A DNA stretch of 40,172 nucleotides, from the NCBI GenBank assembly GCA_927405585.1, contig CAKMJS010000117.1, forward strand, positions 1 to 40,172. The letters are read 5' to 3'. The position numbers were made by a program, and so were the translations under genes. The stretch comes from an uncultured Desulfosporosinus sp. Its GTDB lineage: Bacteria > Bacillota > Desulfitobacteriia > Desulfitobacteriales > Desulfitobacteriaceae. The first letter of the stretch is position 1, and each line of letters starts with the position of its first letter. Positions 1 to 40,172 of this stretch are shown here, in pieces. The notes beneath the pieces were generated by a model. It was not told the origin of the DNA and ran no database searches. It saw only the letters and a list, made by a program, of their open reading frames with translations.

Positions 1-123
1 CCACCGGAATTAATACTCGTCACGGCGCGGGGGTGAACAGCCCTTCTTAGTTCAGCCCAAGCTAGTTTTACCAAGAGGATAAGGCGGGCTACTTTAATGC
101 CACCAGCTGTAGATCCGGCACTC
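1..123. repeat. exact inverted copy of an internal trkH segment
   Basis: Bases 1-123 are the exact reverse complement of 1588-1710, inside trkH. Identity stops at base 124, where trkA coding sequence begins. The true upstream part of trkA is therefore missing and replaced by an inverted piece of the next gene. An inverted copy of neighbouring DNA at a sequence end is typical of an amplification or assembly chimera; a genuine inversion junction is possible but less likely. Confidence 0.95.
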
Positions 124-569
124 TCACCGATGACGATAAACTTAATTTACTCTTAGCCCTTTTAGCCAAGAATTTAGGCGCTCAGAAAACGGTAGTCCGG
201 GTGGGGCGCGCTGACTATATGTCCTTAATGGGCAAAGTTGGAGTCGATGTCGTCTTATCTCCAAGGCTTCTAACCGCCGGTGTCATCTTGCGCCAAGTGC
301 GTCGGGGCAACATCGTCGCTGTCACTCTTCTGGAAGGTGCTAAGGCGGAGGCTATGGAAATATTAGTTCCCGAGAATTGCCAAATAACGGGTAAAAAACT
401 CAAGGACCTTAAATTCCCGCGCAACTCTTTGGTCGGGGCTTTAATTCATGGCGAAGACGTCAGTGTTCCTAATGGCGAGACCATCCTTCATGGGGGCGAC
501 AGGGTCGTTGTCTTTACACTTCCGGACATGGTCAAGAAAGTCGGAAAATACTTCGAGAGCAGGAATTAA
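124..569 (+). CDS. trkA: Trk potassium uptake regulator TrkA, C-terminal part (5' end lost)
   Basis: This is the C-terminal part of the peripheral NAD-binding subunit that gates Trk/Ktr potassium channels. The open frame from about base 126 reads TDDDKLNLLLALLAKNLGAQ, then VVRVGRADY and a TrkA_C-like region (residues ILVPENCQITGKKLKDL, then GEDVSVPNGET and GDRVVVF). A GTG at 201 is only an internal codon. About 148 residues remain, so the N-terminal NAD domain and any first TrkA_C copy are missing because the sequence before 124 is an inverted trkH fragment. The stop lies 2 bases before the trkH start, so the two are co-transcribed and probably translationally coupled. Family assignment is firm; completeness in the genome cannot be judged here. 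Confidence 0.88.
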
Positions 570-571
570 AA

Positions 572-2023
572 ATGAACGTTCGCTTGATAGAGAGCGTATT
601 AGGCTGGTTATTATTAGTTTACGCAGCAATTATGTGTATTCCCCTCGTTTGGGCGCTTATCGGAAAAGAGTCCACCACTGTGCCGTTTCTTATTACAATT
701 GTGTTAACAGGTCTCGTGGGTTTTGTTCTTACCCATTATGGACGTAAAGAAGGTCGCATGGGGATTAGAGAAGGCTTTGCCATCGTATCGGGTGCATGGA
801 TTTTGACCTCGCTTTTCGGAGCACTGCCACTTTACCTTTCGAACGCTGTACCTACTTACCTTGACGGTGTATTCGAAACTGTTTCAGGTCTGACCACCAC
901 AGGTGCCAGTGTCATTGACAATGTCGAGGTCCTCTCGCAGAGCTTATTGCTGTGGCGCAGTTTAACCCATTGGCTTGGAGGCATGGGCATCATTGTTTTG
1001 TTCATTGTTTTTTTGCCAAAGATCGGCGCGGGGGCAGTACACCTGTTCAACGCTGAAGTCCCGGGTCCCATGGCGGAAAGAGTCTTACCGCGGATTAGGG
1101 ATAACGCCGCCCGGCTCTGGCAGATTTATGTCGGCTTTACCCTATTACAAATCGTCTTGCTGGGCCTTGCCGGAATGTCATGGTTTGATTCCGTTAACCA
1201 TTCCTTCGCCACGATGGCGACTGGCGGTTTCTCCACTAAGAATTCCAGCATAATGTATTTCGACAATCCCCTGATTGAATATATCATTATAGTTTTTATG
1301 ATTATTGCTGGAGGAAACTTCGGCCTGTATTTCCTTGCTTGGAGCCGAGGCTTGAAACACATCTGGCAAGATACCGAATTTCGGGTTTACCTGGCAATCA
1401 TTGCAGTCGCCACCCTAGTCATCTCGATAAGTTTATGGCTTGTAGGGGATGGGATCGGTACCTCTTTGCGACAAGCCCTGTTTCAGGTGACCTCGATAAT
1501 GACGACGACTGGGTTTGCTTCAGCTGATTTCGACAAGTGGCCTTCACTCGCGAAAATTGTCCTGTTCTTATTAATGTTTATTGGTGGGAGTGCCGGATCT
1601 ACAGCTGGTGGCATTAAAGTAGCCCGCCTTATCCTCTTGGTAAAACTAGCTTGGGCTGAACTAAGAAGGGCTGTTCACCCCCGCGCCGTGACGAGTATTA
1701 ATTCCGGTGGCAAACATGTCGACCCACTCATGCTGCAAACTGTGGCTGTCTTTTTCTTTCTCTTTATGGCCATTTTTGGTTTGGCAACGATTCTGCTGTC
1801 TGCCACTGGCTTAGAACCCTTTGACGCGATGAGTGCCGTAGTGGCTACCCTTGGTAATGTCGGTCCAGGATTTGGGGTGGTTGGGCCAACTACCACTTTT
1901 TCTTCGATCAATGCTTTTGGTGAAGTGGTCTTAATTTGTTGTATGCTACTGGGTCGCTTGGAACTGTTCACTTTACTAGTAGTGCTTCAACCGGAGTTTT
2001 GGAGAACTCGTAAAAGTTGGTAG
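572..2023 (+). CDS. trkH: Trk/Ktr-type potassium transporter membrane subunit TrkH
   Basis: This 483-residue protein is the potassium-translocating subunit of a Trk system in the cytoplasmic membrane, working with TrkA. It has the expected series of hydrophobic segments and four filter-like loops: SGLTTTGAS, ATGGFSTKN, TTTGFASADF and GNVGPGFG, each with the conserved glycine. Length is normal for TrkH. The ATG follows the trkA stop by 2 bases, with an AGCAGGA ribosome site inside the end of trkA. Bases 1588-1710 of this gene recur inverted at 1-123. The downstream hairpin at 2072-2121 probably ends the transcript. KtrB is the closest alternative name. Confidence 0.93.
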   Translation: MNVRLIESVLGWLLLVYAAIMCIPLVWALIGKESTTVPFLITIVLTGLVGFVLTHYGRKEGRMGIREGFAIVSGAWILTSLFGALPLYLSNAVPTYLDGVFETVSGLTTTGASVIDNVEVLSQSLLLWRSLTHWLGGMGIIVLFIVFLPKIGAGAVHLFNAEVPGPMAERVLPRIRDNAARLWQIYVGFTLLQIVLLGLAGMSWFDSVNHSFATMATGGFSTKNSSIMYFDNPLIEYIIIVFMIIAGGNFGLYFLAWSRGLKHIWQDTEFRVYLAIIAVATLVISISLWLVGDGIGTSLRQALFQVTSIMTTTGFASADFDKWPSLAKIVLFLLMFIGGSAGSTAGGIKVARLILLVKLAWAELRRAVHPRAVTSINSGGKHVDPLMLQTVAVFFFLFMAIFGLATILLSATGLEPFDAMSAVVATLGNVGPGFGVVGPTTTFSSINAFGEVVLICCMLLGRLELFTLLVVLQPEFWRTRKSW

Positions 2024-2071
2024 TAAATGACCTGGACATTTAGGATAAGTATAAAGTTAAAGTATAAAGAA

Positions 2072-2121
2072 ATAGGGGTTTATGATGACGCTTAAAAGAA
2101 GCGAAAATCATAAATCCCTAT
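2072..2121. terminator. long hairpin between convergent trkH and guaA
   Basis: Arms ATAGGGGTTTATGAT and ATCATAAATCCCTAT pair with one G-T, and an inner CGCTT/AAGCG stem closes the loop. There is no long T-run. It sits between convergent genes and probably limits read-through in both directions. Confidence 0.6.
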
Positions 2122-2298
2122 CATATATTTAATCAACTCTTAAACTCTTGCCGACTGGCAATTTATGAGCAGTATTAACCCTGTCCCCTTCTCTTTAGTT
2201 GTAAATAAAGACAAAACTTCGAAGACGCCAAAATTTGGTATAAATCATTAACCACCTATCTATACTAAAACAACTCTTAACCCTTACCAATCCACTCC

Positions 2299-3831
2299 CT
2301 ACTCCCACTCAATCGTCCCAGGAGGCTTCGAGGTAATATCATAAACCACACGGTTAACGCCCTGCACTTCATTCACAATCCTAGTGGAGATGCTTTGCAG
2401 AAGGTCATACGGGAGCCTTGCCCAATCAGCAGTCATAGCATCTTCACTGGTGACTGCTCTAAGGATAATGGGATACTCATAGGTTCGACTATCCCCCATC
2501 ACGCCGACGCTCTTAATTGAAGGCAGAACCGCGAAACTTTGCCACAATTCTCGATACATTCCTGCTCGACGAATTTCCTCTAGGATAACCGCATCCGCTT
2601 CACGTAAAATATCCAGTTTCTCACGGGTTACTTCCCCAAGAATCCGGATCGCTAATCCTGGGCCAGGGAAGGGTTGTCGCCAAACTATTTCTTCACTCAT
2701 CCCGAGTTCAATTCCCAGTTCGCGTACTTCATCTTTAAAGAGCAAACGTAACGGCTCGATCAGTTCAAATTGCATGTCTTCAGGCAAGCCACCTACGTTG
2801 TGATGGCTTTTAATGGTTTCCGCAGTATCCGTTCCACTCTCCACAATATCCGGATAAAGGGTACCTTGTACCAAAAAATCGACCTGACCAAGTTTCAAGG
2901 CCTCCACTTCAAAGACCCGAATAAACTCATTGCCAATCGCTTTGCGTTTTAACTCAGGCTCGGATACCCCTGCTAGCTTTTGCAAAAAGCGTTCATGGAC
3001 ATCCACAAAGACCAAATTCAACTGAAACTGTTCAGTAAAGACCTTCTTAACCTGCTCTGCCTCATTCTTCCGCATAAACCCATGATCCACAAAGACGCAG
3101 GTCAATTGATCCCCTACTGCCCGGTGTACGAGCGCCGCAGCAACCGAAGAATCTACTCCACCACTCAAAGCACACAGGACATGTTTATTTCCGACCTTAG
3201 CGCGGATCTCTGCTACTTGAGCCTCAATAAAGGACTCCATCGTCCAGTCCCCAATACATTGACAAATATCATAGAGAAACTTCTCTAACATAGCTTGACC
3301 ATCGGGAGTATGTTTCACTTCAGGATGGAACTGGACACCATAAAAATGTCGTTCGGCATCCATCATCGCTGCAATTGGCGTATTCCAAGTGTGGGCTGCG
3401 ACAACAAAGCCTTCAGGTAATTTGTGCACAGAATCACCGTGGCTCATCCAGCACGGGCGCTCTCCACCTAAGTCCTTCCAGAGGTCCGTTGTAATATCAA
3501 CCGTCAGCATGGCGTTCCCATACTCGCTCGCTTCAGGATGTTCTACACTTCCCCCTAATTGTACCGTCATCAGTTGCATCCCATAGCAAATCCCTAAGAT
3601 GGGAATTCCTAAGTTATAAATTTCAGGGTCCACTTCAGGAGCATTCGGTTGATTAACACTCGCAGGTCCACCTGAAAAAATAATGCCCTTTGGTTTCCGA
3701 GCTCGGATTTCCTCGATTGAGGTTTTATGAGAAACCATTTCAGAATACACATGAGCTTCCCTTACTCGGCGCGCAATCAGTTGATTGTACTGTCCTCCAA
3801 AATCCAAAACTAATACGACTTCCTGTGTCAC
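2299..3831 (-). CDS. guaA: GMP synthase (glutamine-hydrolysing)
   Basis: GuaA converts XMP to GMP using ATP and glutamine, in the cytoplasm. At 510 residues it has the usual full length. The class I amidotransferase half shows Cys82 in GICYGM and a His169/Glu171 pair in QFHPEV. The PP-loop SGGVDS at 223-228 starts the ATP pyrophosphatase domain, and the chain ends in the family tail KPPGTIEWE. The start is GTG with a GGTGATG ribosome site. It lies 27 bases after hpt in the same direction, so purine salvage and GMP synthesis are co-expressed. No purine riboswitch was recognised upstream of the pair. Confidence 0.96.
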
Positions 3832-3858
3832 GATAATTCATCACCATTCTTATTAAAG

Positions 3859-4401
3859 TTAATTGATTTCGTACGCTTCCTGTTTTAATACTCCGACATA
3901 GGGCAAATTCCGATACTCTTCGTTGAAGTCAAGTCCATATCCTACCACAAACTCATCGGGAATCGAAAACCCGTTGTAATCCGGAGTAACATCCGCTTTT
4001 CGGCGTGCGGCTTTGTCGAGGAGCGTAACCACCTTTACGCTCAACGGATTTCGTGCTTTCAAGTTGTCTTTTAAATACTTTAATGTTAGCCCAGTATCTA
4101 CAATATCTTCGGCTATTAAAATGTGAACATCCTCAACACTTCGCTCTAAGTCTTTAAGGATACGCACGACGCCAGAAGACTGAGTGGAGACTCCATAGCT
4201 TGATAGCGCCATAAAATCATACGCCAAAGGCAATTTTATCTCTCGAATGAGGTCCGCCATAAAGGGGACAGCACCCTTTAAGATCCCTAGGACTAAGATT
4301 TTCTTTCCTGAGTAATCGCGAGTAATCTCTGCTCCTAATTCTGCCACACGCTTTGCCAAGTCTTCTCTCGAAATTAAGACTCGTCCAATATACTCTTCCA
4401 C
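3859..4401 (-). CDS. hpt: hypoxanthine phosphoribosyltransferase
   Basis: This 180-residue enzyme salvages hypoxanthine and guanine to IMP and GMP with PRPP. The PRPP loop is visible as ILIAEDIVDTGLTL, and the length and the YGLDFNEEYRNLPYVG tail are typical of the family. The start is GTG at 4401, with GGAGGT eight bases upstream. It is first in the hpt-guaA pair, driven by the promoter at 4441-4469. Unlike many Firmicutes, it is not followed by ftsH or preceded by tilS here. Confidence 0.95.
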   Translation of the reverse strand: MEEYIGRVLISREDLAKRVAELGAEITRDYSGKKILVLGILKGAVPFMADLIREIKLPLAYDFMALSSYGVSTQSSGVVRILKDLERSVEDVHILIAEDIVDTGLTLKYLKDNLKARNPLSVKVVTLLDKAARRKADVTPDYNGFSIPDEFVVGYGLDFNEEYRNLPYVGVLKQEAYEIN

Positions 4402-4440
4402 TTAAGGACACCTCCACCTTACGATAAAACTTATTGTAAA

Positions 4441-4469
4441 ACTATATCAGAGGCTTGTCCATTGTGCAA
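4441..4469 (-). promoter_or_regulatory. sigma-A type promoter for hpt-guaA
   Basis: On the minus strand, TTGCAC is followed after 17 bases by TATAGT, about 40 bases before the hpt start. Spacing is ideal and the hexamers are close to consensus. Confidence 0.6.
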
Positions 4470-4526
4470 ACGTTTTACGAGTCCACAACTCTTCAATTCA
4501 CAATTTCTACGATAATAATAGAATGA

Positions 4527-4561
4527 GGCAGGCTATAACCCCTAAGAGGGTTATTCCTGCC
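4527..4561 (-). terminator. hairpin terminator after the 4587-5249 gene
   Basis: Arms GGCAGGCTATAACCC and GGGTTATTCCTGCC pair with one bulge around a 6-base loop. On the minus strand the stem is followed by a moderately T-rich stretch. It separates the upstream minus-strand gene from the hpt promoter. Confidence 0.65.
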
Positions 4562-4586
4562 CCGTTTTACTATAGAACTCCCAACT

Positions 4587-5249
4587 TTAAATATCTGGCG
4601 CCAGAATATTAATCTTCTTACCAATATCTTTAAACTCAAGTGTCATGGTCATTGGGTCTGACCTTACTTTATTCTTTGCTTCGATCGTGGCCTTCACGAG
4701 CATCTGATCAGACTTACGAATGTAAAGAGTATACTGGAAATCGCTCCAAAATACCTCCATCATTTGATTCTGTACACTGGGTGATAAATGACATACCCAC
4801 ACTTTTTCTCCGTTAACCTTCTCTTGGTCGCTAAGCATCACCTCTCCAAGCTCTTTCATTTGTAGCGAAGATAAGGGGTTGAGCTCCGCCAGAAAGACTT
4901 CCTGAGCTGCTTTAGCATTAGCAAATCTGATCCACTTCTTACTAAAAGGATCTTTACTGTAGGTAGAATCCCCAAGTTTGATCATCTCTACTTCGCTTCC
5001 AGCTAGCTGTCCCAAGATCCGAGTGTTCCCACCATCTTTTTCCCCTAGAATCTGTGTGAGTACTCGATCTTTTCCCTCGACCCATTGATACTGGGTCAAA
5101 CTATAGCGAAAAGAGGTCGCTGCGTTCAATCCTTCTAAGCCGTGTTTGACTAACTCAGTAGGGTCTGGTTGCCACATAAAGCGTCCTAAAAGCCCCCCTA
5201 TCAACACGATACTGATTCCAATGGCTAACCCATATCCTCTTTTCTTCAT
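4587..5249 (-). CDS. membrane-anchored extracytoplasmic protein of unknown function
   Basis: The likely protein is 220 residues, starting at the ATG at 5249 (MKKRGYGLAIG), preceded by a GGGGGC ribosome site. The frame is open for 119 more codons upstream, but that part is low-quality, histidine- and cysteine-rich non-coding sequence. Residues 5-25 form one hydrophobic N-terminal segment without a lipobox cysteine, so it is probably an uncleaved anchor. The rest is soluble, with alternating strands (for example ILGEKDGGNTRILGQLAGSEVEMIKLGDSTYSKD in pieces) and resembles LolA/LppX-like single-domain secreted proteins in general pattern only. No catalytic motif was seen. It is divergent from the YjcZ-like pair. 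Confidence 0.7.
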   Translation of the reverse strand: MKKRGYGLAIGISIVLIGGLLGRFMWQPDPTELVKHGLEGLNAATSFRYSLTQYQWVEGKDRVLTQILGEKDGGNTRILGQLAGSEVEMIKLGDSTYSKDPFSKKWIRFANAKAAQEVFLAELNPLSSLQMKELGEVMLSDQEKVNGEKVWVCHLSPSVQNQMMEVFWSDFQYTLYIRKSDQMLVKATIEAKNKVRSDPMTMTLEFKDIGKKINILAPDI

Positions 5250-5426
5250 CTCATGCCCCCCTGGCGGAGTTCTTACCATACAATATGTGTAAGTAGTTTG
5301 CCCTATTCCATTTGTGGTTCTCAAAAATTTTCTTTTAAATTGACAAGTTAAAACTTTTCCATATTGTTCCACTTTGCTTAACAGAAGCATATTATTTACT
5401 ATCTCAGGTAAAAGGAGGAAATTCAA

Positions 5427-5549
5427 ATGGCATTTGGTGGTGTAGATGCAGCTGCTTGTGGTTGCGGAACTGGGCATGGTTTTGGTGCAGGAATCGCTGC
5501 AGTAGTTGTGATTATTCTTCTTCTGATCGCAATGGGAATTGTATTCTAA
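5427..5549 (+). CDS. YjcZ-like small glycine/alanine-rich membrane peptide 1
   Basis: This 40-residue peptide begins MAFGGVDAAACGCG, has a glycine-rich hinge GTGHGFGAG and ends in one hydrophobic helix (AAVVVIILLLIAMGIVF). The layout matches the YjcZ/SscA-type small peptides linked to spores in Firmicutes. An AAAGGAGG ribosome site lies 8 bases before the ATG. It is too short for most gene callers. A second, similar peptide follows 23 bases downstream, making a tandem pair that ends in a terminator. The spore role is inferred from the family, not shown here. Confidence 0.75.
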   Translation: MAFGGVDAAACGCGTGHGFGAGIAAVVVIILLLIAMGIVF

Positions 5550-5572
5550 AGTATAAAAAGGGGGAAATATTG

Positions 5573-5725
5573 ATGTACGGAATGGGTTATGGAATGGGTG
5601 GAGCATGCTGTCCTGCTCCTGTCGCCCCAGTTGCTGCCGCTTGTGGCGGTGCTGGTTATGGCATTGGCGCTGGAATCATTGCAATAGCTATCTTGATTCT
5701 TATCGCATTAGGTGTAATCTTCTAA
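5573..5725 (+). CDS. YjcZ-like small glycine/alanine-rich membrane peptide 2
   Basis: This 50-residue peptide starts MYGMGYGMGGACCPAP, continues with an alanine/proline/cysteine stretch and GGAGYGIGAG, and ends in a single hydrophobic helix IIAIAILILIALGVIF. The tail GAGI(I/A)A...ILI..A.G(V/I)(I)F matches peptide 1, so the pair is a duplication. The ribosome site is AGGGGG, 7 bases before the ATG. The rho-independent terminator at 5739 ends the transcript. Cysteines in the N-terminal part (CC and CG) could allow cross-linking in a spore layer, which is speculation. Confidence 0.75.
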   Translation: MYGMGYGMGGACCPAPVAPVAAACGGAGYGIGAGIIAIAILILIALGVIF

Positions 5726-5738
5726 AAAACGGTTAACG

Positions 5739-5772
5739 GGCTATCACCTTTCTTAAGGTGGTAGCCTTTTAC
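5739..5772 (+). terminator. rho-independent terminator after the YjcZ-like pair
   Basis: Perfect 12-base arms GGCTATCACCTT/AAGGTGGTAGCC around a 4-base TCTT loop are followed by TTTT and a T-rich run. Confidence 0.88.
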
Positions 5773-5845
5773 TCTTTTTTCTAGTTCATTTTCGACATAA
5801 TATGTTATATAATAGACGAATTAATAACTTTTGAGGTGTAAAGAA

Positions 5846-6235
5846 ATGCCCTTAGAAATTGACGATCAAGCAAAGATGATTAAAACCTGTCAAGCAATCT
5901 TAGATTCTTGCGAAAAACCTTTTGTTTGGGAAGATGAGGGTGCTTATCAATATGGCAATTATAAAAAGCCTTTTAATCTTGTTTTACCGCACCCACAGAT
6001 CGATCACGAGTTACATACTCTGCTTGAAACATTTTCAGGTTCTAGCTATTTGTACGATCAGATTAAAGCTACCTGTACGCTTAATGAGGAATGGGTTGAG
6101 TCTGGCACGTACGGCTTAGACAGGGATTTTTGTTGTTACTTCAGTCGATTCACTCTAAAACCGGAATATGTTGAACTAGTGAAAACTTATTTCAATAATC
6201 GTCTTTGTGAATTACAGATGGGCAAAGTGAAATAG
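5846..6235 (+). CDS. conserved-looking hypothetical protein
   Basis: The protein is 129 residues from the ATG at 5846, chosen because GAGGTG lies 7 bases upstream. The frame extends five codons further without a ribosome site. It is soluble, acidic and rich in aromatic residues, with no transmembrane segment or recognisable motif; five cysteines are present, including a Cys-Cys in DRDFCCYF. It stands alone between the YjcZ pair and the convergent glp operon, with its own upstream AT-rich promoter region. No function can be assigned. Confidence 0.65.
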   Translation: MPLEIDDQAKMIKTCQAILDSCEKPFVWEDEGAYQYGNYKKPFNLVLPHPQIDHELHTLLETFSGSSYLYDQIKATCTLNEEWVESGTYGLDRDFCCYFSRFTLKPEYVELVKTYFNNRLCELQMGKVK

Positions 6236-6258
6236 GACCACTCCTTTTGGACATGAAA

Positions 6259-6315
6259 ATGCTCCTCTAAAGATAACAGATTTTATTATTAATCTGTCTA
6301 CCTTTAGGGGAGCAT
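6259..6315. terminator. long hairpin between convergent genes
   Basis: Outer arms ATGCTCCTCTAAAG and CTTTAGGGGAGCAT, and inner arms AACAGATT/AATCTGTC-like, form an extended stem. It lies between the convergent 5846-6235 gene and glpC and probably serves both. Confidence 0.7.
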
Positions 6316-6415
6316 ATTACTCTATTAGTTCCGACTTCCTGGATTTCTTCATGTTTGTAAATTCCATATTATAATGGTTTATCAATGAGACGTTTTTTAT
6401 TACCAAAATATAAAG

Positions 6416-7651
6416 TTAGGCGAGTCCGTATGCCTTCATGAAATACCAAACAGGATGTTGTACTTTGGCTCGAGATCCGTGAGCTATCTGGATGTTACAG
6501 GTTCCGCATTCAGTGATAACTTCAGAAAAGTCCGCCTTTTCTAATCCACTCTTAATTTTTCCAAATAAAGGCTTCCCAATTTCCATCCCCAACGCATAGT
6601 TTTCTTCTTTGAAACCATAGCTACCTGACAAGCCACAACACCCGCTATCCAAGTCCTTCACCTGCAAGCCCGGAATCAAGCGTAATAAGCGGACTACTGG
6701 AGTACCGATACTTTGTGCTTTGAGATGGCAAGGAGCATGATAGGCAACAATTTGAGAGGAAGGCCGAAACCCTAGGCGAAGCTCCCCATTTTCATATAGA
6801 TGCCACAGAAATTCGAATAAATCATACGTTCGAGCGGCAATCAACTCCGCTCCGGGACCACCATAGTGGGGGTATTCCTGTTTTAGACTTAAGGTACAGC
6901 TTGGACAAGAAGCAACAACTGGAATTCCCTGTTCCAGATAAGGCACGAGCAAACGAAGATTATACAAGGCATTTGCCTCTGCCTGAGAGAACTGATCATT
7001 CGATTGCAACGGAACCCCACAACAATGAAAACTCGGCGTTAGCACAGAAAAGCCGTTATGCTCCAATACTTTAACGACAGCTCTGGCGGTTACAGCATCA
7101 TTATACGCCGAATAACAACCGGGAAAATAAACCACTTGCTTGGTCTTTGCATCGGTATGAGTATTTAGTGCAAATCTGCGGTGATAATCGGGTAAGGGGG
7201 CATTCCGACCAATCCCTATTGCCTTCTCCATCAAGACTCTGACGGCTTTTTTCCTTAAGACGAAATTTGTAACAGGTGCCAAGACCGTGCCTAAGATTCC
7301 TAGATATTCTGCCCTACCCAGTACGAGAGCGCGGAGACGATAGCGCTTACTTTTTTTGTTGGCTCCTGAAAGAATCGCCTTACGACGCGCCTCCATAATC
7401 AGCTCGGTGATGTTGACACTCGAAGGACAGGTGATCTCACAGGTTTTGCAATTTGAGCACAAGGCTAAGGCTTTAGCATCGAAATAAATCCCTTCTAAAC
7501 GTAATCGTTCAGCGTCTGGCCCCGCAGCCTTCGGACCTGGAAATAGGGGATTAATCCTTGCAACAGGACACTCCGCAGTACAAGCACTACATTTTATGCA
7601 AGCGTCCAATTTCTCAGCCCTGTAAACTGCTCCCTCTGATTTCCCGTTCAT
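6416..7651 (-). CDS. glpC: anaerobic glycerol-3-phosphate dehydrogenase subunit C
   Basis: GlpC is the membrane-associated iron-sulfur subunit that carries electrons from GlpAB to the quinone pool. The 411 residues contain two ferredoxin-like clusters, CIKCSACTAECP and CSNCKTCEITCP, in the first 80 residues, then two CCG domains seen as HCCGVPL and SGCCGLSG. Length and order match GlpC. The ATG at 7651 follows an AGGAGAG site and lies 36 bases after glpB. It is last in glpA-glpB-glpC. Related heterodisulfide reductase D-like proteins share this layout, but the gene neighbours decide for GlpC. Confidence 0.93.
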   Translation of the reverse strand: MNGKSEGAVYRAEKLDACIKCSACTAECPVARINPLFPGPKAAGPDAERLRLEGIYFDAKALALCSNCKTCEITCPSSVNITELIMEARRKAILSGANKKSKRYRLRALVLGRAEYLGILGTVLAPVTNFVLRKKAVRVLMEKAIGIGRNAPLPDYHRRFALNTHTDAKTKQVVYFPGCYSAYNDAVTARAVVKVLEHNGFSVLTPSFHCCGVPLQSNDQFSQAEANALYNLRLLVPYLEQGIPVVASCPSCTLSLKQEYPHYGGPGAELIAARTYDLFEFLWHLYENGELRLGFRPSSQIVAYHAPCHLKAQSIGTPVVRLLRLIPGLQVKDLDSGCCGLSGSYGFKEENYALGMEIGKPLFGKIKSGLEKADFSEVITECGTCNIQIAHGSRAKVQHPVWYFMKAYGLA

Positions 7652-7687
7652 CTCTCCTCTCCTTTCCTTTCCATGGCATGTTTTGCC

Positions 7688-8893
7688 CTATATCATAGTT
7701 CCAGCTCGGTGACCGGTCGTTAGAGCGACCCCTCCCCCACAATGATCGGTCCAAGGATCCCAATGAGCTAGCATACGTCCACACACATAAACATTGTGCA
7801 AGTAAATTTCGCCATCGCTTCTGAGGGGATGAAGCTCGGCGTCGACCTCTATGCCCGTCTGGGTATACGGTTGGGGTCCTAAAAAACCGTCCGACGTCCA
7901 CTGTTCAGGTATGAAAAGTGGACAATCAAAGATCCCCTCCCGAATCGTCCGTGGTCCAACCTGAATACCACCTCCGAAGATGCCACCGGTAGCTAACACA
8001 AAGGACTTGGCCTTTAATTCAAGTGTTTTCCCATGACTCTGAAGGGAAATACTAGGACAGTAACCCTCCTCTATAACAGCGGCTTCAACCTTTCCATTCG
8101 TTAAAAACTCCCCACCTAAATCTTTAAATTTCTTTCTGAGGAATTGATAAAGATTCATTCCCACGGGAGAGGGTGGGAAAATAGTCGGCTCGACAATCGA
8201 GACTGTAAGGGATTTCAATAAATCGCGCAGTAACGGCTCAAATGAGGCACTTAACCCTGGGAAAACCAGCACTAAGCCCTCTTTCATCCCAGCTAATTCA
8301 CCAATGATTCCCATAAGAAACTCACGTAAATAGTCTGTCCCCTCCACAGATGCCCAGTATTTGGCATAATCTGACGGGAGAATACTCTTGCCTAAGCTAT
8401 AGTGTTGAGCAAACCTATCCACTTGCAGAGGTTTAATCGTCACGATGGCTTGAGGAAAATTCAGGGCCAGGTTCGAAGCAAATAACCCAGGAAAAAAGTC
8501 CTTTAACCCTTGTGGAGCGATTAGAACTATTTCTCTAGCCGCTTCTAAGGGTTGGGCAGATAAACTGTAGGGTACATACCCTGCTGGACGAATCTCACCA
8601 AGAGGAGTGAGAATAGGTTGACCCTTAGCCCACGAGCCCGTATAAAAAGGGCATAGTTCCTGCCACTTGCTGACCGATTGGAGTGCCTGATCTTCTGAAA
8701 TATGCGAGAAGGGATGGTCCTGTCGATCCCTAAGTGCGTTGAAATCTCCAAAATCTATAACTCCGGAGGTAAAGGAAAGACTACCTATCCCTTCTGCTAC
8801 GAGCATTACCTGTTTCCCTCGCTCAGCCGCTGTTATCCCAGCAACTAGACCGGCCAAACCTCCCCCAATAATAATTCCATCCCACACAATCAT
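7688..8893 (-). CDS. glpB: anaerobic glycerol-3-phosphate dehydrogenase subunit B
   Basis: GlpB is the second flavin-binding subunit of the anaerobic GlpABC complex. The protein begins MIVWDGIIIGGGLAGLVAG, a dinucleotide-binding Rossmann motif, and has a second flavin-type segment FVLATGGIFGGG plus a C-terminal GGGVALTTGHRAG. I place the start at the ATG at 8893 because it overlaps the glpA stop in an ATGA, with GGGGG just upstream; a TTG at 8914 is the alternative and would add seven residues. The size of 401 residues fits the family. Translational coupling to glpA is likely. Confidence 0.92.
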   Translation of the reverse strand: MIVWDGIIIGGGLAGLVAGITAAERGKQVMLVAEGIGSLSFTSGVIDFGDFNALRDRQDHPFSHISEDQALQSVSKWQELCPFYTGSWAKGQPILTPLGEIRPAGYVPYSLSAQPLEAAREIVLIAPQGLKDFFPGLFASNLALNFPQAIVTIKPLQVDRFAQHYSLGKSILPSDYAKYWASVEGTDYLREFLMGIIGELAGMKEGLVLVFPGLSASFEPLLRDLLKSLTVSIVEPTIFPPSPVGMNLYQFLRKKFKDLGGEFLTNGKVEAAVIEEGYCPSISLQSHGKTLELKAKSFVLATGGIFGGGIQVGPRTIREGIFDCPLFIPEQWTSDGFLGPQPYTQTGIEVDAELHPLRSDGEIYLHNVYVCGRMLAHWDPWTDHCGGGVALTTGHRAGTMI

Positions 8894-10530
8894 TTCCCCC
8901 GATCCGTAGGACAATTTGCTCTTTCACCAAAATGGAGCAGCCCACCGTAGATACCTCGGGTTAACTCTGTTTCACGCAGCTGCGCTCCCCAGAGCACCGG
9001 CCGGATTCCCTTCCAGCGTTGATCAAGAAAGCCCTGAAGTTCGTCTCGGAACGGAGCGTATTTATCCTTTTCACGCCTCAACAATGGCAACGCTCGATAG
9101 CCACAGAATGCACCTTGGCAAGTTCCCATGCCTAATCTGGTTTTTCGCCGGATATCTGAAAGAAAATGCACATCTTCATCCGAGACAGCCCTTTCTACTT
9201 CGGCTAAACTAACCATTTCACATTCGCACAACATTTGACCTTTCGCGGGATCTGACTCGATCTTACGTAAAATGTTCTCAGCATCCGCACCAACTCGCTC
9301 CAGCATCTTCGAAACAGCTCCACAGGGCAACACCTTTTCGGCAAGTTCCTTGAGAGCAGAGGATAATACCGGTAAAATAGTCTCTTCGGCCGTTCGGCAG
9401 GGCACCAATTTTCCCAGCTTTCGAGTTACCAGATCCGCAGTTCTTTCTGCCATAAGCCGGTAAGTGGTAAACTTGCCACCCACAATACTTACAAAACCTT
9501 CGATTCCTTGTTCTTCGTGATCAAGCAAGGCAAACCCCCGACTCACCTCTCGACCTTTTTCCGCTAATACAGTATCACTCTGAGTTTCCTGATACAGAGG
9601 TCGCACTCCTGCAAAGGCACGAATCACCCGGAAACGTTCAATTTCCGGTAACAGACCTTCACCCAAATTCATAAGTCTTTGTACATCTGCAACGGCAGGG
9701 GCATTGTCGCTTGGAGAGTCAACAAGGCCTGATGTTGTACCAAACACCGTTATGCTTTCGTGAGGAACAAAGATATCACCATCACCCGGTGGTCGCAGAC
9801 GATTGATTACCCTCTGGAATAATCGATGGTTAAACGCCAGCAAAGTCCCTTTATCTGCCACTACATCAAGAGTAACACCCACTGAGGACGCTAACTTTGG
9901 CGCCCAAGCCCCAGCAGCATTCACCAGCATGGGCGAAGTCGCTGTAAACGGTTCGCCCGTTTTCAGTAGACGTCCACTCACCCCAGTGATTCGATTTCCT
10001 TCTCGGACTAGATTATCGACCTGATGATAGCTTTTATATACTCCACCATAAACAGTTGCCGAGTGAGCATTAGCCCACACCAATTTAAAGCCATCCACCG
10101 CTGCATCGGGAACTTCAAACACTCTTAGAGCATCCTGTCTCAGCAGCGGTTCTTGAGTATAGGCTTCCTGCAAGGAGATTTCTCGCACGGAAATAGAGGC
10201 TTCTGCACATTTTTGCACCCATTTTTCAGTGTATGCTGGATCGTCCTCAGCCATTTGAACGAACCATCCCCCACAATTCACAATACAACTGGGGGCTATT
10301 CGTTTGAGAATACTGTTCTCTTGCGAACATTCTGCAGCAGACAAGGAATCCTTCACTGCGTAACGAGCACCACTATGCAAAAGCCCATGAAAGCGAGAAC
10401 TTGTACCATGTGCCAAATCCCCCTGTTCTAATAATAGAGCGTTGACCCCACGCATGCTCAAATCGCGCAGAAGGCCGACCCCCGTAGCTCCTCCACCAAT
10501 AATGATAACTTCTGCATGATATTCAATCAT
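8890..10530 (-). CDS. glpA: anaerobic glycerol-3-phosphate dehydrogenase subunit A
   Basis: GlpA oxidises sn-glycerol-3-phosphate to dihydroxyacetone phosphate using FAD. The 546-residue protein starts MIEYHAEVIIIGGGATGVGLLRD with a clear FAD-binding motif, includes GGKFTTYRLMAE typical of GlpA/GlpD, and ends with a BFD-like [2Fe-2S] region containing CECE and GTCQGAFCG. The ATG has a GGGAGA site 7 bases upstream. The upstream frame of a truncated sugar permease ends in an ATGA overlap with this start, so a read-through transcript from a lost operon may once have covered it. Confidence 0.94.
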   Translation of the reverse strand: MIEYHAEVIIIGGGATGVGLLRDLSMRGVNALLLEQGDLAHGTSSRFHGLLHSGARYAVKDSLSAAECSQENSILKRIAPSCIVNCGGWFVQMAEDDPAYTEKWVQKCAEASISVREISLQEAYTQEPLLRQDALRVFEVPDAAVDGFKLVWANAHSATVYGGVYKSYHQVDNLVREGNRITGVSGRLLKTGEPFTATSPMLVNAAGAWAPKLASSVGVTLDVVADKGTLLAFNHRLFQRVINRLRPPGDGDIFVPHESITVFGTTSGLVDSPSDNAPAVADVQRLMNLGEGLLPEIERFRVIRAFAGVRPLYQETQSDTVLAEKGREVSRGFALLDHEEQGIEGFVSIVGGKFTTYRLMAERTADLVTRKLGKLVPCRTAEETILPVLSSALKELAEKVLPCGAVSKMLERVGADAENILRKIESDPAKGQMLCECEMVSLAEVERAVSDEDVHFLSDIRRKTRLGMGTCQGAFCGYRALPLLRREKDKYAPFRDELQGFLDQRWKGIRPVLWGAQLRETELTRGIYGGLLHFGERANCPTDRGK

Positions 10531-10907
10531 TTATATCTCCCATTTTCTTTTTGTCTAAAACTGTCATAGTAGTCTCCCCTCAAGAACCTATTGAAAATTG
10601 CTATACCGGAAATCCACGCCGCTCTCTTGTTGGCACCTGTAAAGTAGATTTCCATTCTCGTTCTAGTATACTTCAACAAGATTGAAAGACCTATACCAAC
10701 AAAAAGAAATAGAAAGACAGGTACTGGAATACCGCCAAATTTGTCCACGTCTGAGCCAGATATAAAACGGTGCATCATAAAGACATATTGATGGACTCTG
10801 GTCACTATATTAGCTAATCCAGTATATATTGACATAGTTCCTAACGATACTATGAATGAGTTAATTTTCAACTTAGTAACAAACACTCCCTTGATGATTT
10901 CAAGGCA
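10527..10907 (-). pseudogene. remnant of an RbsC-type sugar ABC transporter permease
   Basis: The frame reads LEIIKGVFVTKLKINSFIVS, then LGTMSIYTGLA, VPVFLFLFVGIGLSILLKYT and KRAAWISGIAIF. That is the middle of ribose-type (RbsC, BPD_transp_2) permeases, in the family order. It is closed upstream by TAA at 10908 and diverges after GIAIF into RFLRGDYYDSFRQ, unlike the family. Only about 100 of some 310 residues remain, and no ATP-binding or substrate-binding partner is nearby. A GTG at 10886 could still start a 119-residue product, but I regard it as a deletion remnant fused to the glpA leader. Confidence 0.72.
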
Positions 10908-11041
10908 TTATTTCCTCATTTTTGTCATTAATAATTTGTATTGCGAAAGTTATTACTTTCACTATCTTTTCTGTACTTTTTTGGTATACTAAGAATATAG
11001 ATAAACCATAGTAAATCATTATTAAGGAAGGGGTGTTGTAT

Positions 11042-11188
11042 ATGTTAACTTGGATTGTACTGTTTGTGATTGCGGGTTATTTACTGGCATGTGCTACGGT
11101 CATTGTAACGTCTTGTTATAAACTAATACAGCTGATTCACTGGACACCTAATAAACCTAGACCTTTTACAAGAATTATTCGAGTGTAA
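11042..11188 (+). CDS. small single-pass membrane protein
   Basis: The 48-residue protein begins MLTWIVLFVIAGYLLACATVIV, a single hydrophobic segment, followed by a basic tail with NKPRPFTRIIRV. An AAGGAAGGGG site lies upstream of the ATG, and a TATACT hexamer at 10985-10990 may be its -10 box. A terminator follows at 11208. Its tidy gene structure supports expression, but no family was recognised. It is too short for routine ORF callers. Confidence 0.6.
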   Translation: MLTWIVLFVIAGYLLACATVIVTSCYKLIQLIHWTPNKPRPFTRIIRV

Positions 11189-11207
11189 CTTTATGGAAAG
11201 TATTTTT

Positions 11208-11255
11208 AAAGAAACATCCTCTTTGCTTCTGAAGCAATGAGGGTGTTTCTTTTTA
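11208..11255 (+). terminator. rho-independent terminator
   Basis: Arms AAAGAAACATCCTC and GAGGGTGTTTCTTT pair with one mismatch, with an inner TGCTTC/GAAGCA stem, and are followed by TTTTT. Confidence 0.85.
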
Positions 11256-11411
11256 CATCAATCCGCTGGTGCAGTTCAAATAATGAACGCCATTGTTAAA
11301 TTTACTCCATACTTGTCTTTATCATCCCAACTGATATTATTGTAAGTGTAGCCAGATATACCGTGCTTAGGAATCACTAAAACGGAATTTTCCGATGTCT
11401 TTTCTATCCTA

Positions 11412-11573
11412 CTAACCGCACTTAGCCCAATCTCCCGTGATGCACTCGGTACATCCTCCAGCCCGAATGAGTTTGTTTTGGCACACAGGGCATTTGTCAT
11501 GCTCGATTAACCACTGTTCACACGGCTCCAAGCAATAAGCCTTTCGATTACAATTAGTACATATATCATTCAT
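11412..11573 (-). CDS. small cysteine-rich, probably zinc-binding protein
   Basis: This 53-residue frame reads MNDICTNCNRKAYCLEPC, then KCPVCQNKLIRAGGCTECIT and GDWAKCG. It has nine cysteines, mainly as CxxC pairs at 5/8, 28/31 and 41/44, suggesting one or two zinc knuckles. The end GGC..C.....AKCG resembles the C-terminal zinc segment of some class II ribonucleotide reductases, but only loosely. The ATG is preceded by a weak GAGG site. Cysteine spacing argues that this frame, not the overlapping 74-codon frame at 11276-11500, is the real one. Confidence 0.55.
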   Translation of the reverse strand: MNDICTNCNRKAYCLEPCEQWLIEHDKCPVCQNKLIRAGGCTECITGDWAKCG

Positions 11574-11660
11574 TCCAATCGCCTCGCAGTACGTATATTT
11601 GTTTATTTTAGAACCTGTGTTCTTATTATAGCGATAGTCTATGAAAATATCAATAAAAAA

Positions 11661-11692
11661 ATACGCTTAGGCTTTAAAAGCTTGAGCGTATA
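11661..11692 (-). terminator. possible hairpin terminator
   Basis: ATACGCTTAGGCTTT and AAAGCTTGAGCGTAT form an imperfect hairpin, with a run rich in T on the minus strand just beyond. It lies downstream of the decayed 11717-12060 frames and upstream of the cysteine-rich gene. Confidence 0.5.
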
Positions 11693-11716
11693 ATTGTTGG
11701 TCGGAATCGGAAGCAA

Positions 11717-12060
11717 TCACTGTCCACGGTTAGACACTGTTTCAGGACCTATATCCCGCATCATGAAAAAGGATAGCTTCGTGATCAAGGCTGCCATAAT
11801 CCGCGTAATCAGGCCTATTTTAGCTGGGTAATAGTAGTCCTTTAAGTCTTTATAGTAATTAAAGTCTGCAGAAAAATACTCTTTGGTATCGATGGCCGCT
11901 CGTTTGAAAAAGTTGAAACTAATCACCTGCCCAGAATCGCCCCGTCTAATTGAGTGTACTTAAGTTCTAATTTACCTACTAAATCCGCTACATTATCCCC
12001 TTGACCCGTATAAAATAGGGCCCAAGCTCGGTAGACAGCCAGTTCCACATTGCCAAGTAA
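11717..12060 (-). pseudogene. frameshifted remnant of an unknown protein
   Basis: Two consecutive minus-strand frames follow the tautomerase gene. The first reads VLLGNVELAVYRAWALFYTG, then DNVADLVGKLELKYTQLDGA, and ends at TGA near 11935. The second starts in a different frame with ISFNFFKRAAIDTKEYFSAD and ends RDIGPETVSNRG. The protein-like composition on both sides of the frame change suggests one broken gene, possibly a longer one truncated upstream. The second half has a hydrophobic segment (KIGLITRIMAALITKLSFFM). I do not recognise the family. A real 69-residue gene starting with GTG at 11926 is the alternative. Confidence 0.4.
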
Positions 12061-12065
12061 CACTT

Positions 12066-12278
12066 TTAGGGGCAGGGCATCGGTCCACTTTCAGCTATTA
12101 CTTTGCTGAGCATTCTCCCGCCGGCGCCAACATTATCGCTATCATATTCCTTAATTAAAACTACAAAGGCCTGTTCTGGAATATGAAGTATCTCGGAAGC
12201 ACTTTTAGTAAAGCTCTGGATAAGAGCTTCCTTCTGGTTCTTGTCCATCTTACCGGCTTCTATTGAGATGACTGGCAT
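12066..12278 (-). CDS. 4-oxalocrotonate tautomerase family protein
   Basis: The 70-residue protein starts MPVISIEAGKMDKNQKEALI, with the family's catalytic Pro as residue 2 (N-terminal after removal of Met), and keeps the hydrophobic pattern (IPEQAFVVLIKEYDSDN) expected of the short tautomerase fold. Members of this family enolise or dehalogenate small keto acids as oligomers, but the substrate cannot be told. The ATG at 12278 has a GGGGAGAG site. It stands between the LtaS-type gene and decayed sequence and is probably monocistronic. Confidence 0.85.
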   Translation of the reverse strand: MPVISIEAGKMDKNQKEALIQSFTKSASEILHIPEQAFVVLIKEYDSDNVGAGGRMLSKVIAESGPMPCP

Positions 12279-12366
12279 AACTCACTCTCCCCTACTTTTT
12301 TTATATTTCCAACTAATTACTGCTACTAAATATTATACCCTATATAGCCAATCAGAAAATATAAAA

Positions 12367-14442
12367 CTATAGTCCTAGCCATTGATAGATATTGGATTGC
12401 GAGATGACTTTGCTCATGCTGTCGGATAACTTTATCTCAATGTCCAATGCACTCAGTTTGTCGCTGCCTTGGGGTAGGCTGGTAGCTACTTCGCTAGAAC
12501 TGACAAATGTCGATTTCGTTGCCTTACCATCAATATATACTGTGGCATTTTCCACGAAATTTTCCCCTTGGATTGTGAGCAAACCATTGGAGAGAGCAAC
12601 TTTGGTAATCTTTACGGGTCCAGCCCCTTGGATATAATCGTTATTCTCTGGCGGTTTATGACTTGGTTCCAGTTGATTCGCATAGTCTTTTCCAAACAAC
12701 AAGTCATATTGCAGGAGCTTATATTGAGCCTCTTCAGTGGGTGTTATTGTTTTCTGATCCAAAAAATCTTGTTTGATGATAACGTCTGATCCGCTCTTCA
12801 TGAGATTCGAGAGGAAGTCTGTCATATAGTTACCAGATTTTTGAGCAAGTTGTAAAGCGTACGATCCCAAAAAGTTGGACGATAAATTTAAGTTTTGCTT
12901 GGTCGTCGAAAAGTTATTCCAGGCTACAAAGGGAACACTGTGGAGATTCAAATAATCTTGATAGGAATTGTCGCCGTTGATAAAACTAGCTTCTTTATAG
13001 ACGCTATAGTCATCACCAAGCATCGGCAGATGATCACCAAAGAAGATCACTTCAGTAGGCTCTCCGCACTGTTCTAAACCCTCAATGAGTTGTTTAAGTG
13101 ATTGATCGACATCAGCGAGGGTATTGCTGTAGTTTTCTAAAATTGCCTGAGAGGCTGGGCTTAAATTGCTACCACTCACTTTGATTGTATTTTGCGGATT
13201 TTGGGAATTCTCATACGGCCCATGGGCCTGCATTGAGGTGGCATAAATAAAATCAGGTTTATCGGTTGCTTTGACTTCGTCGAGGATTTTCTTGGTTAGC
13301 TCCGTATCGCGGATATATTGCCCTTTGATTTCCGGATTATTAAAGTGCTCTTTGCTAATAAATTTGTCAAAGCCTAAACGCTTGTAAACATTGTTTCGAT
13401 CATAAAACCAGTTATCATAAGGGTGAATCGCCGAAGTGGCATAGCCTTGTCTTTCTAGAATGGTCGGTAGGGACTCGATCGGTTTGTTGATATATTGGGC
13501 ATAAGGAATTGCACCGTTGGGTAGAAATTGCACGGAGAATCCAGTTAAGACTTCAAATTCCGTATTAGCGGTCCCACCACCATAAACCGGCGAGAGCATC
13601 GTACCACTGGTCTGGGATTTTTGCAGGGAGCGGAAAAACGGCATGGGGTCTTGGTTAAACGACACATTTTTCATCAGGGTCGGATCCCAAAATGCTTCAC
13701 TCATCACTAAGATGATGTTGGGCTGAAAGTTTGGATCCTCGGAATAGGTTGCTTTACTTCCTTCGAGGACCTTCTGAATGGCATCCTCCTGGTAATTAGC
13801 AGGCTCTGGCACCTTAAGATATTCCGCATTTAAGGCAAAACCGAGCATCATGCCATTTTCTTCATAGTTCATCTTCTGGCTCAAATTGATTAATTGGAGA
13901 GCAAAAGCTTTCTGAATCGGCCCGAAGGCCGTATAAAAGCCGGTTAAAAGTGTCACAGATGTCAGGAACACGGCAGTTTTCTGCGGCCACTTGTATCTTT
14001 CTCGAGGAGTCAACTTCAAGAGTATCACTATCAGAAACAGCGCCCCTATGGCAATTAGCGCCATCCATAGGTAGACCTCTTTAAAATGTCCGGATATCTC
14101 AATGGCTTCTTTAGCTAAAGAAAAATCTGTAGGCAGTAGGGGGGAGCCTTTAATGTTCAGTTTTTGTCGACTGATAAAGCCTAAAACTGAAAACAAGCCT
14201 AATAGAATACCGGAGATCGCCAAATATACTTTACGAGGAAAGCCATAAAAAATATTAACGATTCCAAACATCAATATGTAACTGACAAAAAACTGCTTAG
14301 GAAATTGTAGTATCCAAGTGTATAGACTGAATACATTCCCATTATAAAAAATCTGAAGTACTAATAAAATAACTAAGGGGATCATTAATAGATATAAAAG
14401 ATTAGTGGACTTCAACCGTTGCTTAATTAAAGAATATTTCAT
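12367..14442 (-). CDS. LtaS-type sulfatase-fold polyglycerolphosphate/phosphoglycerol transferase
   Basis: The 691-residue protein has five N-terminal hydrophobic segments (roughly 15-35, 50-66, 70-92, 122-143, 157-175) and a large extracellular sulfatase-fold domain. Probable active-site residues are Glu249 in SEAFWDP, Thr291 in GGGTANTEFE (nucleophile position), His407 in MQAHGPY and Asp470-His471 in FGDHLP. This matches lipoteichoic acid synthase-like enzymes that transfer glycerol phosphate from phosphatidylglycerol. The C-terminal 75 residues (from about GPVKITKV, then LLTIQGENFV and ATVYIDG) resemble an IPT/TIG-like beta domain, an uncommon addition. ATG start at 14442 with AAAGGT at a long distance. 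Confidence 0.88.
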   Translation of the reverse strand: MKYSLIKQRLKSTNLLYLLMIPLVILLVLQIFYNGNVFSLYTWILQFPKQFFVSYILMFGIVNIFYGFPRKVYLAISGILLGLFSVLGFISRQKLNIKGSPLLPTDFSLAKEAIEISGHFKEVYLWMALIAIGALFLIVILLKLTPRERYKWPQKTAVFLTSVTLLTGFYTAFGPIQKAFALQLINLSQKMNYEENGMMLGFALNAEYLKVPEPANYQEDAIQKVLEGSKATYSEDPNFQPNIILVMSEAFWDPTLMKNVSFNQDPMPFFRSLQKSQTSGTMLSPVYGGGTANTEFEVLTGFSVQFLPNGAIPYAQYINKPIESLPTILERQGYATSAIHPYDNWFYDRNNVYKRLGFDKFISKEHFNNPEIKGQYIRDTELTKKILDEVKATDKPDFIYATSMQAHGPYENSQNPQNTIKVSGSNLSPASQAILENYSNTLADVDQSLKQLIEGLEQCGEPTEVIFFGDHLPMLGDDYSVYKEASFINGDNSYQDYLNLHSVPFVAWNNFSTTKQNLNLSSNFLGSYALQLAQKSGNYMTDFLSNLMKSGSDVIIKQDFLDQKTITPTEEAQYKLLQYDLLFGKDYANQLEPSHKPPENNDYIQGAGPVKITKVALSNGLLTIQGENFVENATVYIDGKATKSTFVSSSEVATSLPQGSDKLSALDIEIKLSDSMSKVISQSNIYQWLGL

Positions 14443-14830
14443 AATTGATTACATTACCTTTCGTGTTCCACCAGCCAATTTCTCATATTTGATACTAGAT
14501 CTATACAAACCCCGATCATGGGAGATATTTTTTGAGGTTCTGTAATGTTAACCACTAACTGGTGGGTTTACTCTTATTACTTATTTAAGTTTAAGGTAAA
14601 TTTGTCTCCATTACATGACCTTTGTGTGAGGATTATGTTAAGATTCATATTTATATGATTCACTGCCTTAATAGTATTTATGTATTTCTCGTATTATTAT
14701 CACTTGAATCCCAAAAGCAAATCGTTTCCATTTATTCAATTCATTACATATATAATTTGCATTAAGCAGGACTCAATTTCATCTTAGCTCTTTGTTTTTG
14801 CTCCTTAATAAGTAAGTAAATAAGTTATGT
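14443..14830. other. AT-rich non-coding interval
   Basis: There is no credible gene in this stretch. It should hold the promoter of the LtaS-type gene. A small inverted repeat AACCACTAACTGGTGGGTTT lies near 14550, within about 110 bases of the start codon, and could be a protein-binding site. Confidence 0.5.
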
Positions 14831-14877
14831 AAAAAGAAAGAAACCCTCCCAAGCTCTGAAGCCCAGGAAGGTTTCTA
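14831..14877 (-). terminator. rho-independent terminator of the zinc-ribbon gene
   Basis: On the minus strand AGAAACCTTCC pairs with GGGAGGGTTTCT around a GC-containing loop, then TTCTTTTT follows. It starts 10 bases after the stop codon. Confidence 0.85.
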
Positions 14878-14886
14878 GATTAACGA

Positions 14887-15189
14887 TTAGTAGTTGCTAC
14901 GGGGTTTAAAACACTCGCGGCAATATACAGGCTTGTCACCAGACGGTTGGAAAGGAACTGTCGTTTCTTTTCCACAAGTAGCGCAAACAGCTGGGAACAT
15001 TTCACGTTCTTGACGGCCATAGCCACCGCCGCCTTGGTTCCTGGTCTGTGCTTTTTTAGCTGCACGGCACTCAGGGCAACGTCCTGGTTCGTTCGTAAAC
15101 CCTTTTTCAGCATAGAACTCTTGTTCAGATGCTGAAAATTCGAAATCCACGCCACAGTCTCTGCAATTTAGAATTTTGTCATTAAACAT
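14887..15189 (-). CDS. zinc-ribbon protein with two CxxC/CxxC units
   Basis: This 100-residue protein carries CRDC and CPEC about 30 residues apart, and CATC with CREC near the end, spaced by 20 residues. The linker is basic and glycine-rich (RNQGGGGYGRQ). The layout matches the CxxC-x17-CxxC zinc-ribbon proteins common in Firmicutes and in environmental anaerobes, possibly nucleic-acid binding, though no function is established. The ATG at 15189 has GGAGGT 9 bases upstream. It is a single gene ending in its own terminator. Confidence 0.85.
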   Translation of the reverse strand: MFNDKILNCRDCGVDFEFSASEQEFYAEKGFTNEPGRCPECRAAKKAQTRNQGGGGYGRQEREMFPAVCATCGKETTVPFQPSGDKPVYCRECFKPRSNY

Positions 15190-15339
15190 TATATAAAAAC
15201 CTCCACTAAATATATTACCCGCGCTAACATTACAAGTTCACAACTTCCTGAGGTACTAGATAGAGGAGGTTTGCTTGAAATCAACTAGACTTAACGAGCT
15301 TTGATGAGTATAACTGTAAAATCGAAACATGTCAAGTGA

Positions 15340-15561
15340 CTAATAAGTTTTGTGCTCTTCCGTTTCATCCAACATGTCATTAATTTTCTTTGCAATCTTC
15401 TCTGTACTGTCGTCAAACTTTCCCTTGAGATCCGCTTTTCTGGACTGTAGCTTTCCTTTAAGTTCGGTCTCTTCACTGCCACTGGCCTTTCCGACAGCCT
15501 CCTTAGCTTTTCCTATGACTTTATCCTTTGTATTATCTAATTTGTTAATTAATTCAGCCAT
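15340..15561 (-). CDS. CsbD-like general stress protein
   Basis: The 73-residue protein is very hydrophilic and lysine/glutamate-rich, starting MAELINKLDNTKDKVIGKAK, with the CsbD pattern (K.KGK.KE..GK....E....GK.....K..GK). Such proteins are stress-induced in Bacillus; molecular role unknown. The ATG has an AAAGGTGG site. It follows a 21-codon hydrophobic peptide by 13 bases, and both share a perfect-consensus promoter, so high expression is expected under vegetative sigma factor. Confidence 0.8.
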   Translation of the reverse strand: MAELINKLDNTKDKVIGKAKEAVGKASGSEETELKGKLQSRKADLKGKFDDSTEKIAKKINDMLDETEEHKTY

Positions 15562-15574
15562 TATTTTGCCACCT

Positions 15575-15640
15575 TTAAATAATATTTAGTATATTGAGTA
15601 CTATAATTACGACCACAATCAATCCTATCATTTGTAGCAT
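15575..15640 (-). CDS. 21-residue hydrophobic leader-like peptide
   Basis: The frame reads MLQMIGLIVVVIIVLNILNI plus a final I. A GAGGAGGG site 6 bases before the ATG is the strongest ribosome site in the area. Immediately upstream of that site is a run of seven GATGAA hexamers. The peptide ends 13 bases before the csbD-like start, so it may be a membrane microprotein or a short frame that couples translation. Reality is supported by ribosome-site strength and operon position only. Confidence 0.5.
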   Translation of the reverse strand: MLQMIGLIVVVIIVLNILNII

Positions 15641-15654
15641 ATAATTCCCTCCTC

Positions 15655-15696
15655 TTCATCTTCATCTTCATCTTCATCTTCATCTTCATCTTCATC
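15655..15696. repeat. (TTCATC)7 hexanucleotide tandem repeat
   Basis: Seven perfect copies of TTCATC (GATGAA on the transcribed minus strand) lie in the 5' leader between a consensus promoter and the ribosome site of the small peptide. Perfect copies of this kind are prone to slippage. Confidence 0.97.
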
Positions 15697-15809
15697 AGAT
15701 GAGTTCACTTATCTTAAAATTCAATTCGCAATCCTATATTTAGTTGCTTTAAGCCGCAACAATAATCTGGATATTTAAAACCCCAAATCTTTATGAGTTT
15801 GTAATATTA

Positions 15810-15838
15810 ATTATATCTCATTCTTTATTATTTGTCAA
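15810..15838 (-). promoter_or_regulatory. perfect sigma-A consensus promoter
   Basis: On the minus strand TTGACA and TATAAT are both exact, with a 17-base spacer. It faces the small peptide and csbD-like gene. The predicted transcript start near 15803 leaves a leader of about 160 bases. Confidence 0.9.
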
Positions 15839-15987
15839 CCTTTGATTATTAAAACCCCAAAACCTTAAGAATTGACTCCCTCCTTGTTCGAAACCTGGTA
15901 CATAATGATTCCGACAACATACTTGAAACTCTTTAAGGCGGTCAAACAAATTGACCACTTTGTATCATAGAATCTCTAGCAGAAAAG

Positions 15988-16034
15988 AAACATCCCTCCT
16001 GAATACCGCTTTTGGTATCCCGGGGGATGTTTTT
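15988..16034 (-). terminator. terminator of the NlpC/P60 gene
   Basis: AAACATCCCTCCTGAATACC and GGTATCCCGGGGGATGTTT form a strong stem with a CGCTTTT-type loop. T-rich sequence follows on the minus strand. A related hairpin sits at 16858-16901 on the other side of the gene. Confidence 0.85.
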
Positions 16035-16065
16035 GATTTTTCAAAATAGATACACATGTAATCGC

Positions 16066-16725
16066 CTAAACACGTTTTGCTCCTACATAGACGTTGCTCC
16101 AATAGGGCGTAAAGCTGTAAATAGCAATTCCCTTACTACTTGTTGCACTGATAAATTCATTATTCCCAATATAGATGCCTACATGACTAACTTGCGTTCC
16201 TGAATTAAGGTTAAAGAAAACCAAGTCACCTGGAATGAGATTGTTAAAGCTTACTGGGGTTCCCACTCTATATTGATCTTTGCTAACACGTGGCAAATTA
16301 ATATTTTGGCTATCAAAAACATAACGTGTAAATCCAGAGCAATCAAAACCTGCAGGAGTTGTACCTCCCCATTTGTAAGGAACGCCTAAAAAGCTTTTGG
16401 CGGTACTAATCATTTGTTGGGTATTTCTCTGTGGTGAAGTAGTTGCTTTCGACAAAGCTGCTTGTGTTTGTGGTCCGACAATGCCATCTACTATTAAATT
16501 GTTATCCTGTTGAAACTTCTGTACAGCAGTCTTGGTTTTGATTCCATAAATACCGTCTACTGGGCCTACATCATAATTTAAGGATTGGAGCTTTGATTGC
16601 AACATACTGGTTTCTGTGCCTGTTGCACCTACCTTTAATGTCGCAGCTTGGGTTATTGAAGCCGAGGCGATTGTGACTATTACTACTAGCGTCATTAATA
16701 TTATTGTTTTAATACTATTCTTCAC
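16066..16725 (-). CDS. secreted NlpC/P60 endopeptidase with a peptidoglycan-binding domain
   Basis: The protein is probably 219 residues from the GTG at 16725, chosen because AGGAAAGGGG lies 8 bases upstream; the frame continues 20 codons further without support. A signal peptide (IKTIILMTLVVIVTIASASI then TQA) is followed by a PG_binding_1 domain (about 30-90, with DGIYGIKTKTAVQKFQ and DGIVGPQTQAAL) and an NlpC/P60 domain with catalytic Cys in GFDCSGF and His in VSHVGIYIG. Such enzymes cut the D-Glu to diamino acid bond in peptidoglycan stems. It is a single gene with its own terminator, and may act in growth or spore germination. Confidence 0.9.
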   Translation of the reverse strand: MKNSIKTIILMTLVVIVTIASASITQAATLKVGATGTETSMLQSKLQSLNYDVGPVDGIYGIKTKTAVQKFQQDNNLIVDGIVGPQTQAALSKATTSPQRNTQQMISTAKSFLGVPYKWGGTTPAGFDCSGFTRYVFDSQNINLPRVSKDQYRVGTPVSFNNLIPGDLVFFNLNSGTQVSHVGIYIGNNEFISATSSKGIAIYSFTPYWSNVYVGAKRV

Positions 16726-16857
16726 TTGAACTACCCCTTTCCTGTAGCTTGCTGCCTTCAAGGCCTTGCTTAGTGAAGTATACATGCTGACTACATAAAA
16801 ATATAGTACAAGTTGTTGGTTAGGATACCAGTTATAACCTCATTTAGCATTTAATAT

Positions 16858-16901
16858 CAACACCCTCCTGAATACCAGTTTGGTGTTTCAGGAGGGTGTT
16901 T
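16858..16901. terminator. strong hairpin upstream of the NlpC/P60 gene
   Basis: ACACCCTCCTGAA and TTCAGGAGGGTGT are perfect arms around a CCAGTTTGG-containing loop. It shares the CCTCCTGAATACC string with the hairpin at 15988-16034. It may be a second terminator for groESL or part of a small repeat family. Confidence 0.65.
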
Positions 16902-16944
16902 AGGTTCTGATTACGTTTGAATCATTCAGTTTAGGTGGGTATAA

Positions 16945-16992
16945 TAAAAAAAGGCTTCCCATAAGTTCAGCGAACTCATGAAAAGCCTCTAG
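16945..16992 (-). terminator. rho-independent terminator of groESL
   Basis: On the minus strand GAGGCTTTTCATGAGTTC pairs with GAACTTATGGGAAGCCTT around CGCT, then TTTTTT follows. It lies about 130 bases past the groEL stop. Confidence 0.8.
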
Positions 16993-17120
16993 TTATCCCA
17001 TACCTGTCAAGGTATAGCTACAAAGTATAGTTCCAATGTTACCGTTTCGTCACCGCAAGGGGCAGTTAAAAGTTTTTGCAACACTCAAACCCTTTGATAC
17101 CAACGGTTACAGGGTTTTAA

Positions 17121-18788
<1,668 letters not shown>

Positions 18789-18796
18789 TTATTGAA

Positions 18797-19081
18797 TTAG
18801 CCAATAATAGCTAAGATATCTGCTTCTTTGAGGATTAAGTATTCTTCTCCATCGTACTTAACTTCTGTCCCAGCGTACTTGGAATAAATAACGCGGTCGT
18901 TTGCTTTAACATCAAGAGCAACACGAACACCTTTTTCCATCTTACCAGGTCCTACTGCGATCACTTCGCCTTCTTGTGGTTTTTCTTTTGCGGTATCTGG
19001 CATATAGATTCCGCTCTTAGTTTTTTCTTCCATCGGGAGTGCTTTGATGATGACCCGATCTGCGAGAGGTTTAATGTTCAT
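18797..19081 (-). CDS. groES: co-chaperonin GroES (Hsp10)
   Basis: The 94-residue protein [20 protein letters not shown] has the mobile loop [15 protein letters not shown] and the roof segment GPGKMEKGV, and matches GroES in length and order. It caps the GroEL ring. The ATG has GGAGGGT about 8 bases upstream. It is the first gene of the operon, 37 bases downstream of the CIRCE element. Confidence 0.98.
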
Positions 19082-19118
19082 AAAGAAAAGACCCTCCTAT
19101 TGTTTTATTTAATATTTG

Positions 19119-19145
19119 TTAGCACTCAGCTCTATTGAGTGCTAA
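19119..19145. promoter_or_regulatory. CIRCE element (HrcA operator)
   Basis: TTAGCACTC, nine bases, GAGTGCTAA is a perfect match to the CIRCE inverted repeat bound by the heat-shock repressor HrcA. It lies between the promoter and groES. Confidence 0.98.
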
Positions 19146-19158
19146 CAATATATCTATA

Positions 19159-19187
19159 ATAATATGCAAGGGGCCACTGGAAAGCAA
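19159..19187 (-). promoter_or_regulatory. sigma-A promoter of groESL
   Basis: TTGCTT, 17 bases, TATTAT on the minus strand. The predicted start falls just before CIRCE, the usual arrangement. Confidence 0.7.
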
Positions 19188-19357
19188 CCCCCCCTAGAGT
19201 CCAAATACGAGCAAAAACAAGGCATTATCTCTTTCAATTGAGTCAATGCTCACTATTTCAGGCTCTAGATATAAAATACACTCAAGGCCCCTCCCCGAGC
19301 GCATTTCCAGATCCTCTAAACACTATAATTGCCGGATTATTCCCTTTCTATGCATTA

Positions 19358-20182
19358 TTAATGCTCCCGAATCAATTTTTGACGCTGGAACACTTCTTCA
19401 CGCAGGGGACCTAGCGCCTCTAAAACCAAGCTATTCTCCAGATTAAGAAGATATATTTTTGTTTTACCAATTTTGAGATTTGGATCCGGGTGCTCCCTTT
19501 CGATGAGTATCGTTTCTTTGATTGTATACCGAATGAAATCCTTTACTTGTGAAATAGATCGCCCCAGAAGCTCCGTTAAGGCGGCTCTTGCCTTAGTTGA
19601 GGCCACGTAGGGCAAGCGAGTCTGAAGAGTTCCTAGGATTTGAATCCCCTGCTCCAAATCCTGTTCTGGATGATACCCTGTGTCGGGCTTTTCATGCACA
19701 ACCCATTGTAACAGATCATCCCCCTCGCAATAAGGCTGTAGAGCATGATGAACGCTTCCTGTTACCCCAATCACTTTTACTTGTTTCCCCCAGGCGCGAA
19801 TTTTTCTGAGCAGGGATAGAAAGTCTCCATCTCCAGTAAGCAATAAATACATGTCAAACGTTGATGCTCGTGTCAACAGGATTTCCTGAGCTTCAAGCAT
19901 TAATTCTAGATCAGCTGCATTACGACGGAGGCCTGTACTTGCATAATTATTCTTACCAAAAACATGACGCGTAAAAACATTCGTTTTTTCAAATGTCGTT
20001 TGTGTTCGCCAAAACTCTTCCCGATCAAAGTTGGCGTAAAGATAGATCGCTAATAAGTCGATATCGTTTCGCGTAGTATAAATCTGTAAAAACTCTACCA
20101 ACTGTTCGGGAGTTAAGTCATATCCTCGCTCTAATAACCCTGTCCAAATGTTCTCGTAATCGACAAACGCAATGGCTTTCAC
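19358..20182 (-). CDS. NYN-domain (LabA/DUF88-like) putative ribonuclease
   Basis: The protein is 274 residues from the GTG at 20182, preferred over one at 20203 because GAGGTGA lies 5 bases upstream. The N-terminal half is a NYN/PIN-like domain: FVDYENIW with the first acidic residue, NAADLELMLEA with the middle acidic residues and LLTGDGDFLSLLRKIR with the last pair, as needed for metal-dependent RNA cleavage. The C-terminal 110 residues look like a winged-helix or OST-HTH-like segment (STKARAALTELLGRSISQVKD). Single gene upstream of groESL; target unknown. Confidence 0.85.
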   Translation of the reverse strand: MKAIAFVDYENIWTGLLERGYDLTPEQLVEFLQIYTTRNDIDLLAIYLYANFDREEFWRTQTTFEKTNVFTRHVFGKNNYASTGLRRNAADLELMLEAQEILLTRASTFDMYLLLTGDGDFLSLLRKIRAWGKQVKVIGVTGSVHHALQPYCEGDDLLQWVVHEKPDTGYHPEQDLEQGIQILGTLQTRLPYVASTKARAALTELLGRSISQVKDFIRYTIKETILIEREHPDPNLKIGKTKIYLLNLENSLVLEALGPLREEVFQRQKLIREH

Positions 20183-20379
20183 AATCTTCACCTCACAAGC
20201 CACTAATCTACCATATTCTACGCGAAATTATGGACAGACGTGACAAGCCAAGTAAGAATCGAACACATTAACTTACATTCTGTGATGTAATAATCTCTAA
20301 TTTACAGGAGAAGTAGCAGACAACGACGAATAAGACGGAGATAACGCCGATGTGTAGATCAGGATCAGGAGGAATAACG

Positions 20380-21321
20380 TTGCGACCCATTAGTTATAAA
20401 GGAATCGGATTAGTTTTCGCCATGCTTTCCGGCATATTTTGGGGTACTAATGGTACCTTTTGTACTTTGTTAAGCAACCTTGGTTTTGATACCTATAGTA
20501 TCGCCATCCTGGCTCCTTCCTTTAATTTAGTGTTTTTTTCTGTTCTATTAATTGTTACCAACAAATCTGGGTTTATAGTCCAACGAAACTATTTTGGCTT
20601 ATTAATTCTATCTGGGCTTGCCTCAGCGATTACGAATACTTCGTTCGTGAAGTCTGTAAGCTATTTCCCCGTAGGAATCGTTTCTACGCTAATTTTTTGT
20701 AACGTTTTTGTGATTATGATCATCTCAAGGATTGTGTTTAAGAGTAAGATCACCTTAAAGAAGGTTGGGGCAGCCATCACGGCCATCTTTGGAATTTGCT
20801 TAGTATTGGATGTGTTTAGTCAGGGTTTCCAGCATAACTCCAAAGGCTTAATCTGGATTATTATCACGATTCTCACCTGGTCTACCATGATGGTTTTAGA
20901 GAAATACTTACTCGATCAAGGAGTCGATGGAAACTCCATCTTAATGTACTCTGCCCTGTTTGCTGTATTAATCTTGTCAATATCCAGTCCTCCGTTAACC
21001 GTAATCAGTCAAATTATTCAAGTAACTGACCAAACAAACGGTTATGCCTTATTAGTCATTTTGGGCTTCGGATTTATTCCTCAAATAGGGTGTTATTCTC
21101 TATATATGAAAGGGCTAAAATATATCGAACCCAGTTACATGCAAATCATGTATTCCCTAGACCCTGTGGTGGCCAGTATTTTGGGCTTCCTGGTCTTCAA
21201 TCAAACGATGCGCCCGCTGAACATTGTCGGGATCTGTATTATCATTGGGGTCGTCATTTACGTACAGATCACAGAAACTAGAGCAGGCATAGAATCAAAG
21301 CCAGATATGGTCAACCTTTAA
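20380..21321 (+). CDS. EamA-family (DMT superfamily) exporter
   Basis: The protein has ten hydrophobic segments in two repeats, with the first repeat starting GIGLVFAMLSGIFWGTNGTF and the second SKGLIWIIITILTWSTMMVLE (in pieces), typical of EamA drug/metabolite transporters in the cytoplasmic membrane. I choose the TTG at 20380 because a strong AGGAGG lies 7 bases before it; the ATG at 20350 would add ten residues. That gives 313 residues, normal for the family. The substrate cannot be inferred. A bidirectional terminator follows. Confidence 0.88.
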   Translation: MRPISYKGIGLVFAMLSGIFWGTNGTFCTLLSNLGFDTYSIAILAPSFNLVFFSVLLIVTNKSGFIVQRNYFGLLILSGLASAITNTSFVKSVSYFPVGIVSTLIFCNVFVIMIISRIVFKSKITLKKVGAAITAIFGICLVLDVFSQGFQHNSKGLIWIIITILTWSTMMVLEKYLLDQGVDGNSILMYSALFAVLILSISSPPLTVISQIIQVTDQTNGYALLVILGFGFIPQIGCYSLYMKGLKYIEPSYMQIMYSLDPVVASILGFLVFNQTMRPLNIVGICIIIGVVIYVQITETRAGIESKPDMVNL

Positions 21322-21343
21322 CTGTTCACCTCCTAACGTAGTG

Positions 21344-21392
21344 AACTGAAAAGATGCCTCTCACTCAAAGCGTGAAAGGCATCTTTTCAGTT
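21344..21392. terminator. bidirectional rho-independent terminator
   Basis: AACTGAAAAGATGCCT(CTCAC) pairs with GTGAAAGGCATCTTTTCAGTT between convergent genes; A- and T-rich flanks serve both strands. Confidence 0.9.
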
Positions 21393-21402
21393 GTCTTGAC
21401 TA

Positions 21403-21708
21403 TTAAATTTTTACCCACTTTCCGATTCGATAACCTTTAGCCTCGGCATTTGAGGCTGACACAGGCCATATAATCTCGTTTTCTGAGTTCACTTCGAAAT
21501 CCGTTCCGCATTTAATACAAACTGCTGACGTGGAAGCCCATTCATTATCTGTGCCAATAAGATCTTCTGCACCGAAAAATTCTACCTCGCCCAACATATT
21601 AACGTTTAATTCGGCTGATTCTATCGATTTCCCTGACTTATTGAGAGCATCAATTTTGAGAACACCTTTACCACAGATGGGGCAGGCAACACCAGTTACT
21701 TGAGACAC
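21403..21708 (-). CDS. zinc-ribbon-containing hypothetical protein
   Basis: This 101-residue protein has CPIC near residue 9 and CIKC about 60 residues later, a likely four-cysteine metal site. The rest is acidic with strands (SAELNVNMLGEVEFFGAEDL). The start is GTG with GGAGGAG 7 bases upstream. No family was recognised. It is alone, facing the EamA gene across a shared terminator. Confidence 0.7.
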   Translation of the reverse strand: MSQVTGVACPICGKGVLKIDALNKSGKSIESAELNVNMLGEVEFFGAEDLIGTDNEWASTSAVCIKCGTDFEVNSENEIIWPVSASNAEAKGYRIGKWVKI

Positions 21709-21927
21709 GTTTGACTCCTCCTCTTGTTATTTTTTTAACAATGTAACTTACAAAAACACTTAAACTACACAAAATATCCCATATTGACAACTATTATAAT
21801 ACTGGTCAATGCGTTTTTCAATAATTTCAATCAAATATTTATCCATCCCATCTAAACATCATATCGAATCCTTTCAAAATTGTCCCGTTGTACCACGCAA
21901 CGAGAAAAAACCTTGTAAATATGGGAA

Positions 21928-21963
21928 CAGAGGCTCTGTTACTTAAAACAAAGCCTCTATTCC
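21928..21963 (-). terminator. terminator of the moa operon
   Basis: GAACAGAGGCTCTGTT and ACAAAGCCTCTATTCC form a stem about 35 bases after the mogA stop on the minus strand. Confidence 0.7.
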
Positions 21964-21998
21964 TTAAGTTAGTATCAAACTTTTTCAAACGATTGCTG

Positions 21999-22496
21999 TC
22001 ATTTGACAGTCGTTGCACACTCACTGGCTTCCCCTTTGAGAATCTGGATTCCGTGAGGAATGGCCGGGGCAATGGCTGCAAAGCATTCGCGTACAGCCTT
22101 GGGACTACCCGGCATATTGATAATTAACGTTTGTTTGCGAAGAACTGCTACTGCTCTGCTTAGCATTGCCTTACTTGTCACCTTAAGACTTTCCATTCTC
22201 ATCACTTCTGCAATACCGGGTACCAATCGATCTGCCACAGATAGCGTGGCCTCAGGCATCACATCCCGCATCGAAAAGCCCGTCCCGCCGGTCGTTAGAA
22301 TTAAATCTAAACCAAGTTCATCTGCCCATTGACGCATTTTGTCAGCAAGTAACGTTTGCTCATCCGGGAGAATGACATATTCGACGACTTCCCCGCCGAT
22401 CTCTTGAACAAGTTGACTAAGGGTTGGCCCAGAGAGATCTTCCCTTTCTCCACGCGACCCTTTGTCACTTGCCGTGATAACCCCTACTCGGATCAT
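21999..22496 (-). CDS. mogA: molybdopterin adenylyltransferase (MogA/MoaB family)
   Basis: The enzyme adenylates molybdopterin before metal insertion. The 165-residue protein starts MIRVGVITASDKGSRGERED, with the MoCF-domain motifs LTTGGTGFSMRD and NMPGSPKAVRE. Size fits the single-domain MogA/MoaB type. Its ATG overlaps the stop of the MOSC gene as ATGA, so the two are translationally coupled. It is last in moaA-moaC-MOSC-mogA. Confidence 0.92.
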   Translation of the reverse strand: MIRVGVITASDKGSRGEREDLSGPTLSQLVQEIGGEVVEYVILPDEQTLLADKMRQWADELGLDLILTTGGTGFSMRDVMPEATLSVADRLVPGIAEVMRMESLKVTSKAMLSRAVAVLRKQTLIINMPGSPKAVRECFAAIAPAIPHGIQILKGEASECATTVK

Positions 22497-22930
22497 TCAG
22501 CAATCACCTCAATACTGTCTCCGACACGAACCGCTCCGCCTTCCAACAGGCGTATAAAGATACCTTCCTTCGGCATAACACAGTCTCCAGCTTGATAGAA
22601 GATGGCACATTTGGTATGGCATTCTTTACCGATTTGCGTGACTTCTCCGATACTGGTTTCCCCTATTTTGAGTTTGGTCCCCACAGGAAGGGTGAAAAGC
22701 TCCAGTCCTTCGGTGGTTAAATTCTCTGCAAAGTCCCCTGGCCCTACCTTTAACCCTTTGTCCGTCATCTTCTTAATACTTTCCATCGCCAGCAAACTGA
22801 CCATACGATGCCAATCTCCGCCATGAGCATCCCCTTCAAGACCAAAGCCGACTTTCAGAATTGCTTCGCCTACATTCTTCTTGCGCATTCCTTTTCGTTC
22901 ACTGGTGCATACTGCTATTATTTTCCCCAT
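22493..22930 (-). CDS. stand-alone MOSC-domain protein
   Basis: The protein is 145 residues from the ATG at 22930, with GAGG 8 bases upstream; a longer frame to 22969 lacks support. It has MOSC-domain features: GLEGDAHGG early, PGDFAENLTTEGL in the middle, GKECHTKCAI with the conserved Cys and EGIFIRLLEGG near the end. MOSC domains handle the sulfurated molybdenum cofactor or carry reactive sulfur. Position between moaC and mogA supports a cofactor role. Precise reaction unknown. Confidence 0.9.
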   Translation of the reverse strand: MGKIIAVCTSERKGMRKKNVGEAILKVGFGLEGDAHGGDWHRMVSLLAMESIKKMTDKGLKVGPGDFAENLTTEGLELFTLPVGTKLKIGETSIGEVTQIGKECHTKCAIFYQAGDCVMPKEGIFIRLLEGGAVRVGDSIEVIAE

Positions 22931-22975
22931 TATATTAACCTCGCTTTCATCATTTAAGTCTTCTTGCATTAAAGG

Positions 22976-23443
22976 TTATCGGACAAAATGTCCGCTTTTC
23001 CCACCCGACTTTTCAACTAGGTAAATATCCCCAATGGTCATGGTCTTGTCCATCGCTTTACACATATCGTAGATTGTTAAGGCTGCCACACTGACTGCCG
23101 TTAGGGCTTCCATCTCAATCCCCGTTTTTCCATTGACTTTCACAGTCGCCTCAATATGGACTTCACCCGGCTCGACTAAGTTGAAACTAAGCTTAGCCCC
23201 TGTAATCATGAGAGGATGGCACATCGGAATGATCTGTGAGGTTTGTTTGGCTGCCATGATTCCCGCAACTTGAGCCACTGCCAGAACGTCTCCTTTAGCG
23301 ATTAGCCCAGAGCGAACTCGATCAAACGTCTCAGCTTTCATGGTAATTTTTCCTCGGGCAACTGCCACACGGGCCGTTTCAGCTTTATCACTGACGTCTA
23401 CCATTCGGGCTCGCCCCGCTTCATCAAAATGAGTTAAATCCAT
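22976..23443 (-). CDS. moaC: cyclic pyranopterin monophosphate synthase MoaC
   Basis: MoaC turns the MoaA product into cyclic pyranopterin monophosphate, the first stable cofactor intermediate. The 155-residue protein has [16 protein letters not shown], the MCHPL active-site motif and [20 protein letters not shown], and keeps the basic KSGGKSGHF tail. Its ribosome site GGAGGT is also the last two glycine codons of moaA. The spacing of 6 bases to moaA supports one transcript. Confidence 0.96.
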
Positions 23444-23449
23444 TGTCTA

Positions 23450-24421
23450 TTAACCTCCGATCTGAGACATTACACGTTGACCCTGCAATGCTTCATCATT
23501 CATACGATGCTCCGCTGGTTTATGCCAAACTGCTTGGGCAAAAAGATCTAGGATAGCCGCATCCGAGCTTCCATTTCGGAGGACATCACGTAGACTTATT
23601 TCATGTTTACTATGCAAACAAGGACGCAATTTTCCATCCGCGGTTAAGCGGACACGATTGCAGGTATCGCAAAAGTGGCGACTCATCGCGCTGATAAAGC
23701 CAATGCTGCCCTTATAACCCTTTGGTTGTACATACTCTGCTGGTCCTCCACCTAGAATACCTTTCGTTGAAACGTACTCCTTCAGTCCTAAGAGTTCTTT
23801 CATTTCCTTAATCGGTACAAAATCGGCACGGTGCTCGGAACTAATGCCAATGGGCATCAGTTCGATGAAGCGAACATGGATCGGGTACTGCTTGGCTAAC
23901 GTCAAAAAGTTGGGCAACTCGTCCGTATTAAACCCGCGGACGACGACCACATTAACTTTAACCGGATTGAGTCCCGCTTCAAGCGAACGAAAGACTCCCT
24001 GAATGACTGTAGAAACCTTCCCCCCGCGGGTAATATCGAGAAATCGCTCTGGATCCATGGTATCCAAGCTGATGTTCACTCTCTGAACGCCTGCTGCTTT
24101 GAGATCAAAGGCCATTTCTGGAAGTAACAGTCCGTTCGTTGTAATCATTAAATCCTCAACTCCCGGAAGTTTAGCCCCCTCTCTTAGAAAGTCTAAAATT
24201 CCTTTGCGGACTAAGGGTTCTCCTCCAGTAATACGAAAACGTCGAAATCCTAACTGCGTACTTATCCGCATGAGTCGAAGAATTTCTTCAAAAGAAAGAA
24301 TGGATTCATGGGGCATTAACTGTACGCCTTCGACTGGCATACAGTATTTACAGCGCAGATTACAGCGATCGGTCACAGAAATTCTCAGATAGTCAATTTT
24401 TCTTTGAAATTGATCCTTCAT
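23450..24421 (-). CDS. moaA: GTP 3',8-cyclase MoaA (radical SAM)
   Basis: MoaA carries out the first step of molybdenum-cofactor synthesis from GTP. The protein is 323 residues from the ATG at 24421, chosen for the AGAGGA site. Radical-SAM cysteines are in CNLRCKYC, the second cluster in CDTCNRVRL plus the cysteine in LRPC, and the chain ends in the conserved Gly-Gly tail. The gene heads the moaA-moaC-MOSC-mogA operon, behind a 220-base leader with a structured part and a terminator, so its expression is probably controlled by transcription attenuation. Confidence 0.96.
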   Translation of the reverse strand: MKDQFQRKIDYLRISVTDRCNLRCKYCMPVEGVQLMPHESILSFEEILRLMRISTQLGFRRFRITGGEPLVRKGILDFLREGAKLPGVEDLMITTNGLLLPEMAFDLKAAGVQRVNISLDTMDPERFLDITRGGKVSTVIQGVFRSLEAGLNPVKVNVVVVRGFNTDELPNFLTLAKQYPIHVRFIELMPIGISSEHRADFVPIKEMKELLGLKEYVSTKGILGGGPAEYVQPKGYKGSIGFISAMSRHFCDTCNRVRLTADGKLRPCLHSKHEISLRDVLRNGSSDAAILDLFAQAVWHKPAEHRMNDEALQGQRVMSQIGG

Positions 24422-24460
24422 AAAATATCCTCTTTTCAAGATTTAATTAAAATTACACAT

Positions 24461-24492
24461 AAAAAAACCCGCGGTCTGTAAACAACCGGGGG
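24461..24492 (-). terminator. leader terminator (attenuator) of moaA
   Basis: On the minus strand CCCCCGGTTG...ACCGCGGG forms a GC-rich stem with one mismatch, followed by seven T. It lies only 40 bases before the moaA start, so it is placed to control read-through into the operon. Confidence 0.85.
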
Positions 24493-24644
24493 ATTCAATC
24501 CTCCTGTCGACAGACTCCTTTCCAGCAGGAGATATTACAGTTTCCCATAATACCCGAGTGCCATTTTTACGGGCACTTGTCTGGTCACCGTAGCTTAGTG
24601 CTTTAGGTAATCCAGCTTTGGAGCAATGACGCAATTATTTAGTT
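24493..24644 (-). ncRNA. structured moaA leader, candidate molybdenum-cofactor riboswitch
   Basis: The transcribed leader has GTGCC/GGCAC, TATTA(TGGGAAACTG)TAATA with a GGAAAC tetraloop-like turn, CTCC/GGAG and a GTCGACAGG segment, all before the attenuator. Multi-helix structure, position and terminator fit a transcription-type riboswitch. The Moco RNA family is the obvious candidate upstream of moaA, but I cannot verify the consensus here. Confidence 0.5.
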
Positions 24645-24650
24645 CTTTCT

Positions 24651-24679
24651 ATAATAAAGTAATTCGCGATGCATAGCAA
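24651..24679 (-). promoter_or_regulatory. moaA promoter
   Basis: TTGCTA, 17 bases, TATTAT on the minus strand. The -35 box lies inside one arm of the inverted repeat at 24671-24698. Confidence 0.65.
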
Positions 24680-24698
24680 TATTCCTCTTTTGCTATGC
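24671..24698. promoter_or_regulatory. inverted repeat over the moaA -35 box
   Basis: Perfect arms GCATAGCA and TGCTATGC, 12 bases apart, cover the moaA -35 and lie in the moaA-fdhD divergent region. It could be an operator for both genes. Confidence 0.45.
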
Positions 24699-24799
24699 TA
24701 ACTATTAGAATTTGTCAATTTACAAATTTATAAAAAATAATTCAGATATTCTAAAAAATAATGTAAACTAGACAGAGAGAAAGCTCAGAGGAGGCCATC

Positions 24800-25585
24800 A
24801 TGCCAAATGAAACAATAACTCATTCCGTTCTGAAAGCAAAGGGACTACTTCTCGAATGGGTGGAAGACTCCGTGGTTCGAGAGGTTCCGTTAACCATCCA
24901 CTATAACAGGGAGGAGATCGCCACACTATTATGCTCTCCGTCCCAAACAAACGAACTCGTTTATGGGTTTTTACTTAATGAAGGCTTTATCCGTGTTCCA
25001 GAGGACATCTACGAATTCCGCCACGATCCCGTCGATCACTTAGTTTGGATCGAAGGCAAACCGTGTGTCTTACAAAAAGAGCTGATGAGCAAGCGCTTTG
25101 TATCGGCCTGTTGTGGCAAAAGTAGAGCTTCCTTTTGTTTCGCGAACGATGTTCTGATGGTTAAACCGCTCAGCTCAACCCCCAGCATCTCTCTTCAGGA
25201 GACCTATGGTTATGTGAATTTTTTACAGTCCAATTCAACACTCTTTGAGTCAACCGGAGGAGTACACAGTGGTGGGGTTGGCTATCAAGGTGATATTCTG
25301 CTGACAAGCTATGACATTGGCCGGCATAATGTCTTTGATAAGCTCAGTGGAGGTGCCTTTCAAACAGGCTTAAAGCTTGAAAATCATGTTATTTTTTTTA
25401 GCGGTCGGGTTTCCTCAGAAATCCTACTCAAGGTCGCTAAAATGAAGGTTCCCATCCTTATAGCGCGGGGTGCCCCCACCGATATGGCCCTTTCTCAGGC
25501 GGCAGCCTTAAATATCACCGTGATAGGATTTGCCAGGGAGCAAGGCCTTAATATCTATACCTGTCCCGAGAGAATTACGCCTTAA
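24800..25585 (+). CDS. fdhD: formate dehydrogenase accessory sulfurtransferase FdhD
   Basis: FdhD passes sulfur from a cysteine desulfurase to the molybdenum cofactor of formate dehydrogenase. The 261-residue protein has the family segments NELVYGFLLNEGFI, SACCGKS in the sulfur-carrying loop region, STGGVHSGG and SYDIGRHNVFDKLSG. The ATG follows GAGGAGG at 7 bases. It is divergent from moaA, and its last 11 bases overlap the convergent mobA. Its presence matches the selenocysteine formate dehydrogenase at 30799-33480. Confidence 0.95.
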   Translation: MPNETITHSVLKAKGLLLEWVEDSVVREVPLTIHYNREEIATLLCSPSQTNELVYGFLLNEGFIRVPEDIYEFRHDPVDHLVWIEGKPCVLQKELMSKRFVSACCGKSRASFCFANDVLMVKPLSSTPSISLQETYGYVNFLQSNSTLFESTGGVHSGGVGYQGDILLTSYDIGRHNVFDKLSGGAFQTGLKLENHVIFFSGRVSSEILLKVAKMKVPILIARGAPTDMALSQAAALNITVIGFAREQGLNIYTCPERITP

Positions 25586-26153
25586 GGATTTCCAACCAAT
25601 CGTCCGGTGTATTGACATTACATAAGACCTGACTCAAATCACGAAAACTCTGAAGCTCGGTTTCCGCCACATACCGAACCGAACAAGACGGATAGAAATC
25701 AATAATCTTGAGGCAACCCGCCTCGAGATTATGTTTGATGGTTGGAATACAACGTCGATGATAAAAGGCGTGCAGAGGGTGTAGGCCGGACTTAAGCTGA
25801 GGAACGACAACATCATACGCTGGTGTCCAAGACGATAAAAAATGGATGAGCTCTACGCTTAAAAACGGCATATCACAGGCTACGAAAAAAACCTGGTCAT
25901 AGGTTGCCGCTTTTAAACCCTGATAAAGTCCTTCTAAAGGGCCTTGACCAAGCATCTCGTCCTGAAAGATGGGTACACCGTACCTTGCATACAGTTCGGG
26001 CTGGTTGCTGCTTATTAATACCTCTGCAAAGACTGTTTTTAGGACTGTTAAACTTCGCTCCACTAAAGGCTTGCCTTCCAGTTCAAGGAAGGCTTTGTTT
26101 TTTTTCATTCGCGAGCTTTTCCCACCTGCCAGCAAAATTCCGGTTGCCTTCAA
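25575..26153 (-). CDS. mobA: molybdenum cofactor guanylyltransferase MobA
   Basis: MobA joins GMP to the molybdenum cofactor, giving the MGD form used by formate dehydrogenase. The 192-residue protein has the nucleotide motif LLAGGKSSRMKKNKA, then DEMLGQGPLEGL and FFVACDMPFL. The start is a TTG at 26153, since no ATG or GTG is in frame at the right place; its ribosome site is weak, suggesting coupling to the selenoprotein gene that ends 34 bases upstream. The 3' end overlaps fdhD by 11 bases. Confidence 0.92.
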   Translation of the reverse strand: MKATGILLAGGKSSRMKKNKAFLELEGKPLVERSLTVLKTVFAEVLISSNQPELYARYGVPIFQDEMLGQGPLEGLYQGLKAATYDQVFFVACDMPFLSVELIHFLSSWTPAYDVVVPQLKSGLHPLHAFYHRRCIPTIKHNLEAGCLKIIDFYPSCSVRYVAETELQSFRDLSQVLCNVNTPDDWLEILKA

Positions 26154-26187
26154 TTTTGGAAGTTGTTCCCCGGAGTCTTCCAGTAAA

Positions 26188-26424
26188 CTAGTAATTTTTA
26201 AAAACCTCCTCGTATTCAGCGGACGAGAAACGGGTTAGAACTCGCTCTCCAACGATCGTGATAGGAACTGCAATCTTATCAGTCCGTTTTCTCAACTCTT
26301 TTAGATTTTTAAAAATGACAATATTTTTTTCAGTATACATAATTCCTTTACCCGAAAGGAATCGCTTAGCGCTAGCACAGTAAGGTCAAAGAGGGACAGT
26401 ATACATAATCACTTCTTGACTCAT
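26188..26424 (-). CDS. selenocysteine-containing glutaredoxin-like protein (UPYC)
   Basis: A 78-residue frame is interrupted only by TGA at 26388-26386, codon 13. Read as selenocysteine it gives MSQEVIMYTVPLUPYCASAK, matching the glutaredoxin active site CPYC with its first cysteine replaced. The cis-proline motif VPITIVGE follows at about 53-60, and the fold length is right for a short Grx or NrdH-type redoxin. An ATG with GAGGAG 8 bases upstream starts it. A hairpin with a G-containing loop follows the TGA (26341-26363). It lies 34 bases ahead of mobA, likely in one transcript. The formate dehydrogenase in this window shows that this genome uses selenocysteine. A pseudogene with one nonsense change is the alternative. 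Confidence 0.85.
26341..26363 (-). promoter_or_regulatory. bacterial SECIS-like hairpin in the glutaredoxin gene
   Basis: GATTCCTTT and AAAGGAATT pair over nine positions around loop CGGGT. The loop starts about 31 bases after the TGA, within the range reported for bacterial SECIS, and has G near its 5' side. Confidence 0.7.
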
Positions 26425-26487
26425 GAATTTCACTCCTCAAATCATCTGTTCTGCTTTCAATGTACCACATCTTACTTTTCATGTCAC

Positions 26488-26529
26488 GCGTGTTGAGGGG
26501 ACGGTCCTTTTGACACGCCCTCAACACGC
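26488..26529. repeat. REP-like palindrome with a GGGGACGGTCC core
   Basis: Arms GCGTGTTGAGGG and CCCTCAACACGC are perfect, enclosing GACGGTCCTTTTGACACG. The GGACGGT motif recurs at 36928, 37043 and 37151. Such elements are often spread by RAYT-type transposases; none is in the window. Confidence 0.75.
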
Positions 26530-26566
26530 TCAACACGTTGCTTCATTAATAACACCATTCGCCATC

Positions 26567-28369
26567 TCAACAGGCACTGACCTCTAGGTTAGTGTAGGGT
26601 GGGAAGATCGCATAAAAAATTGTCCCCTCATTTCCTGTCTTAAATTCAAAAATTGCTTTATGCCTTTGGGCAATTCCCATAGAAATGGCTAATCCAAGTC
26701 CTGTCCCAGATTCTTTTGTAGTAAAAAATGGTGTGCCAATTTTCTCTTGAATTTCTTGTGGTATCCCTGTTCCATGATCTTTAATAGCTAATACAACTCT
26801 GTCTTCATGTAAATAGGTACTAATGATGACTTTCCCATACTCTGCACTAACCTCCAGTCCATTGCGTACCAGGTTTAAGATGAGTTGTTTTATTTCATTT
26901 TCATTGATCATAATATCTGGTAATAACTTGAGATCAGCAACAACTTCTTTATTGTTGTTAAAGGCATCGGCTTGAAGCATAGGGAACACTTTATGGATAA
27001 CTTCGTTGATATTGCTTGGCTTAATATCATCTAAGTTAGCTTTTGCCAAGGATAGAAAATTTGTAATTATCTCATTGGCACGGTCGATCTCTGAAACCAT
27101 TAAATCCATACACTCTTTGTCTTGTTCGTATTTAGATTTTGTACCGAACAATTGCAGAAACCCCTTGACTGTTGTGAGTGGATTTCTTATCTCATGACTA
27201 ATTCCAGCCGCTAACTGACCGATAAGATTTAGTCTTTCTAAACGGGCAAACTCTAGCTGTTGTCGTCTTATTTCGGTAATATCTCGAAAGAAAACTGTCA
27301 ATCCTTCCTCAAATGGATAGGCATGATATTCATAGTATTGATCGGGAACTATAAAGCCTTCTGCTTCCCAATGAATAGCTTCCTTTTGAGCCATCGCCTC
27401 TTGCAGTTTATCATAGGTTAATGAACCAATAATTTTTGGGAATATTTCCCATACATTCTCCCCTATTAGTTCAGAATCATCTTTCAAAATTCGTTTTCGA
27501 GTTTCGTTGTTAACGAATGTAAATTCCCAGTTAAAATCTAAGGCATAAAACCCATCTGATATCCCTTCTAAAATATTGTTAATATGAAGTTTCGATGATT
27601 CCAATTCTAAGTTCATGCTCTTTAAGCCATCGGTAAAACAAGCGATTTTATCAAAAATAGGTCGTAATTCAGGTAACTTTATTAAAATGGGTTCTTGTTC
27701 ACCTTGGTTATTAATAATCATTTTGCAAAATTCGTCTAGGCACAATTCAATCTGCTTGATGTGTTTCCTAATTGAAACTATGATTAAGATTGATAAGCTT
27801 AAAACTAATATTATAATTACAGTTGAATCATAGAAAGATAAGAAAACATAATCTGCATTCTGCGCGTAGGCCCATATATAGCCTACTATTTTTTCTTTAC
27901 CATAGATCGGCATATTGATTCGAATAACCTTATTATTGTTTTTTGTGGTGCTAATTTCGCTTATAGATCCAATCGAAGAACGAATGTCATTAAACGAAAT
28001 ATCGGTTTCATTTTGATTTTGAACTATTAAATCTAAGTTAATATCATAGTAGCCGATAAGATTGTTATTATTCATATCAATTATTGACTCTATAATATCC
28101 TTTAACTTCGCTATTTTTTGATCATTTGTTAAGATTTTATCTTCTTTTAATTCTTCTATATAATAAGCTTTGGATTGTATTTTCGATTGTGCAGTTGAAG
28201 CACTTGATAATAAATTATAATTGAAACTGGAGACCTGTTTCTCCCAGAAATTTTGTCCATAGATAAATACAAAAATAATAAGAAAAGCAAAGATACTAAA
28301 TATGACTTTTAATAGAGTTAATTGAATAATGGATTGGTTATTTAAGAAGTTCTTAATATTAAAAACCAT
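26567..28369 (-). CDS. PAS-domain sensor histidine kinase
   Basis: The protein is 600 residues from the ATG at 28369, chosen for the GGGGGA site 7 bases upstream; a longer frame adds 24 unlikely residues. Transmembrane segments at 17-37 and 183-201 flank an extracellular domain of about 145 residues. A PAS domain spans roughly 262-372, a HisKA domain carries His392 in SHEIRNPLTT, and the ATPase domain shows NLVRNGLEVS, DHGTGIP and GTGLGLAIS. There is no response regulator beside it, as in orphan sporulation kinases. It follows agrBD behind a strong terminator, so co-regulation with agr is possible but not certain. Its base composition is A/T-richer than its neighbours. Confidence 0.93.
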   Translation of the reverse strand: MVFNIKNFLNNQSIIQLTLLKVIFSIFAFLIIFVFIYGQNFWEKQVSSFNYNLLSSASTAQSKIQSKAYYIEELKEDKILTNDQKIAKLKDIIESIIDMNNNNLIGYYDINLDLIVQNQNETDISFNDIRSSIGSISEISTTKNNNKVIRINMPIYGKEKIVGYIWAYAQNADYVFLSFYDSTVIIILVLSLSILIIVSIRKHIKQIELCLDEFCKMIINNQGEQEPILIKLPELRPIFDKIACFTDGLKSMNLELESSKLHINNILEGISDGFYALDFNWEFTFVNNETRKRILKDDSELIGENVWEIFPKIIGSLTYDKLQEAMAQKEAIHWEAEGFIVPDQYYEYHAYPFEEGLTVFFRDITEIRRQQLEFARLERLNLIGQLAAGISHEIRNPLTTVKGFLQLFGTKSKYEQDKECMDLMVSEIDRANEIITNFLSLAKANLDDIKPSNINEVIHKVFPMLQADAFNNNKEVVADLKLLPDIMINENEIKQLILNLVRNGLEVSAEYGKVIISTYLHEDRVVLAIKDHGTGIPQEIQEKIGTPFFTTKESGTGLGLAISMGIAQRHKAIFEFKTGNEGTIFYAIFPPYTNLEVSAC

Positions 28370-28515
28370 CTTGCTATCCCCCAACTGTCCTAAAAAAATA
28401 AAGAAGATCCGCTGTCGCCAAGCATTTTGGTGCCTGCGCAAACCTAAGCTGTAGTAATACTGACCACCGAAAGTTATAATTTATAAGGTACATAAACTTA
28501 TAAAAAATCTAGACG

Positions 28516-28553
28516 AACAATTAAAAGCTGGGATATCCCAGCTTTTAATTGTT
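28516..28553 (-). terminator. perfect 38-bp palindrome terminator after agrD
   Basis: AACAATTAAAAGCTGGGAT is followed by its exact reverse complement. On the minus strand a T-rich stretch follows. It lies 39 bases after the agrD stop and separates agrBD from the kinase gene. Confidence 0.88.
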
Positions 28554-28591
28554 TTGAGCCAAATGTGTTTACACGACTGGTAACTTCCTGA

Positions 28592-28714
28592 TTATCTTTG
28601 CAATGCTTTCGGAGTTTTGGGTTGATACAGCCACCACGAACACGCAAAAACTGAGGTCGCGCTAGCTAAGAGCATTAGCATGGATGCGATCAGGGTAAAA
28701 AGGTACCTTTTCAT
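28592..28714 (-). CDS. agrD: AgrD-like cyclic peptide autoinducer precursor
   Basis: The 40-residue peptide has an amphipathic N-terminal helix MKRYLFTLIASMLMLLASAT, the core ACSWWLYQP and a charged C-tail KTPKALQR. This is the layout of AgrD-type precursors: Cys25 would close a thiolactone with a residue four or five positions on, and the PKxPxxL-like tail is the AgrB recognition part. Its ATG overlaps the agrB stop (ATGA). It is too short for the usual ORF callers. The mature signal structure is inferred from the family. Confidence 0.88.
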   Translation of the reverse strand: MKRYLFTLIASMLMLLASATSVFACSWWLYQPKTPKALQR

Positions 28715-29304
28715 AGTCCATTCACACCTCCTTTTCTATTAAAAATAGGCAGTAAGGTGCTGCTTTGATAAAACACACCCAGGACTGCACTAACACTTAC
28801 TAATTTATTATCGAGAATTGAAATTATTAAGAGTGAAACAACTACGAAAACCATTGACGAAATCTTAAGTTTTACTTTTAAGCTACTTGAATGAATTGGC
28901 TTTGATTCGCTGTCTACCGGAGCCAAGAATGCTACTAGTGAAAAAGAAACAAGTAGAATAATTATCAGAATGACCTGATTAGTTAAGTCGTAATTAACAA
29001 GTTTTTTGGCTAATACCCCAATTAAAGCATATGTAATAGCACCAATGGTCAAGCATTTTAATGGAGTATCAAAATGAGCTCCTCCCGATACTCTTCGTAA
29101 TAAACCACCAAAAATTGCCGCAACAAGCGCCGGTATTAAAGCATTTAAAGCATATCCTAAGAGTATTATTAAAAATGTGCCTAAAATGAATAAAAGTGCT
29201 GTTTCAACGGCAAATGCAATAATTTCCTTTTTATCTTCATTATAATTTAATTCATTGGTTATAAATCCTGTGAGTTTATGGCTAATATTTTCAGTGAAAT
29301 TCAT
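28711..29304 (-). CDS. agrB: AgrB-like peptide-processing membrane endopeptidase
   Basis: AgrB cuts the C-terminal tail of AgrD and forms the thiolactone. The 197-residue membrane protein has about six hydrophobic segments and the catalytic pair His77 and Cys84 in RRVSGGAHFDTPLKC, at the same positions as in Staphylococcus AgrB. Its start overlaps the end of the preceding membrane protein by 14 bases, and its stop overlaps the agrD start. No agrC/agrA partner of classical form follows; the PAS kinase downstream is not AgrC-like. Confidence 0.95.
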   Translation of the reverse strand: MNFTENISHKLTGFITNELNYNEDKKEIIAFAVETALLFILGTFLIILLGYALNALIPALVAAIFGGLLRRVSGGAHFDTPLKCLTIGAITYALIGVLAKKLVNYDLTNQVILIIILLVSFSLVAFLAPVDSESKPIHSSSLKVKLKISSMVFVVVSLLIISILDNKLVSVSAVLGVFYQSSTLLPIFNRKGGVNGL

Positions 29305-29770
29305 TCACACTCGACCCCTTTTTTTGGATGAGTCTATTTAACAAAAAAGCAGAGCAAAATGTAAGAATTACTTGAGGTTCTCCTATCGCAATCCTTATTA
29401 CTAGGTTAGTCAATAGGGTTTCAGGTGTTACTCCAAAAACCGGCATTAATAATGATAGGGACACAAGCTCAAAGATTACTAAAGCTAAAAAACTCAATAA
29501 GCTTGCAATAAGGGATAAGCTGAAATCTCCCTTGCCTAGGGAAACTAAAGCTATAAATAACAAAATGATCAGCACAAATAAATGAACCCCAAACGGGATG
29601 GGCAGCAGTCTCACACCATAAGAAATAAAAGCTAAAACAATCCCAATCAGTAAAATTTTTCTCCAGTTTAAAGGTATTCTAGCAATTACACAAGCTAACG
29701 TTGTAACTGCCGTTAGCTCAGGTATACCTTGCAAAAGTAAAGCAATCCATGGAATGTTTATAAATCTCAC
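29291..29770 (-). CDS. five-to-six-pass membrane protein, agr-linked copy B
   Basis: This 159-residue protein is almost entirely hydrophobic, with five or six segments, beginning near INIPWIALLLQGIPELTAV. It is clearly related to the protein at 30078-30530: both share LLLQGIPE, ARIPL.W.KILL.GI, RL.P.PFG.H, GVTPETL..(N/D)L.IRI..GE. The GTG at 29770 aligns with the copy A start. It resembles the membrane sensor part of some clostridial GHKL kinases, here without any kinase part. It overlaps agrB by 14 bases, so it is part of the agr transcript. Function unknown. Confidence 0.8.
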   Translation of the reverse strand: MRFINIPWIALLLQGIPELTAVTTLACVIARIPLNWRKILLIGIVLAFISYGVRLLPIPFGVHLFVLIILLFIALVSLGKGDFSLSLIASLLSFLALVIFELVSLSLLMPVFGVTPETLLTNLVIRIAIGEPQVILTFCSAFLLNRLIQKKGSSVNEFH

Positions 29771-29846
29771 AGCCTTTCCAAATAAACATAACTGCACTAC
29801 ATTACTCTACAACATCGCTGCGCCTATCGTTCTAGCTCTAATTTCA

Positions 29847-29888
29847 ATTATTGCACACTCCACGGGCGAATTTGCGCGAATCTTGTCT
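29847..29888 (-). promoter_or_regulatory. agr promoter B with palindrome
   Basis: On the minus strand GACAAGATTCGCGCAAATTCG is followed by AGTGTGCAATAATTGAAA. It aligns with promoter A at 30655-30697. The near-palindrome ATTCGCGCAAAT sits in the -35 area, 17 bases before an AATAAT -10-like box. Confidence 0.6.
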
Positions 29889-30077
29889 TAGTAGAAAATT
29901 ATTTCCAGATTCGGAGAGAGATTCTTTACATTACACTGAACTATTGACATTGTTAGTTCCAAAGTCACATAATAACAGGACTTAAGTCCTATAGGTTTAT
30001 AGAAACTGGTCTTTAAATGCGCCTTGTCTCGATAAATCTCAAAAATTAATCTAAGACGCCTTCCCTCAACTTAAGGT
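29889..30077. other. non-coding interval between the two membrane genes
   Basis: There is no credible gene. A perfect 14-base palindrome AGGACTTAAGTCCT lies at 29977-29990. The 30078-30530 transcript probably ends in this stretch. Confidence 0.5.
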
Positions 30078-30530
30078 TCAGGCAACTCTTGCTATGTATA
30101 ATTTATTTACCAGAAAAGCAGAGATAAATAAAAGTAGCACATGCGATTCTCCTACTACAATTCTTATAATTAAGTCGTTGAATAGGGTTTCAGGAGTTAA
30201 TCCAAAGATAAGCATAAACAACGACAGGCAACTAAACTCAAATATCCCTAGCGCAAGAATACTCGCTGAAGATGCCATAAAGGATAGGCCGACATCCCCC
30301 TTAGTTTTCCAAGTTAAAATAATAAACTGTACGAAGAGTAGCAAAATAGTATGAATTCCGAAAGGCATAGGAATCAGTCTCACTACATACGCACACAAAG
30401 CTAGAGCAATCCCAGTCAATAGAATTTTTTCCCACTTTAAAGGTATTCTGGCAACTACAAAAGCTAGCGTTATAATTGCAGTTTGTTCAGGTATTCCTTG
30501 CAAGAGCAAAGCGAGCAATGGAATTCTCAT
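30078..30530 (-). CDS. five-to-six-pass membrane protein, agr-linked copy A
   Basis: This protein is 150 residues from the ATG at 30530 (MRIPLLALLLQGIPEQTAII), with GGTGGTGA close upstream; a GTG four codons earlier is also possible. It has five or six hydrophobic segments and is a diverged duplicate of the 29291-29770 product, with the same LLLQGIPE opening and TPETL(F/L) and IR...GE near the end. It is transcribed from its own promoter A. Unlike copy B it is not next to agrB. No catalytic residues are evident; a peptide sensing or modifying role would be speculation. Confidence 0.78.
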   Translation of the reverse strand: MRIPLLALLLQGIPEQTAIITLAFVVARIPLKWEKILLTGIALALCAYVVRLIPMPFGIHTILLLFVQFIILTWKTKGDVGLSFMASSASILALGIFEFSCLSLFMLIFGLTPETLFNDLIIRIVVGESHVLLLFISAFLVNKLYIARVA

Positions 30531-30654
30531 AGATCTCACCACCCATTCGGTTGATAATAACCTGTTTGATACAAATCTCTGAGAAGATATCCTTCGTCGC
30601 CCGCCATGATATGCATATTAAACTCGACAAGACTCAACTGTTCTCCCTCTTTCT

Positions 30655-30697
30655 ATTATCACACACACTAAGTGACGAATTCGCGCGAATCCTGTCC
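30655..30697 (-). promoter_or_regulatory. promoter A with a perfect 12-bp palindrome
   Basis: ATTCGCGCGAAT (30679-30690) is a perfect palindrome, 18 bases before a TGTGATAAT extended -10 (30655-30660 is GATAAT). There is no consensus -35, so an activator at the palindrome is likely. The same layout precedes copy B. Confidence 0.62.
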
Positions 30698-30757
30698 TCT
30701 AAAAAAATAACCTTTACGGCCTTGAGCTACCTTAACTCGATTGAACTGCACGGTAAA

Positions 30758-30795
30758 CAAAAAATGGGCCTTCTCTAGGAAGGCCCATTTTTTTC
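30758..30795. terminator. bidirectional rho-independent terminator after fdhA
   Basis: AAAAAATGGGCCTTC and GAAGGCCCATTTTTTT flank a short TCTAG loop. It ends just after the fdhA stop on the minus strand, with a T-run on either side. Confidence 0.92.
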
Positions 30796-30798
30796 GTA

Positions 30799-33480
30799 CT
30801 AACTAATTTTTGAGATCTGCACGCCACAGACTTTATACTCATACGTTTTGGTGACTTTATCATACGCCCCATTGGTTAAGACGTTGGTTGGTGTCTCCAA
30901 GTAATGAAGTGTCATAAAGACCACTCCCTCAGGAACTCGCTCGGTGATGACGATCTTCGTATCCAGTTCTCCTCGACGAGACTTAACGTGGACCCGCTCA
31001 CCGTCTTGGAAGCCAAGCCGTTTGGCATCCGCCGGATTGATTTCTGCCAACTCTTCTGGAGAATAGGTTTCCAGGGCGGCTGAATTTCTAGTCATGACGT
31101 TATAGTGTGCCAGTTTGCGTCCCGTGGTGAGTAAGAATGGGTACTCAGCATCCGGCGATTCGTTAGGCTCTTGATTCTCGATTGGCATGAAGAGCCCTTT
31201 ACCACGAGTACAGGTTCCTTCGTGCAAGAACTTCGTACCCGGATGGTCACAGGATAGAACTGGCCACTGCAAACCATGGTTCTCTAGGCGTCCGTGGGTA
31301 ACTCCAGCGTATTGAGGCGCCAAGGAGGCTACTTCTAACATGATGTCTGCTGGAGATTGATACGTGAATGGGTATCCCATACGAGTCGCCAGTTCACAGA
31401 TAATTTCCCAATCCGGCTTAGAGTTGCCGATTGGCTTAATGGCTTGATTGACTCTTTGCACTCGTCGCTCAGTATTTGTAAAGGTGCCGTCTTTCTCTGC
31501 AAAACTAGCTCCAGGAAGTACAACATCTGCTAGCTTAGCTGTTTCCGACATAAAGATGTCTTGCACTACAAGGAAATCAAGGGCCTCAAGGCCTTTGCGA
31601 ACATGGTTCGCATCGGCATCCGTCAGCACTGGATCCTCACCGAAAACATACAAGGCCAGTAGATTCTTACTGTGCGCTGCTTCAAACATATCTGGAATCA
31701 TAAATCCTGGTTTAGGGCTGAGTGAAACACCCCAGGCAGCTTCAAATTTAGCCTGTGCTGCTGGACTTACGATTGGTTGGTAACCTGGATAGACGTTGGG
31801 TAGTGCTCCCATGTCGCAGGCACCTTGAACATTATTTTGCCCGCGTAATGGGTTCACTCCGGAACTTTCTTTACCCAAATTGCCAGTGAGTAAGGCGAGA
31901 TTCGCCAAGCTCATGACATTATCTGTGCCGTAAGTGTGTTCCGTGATCCCTAAGGTATAAAAGATTTGTGCAGGATCTGTGGTGGCATACAGTCGAGCCG
32001 CTTCGACGAGTTGATCGACAGGAACACCCGTGATTTGACTAGCCACTTCAGGTGGATACTTTGCGATCGTCTCCAAGAATTTTTCGTCAAACCCTTCCGT
32101 ACGTTCTTCGATGAACGCGCGGTTTTCCCAGCCATTGGCGAGAATAATGTTCATCATCCCGTTGATCAGCGCAATATCTGTTCCCGGACGAAGTCTTAAA
32201 TAAAGATCTGAGTACTCAGCGAGCTGAGTTTCTCGAGGATCGACGACGATCAGCTTTGCCCCATTTGCTAGGGCTTGTTTCATTTTAGTTCCAATGACAG
32301 GGTGAGCTTCGGTCGTATTTGACCCGATAACAAACATTAGTTTAGTATTAGGGATTTCATTAATGGAATTCGTCATTGCTCCGGAACCGAATGATATGGC
32401 CAGACCGGCCACAGTGGGAGCGTGTCAGGTCCGGGCGCAGTGGTCGATGTTATTGGTCCCGACCACTGCGCGCATGAATTTTTGCATGACAAAATTATCT
32501 TCGTTGGTACAACGGGCAGAGCTTAAAGCCGCAATGGCATCTGCTCCGTAGTTATTTTTGATTTCCTGGAACTTCGTCGCCACTAAATCAAGGGCTTCAT
32601 CCCATTCTGCAGGGACAAACACTCCATCTTTCTTAATCAACGGGGTCGTCAGGCGATTCGGACTATGAATCATATCCGTTCCGAAGCGTCCTTTGACGCA
32701 AAGTGCCTTCCCGTTCACCGGTGCATCAGGGTTAGAGGTCACGCCAATGACTTTGCCGTCTTTAACATTTAAGTCAAAGTTACACCCTGTTCCACAAAAC
32801 GGACACGTGGTTTGAACTTTCTTGATTTCCCAAGGGCGTCCCTTGCCGACCATGTGTTTTTCGGTCAACGCGCCAACTGGACAGACCGAGACACAAGAAC
32901 CGCAGAAATCACAATCTGACTCATTATAGGGTAAATTAAAGGCTGGACTTACCTGCATATTAAAGCCACGAAATGAATAATCCAAAATGCTTTTCCCTTG
33001 GATTTGAGAACACGCCTTGATGCATTTTCCACACAAAATACATTTATTGGGATCTCTCAAAATAAACGGATTTCCGTCATCAATAGGAAGTTTACGTTTC
33101 TCCCCTTGATAAATTTCACCTGTTACACCATAATCATAAGCATATTCCGCCAAAAAGCAGTTTCCCATTTTTTGGCAAGTCATGCAATCTAACGGATGAT
33201 TCGCCACCAACAATTCCAAAATTGTTTTGCGTGCTGCTCGGACTTTAGGACTTTGAGTTTGAACCACCATGCCCTGCCATACTGTAGTTCTGCAAGCTGG
33301 GGGAAGATTATGGTTTCCTTCGATTTGAACCACGCACAAACGGCAGGCGCCGTCAGAGGTAAGCTCTGGGTCATAACACAAGGTAGGAATTTGGATATCA
33401 TGCATGCGACAGGCTTCAAGTATGGACGTTCCCTTCGGAACGCTTACTTCGCACCCATCGATAGTTATTGTAATCAACAT
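30799..33480 (-). CDS. fdhA: selenocysteine formate dehydrogenase, catalytic alpha subunit
   Basis: This enzyme oxidises formate to CO2 or reduces CO2. The 893-residue chain starts at the ATG at 33480 (AGGAGGT 7 bases upstream). It has an N-terminal [2Fe-2S] domain (CYDPELTSDGACRLC), a NuoG-like cluster region, two ferredoxin clusters (CILCGKCIKACSQ, CDFCGSCVSVCP), a further cluster CPFCGTGCNF, then the molybdopterin domain. TGA at 32427-32425 is codon 352 in NNIDHCARTUHAPTVAGLA, exactly where E. coli FdhF and relatives have selenocysteine, so the two ORFs are one gene. The hairpin after it has a GGTCT loop. It is the last gene of the operon with NuoF- and NuoE-like subunits. Confidence 0.96.
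32397..32411 (-). promoter_or_regulatory. SECIS hairpin of fdhA
   Basis: TGGCC(GGTCT)GGCCA begins 13 bases after the TGA, and the GGTCT loop begins 18 bases after it. E. coli fdhF has AGGTCT in the same place, about 17 bases from its UGA. Confidence 0.88.
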
Positions 33481-33499
33481 CAATGTACCTCCTCTCAAT

Positions 33500-35290
33500 T
33501 TATGCCTGGACAACCGCATCAAATTTACATTTATCCACACAAGTTCCACATTTGATGCAATCGTCTTCATTAACCACATACGGTTTTTTCTTCTCCCCCG
33601 TAATACAACTCACCGGACAGTTTTTAGCACAGAGCCCGCACCCTTTGCATTTTTCTGCATCGATTGTATAACTAAGCAAGGCAGAACAGGAATGCGCTGG
33701 ACACTTATGCTCAAGAATATGCGCCTCGAACTCATGTCTAAAGTATTTGAGAGTTGCAAGAATGGGGTTTGGAGCACTATTACCCAATCCACAAAGTGAA
33801 GTCTCTATAATAGTGTAGGAAAGATTTTCCAAGATGTCGATATCTTCCAATTTTCCCTCGCCTTTAACAATTCTATCTAGGATTTCGTACATTCGTTTTG
33901 TACCTTCTCGACAAGGAGTGCATTTTCCACAAGATTCTTTCTGAGTAAAGTCTAAAAAGAAGCGAGCTATATCTACCATGCAAGTGGTCTCATCCATAAC
34001 CACGAGTCCACCTGAGCCAACCATAGCCCCAGCTTTCGTTAATGTATCATAATCCACCCGGATATCCAGCATCTCCTCAGGTATACACCCACCAGAAGGA
34101 CCCCCTATTTGCACTGCTTTAAAAGCCTTGCCATTTTGAATTCCTCCCCCAATGTCAAAGATGATCTCCCGGAGTGTCGTTCCCATAGGAACTTCAACCA
34201 AGCCTGTATTGTTAACCTTTCCGGTCAGGGCAAATATTTTTGTTCCTCTACTATTATCTGTCCCGTATTGGGTATACCAATCTGCTCCGTTTAGCAAAAT
34301 ATGAGGAACATTCGACCAAGTTTCTACGTTATTAATAACTGTTGGTTTACCAAACAAGCCACTGACTGTTGACCGGGGTGGTCGCATACGGGGCATTCCA
34401 CGTCTACCTTCAATAGAAGCCATCAACGCTGATCCTTCTCCACAGACAAAGGCTCCGGCGCCAGCGAAAACATTCAGTTTAAAGTTTAAACCCGAGTTGA
34501 GAATATTATTTCCTAAGAAGCCAGCTTCCTCGGCTTGCCGAATTGCAATTTCCAAGTTCTTAATGGCCAAGGGGTATTCTGCTCGGCAATAAACGTATCC
34601 TTCATCGACACCCATGGCATAGGCACCAATCAACATTCCCTCGATCACGGAATGCGGATCCCCCTCAAGGACGCTACGATCCATAAAAGCTCCGGGATCC
34701 CCTTCGTCACCATTACAGATAATATATTTCTTATCGCTCGGCGTTGGGAGGATAGCGGCCCACTTCTTACCCGTTGGAAAGCCCGCACCGCCACGACCGC
34801 GAAGCCCAGATTTTCTAACTTCTTCTAGGGTCTCCGCCGGTGACATCTCTTTGAGTACCTTCTTTAAAGCAGCGTATCCGTCCCGGGCAATGTATTCTTC
34901 AATCTTCTGGGGATCAATAACACCGCAATTTTTCAGAACAATCCGATGTTGCTGTGCAAAAAATGGGACTTCAGACATCGTACTTAATGGCTTTTGAGTT
35001 ACCTGATCTAGAAGCAGAAGGCGTTCAACACGTTCGCCTTTCATAATATCTTGAGCCACTATTTCTGCAATATCCTCCGGTTTAACTGAGCAATATAAGA
35101 CCTGCTGTGGTTCAATAACCACCGTCGGACCTTTTTCACAAAACCCTTGGCACCCAGTACCAACAATGCTCACGGTTTCTTCGAGTCCTTGCTTGTTGAG
35201 CTCCAATTTCAAGGCATCAATAAGTTTATGGGCCCCCGATGATGCACATCCTGTCCCCGCACAAACTAAAATCCGTTGGTTCTCTGCCAT
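33500..35290 (-). CDS. NuoF-like NADH-binding/electron-transfer subunit of formate dehydrogenase
   Basis: The 596-residue protein has an N-terminal thioredoxin-like [2Fe-2S] segment (CAGTGCASSG and GTGCQGFC), a NuoF core with GRGGAGFPTGKKW and NGDEGDPGAFMDR (FMN and NAD binding), the SLBB region, the cluster CGKCTPCREGT, and two C-terminal [4Fe-4S] motifs (CKGCGLCAKNCP, CIKCGTCVDKCK). This order is typical of HydB/FdhB-type subunits in NAD-dependent or electron-bifurcating complexes. It lies between nuoE-like and fdhA, 19 bases before the latter. ATG with GGGGGAT site. Confidence 0.93.
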   Translation of the reverse strand: MAENQRILVCAGTGCASSGAHKLIDALKLELNKQGLEETVSIVGTGCQGFCEKGPTVVIEPQQVLYCSVKPEDIAEIVAQDIMKGERVERLLLLDQVTQKPLSTMSEVPFFAQQHRIVLKNCGVIDPQKIEEYIARDGYAALKKVLKEMSPAETLEEVRKSGLRGRGGAGFPTGKKWAAILPTPSDKKYIICNGDEGDPGAFMDRSVLEGDPHSVIEGMLIGAYAMGVDEGYVYCRAEYPLAIKNLEIAIRQAEEAGFLGNNILNSGLNFKLNVFAGAGAFVCGEGSALMASIEGRRGMPRMRPPRSTVSGLFGKPTVINNVETWSNVPHILLNGADWYTQYGTDNSRGTKIFALTGKVNNTGLVEVPMGTTLREIIFDIGGGIQNGKAFKAVQIGGPSGGCIPEEMLDIRVDYDTLTKAGAMVGSGGLVVMDETTCMVDIARFFLDFTQKESCGKCTPCREGTKRMYEILDRIVKGEGKLEDIDILENLSYTIIETSLCGLGNSAPNPILATLKYFRHEFEAHILEHKCPAHSCSALLSYTIDAEKCKGCGLCAKNCPVSCITGEKKKPYVVNEDDCIKCGTCVDKCKFDAVVQA

Positions 35291-35302
35291 CCCTTTATCC
35301 CC

Positions 35303-35785
35303 CTACTCGTATTTGGCTAATATTTCTGTAATACTCTCCGGTAACAATCTGCCATGAACCTCATTGTTAATCGATATCACCGGTGCAAGTCCACAGGCTC
35401 CAATACATGCCACGACTTCCAGGGTAAATCGTCTATCTTGAGTCGTTGCCCCGTCTTTAATCTTTAATGCCTTCTCGATAGTTTCTAGGATCTTAGCCCC
35501 ACTCCGGACATGGCAAGCCGTTCCCAAACAGACGTTGATCACATTTCTCCCCGAAGGAACTAAACGGAACTGAGCATAAAAGGTAGCTACTCCATATATC
35601 CTTGCCAGAGGTATCCGCAAAGCTTTACTGATGTGTTTAAGCACTTCAGCTGGCAAATACCCGTAAACCTCTTGGGCATGTTGCAAAACTGGGAGCAGAG
35701 GTCCATTCTCATGTTTGTATTTGGTAATAATCTCCTCTAACTTAACTTGTTTAGGATCCACTAAATCTTCACACGCGGTGCACAA
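35303..35785 (-). CDS. NuoE-like thioredoxin-fold [2Fe-2S] subunit
   Basis: The 160-residue protein has a helical N-terminal part (LLPVLQHAQEVYGYLP) and a thioredoxin-like domain with cluster cysteines in CLGTACH and CIGACGLAP. This is the HydC/NuoE type and passes electrons with the NuoF-like subunit. The start is TTG at 35785 with AGGGGG 7 bases upstream. The N-terminal MCTACEDL adds an unusual extra Cys pair. It is second in the operon after the cyclo-ligase-like gene. Confidence 0.92.
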   Translation of the reverse strand: MCTACEDLVDPKQVKLEEIITKYKHENGPLLPVLQHAQEVYGYLPAEVLKHISKALRIPLARIYGVATFYAQFRLVPSGRNVINVCLGTACHVRSGAKILETIEKALKIKDGATTQDRRFTLEVVACIGACGLAPVISINNEVHGRLLPESITEILAKYE

Positions 35786-35806
35786 ATAAATTCCCCCTAT
35801 AAGTTA

Positions 35807-36400
35807 CTAACTTTTAAATTTAAAGTTGTATACCTTATTCTCTGTGATTAACATAGACATTTTAGCATCGTACTTGCCAACCGGTACTTGTGGAATTACT
35901 TGGCATTCAAAGCCTAAAGCAATCCTTGGTATTAAAGGATTTACCAGCATAAAGAAGCGGTCATAATAGCCTCCCCCATACCCTAAACGATTCCCTTGTA
36001 GATCAAACCCAGAACCCGGTACGATAATCAAATCGATTTCCGAGGGTTCCACTACTCCAAGCGACAATTTGGGTTCGCGAATTCCATAAGTTCCTGGTTC
36101 GATATCCTGGGTCAGATCACACACTTCGATCGGAAGGAGTACATTATGAGCTGCACAGCGGGGCAATACTAGCCTTTTCTTAGCTGCGATCGTTGCCTCC
36201 GCCATGGCCGTCGTCTCGACCTCGTCACGAAAATTCAGAAATAACATCACGGTTTGAGCCCTTTGGAACTCGGGTAAATCCATAAGTCTTTGCTGAATAA
36301 GTTGGCTTTTTCTTTGTCTTTCTTTCTCCCCTAAGGAGGTCCGTTGACATAGACACGCTTCGCGCACTCCCGCCTTTATCGACTGTTGGTCCTCACTCAT
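35807..36400 (-). CDS. 5-formyltetrahydrofolate cyclo-ligase family protein
   Basis: These enzymes turn 5-formyl-THF into 5,10-methenyl-THF with ATP. The 197-residue protein has EPGTYGIREP, then IIVPGSGFDLQGNRLGYGGG and YYDRF, the family core. It is first in the operon, 21 bases before the NuoE-like gene, which connects one-carbon folate chemistry to formate. The family start MSEDQQSIKAGVREAC fits, with an AAGGGT site. Some members are not true cyclo-ligases, so activity is probable, not proven. Confidence 0.92.
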   Translation of the reverse strand: MSEDQQSIKAGVREACLCQRTSLGEKERQRKSQLIQQRLMDLPEFQRAQTVMLFLNFRDEVETTAMAEATIAAKKRLVLPRCAAHNVLLPIEVCDLTQDIEPGTYGIREPKLSLGVVEPSEIDLIIVPGSGFDLQGNRLGYGGGYYDRFFMLVNPLIPRIALGFECQVIPQVPVGKYDAKMSMLITENKVYNFKFKS

Positions 36401-36646
36401 GTCAAAACTACCCTTCAGAAAAATCTCGTACTTATTAATCTATTCGATGAATACTAAAGAAATCCTCCCAATTATTAAAATTTATTATAAGTGTTTTCAG
36501 TTATTTTGAACCACTCTTTACTATGTGGCCCACAATGCATCTTTCGTACATAAAGAACATATAATTGTTAAATTCTCTTAATAGTGCAAACATTCTTTCT
36601 AATCAGATAAACTTGGTATATTAAGCCATATTTTAGGACCTAAAAC
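36401..36646. other. AT-rich non-coding stretch upstream of the fdh operon
   Basis: No gene is visible. This region should hold the operon promoter on the minus strand. It is AT-rich and borders the DnaA-box cluster, so it could also serve as an unwinding region. Confidence 0.45.
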
Positions 36647-36821
36647 TTATCCACCTTCTAAAATCAAGTTCTACCGCTATATTTCTTAGTTATCCACATT
36701 ATCCACAGGCACTGTGGATAATGTGGGCCAAAAATGACCGTTTTCACCTAAAAGCGCAAACCTGCTTCTATGACTTATCTACAGACTTATCCACATTATC
36801 CACAACTCCACCTTATCCACA
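36647..36821. other. cluster of eight DnaA-box-like 9-mers
   Basis: Six exact TTATCCACA sites lie at 36690, 36699, 36787, 36796 and 36813 (plus strand) and at 36713-36721 (minus strand). One-mismatch copies lie at 36647 (TTATCCACC) and 36775 (TTATCTACA). Two pairs are head-to-tail with no gap (TTATCCACATTATCCACA). That is far above chance, but no dnaA, dnaN, rpmH or gidA/parA gene is in the window. It could be a DnaA-titrating locus or a control region for the fdh operon. Confidence 0.85.
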
Positions 36822-36863
36822 GAACATACGCTCCAATCTCTTCTCGATCTGCCAAGTCTTAAC

Positions 36864-37230
36864 AAATGGAGCAAGGAAATCTAATTCCTCGCTCCATTTC
36901 TCGCCCAAGTTGAGCATGTTAGTTTTGTGGACGGTTCTTCAAGTTGCATGAGAGCGTTTAGTGATTTTTAACCATCATTAGGTTCAGGTCGATCGGAAAA
37001 TCATTATAATGTAGAATAGGACCAACATCGGTGCAAGAATCAGGGACGGTTCTGCAACTTGCATTTCATCTTGGGCTTCAAGGGAATACGTCAAAAGCAG
37101 CGAGGGAATCTACTTCCTCGCTGCTTTTCGTATGCTAGCTGGTCAAATGGGGGGACGGTTCTAACTTGCATTTTCACAAAACGAAGCGGGATATCCAAGT
37201 CTGCGCTATGCTTTGTGAAAATGCAAGTTA
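36864..37230. repeat. REP-like hairpin array with GGACGGTTCT motifs
   Basis: It contains a hairpin AAATGGAGCAAGGAA/TTCCTCGCTCCATTT (36864-36899), a similar one AAAAGCAGCGAGGGAA/TTCCTCGCTGCTTTT (37093-37128) and a 19-base perfect inverted repeat TAACTTGCATTTTCACAAA (37162-37180 against 37212-37230). The GGACGGTTCT motif occurs at 36929, 37044 and 37153, with AACTTGCAT nearby each time. No gene fits here. Confidence 0.75.
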
Positions 37231-37234
37231 CTGT

Positions 37235-37450
37235 TCACTTGTATTCCAAAACGGTAACCTTCCAGCCATAAGGTATTCCTGATACTCGATCTGGAACAGG
37301 ATTTTTAAAAGCTAAATATGGGGCTGTTTCTGCTGGTCTTATTAGTATCGGTGATACAAGTGCTGGTGATGATTTAGGCAATAACCATATCCCAATGAGT
37401 AATACGACGGATAGCACAATAAAAATAATTAATGACTTTGTATTATTCAT
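37235..37450 (-). CDS. small single-pass membrane protein, related to 37900-38388
   Basis: From the ATG at 37450 the protein is 71 residues, MNNTKSLIIFIVLSVVLLIG then IWLLPKSSPALVSPILIRPA. The segment MN..K...IFI.LS.VLLIGI.LLPKSS is the same as in the 37900-38388 product, so the two are paralogues, this one lacking most of the N-terminal part. The frame extends 22 codons upstream with a short similar segment. An AAGAGGAAG site is near. Probably a truncated duplicate. Confidence 0.5.
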   Translation of the reverse strand: MNNTKSLIIFIVLSVVLLIGIWLLPKSSPALVSPILIRPAETAPYLAFKNPVPDRVSGIPYGWKVTVLEYK

Positions 37451-37674
37451 GTTAATCTCTTCCTCTTTAGCGTTTGTAATACACCTAACAACCAGATCGT
37501 CGATAAGCAGATCCAAACCTTTTTTTAAGATTAATACTCCTTCTCTATACCAACAGCCATAAGATTATGACGATTATCGCTAACGTTAACAGTCTTTTTC
37601 ATCCTTCCGTGCAAGGTTAACCTCCAAGTACCACTTGTTGAAGAAGCTGAAGTCTCGATTTTGCGCAACTACGG

Positions 37675-37860
37675 TTACTCAAAGTTTTGATTGCTGAATA
37701 TGATGGTCGACCCTTCATCTTTTATTATACGATAGTCCACTCCATCCGATAGTCGCTCATTGTTCCCAACCCATTCAGCTGGTTTGCCATTGACATAACC
37801 AACCGTGTAGATTCCGTTAGAGATCATGATTTCACAGGTCATCCCATATTCAAAGTTCAT
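37675..37860 (-). CDS. small hypothetical protein
   Basis: The 61-residue product MNFEYGMTCEIMISNGIYTV is soluble, with no known motif; a few acidic and aromatic positions are regular. The ATG has a GAGAGGA site about 9 bases upstream. It lies between the two related membrane genes. Evidence for expression is limited to the start region. Confidence 0.45.
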   Translation of the reverse strand: MNFEYGMTCEIMISNGIYTVGYVNGKPAEWVGNNERLSDGVDYRIIKDEGSTIIFSNQNFE

Positions 37861-37899
37861 TTAAAAAAATCCTCTCACCTCTATAAGTTTCTGGTTGAG

Positions 37900-38388
37900 T
37901 CACTCTTCCGAGCCCTTGCTCAAACCTTGTAAACCGTAACTGTTACCTTGTTGCTGATCTGCTGATGCTGATGCTGTAATTGATGCTGGTACAAATACTT
38001 GTGATGATTTAGGCAATAAACCTATACCTATGAGTAGTACAATTGAAAGCGCAATAAAAATGGCAGCTGCCTTTCTACTATTCATTTCTTTAGCTTTTGT
38101 TACCTTAGTAAATGCTTGCCATTGTTTTAGTGTTCCACCTTTGATTGTAATTCGCTCGGCCCACTCCCCCTCAGTGCAAGTTCTAATGTCAATATCAAAT
38201 GCCTCCTTAAACAGCTTAACAATCGACCCTCGAAGTATAGCCTTATCACTTAGATCAGGGCTTAAATAATCATTAGCCGCCAACAGGTCTATTATTTTTG
38301 GACTTTCAACTGGAACTATGAAGTCGGGGTACTCCTTATCTTTTATAGATAACGGTTTATATTGGCGCTTCACGCTTTTCGTTTCCAA
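37900..38388 (-). CDS. membrane-anchored hypothetical protein
   Basis: The 162-residue protein has a cytoplasmic-type N-terminal part of about 105 residues (ending KVTKAKEMNSRK), one transmembrane segment (AAAIFIALSIVLLIGIGLLP) and a short outer tail rich in Ser, Ala and Gln. The TTG start at 38388 follows a strong GGGGGAGGT at 6 bases. The membrane part matches the 37235-37450 protein. No function is evident; it sits between transposon-like sequence and the small gene group, in a likely accessory region. Confidence 0.65.
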   Translation of the reverse strand: METKSVKRQYKPLSIKDKEYPDFIVPVESPKIIDLLAANDYLSPDLSDKAILRGSIVKLFKEAFDIDIRTCTEGEWAERITIKGGTLKQWQAFTKVTKAKEMNSRKAAAIFIALSIVLLIGIGLLPKSSQVFVPASITASASADQQQGNSYGLQGLSKGSEE

Positions 38389-38427
38389 TTAGTTACCTCC
38401 CCCTTTTTTCACTTGATCCAACATAAG

Positions 38428-38535
38428 ACTCCCACTTCTACAAGTGGGGAGTGGTACAAGTACTTTGCTTCGGTAGGGGAAGATTCCCCCACCGAAGTCT
38501 CGAAGTTCAACTTTAGTTGACGAGTTCACAGAGTC
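38428..38535 (-). mobile_element. chain of hairpins like an IS200/IS605 right end (omega-RNA-like)
   Basis: Three hairpins follow each other: ACTCCCACTT/AAGTGGGGAGT (38428-38452), CTTCGGTAGGGGA/TCCCCCACCGAAG (38468-38497) and GTTCAACT/AGTTGAC near 38508. Read on the minus strand, the order resembles the structured 3' ends of IS200/IS605-type elements beyond tnpB. No tnpA or tnpB frame is intact here, so it would be a remnant. Confidence 0.4.
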
Positions 38536-38589
38536 AAGTCTTGCAAAGTGTTCCATGATTTTTCCCCAAATACGCTGTGTTTCAATCAA

Positions 38590-38763
38590 TCACGATAATG
38601 TTTCTTAACATTTTTATGGTATTTTTCCAATTCAACTAAGACATTCATAAACTCTGGTTGTCCAAAACGAGCGCAAATTTTAGGTAAGTTTACAGGTGAT
38701 CTGGTCCAAGATACGAATTGTCAAAAGGACAGCTCTGTGACTAAGTCCACATGCCTTAATTTT
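38590..38763 (-). pseudogene. degraded protein C-terminus, unknown
   Basis: On the minus strand a frame reads RHVDLVTELSF, a TGA, then QFVSWTRSPVNLPKICARFG and MNVLVELEKYHKNVKKHYRD before a stop. It looks like the end of a decayed gene next to the transposon-like hairpins. Family not recognised. No SECIS-like hairpin follows the TGA, so it is not a third selenoprotein. Confidence 0.35.
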
Positions 38764-38820
38764 TCTCAATATTGGTTATATTCACCATTAACAAAATACT
38801 ATCATACTATTATATTTTTT

Positions 38821-38883
38821 TCAACATATAATAAGTTTATTTCATCATATAATTAACTTATTTAATCATATTATTAACTAATT
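38821..38883. repeat. three 21-bp AT-rich tandem repeats
   Basis: Copies TCAACATATAATAAGTTTATT, then a TCATCATATAATTAACTTATT-like unit and a TAATCATATTATTAACTAATT-like unit follow at a 21-base pitch. They lie within an AT-rich region (38764-38985), about 140 bases before the ROK-type gene. Two helical turns per unit fits a protein-binding iteron or operator. Confidence 0.7.
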
Positions 38884-39028
38884 AAAAGTATATTTTATCT
38901 TCTATTAACTAATGTATTACGCTATATTTATTTTTATTATTATATTAAAATACTCTTGTTATATGTGGTATACTTACTGAGTGTTTAAGGATATCCTAAT
39001 TAGTAATACAATAGAGGAGTGAATGCAA

Positions 39029-40172
39029 ATGTCTGAATTCAATCTATTGACTAATACTGATTGGCGAATATTAAATGTGATACGCCAAAAAGGGGAAGTC
39101 GATCGTGGTTATATAATAAAAGTAACAGGCTCAACATTGGCAACTGTATCCTCAAGTCTTAAGCATCTGCTCGGAAATAAAAGTGATTTAAAGACTGCCT
39201 TGATTACGAAAAAGGAAATGCCTAAAAGAGAAACCAAAGCCGGTCCTGCCCCGATTTTATATAGCGTTATACCTACTATCGGATATTTCTTGGGTATTTC
39301 GGTGGGTCTATCGCACACAAGGTTAGCACTAATCGATTTCGATTTTCAGGTTGTTGAACTAAAGTCTAACTATGGAGAAGAATTTTGCTTCGAAACGGGA
39401 ACACAGATGAGTACGGTTGTCCATAATGTTAGAAAACTATTGATAAGCCTTAGAGAGCAAAGACCTGAAATGGTACAAAAGTTACTTGGAATTGGATTTG
39501 CTTGTGAAGGTGCAGTAGATTGCGTGAATAAAGTTGCTAAATATTCTCCTGCTATGCCTTTAGTAAAGGAACTAAGTATTAAGGATATCTTAGGATCTAG
39601 TGAAATGGATTATATAGAAAAAAATAATTTATCGTTGGCAATGGACAACGTACCAAATTGTATCGGCACTGCTGAACTCCTGGTGGGAAATCTGTCGGAA
39701 TATTATTCTAAGAATGATAAGAATGACAAAGATGATCATGAAGATAAGAATTACAGGGCAAGAAATGAGAAGTACATTATTTGCCTAAATATTGGAACTG
39801 AGATTTCTGTATCCCTCATCTTAGATGGCAAAATTTATAGAGGTATGTCAAACTATTCAGGTTGTATCGAGCATTTCTTTGTTGATGTTGACTATGATGA
39901 GTTGAAAACGATTCCAGGATTTAGTTTTAAAGACACAGATCCCTACCGGCAACTGGGATTTTTAATTGCAAACTCTATTGGAAAAATAGATAAACGGAAC
40001 ACTTTACACAATTTAACTAAGGATGAACTGAATAAAGTCTATGAATACTCAGGTACTATCATCGGCAAAAGCTTAAGCTACATAATCAATCTTCTTAATC
40101 CTGAACTTATAGTGCTAACAGGGCATAATGCTGACGCTTTCTATGACCGTTTTTATCCGCAAATACGCGAGA
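39029..40172 (+). CDS. ROK-family transcriptional regulator, partial (runs off the window)
   Basis: At least 381 residues are visible. An N-terminal winged helix (WRILNVIRQKGEVDRGYIIK, then STLATVSSSLKHLL) is followed by a ROK domain: YFLGISVGLSHTRLALIDFD, GIGFACEGAVDC, IICLNIGTEISVSLILDGKI and NLLNPELIVLTG. Kinase-type residues and the CxCGxxGC zinc motif are degenerate or absent (YSGCIEHFF), so it is a regulator, not a sugar kinase. ATG at 39029 or at 39023, both near GAGGAG. A TATACT box at 38969 may be its -10. The 3' end is cut by the window edge. Confidence 0.75.
   Translation, partial: MSEFNLLTNTDWRILNVIRQKGEVDRGYIIKVTGSTLATVSSSLKHLLGNKSDLKTALITKKEMPKRETKAGPAPILYSVIPTIGYFLGISVGLSHTRLALIDFDFQVVELKSNYGEEFCFETGTQMSTVVHNVRKLLISLREQRPEMVQKLLGIGFACEGAVDCVNKVAKYSPAMPLVKELSIKDILGSSEMDYIEKNNLSLAMDNVPNCIGTAELLVGNLSEYYSKNDKNDKDDHEDKNYRARNEKYIICLNIGTEISVSLILDGKIYRGMSNYSGCIEHFFVDVDYDELKTIPGFSFKDTDPYRQLGFLIANSIGKIDKRNTLHNLTKDELNKVYEYSGTIIGKSLSYIINLLNPELIVLTGHNADAFYDRFYPQIRE

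Follow-up and report, generated by a model that had tools for sequence, protein, structure and literature searches.

Standard gene calling misses or shortens selenoprotein genes. Within the window – a 40,172-nucleotide stretch of contig CAKMJS010000117.1 from an uncultured Desulfosporosinus sp. – a short frame ahead of mobA carries an in-frame TGA, raising the question of whether the gene is broken or encodes a selenoprotein and, if the latter, what such a protein might do at this locus. The nearest named relatives of the genome are Desulfosporosinus. The original prediction, made from the sequence alone, placed a selenoprotein glutaredoxin at 26188-26424; these coordinates proved correct, and we add the strand (minus), which had gone unstated. 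Features of the locus are collected in Table 1.

Read on the minus strand from 26424 to 26188 with TGA as U, the frame translates as MSQEVIMYTVPLUPYCASAKRFLSGKGIMYTEKNIVIFKNLKELRKRTDKIAVPITIVGERVLTRFSSAEYEEVFKNY. It contains a single TGA, within the motif P-L-U-P-Y-C, ends at a TAG and has a Shine-Dalgarno sequence (GAGGAGTG) immediately 5' of its ATG. The translation thus bears out the 78-codon frame with TGA at the first active-site position, and the good ribosome site that had been proposed is present as well.

Table 1. Features of the glutaredoxin locus and its surroundings in the window.
Feature	Position	Strand	Remarks
Predicted selenoprotein glutaredoxin gene	26188..26424	-	78 codons plus TAG stop; predicted Sec codon TGA is codon 13
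TGA very likely read as selenocysteine (U of U-P-Y-C)	26386..26388	-	TGA or Cys codon in 33/33 copies
Predicted bacterial SECIS hairpin	26341..26363	-	9-bp stem, CGGGU loop, within coding sequence
Promoter-like box GTGACA-N17-TACATT	26459..26487	-	TG before second hexamer; conserved ahead of glutaredoxin
mobA (MobA-like NTP transferase)	25575..26153	-	directly 3' of glutaredoxin, same strand
fdhD (FdhD/NarQ family)	24800..25585	+	convergent with mobA
fdhA (Sec formate dehydrogenase catalytic subunit)	30799..33579	-	two ORFs, split by own TGA at 32425-32427
nuoF- and nuoE-like formate dehydrogenase subunits	33500..35785	-	nuoF by domain match; nuoE by sequence and synteny
moaA, moaC, MOSC and mog (Mo-cofactor genes)	21999..24439	-	MOSC by domain match; others by sequence and synteny
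Moco riboswitch RF01055	24499..24635	-	49.8 bits; ahead of moaA

With C put in place of U, the protein matched the Pfam Glutaredoxin family (PF00462) at 40.8 bits, against a gathering threshold of 22.9 (E=2.6e-10). An AlphaFold model built from 13 aligned family members (pLDDT 91.9) had as its best PDB match the dithiol cGrx1 structure 7c10 (Z 13.7, rmsd 1.3 A, 74 residues), followed by NrdH-redoxins (Z about 12.5) and E. coli Grx3. The Sec/Cys site 13, P14, C16 and P54 are invariant in the alignment. The protein is accordingly modelled with the features that define the PF00462 fold – a thioredoxin-like fold, an N-terminal CxxC-type active site and a putative cis-proline.

The original prediction had called for homologues with Cys at residue 13. 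Among 33 copies of the gene, codon 13 is TGA in 20 and a Cys codon in 13, and no copy has any other codon. The Sec forms carry U-P-H-C (n=14), U-P-Y-C (n=3, window copy included) or U-P-N-C (n=3), and the Desulfosporosinus Cys forms are all C-P-Y-C. Cultured species with a TGA allele include D. nitroreducens and D. fructosivorans. A quick tree built from the neighbouring MobA and FdhD proteins implies seven changes between Sec and Cys, at least five of which are forced by well-supported branches. Judged from these sequences, the glutaredoxin flips between Sec and Cys repeatedly within one genus. The gene is also under purifying selection: dN/dS, measured mainly 3' of the TGA, is about 0.1-0.2 overall, with values of about 0.07-0.3 in comparisons to the window copy and a median of 0.18 across 177 pairs.

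We then considered the hairpin that follows the TGA (GAUUCCUUU-CGGGU-AAAGGAAUU). Published limits for a bSECIS are a loop of 3-9 nt, a stem of 4-16 bp, a G among the first two nucleotides of the loop, a spacing of 16-37 nt and an MFE of at most -7.5 (PMC13188914). With 9 bp, a start 22 nt past the UGA, a UGA-to-loop gap of 31 nt and an energy of -7.5 kcal/mol, the hairpin lies within every one of these limits, though it barely reaches the limit on energy. The SECIS check that had been proposed therefore agrees with the predicted 9-bp stem and CGGGT loop at bacterial SECIS distance, on energy only just.

Because the hairpin lies within the coding sequence, where protein conservation could mimic RNA conservation, we compared TGA and Cys copies for synonymous diversity in the hairpin codons and in the rest of the gene. 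For TGA copies synonymous pS is 0.30 over the stem codons and 0.71 outside them, whereas for Cys copies the corresponding values are 0.67 and 0.61. The least diverse run of eight codons in the TGA set begins one codon 5' of the stem. When only within-genus copies at the mobA/fdhD locus are considered, the hairpin/rest synonymous ratio is 0.41 for TGA and 1.10 for Cys copies (p=0.0014 in a label permutation that takes no account of relatedness between copies). Four TGA copies from other genera encode FFESRG in place of FLSGKG and have other stem letters; their hairpin is just as good, AGUCU occupying the loop positions held elsewhere by CGGGU. Across the nine fixed stem pairs, TGA and Cys copies differ weakly when G-U is counted (8.6 versus 7.8, p=0.024) and more clearly when only Watson-Crick pairs are (7.2 versus 4.9). 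The folding energy of the region is ordinary relative to synonymous shuffles for most sequences, the window copy among them, so we base the SECIS claim on synonymous diversity instead. Its collapse at the hairpin in TGA but not Cys copies, together with retention of the hairpin despite a changed peptide and changed stem letters, argues strongly that this hairpin is a functional SECIS.

These observations bear on whether the gene is a pseudogene, that is, an ordinary Cys glutaredoxin with a nonsense mutation. Decay does occur at this locus – relative G028 has a true decayed remnant at the same place – but it is a most improbable account of 20 copies with TGA at one position, of a low dN/dS 3' of that TGA, of a hairpin conserved in TGA copies only and of a Sec/Cys label that takes five to seven changes on the mobA and fdhD tree.

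The genes selA, selB, selD and tRNA-Sec (selC), which the original prediction had named as ones to look for, were all found in the genome, each above its own cut-off. Readthrough of the TGA to insert tryptophan or some other residue, or its use as a signal for regulatory truncation, we consider scarcely credible: relatives without TGA invariably have Cys at this codon and never Trp, a SECIS and the sel genes are present, and ordinary-looking ORFs in the genome end in TGA. What is sought in a bacterial selenoprotein – a UGA aligned with the Cys of homologues, a hairpin within bSECIS limits and selA, selB, selC and selD in the genome – was found here. Of the outcomes named in advance as speaking against the prediction (no aligning homologues, frameshifts, absent sel genes), none was encountered. 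With Sec/Cys exchange, SECIS constraint, a complete sel machinery and a predicted glutaredoxin fold all in agreement, the selenoprotein reading of 26188-26424 is very likely correct, and the short, seemingly stop-broken gene very probably encodes a functional, selenium-containing Desulfosporosinus glutaredoxin. Separately, the selD of this genome (contig C25:12995-13921) has an in-frame TGA of its own, so SelD is probably itself a selenoprotein.

To place the protein among known redoxins, we considered profile, structure and tree comparisons. In the NCBIfam profile search the YruB, glutaredoxin-3 and UXX-star models all matched the window protein, and none reached its cut-off; the best by score was TIGR02196 (YruB; 49.1 bits, cut-off 88.55), and UXX-star NF041212 scored 38.1 bits (cut-off 66). 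All 13 aligned family members matched the same models. The YruB family and the NrdH-redoxins are thus close to the window protein by top NCBIfam score and by structure, respectively, but their known members are mainly Cys proteins. The UXX-star families (NF041212, NF041211 and NF047338) are likewise small glutaredoxin-like (seleno)proteins with an active-site Sec; the window protein differs in falling under all the curated cut-offs and in retaining the second Cys.

The structure 7c10 (with 7c12) is the cGrx1 of Alkaliphilus (Clostridium) oremlandii, which shares with the window protein a glutaredoxin fold, a UxxC active site and about 39% identity. Judging by the title of Kim et al. 2011 (cited in PMC13188914), the A. 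oremlandii selenoprotein glutaredoxin is reportedly tied to a Sec MsrA. The two proteins nonetheless differ in clade, and the window protein is tied to mobA and formate dehydrogenase. Membership in a cGrx1-type clade was rejected with a 47-sequence tree (only 73 columns), in which the 31 included copies formed one clade on a long branch with 97/100 support and cGrx1 fell outside it, pairing with a paralogue from contig C113 of the window genome. This paralogue (C113:20464-20655) is a second, cGrx1-type Sec glutaredoxin with U-P-Y-C, and TGA frames like it recur in many relatives.

Published lists have included Sec glutaredoxins since 2006 (PMC1794560; also PMC13188914). Since this class is already known and the window protein belongs to a clade of its own apart from cGrx1, sequence comparison places it as a separate subfamily inside the class of selenoprotein glutaredoxins. 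It is a small glutaredoxin above no current NCBIfam selenoprotein cut-off and reveals a subfamily that no model yet covers, one whose place in a Mo/Se enzyme locus is conserved. Our literature search, which covered few subscription journals, found no paper naming a Desulfosporosinus Sec glutaredoxin. The family makes a good test case for the exchange of Sec for Cys because, within one genus and at one locus, the residue is Sec or Cys by species and the SECIS constraint is present or gone to match; the repeated flips amount to a natural experiment on SECIS decay.

We next sought insight into the role of the glutaredoxin from its genomic context. It lies directly 5' of mobA in 25 of the 33 copies, adjoins fdhD in one more and is found elsewhere in seven. 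The copies ahead of mobA mostly fall within the locus for an NAD-formate dehydrogenase and the Mo cofactor. The gene order nuoE-nuoF-fdhA(Sec)-...-Grx-mobA-fdhD(opposite strand)-moaA-moaC-MOSC-mog is present, whole or in part, in Desulfosporosinus, Paradesulfitobacterium, Acididesulfobacillus and related genomes, and a distant Cys homologue (42% identity, another family of the order) is also 5' of mobA, near nuoE/nuoF/FDH-like ORFs. The linkage to mobA and fdhD is therefore stronger than had been claimed, being conserved across several genera.

The Sec formate dehydrogenase that had been noted in the window was recovered as well, with the in-frame TGA of fdhA followed by a UGGCC-GGUCU-GGCCA hairpin. 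FdhA and the glutaredoxin thus have in common a neighbourhood, an in-frame TGA and a bSECIS hairpin; they differ in loop (GGUCU, not CGGGU) and in that FdhA keeps its Sec in the relatives examined even beside a Cys glutaredoxin. Co-variation of Sec status between the two was not seen in Desulfosporosinus, where formate dehydrogenase stays Sec. The distant relative L110 has a Cys glutaredoxin and an uninterrupted FDH-like ORF of 894 aa. Between fdhA and a histidine kinase gene, the window also encodes an AgrB-like protein and two related small membrane ORFs (28711-30542, minus strand; small ORFs at 29291-29797 and 30078-30542), which are found in relative L057 too.

In four Desulfosporosinus genomes (G007, G008, G014 and G026) fdhA-mobA-fdhD is retained without an intervening glutaredoxin, and in G028 the decayed 3' remnant lies 5' of mobA (L125 2471-2567) while a Sec copy survives beside selD. 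Strict dependence of formate dehydrogenase on the glutaredoxin was rejected on these grounds, at least four loci having kept fdhA-mobA-fdhD without the gene and a fifth having a decayed one. Because relatives lost the gene and kept its neighbours, the glutaredoxin is, on this comparative evidence, accessory to the locus and not essential for formate dehydrogenase.

Of the seven off-locus copies, whose neighbours were named by eye, two Sec copies have a selD ORF, a gene for a LysR-type regulator and one for a TSUP-like permease nearby, another three have CcdA/TlpA-like, TSUP-like or rhodanese-like ORFs in their vicinity, and two are in other settings. What these places may share is the handling of sulfur or selenium. 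In a separate observation, genome G035 has a second TGA glutaredoxin (U-P-Y-C; L109, about 8290-8540) about 1 kb from its Sec copy, near a LysR-type gene and one further ORF.

The five copies in sulfur- or selenium-related settings, like the dispensability of the gene at the formate dehydrogenase locus, would suit a general seleno-redoxin of sulfur and selenium trafficking, which would reduce persulfides or selenium species (e.g., for SelD or rhodanese-type partners) and for which the formate dehydrogenase locus would be one setting of several. The protein would still be a selenoprotein glutaredoxin, its role alone being different. Against this alternative, which we view as possible but somewhat doubtful, stands the link to mobA in 25 of 33 copies, a link that extends to the distant Cys homologue from another family of the order. 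The role in Mo/Se formate metabolism suggested by the original prediction is thus well supported as gene linkage; as a functional role it is plausible but supported only in part: at least four loci lack the gene, one holds a remnant, and other copies lie in sulfur or selenium contexts without formate dehydrogenase.

The gene, its Sec/Cys exchange, the SECIS constraint, the decoding machinery, the fold and the linkage are all computational observations. Our joint reading of them, which we hold to be highly probable, is a functional Sec glutaredoxin gene whose product would run a Sec-Cys redox cycle and, in an accessory capacity, supply reducing power to the formate dehydrogenase/Mo-cofactor locus. 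Ribosomes would read the UGA as selenocysteine by means of SelB, tRNA-Sec and the hairpin, yielding a small oxidoreductase of glutaredoxin/NrdH fold with a Sec-x-x-Cys active site. Its Sec-Cys cycle would reduce disulfides, or persulfide or selenenyl-sulfide intermediates, and the gene would probably be co-transcribed with mobA from its own conserved promoter.

With respect to the target, sulfur is reported to travel from IscS to bis-MGD by way of FdhD, whose CXXC motif is not universal (PMC6239281). The FdhD of the window has CC in place of CXXC. Our most specific guess is that the glutaredoxin would carry out a persulfide- or disulfide-reducing step at FdhD. A narrower role, in which the seleno-redoxin would be dedicated to the formate dehydrogenase/Mo-cofactor pathway and act either on FdhD-mediated sulfuration of bis-MGD or on the redox repair of Sec formate dehydrogenase, we consider unlikely; if true, one selenoprotein would be helping another to mature. 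Should the link to formate dehydrogenase prove genuine, the maturation of this enzyme would include a redox step of which we found no description.

The promoter-like box, with a partly conserved spacer, lies 5' of the glutaredoxin in most Desulfosporosinus copies and in two unlinked copies. Elsewhere in the genome GTGACA-N17-TACATT has one other match, which is partial and upstream of an unrelated-looking gene; the box was therefore rejected as the mark of a regulon. Its conservation ahead of the gene, with only that one partial second match, makes it probable that the glutaredoxin is transcribed from a promoter of its own. A repeat (GGGGACGGTCCTTTTGACAC) at 26497-26516 (plus strand), between the genes for the kinase and the glutaredoxin, has 23 near-copies in the genome and none in a reversed control, and looks like a dispersed REP-type element.

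Follow-up and report, generated by a model that had tools for sequence, protein, structure and literature searches.

A cluster of DnaA boxes after tsaD in Desulfosporosinus recurs in most sampled families of its phylum and suggests an old brake on replication initiation

The window, that is the whole stretch of 40,172 nucleotides analysed here from an uncultured Desulfosporosinus sp. (contig CAKMJS010000117.1 of assembly GCA_927405585.1), carries at positions 36647-36821 eight DnaA boxes of the type TTATCCACA, six perfect and two with one mismatch, at the positions and in the numbers given in a preliminary description of the locus. The exact boxes start at 36690, 36699, 36713 (minus strand), 36787, 36796 and 36813. 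The first box of the array (36647-36655, plus strand) is the one-mismatch form TTATCCACC, whose last base varies within the genus alignment. A doublet of boxes, TTATCCACATTATCCACA, follows at 36690-36707 (plus strand) and, 5 nt past it, an inverted box (36713-36721, minus strand) whose placement is identical throughout the genus and in Dehalobacter-type relatives. The other one-mismatch copy, TTATCTACA (36775-36783, plus strand), retained within the genus and read as TTAT[CT][AT]ACA in other families, lies 3 nt ahead of a second doublet (36787-36804, plus strand), the centre of a phylum-wide module, past which stands a further box (36813-36821, plus strand) followed by (A/G)AACA. The described layout of two abutting doublets 97 bp apart, one with an inverted third box, was borne out. 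Other families share with the genus a further conserved element, AAA(A)CC(G/C), a little over 10 nt ahead of the variant box; it is not a DnaA box and is represented here by AAACC at 36760-36764 (plus strand).

Such packing of several boxes in a short region, as in DnaA-box clusters (DBCs) of the B. subtilis type, is well above chance: the 40-kb window holds seven exact boxes against 0.43 expected, a number reached in none of 100 shuffles, in agreement with the origin- or titration-like density first noticed. A genome-wide count gave 56 exact boxes in 181 contigs (4.48 Mb), six of them within these 175 bp, and the 18-bp doublet TTATCCACATTATCCACA was found at this single locus of the Desulfosporosinus genome (0 for its backwards control).

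The cluster lies between genes, with tsaD (gcp) upstream of it and the 5-FCL/fdh operon downstream. The first gene past it encodes 5-formyltetrahydrofolate cyclo-ligase (5-FCL; 35807-36400, minus strand; PF01812), its start 247 bp from the cluster and its protein relatives, with up to 86% identity, all from Desulfosporosinus; the gene is a conserved neighbour of the cluster in the order and adjoins it across the genus. The initial placement of the cluster upstream of the fdh operon is therefore correct but incomplete, since 5-FCL comes first and the opposite side is flanked by tsaD, at a distance of about 5.2 kb. The last 141 bp of the window (40032-40172, no strand assigned) match, base for base, the end of the tsaD-bearing contig C32, and this overlap was found nowhere else. 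On C32, tsaD ends near position 50711 and reads toward the cluster. Because the contig ends share this unique overlap, the order from tsaD to the cluster is kept, with about 5 kb inserted; a rearrangement moving tsaD to another contig away from the cluster was rejected on the same grounds. At the level of the order, the arrangement is amidohydrolase-tsaE-tsaB-rimI-tsaD, cluster, 5-FCL-nuoE-nuoF-fdhA (tsaE, tsaB and rimI, like comFC below, were named by inspection and not by family search).

The insertion on the tsaD side contains, right of the cluster at 36863-37129 and 36929-37064, two 38-nt hairpin-like repeats (CAAATGGAGCAAGGAAATCT...) together with repeats of GGACGGTTCTnCAAsTTGCAT. Further on (37235-38388, minus strand), two short reading frames have in common a 127-nt repeat at 72% (37324-37450 and 37959-38085), and a Pfam search with the longer of the two proteins gave no match. 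On the other side, the two fdhA reading frames at 30799-33579 (minus strand) encode a single protein, residue 385 of which is specified by an in-frame TGA; the context, HCART-U-HAPT, fits a selenocysteine formate dehydrogenase. A Moco (molybdenum/tungsten cofactor) riboswitch at 24499-24635 (minus strand) scored 49.8 bits, exceeding the Rfam cut-off.

All Desulfosporosinus loci have the same cluster layout. In an alignment of 22 sequences from the genus, some of which may be one species fetched from two collections, the commonest base had a mean share of 97.5% in the boxes, 69.5% in the spacers and 57% in the flanks, so that conservation at the locus is concentrated in the DnaA boxes. Absence from close relatives, which would have spoken against a functional cluster, was not what we found: the cluster occurs across the whole genus and well outside it.

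To test the position of the cluster, we located tsaD in 199 genomes and retrieved 78 regions, from 71 families, in a sample that leans on one genome per family; three or more boxes with no more than one mismatch each inside 250 bp counted as a cluster. A cluster lay in the first kb after tsaD in 46 of the 78 genomes (42 of 71 families), and in none upstream of or inside the gene (0/78 each). Downstream of tsaD the reversed motif gave 0 and so did 11 of 12 permuted motifs, the exception being ACATTATCC (8), which overlaps the doublet junction. Exact boxes numbered 116 in 112 kb downstream of tsaD against 1 in 117 kb upstream. Orientation was equally marked, with 232 boxes opposite to tsaD and 25 in the same direction, and 35 of 85 exact doublets lay within 1.3 kb after tsaD, all 35 opposite to it. 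By the same definition, 32 of the 78 sampled genomes were without a tsaD-side cluster, which is therefore dispensable or has moved in many lineages.

The commonest spacings between boxes in the phylum sample were 9, 12, 21 and 42-44 bp. Alignment of 23 modules gave AAGTTAT[CT]AACAGA-N-TTATCCACATTATCCACAG, with an AAA.CC element upstream and one further box. A sequence-only model, R1, was built from 21 of these 23 modules, the window sequence being one of the 21 training rows; its best match in the genome under study is the stretch 36742-36837 (plus strand; E = 1.7e-16). At the loose cut-off of E up to 0.1, R1 found matches in 187 of the 199 genomes. Within the list of top matches, the best one of each genome was located downstream of tsaD in 38 of 66 cases, and for genomes not used in training the figure was 20 of 44; every one of the 43 tsaD-side matches listed was on the opposite strand. 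Past the last box, the alignment also revealed a LexA-operator-like sequence, AAAACAnnnGTTC, that abuts the last DnaA box in several families and could reflect a regulatory overlap or chance within one clade.

The cluster is distant from the replication origin. As initially noted, dnaA, dnaN and rpmH are not nearby; dnaA is on another contig (C10), flanked by looser box clusters of its own. The host DnaA is normal, with its DNA-binding domain (PF08299), and boxes of the same type serve at the host oriC. Among complete relatives, the distance from dnaA to the tsaD-side cluster ranges over 0.10-0.47 genome and is not fixed. Over 22 complete genomes whose tsaD-side clusters were verified or presumed, the median was 0.19 genome, with 17 of 22 under 0.25 (one genome, G106, placed by tsaD position only, and G250 and G106 with rounded genome lengths), and tsaD may be origin-proximal for other reasons.

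With boxes locked in spacing and orientation, a position downstream of tsaD across the phylum and a location away from oriC, the element is a real, ordinary-looking yet deeply conserved DnaA-box cluster. Among the three options originally offered, a datA/DBC-like regulatory cluster is the one we favour, the position being that of a known B. subtilis cluster downstream of gcp (PMC4447404); Gcp is TsaD (PMC12472773). We consider it likely that the cluster is a DBC separate from oriC, the positional ortholog of the one at gcp-ydiF in B. subtilis, and that through cooperative binding of ATP-DnaA it titrates the initiator and so restrains initiation; the assignment relies on position and reported binding. 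In vitro, the B. subtilis region that follows gcp and ydiF ranks among the eight sites to which DnaA binds most strongly, and the gcp/ydiF region has 10 sites, with a Kd of 0.15 uM for ATP-DnaA and 0.33 for ADP-DnaA and 16-fold more DNA bound with ATP-DnaA at 55 nM (PMC4447404). Both clusters, the B. subtilis one being region 4 of Smith and Grossman 2015, are located directly downstream of gcp (tsaD), here with about 5.2 kb of inserted DNA intervening, outside oriC and with many DnaA boxes. They differ in the next gene, convergent ydiF in B. subtilis and 5-FCL in Desulfosporosinus; high DnaA affinity has been reported for the B. subtilis cluster (PMC4447404). Deletion of six clusters outside oriC, gcp-ydiF among them, led to early initiation in B. 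subtilis, and restoring one gave partial relief (PMC5295017). DnaA-box clusters near oriC of Streptomyces coelicolor, a member of a different phylum, are likewise reported to repress untimely initiation, in work cited in PMC4585315.

By analogy with B. subtilis, DnaA, preferably ATP-DnaA, would bind the head-to-tail boxes cooperatively. Replicated early in the cell cycle, the site would lower free DnaA: each new copy would take up DnaA shortly after initiation, and the next initiation would thereby be delayed. The tsaD-side cluster would presumably act alongside others, among them the comFC/hpf-secA cluster. The arrays after tsaD in most sampled families of the phylum suggest an old brake on the start of chromosome copying. 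DnaA-box clusters outside oriC in Gram-positives are known mainly from B. subtilis and are given a minor role in reviews; a position and module common to dozens of families would imply that selection has acted for a long time, and the shared site offers a concrete target, where the same deletion can be tested across several tractable species. The element type itself is already known, and as far as the open literature searched shows what is new is that position and module are conserved phylum-wide, which appears to be unreported: searches of open-licence papers returned no report of the site's conservation in the phylum and none for gcp-ydiF with DnaA.

Regular spacing and the AAACC element exceed what plain titration needs, which leaves some room for a datA- or DARS-like reading. 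We tentatively entertain, as a possibility of lower probability, an ancestral phylum-wide DnaA-control module (a weak box, the AAACC element, TTAT[CT][AT]ACA, a box doublet and a further box) conserved after tsaD, with a related version between comFC and hpf-secA; it would build a specific DnaA complex with a second protein and change the nucleotide state of DnaA, as a Gram-positive counterpart of datA/DARS. The narrower proposal of a datA-like element, in which DnaA on the head-to-tail boxes would hydrolyse ATP and be inactivated catalytically and not merely held, we regard as rather unlikely. E. coli datA works by ATP hydrolysis of DnaA (PMC5295017), the tight tandem boxes at fixed spacing go beyond the needs of simple titration, and the extra conserved AAACC element together with the long, fixed distance of 42-44 bp points to a defined nucleoprotein complex, but datA requires IHF, which B. 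subtilis does not have, and no such DnaA-ATP regulator is known there (PMC13220808). datA resembles the Desulfosporosinus cluster in being a DnaA-box cluster outside oriC, in the origin-proximal part of the chromosome, and it restrains initiation as the latter probably would; it differs in its need for IHF, its promotion of DnaA-ATP hydrolysis and its five boxes over about 1 kb (PMC5295017), and the neighbouring genes show no sign of homology. E. coli DARS1 and DARS2 are also short loci whose DnaA boxes keep their spacing and whose positions are conserved (PMC4585315), but they reactivate DnaA-ADP and have a three-box core and different neighbours. According to reviews, B. subtilis has neither datA nor DARS and its regulators of DnaA-ATP/ADP exchange are not known (PMC13220808). 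The shared site raises the question of datA- or DARS-like control of DnaA in Bacillota.

The other regulatory option first put forward, a DnaA-controlled promoter region, here for 5-FCL and the fdh operon and tying one-carbon metabolism to replication, appears improbable as a general function. The gene past the cluster runs in the direction of tsaD in 37 of 46 genomes, 5-FCL stays next to the cluster in the genus, and DnaA acts as a repressor of some genes close to clusters in B. subtilis (PMC4447404); but the identity of that gene varies between families and it is convergent in 7 of 46 genomes, as at B. subtilis gcp-ydiF, and a shared promoter function is for this reason unlikely. The 247 bp to the 5-FCL start also argue against it, as does a promoter scan that gave nothing above chance, promoter-like matches being no more frequent than in shuffles. 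A local effect of DnaA on 5-FCL/fdh is nevertheless conceivable. That the cluster is a cis-element of tsaD (3' UTR, terminator or antisense promoter) is very unlikely: its position tracks tsaD across the phylum, but insertions part the two in a number of genomes, the one under study and that of D. fructosivorans among them, the cluster remaining with 5-FCL, the scan used found no terminator-like site above chance, and conservation falls mainly on the boxes. Least probable is a second or relic replication origin (the "unusual origin part" initially considered), since, for all the origin-like box density and the AT-rich DNA on the 5-FCL side, the locus lacks the dnaA-dnaN neighbourhood and GC-skew switch of an oriC, cumulative skew continuing to fall through the cluster, the clusters of complete relatives are 0.1-0.5 genome from dnaA, and a DnaA-trio repeat run was not seen by eye in the cluster sequence.

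The probable DBC after tsaD is not the only recurrent box site. Many other R1 matches fall between comFC and hpf-secA (for example L198, L205, L214, L258, L263 and L274). In the 5.6 kb before hpf, at least three boxes within 250 bp were found in 17 of 38 complete genomes (10 of 27 families) and nine control motifs gave 0, the 38 genomes having been picked for completeness, several with a match known beforehand, so that 17/38 is not a random-sample estimate. A third group in Desulfosporosinus, between argH and pncB-nadE, consists of two boxes 12 bp apart plus weaker ones, and is found on contig C107 of the genome under study (10131-10183) and at L217 (4071-4165), L218 (4153-4247) and L233 (4032-4127).
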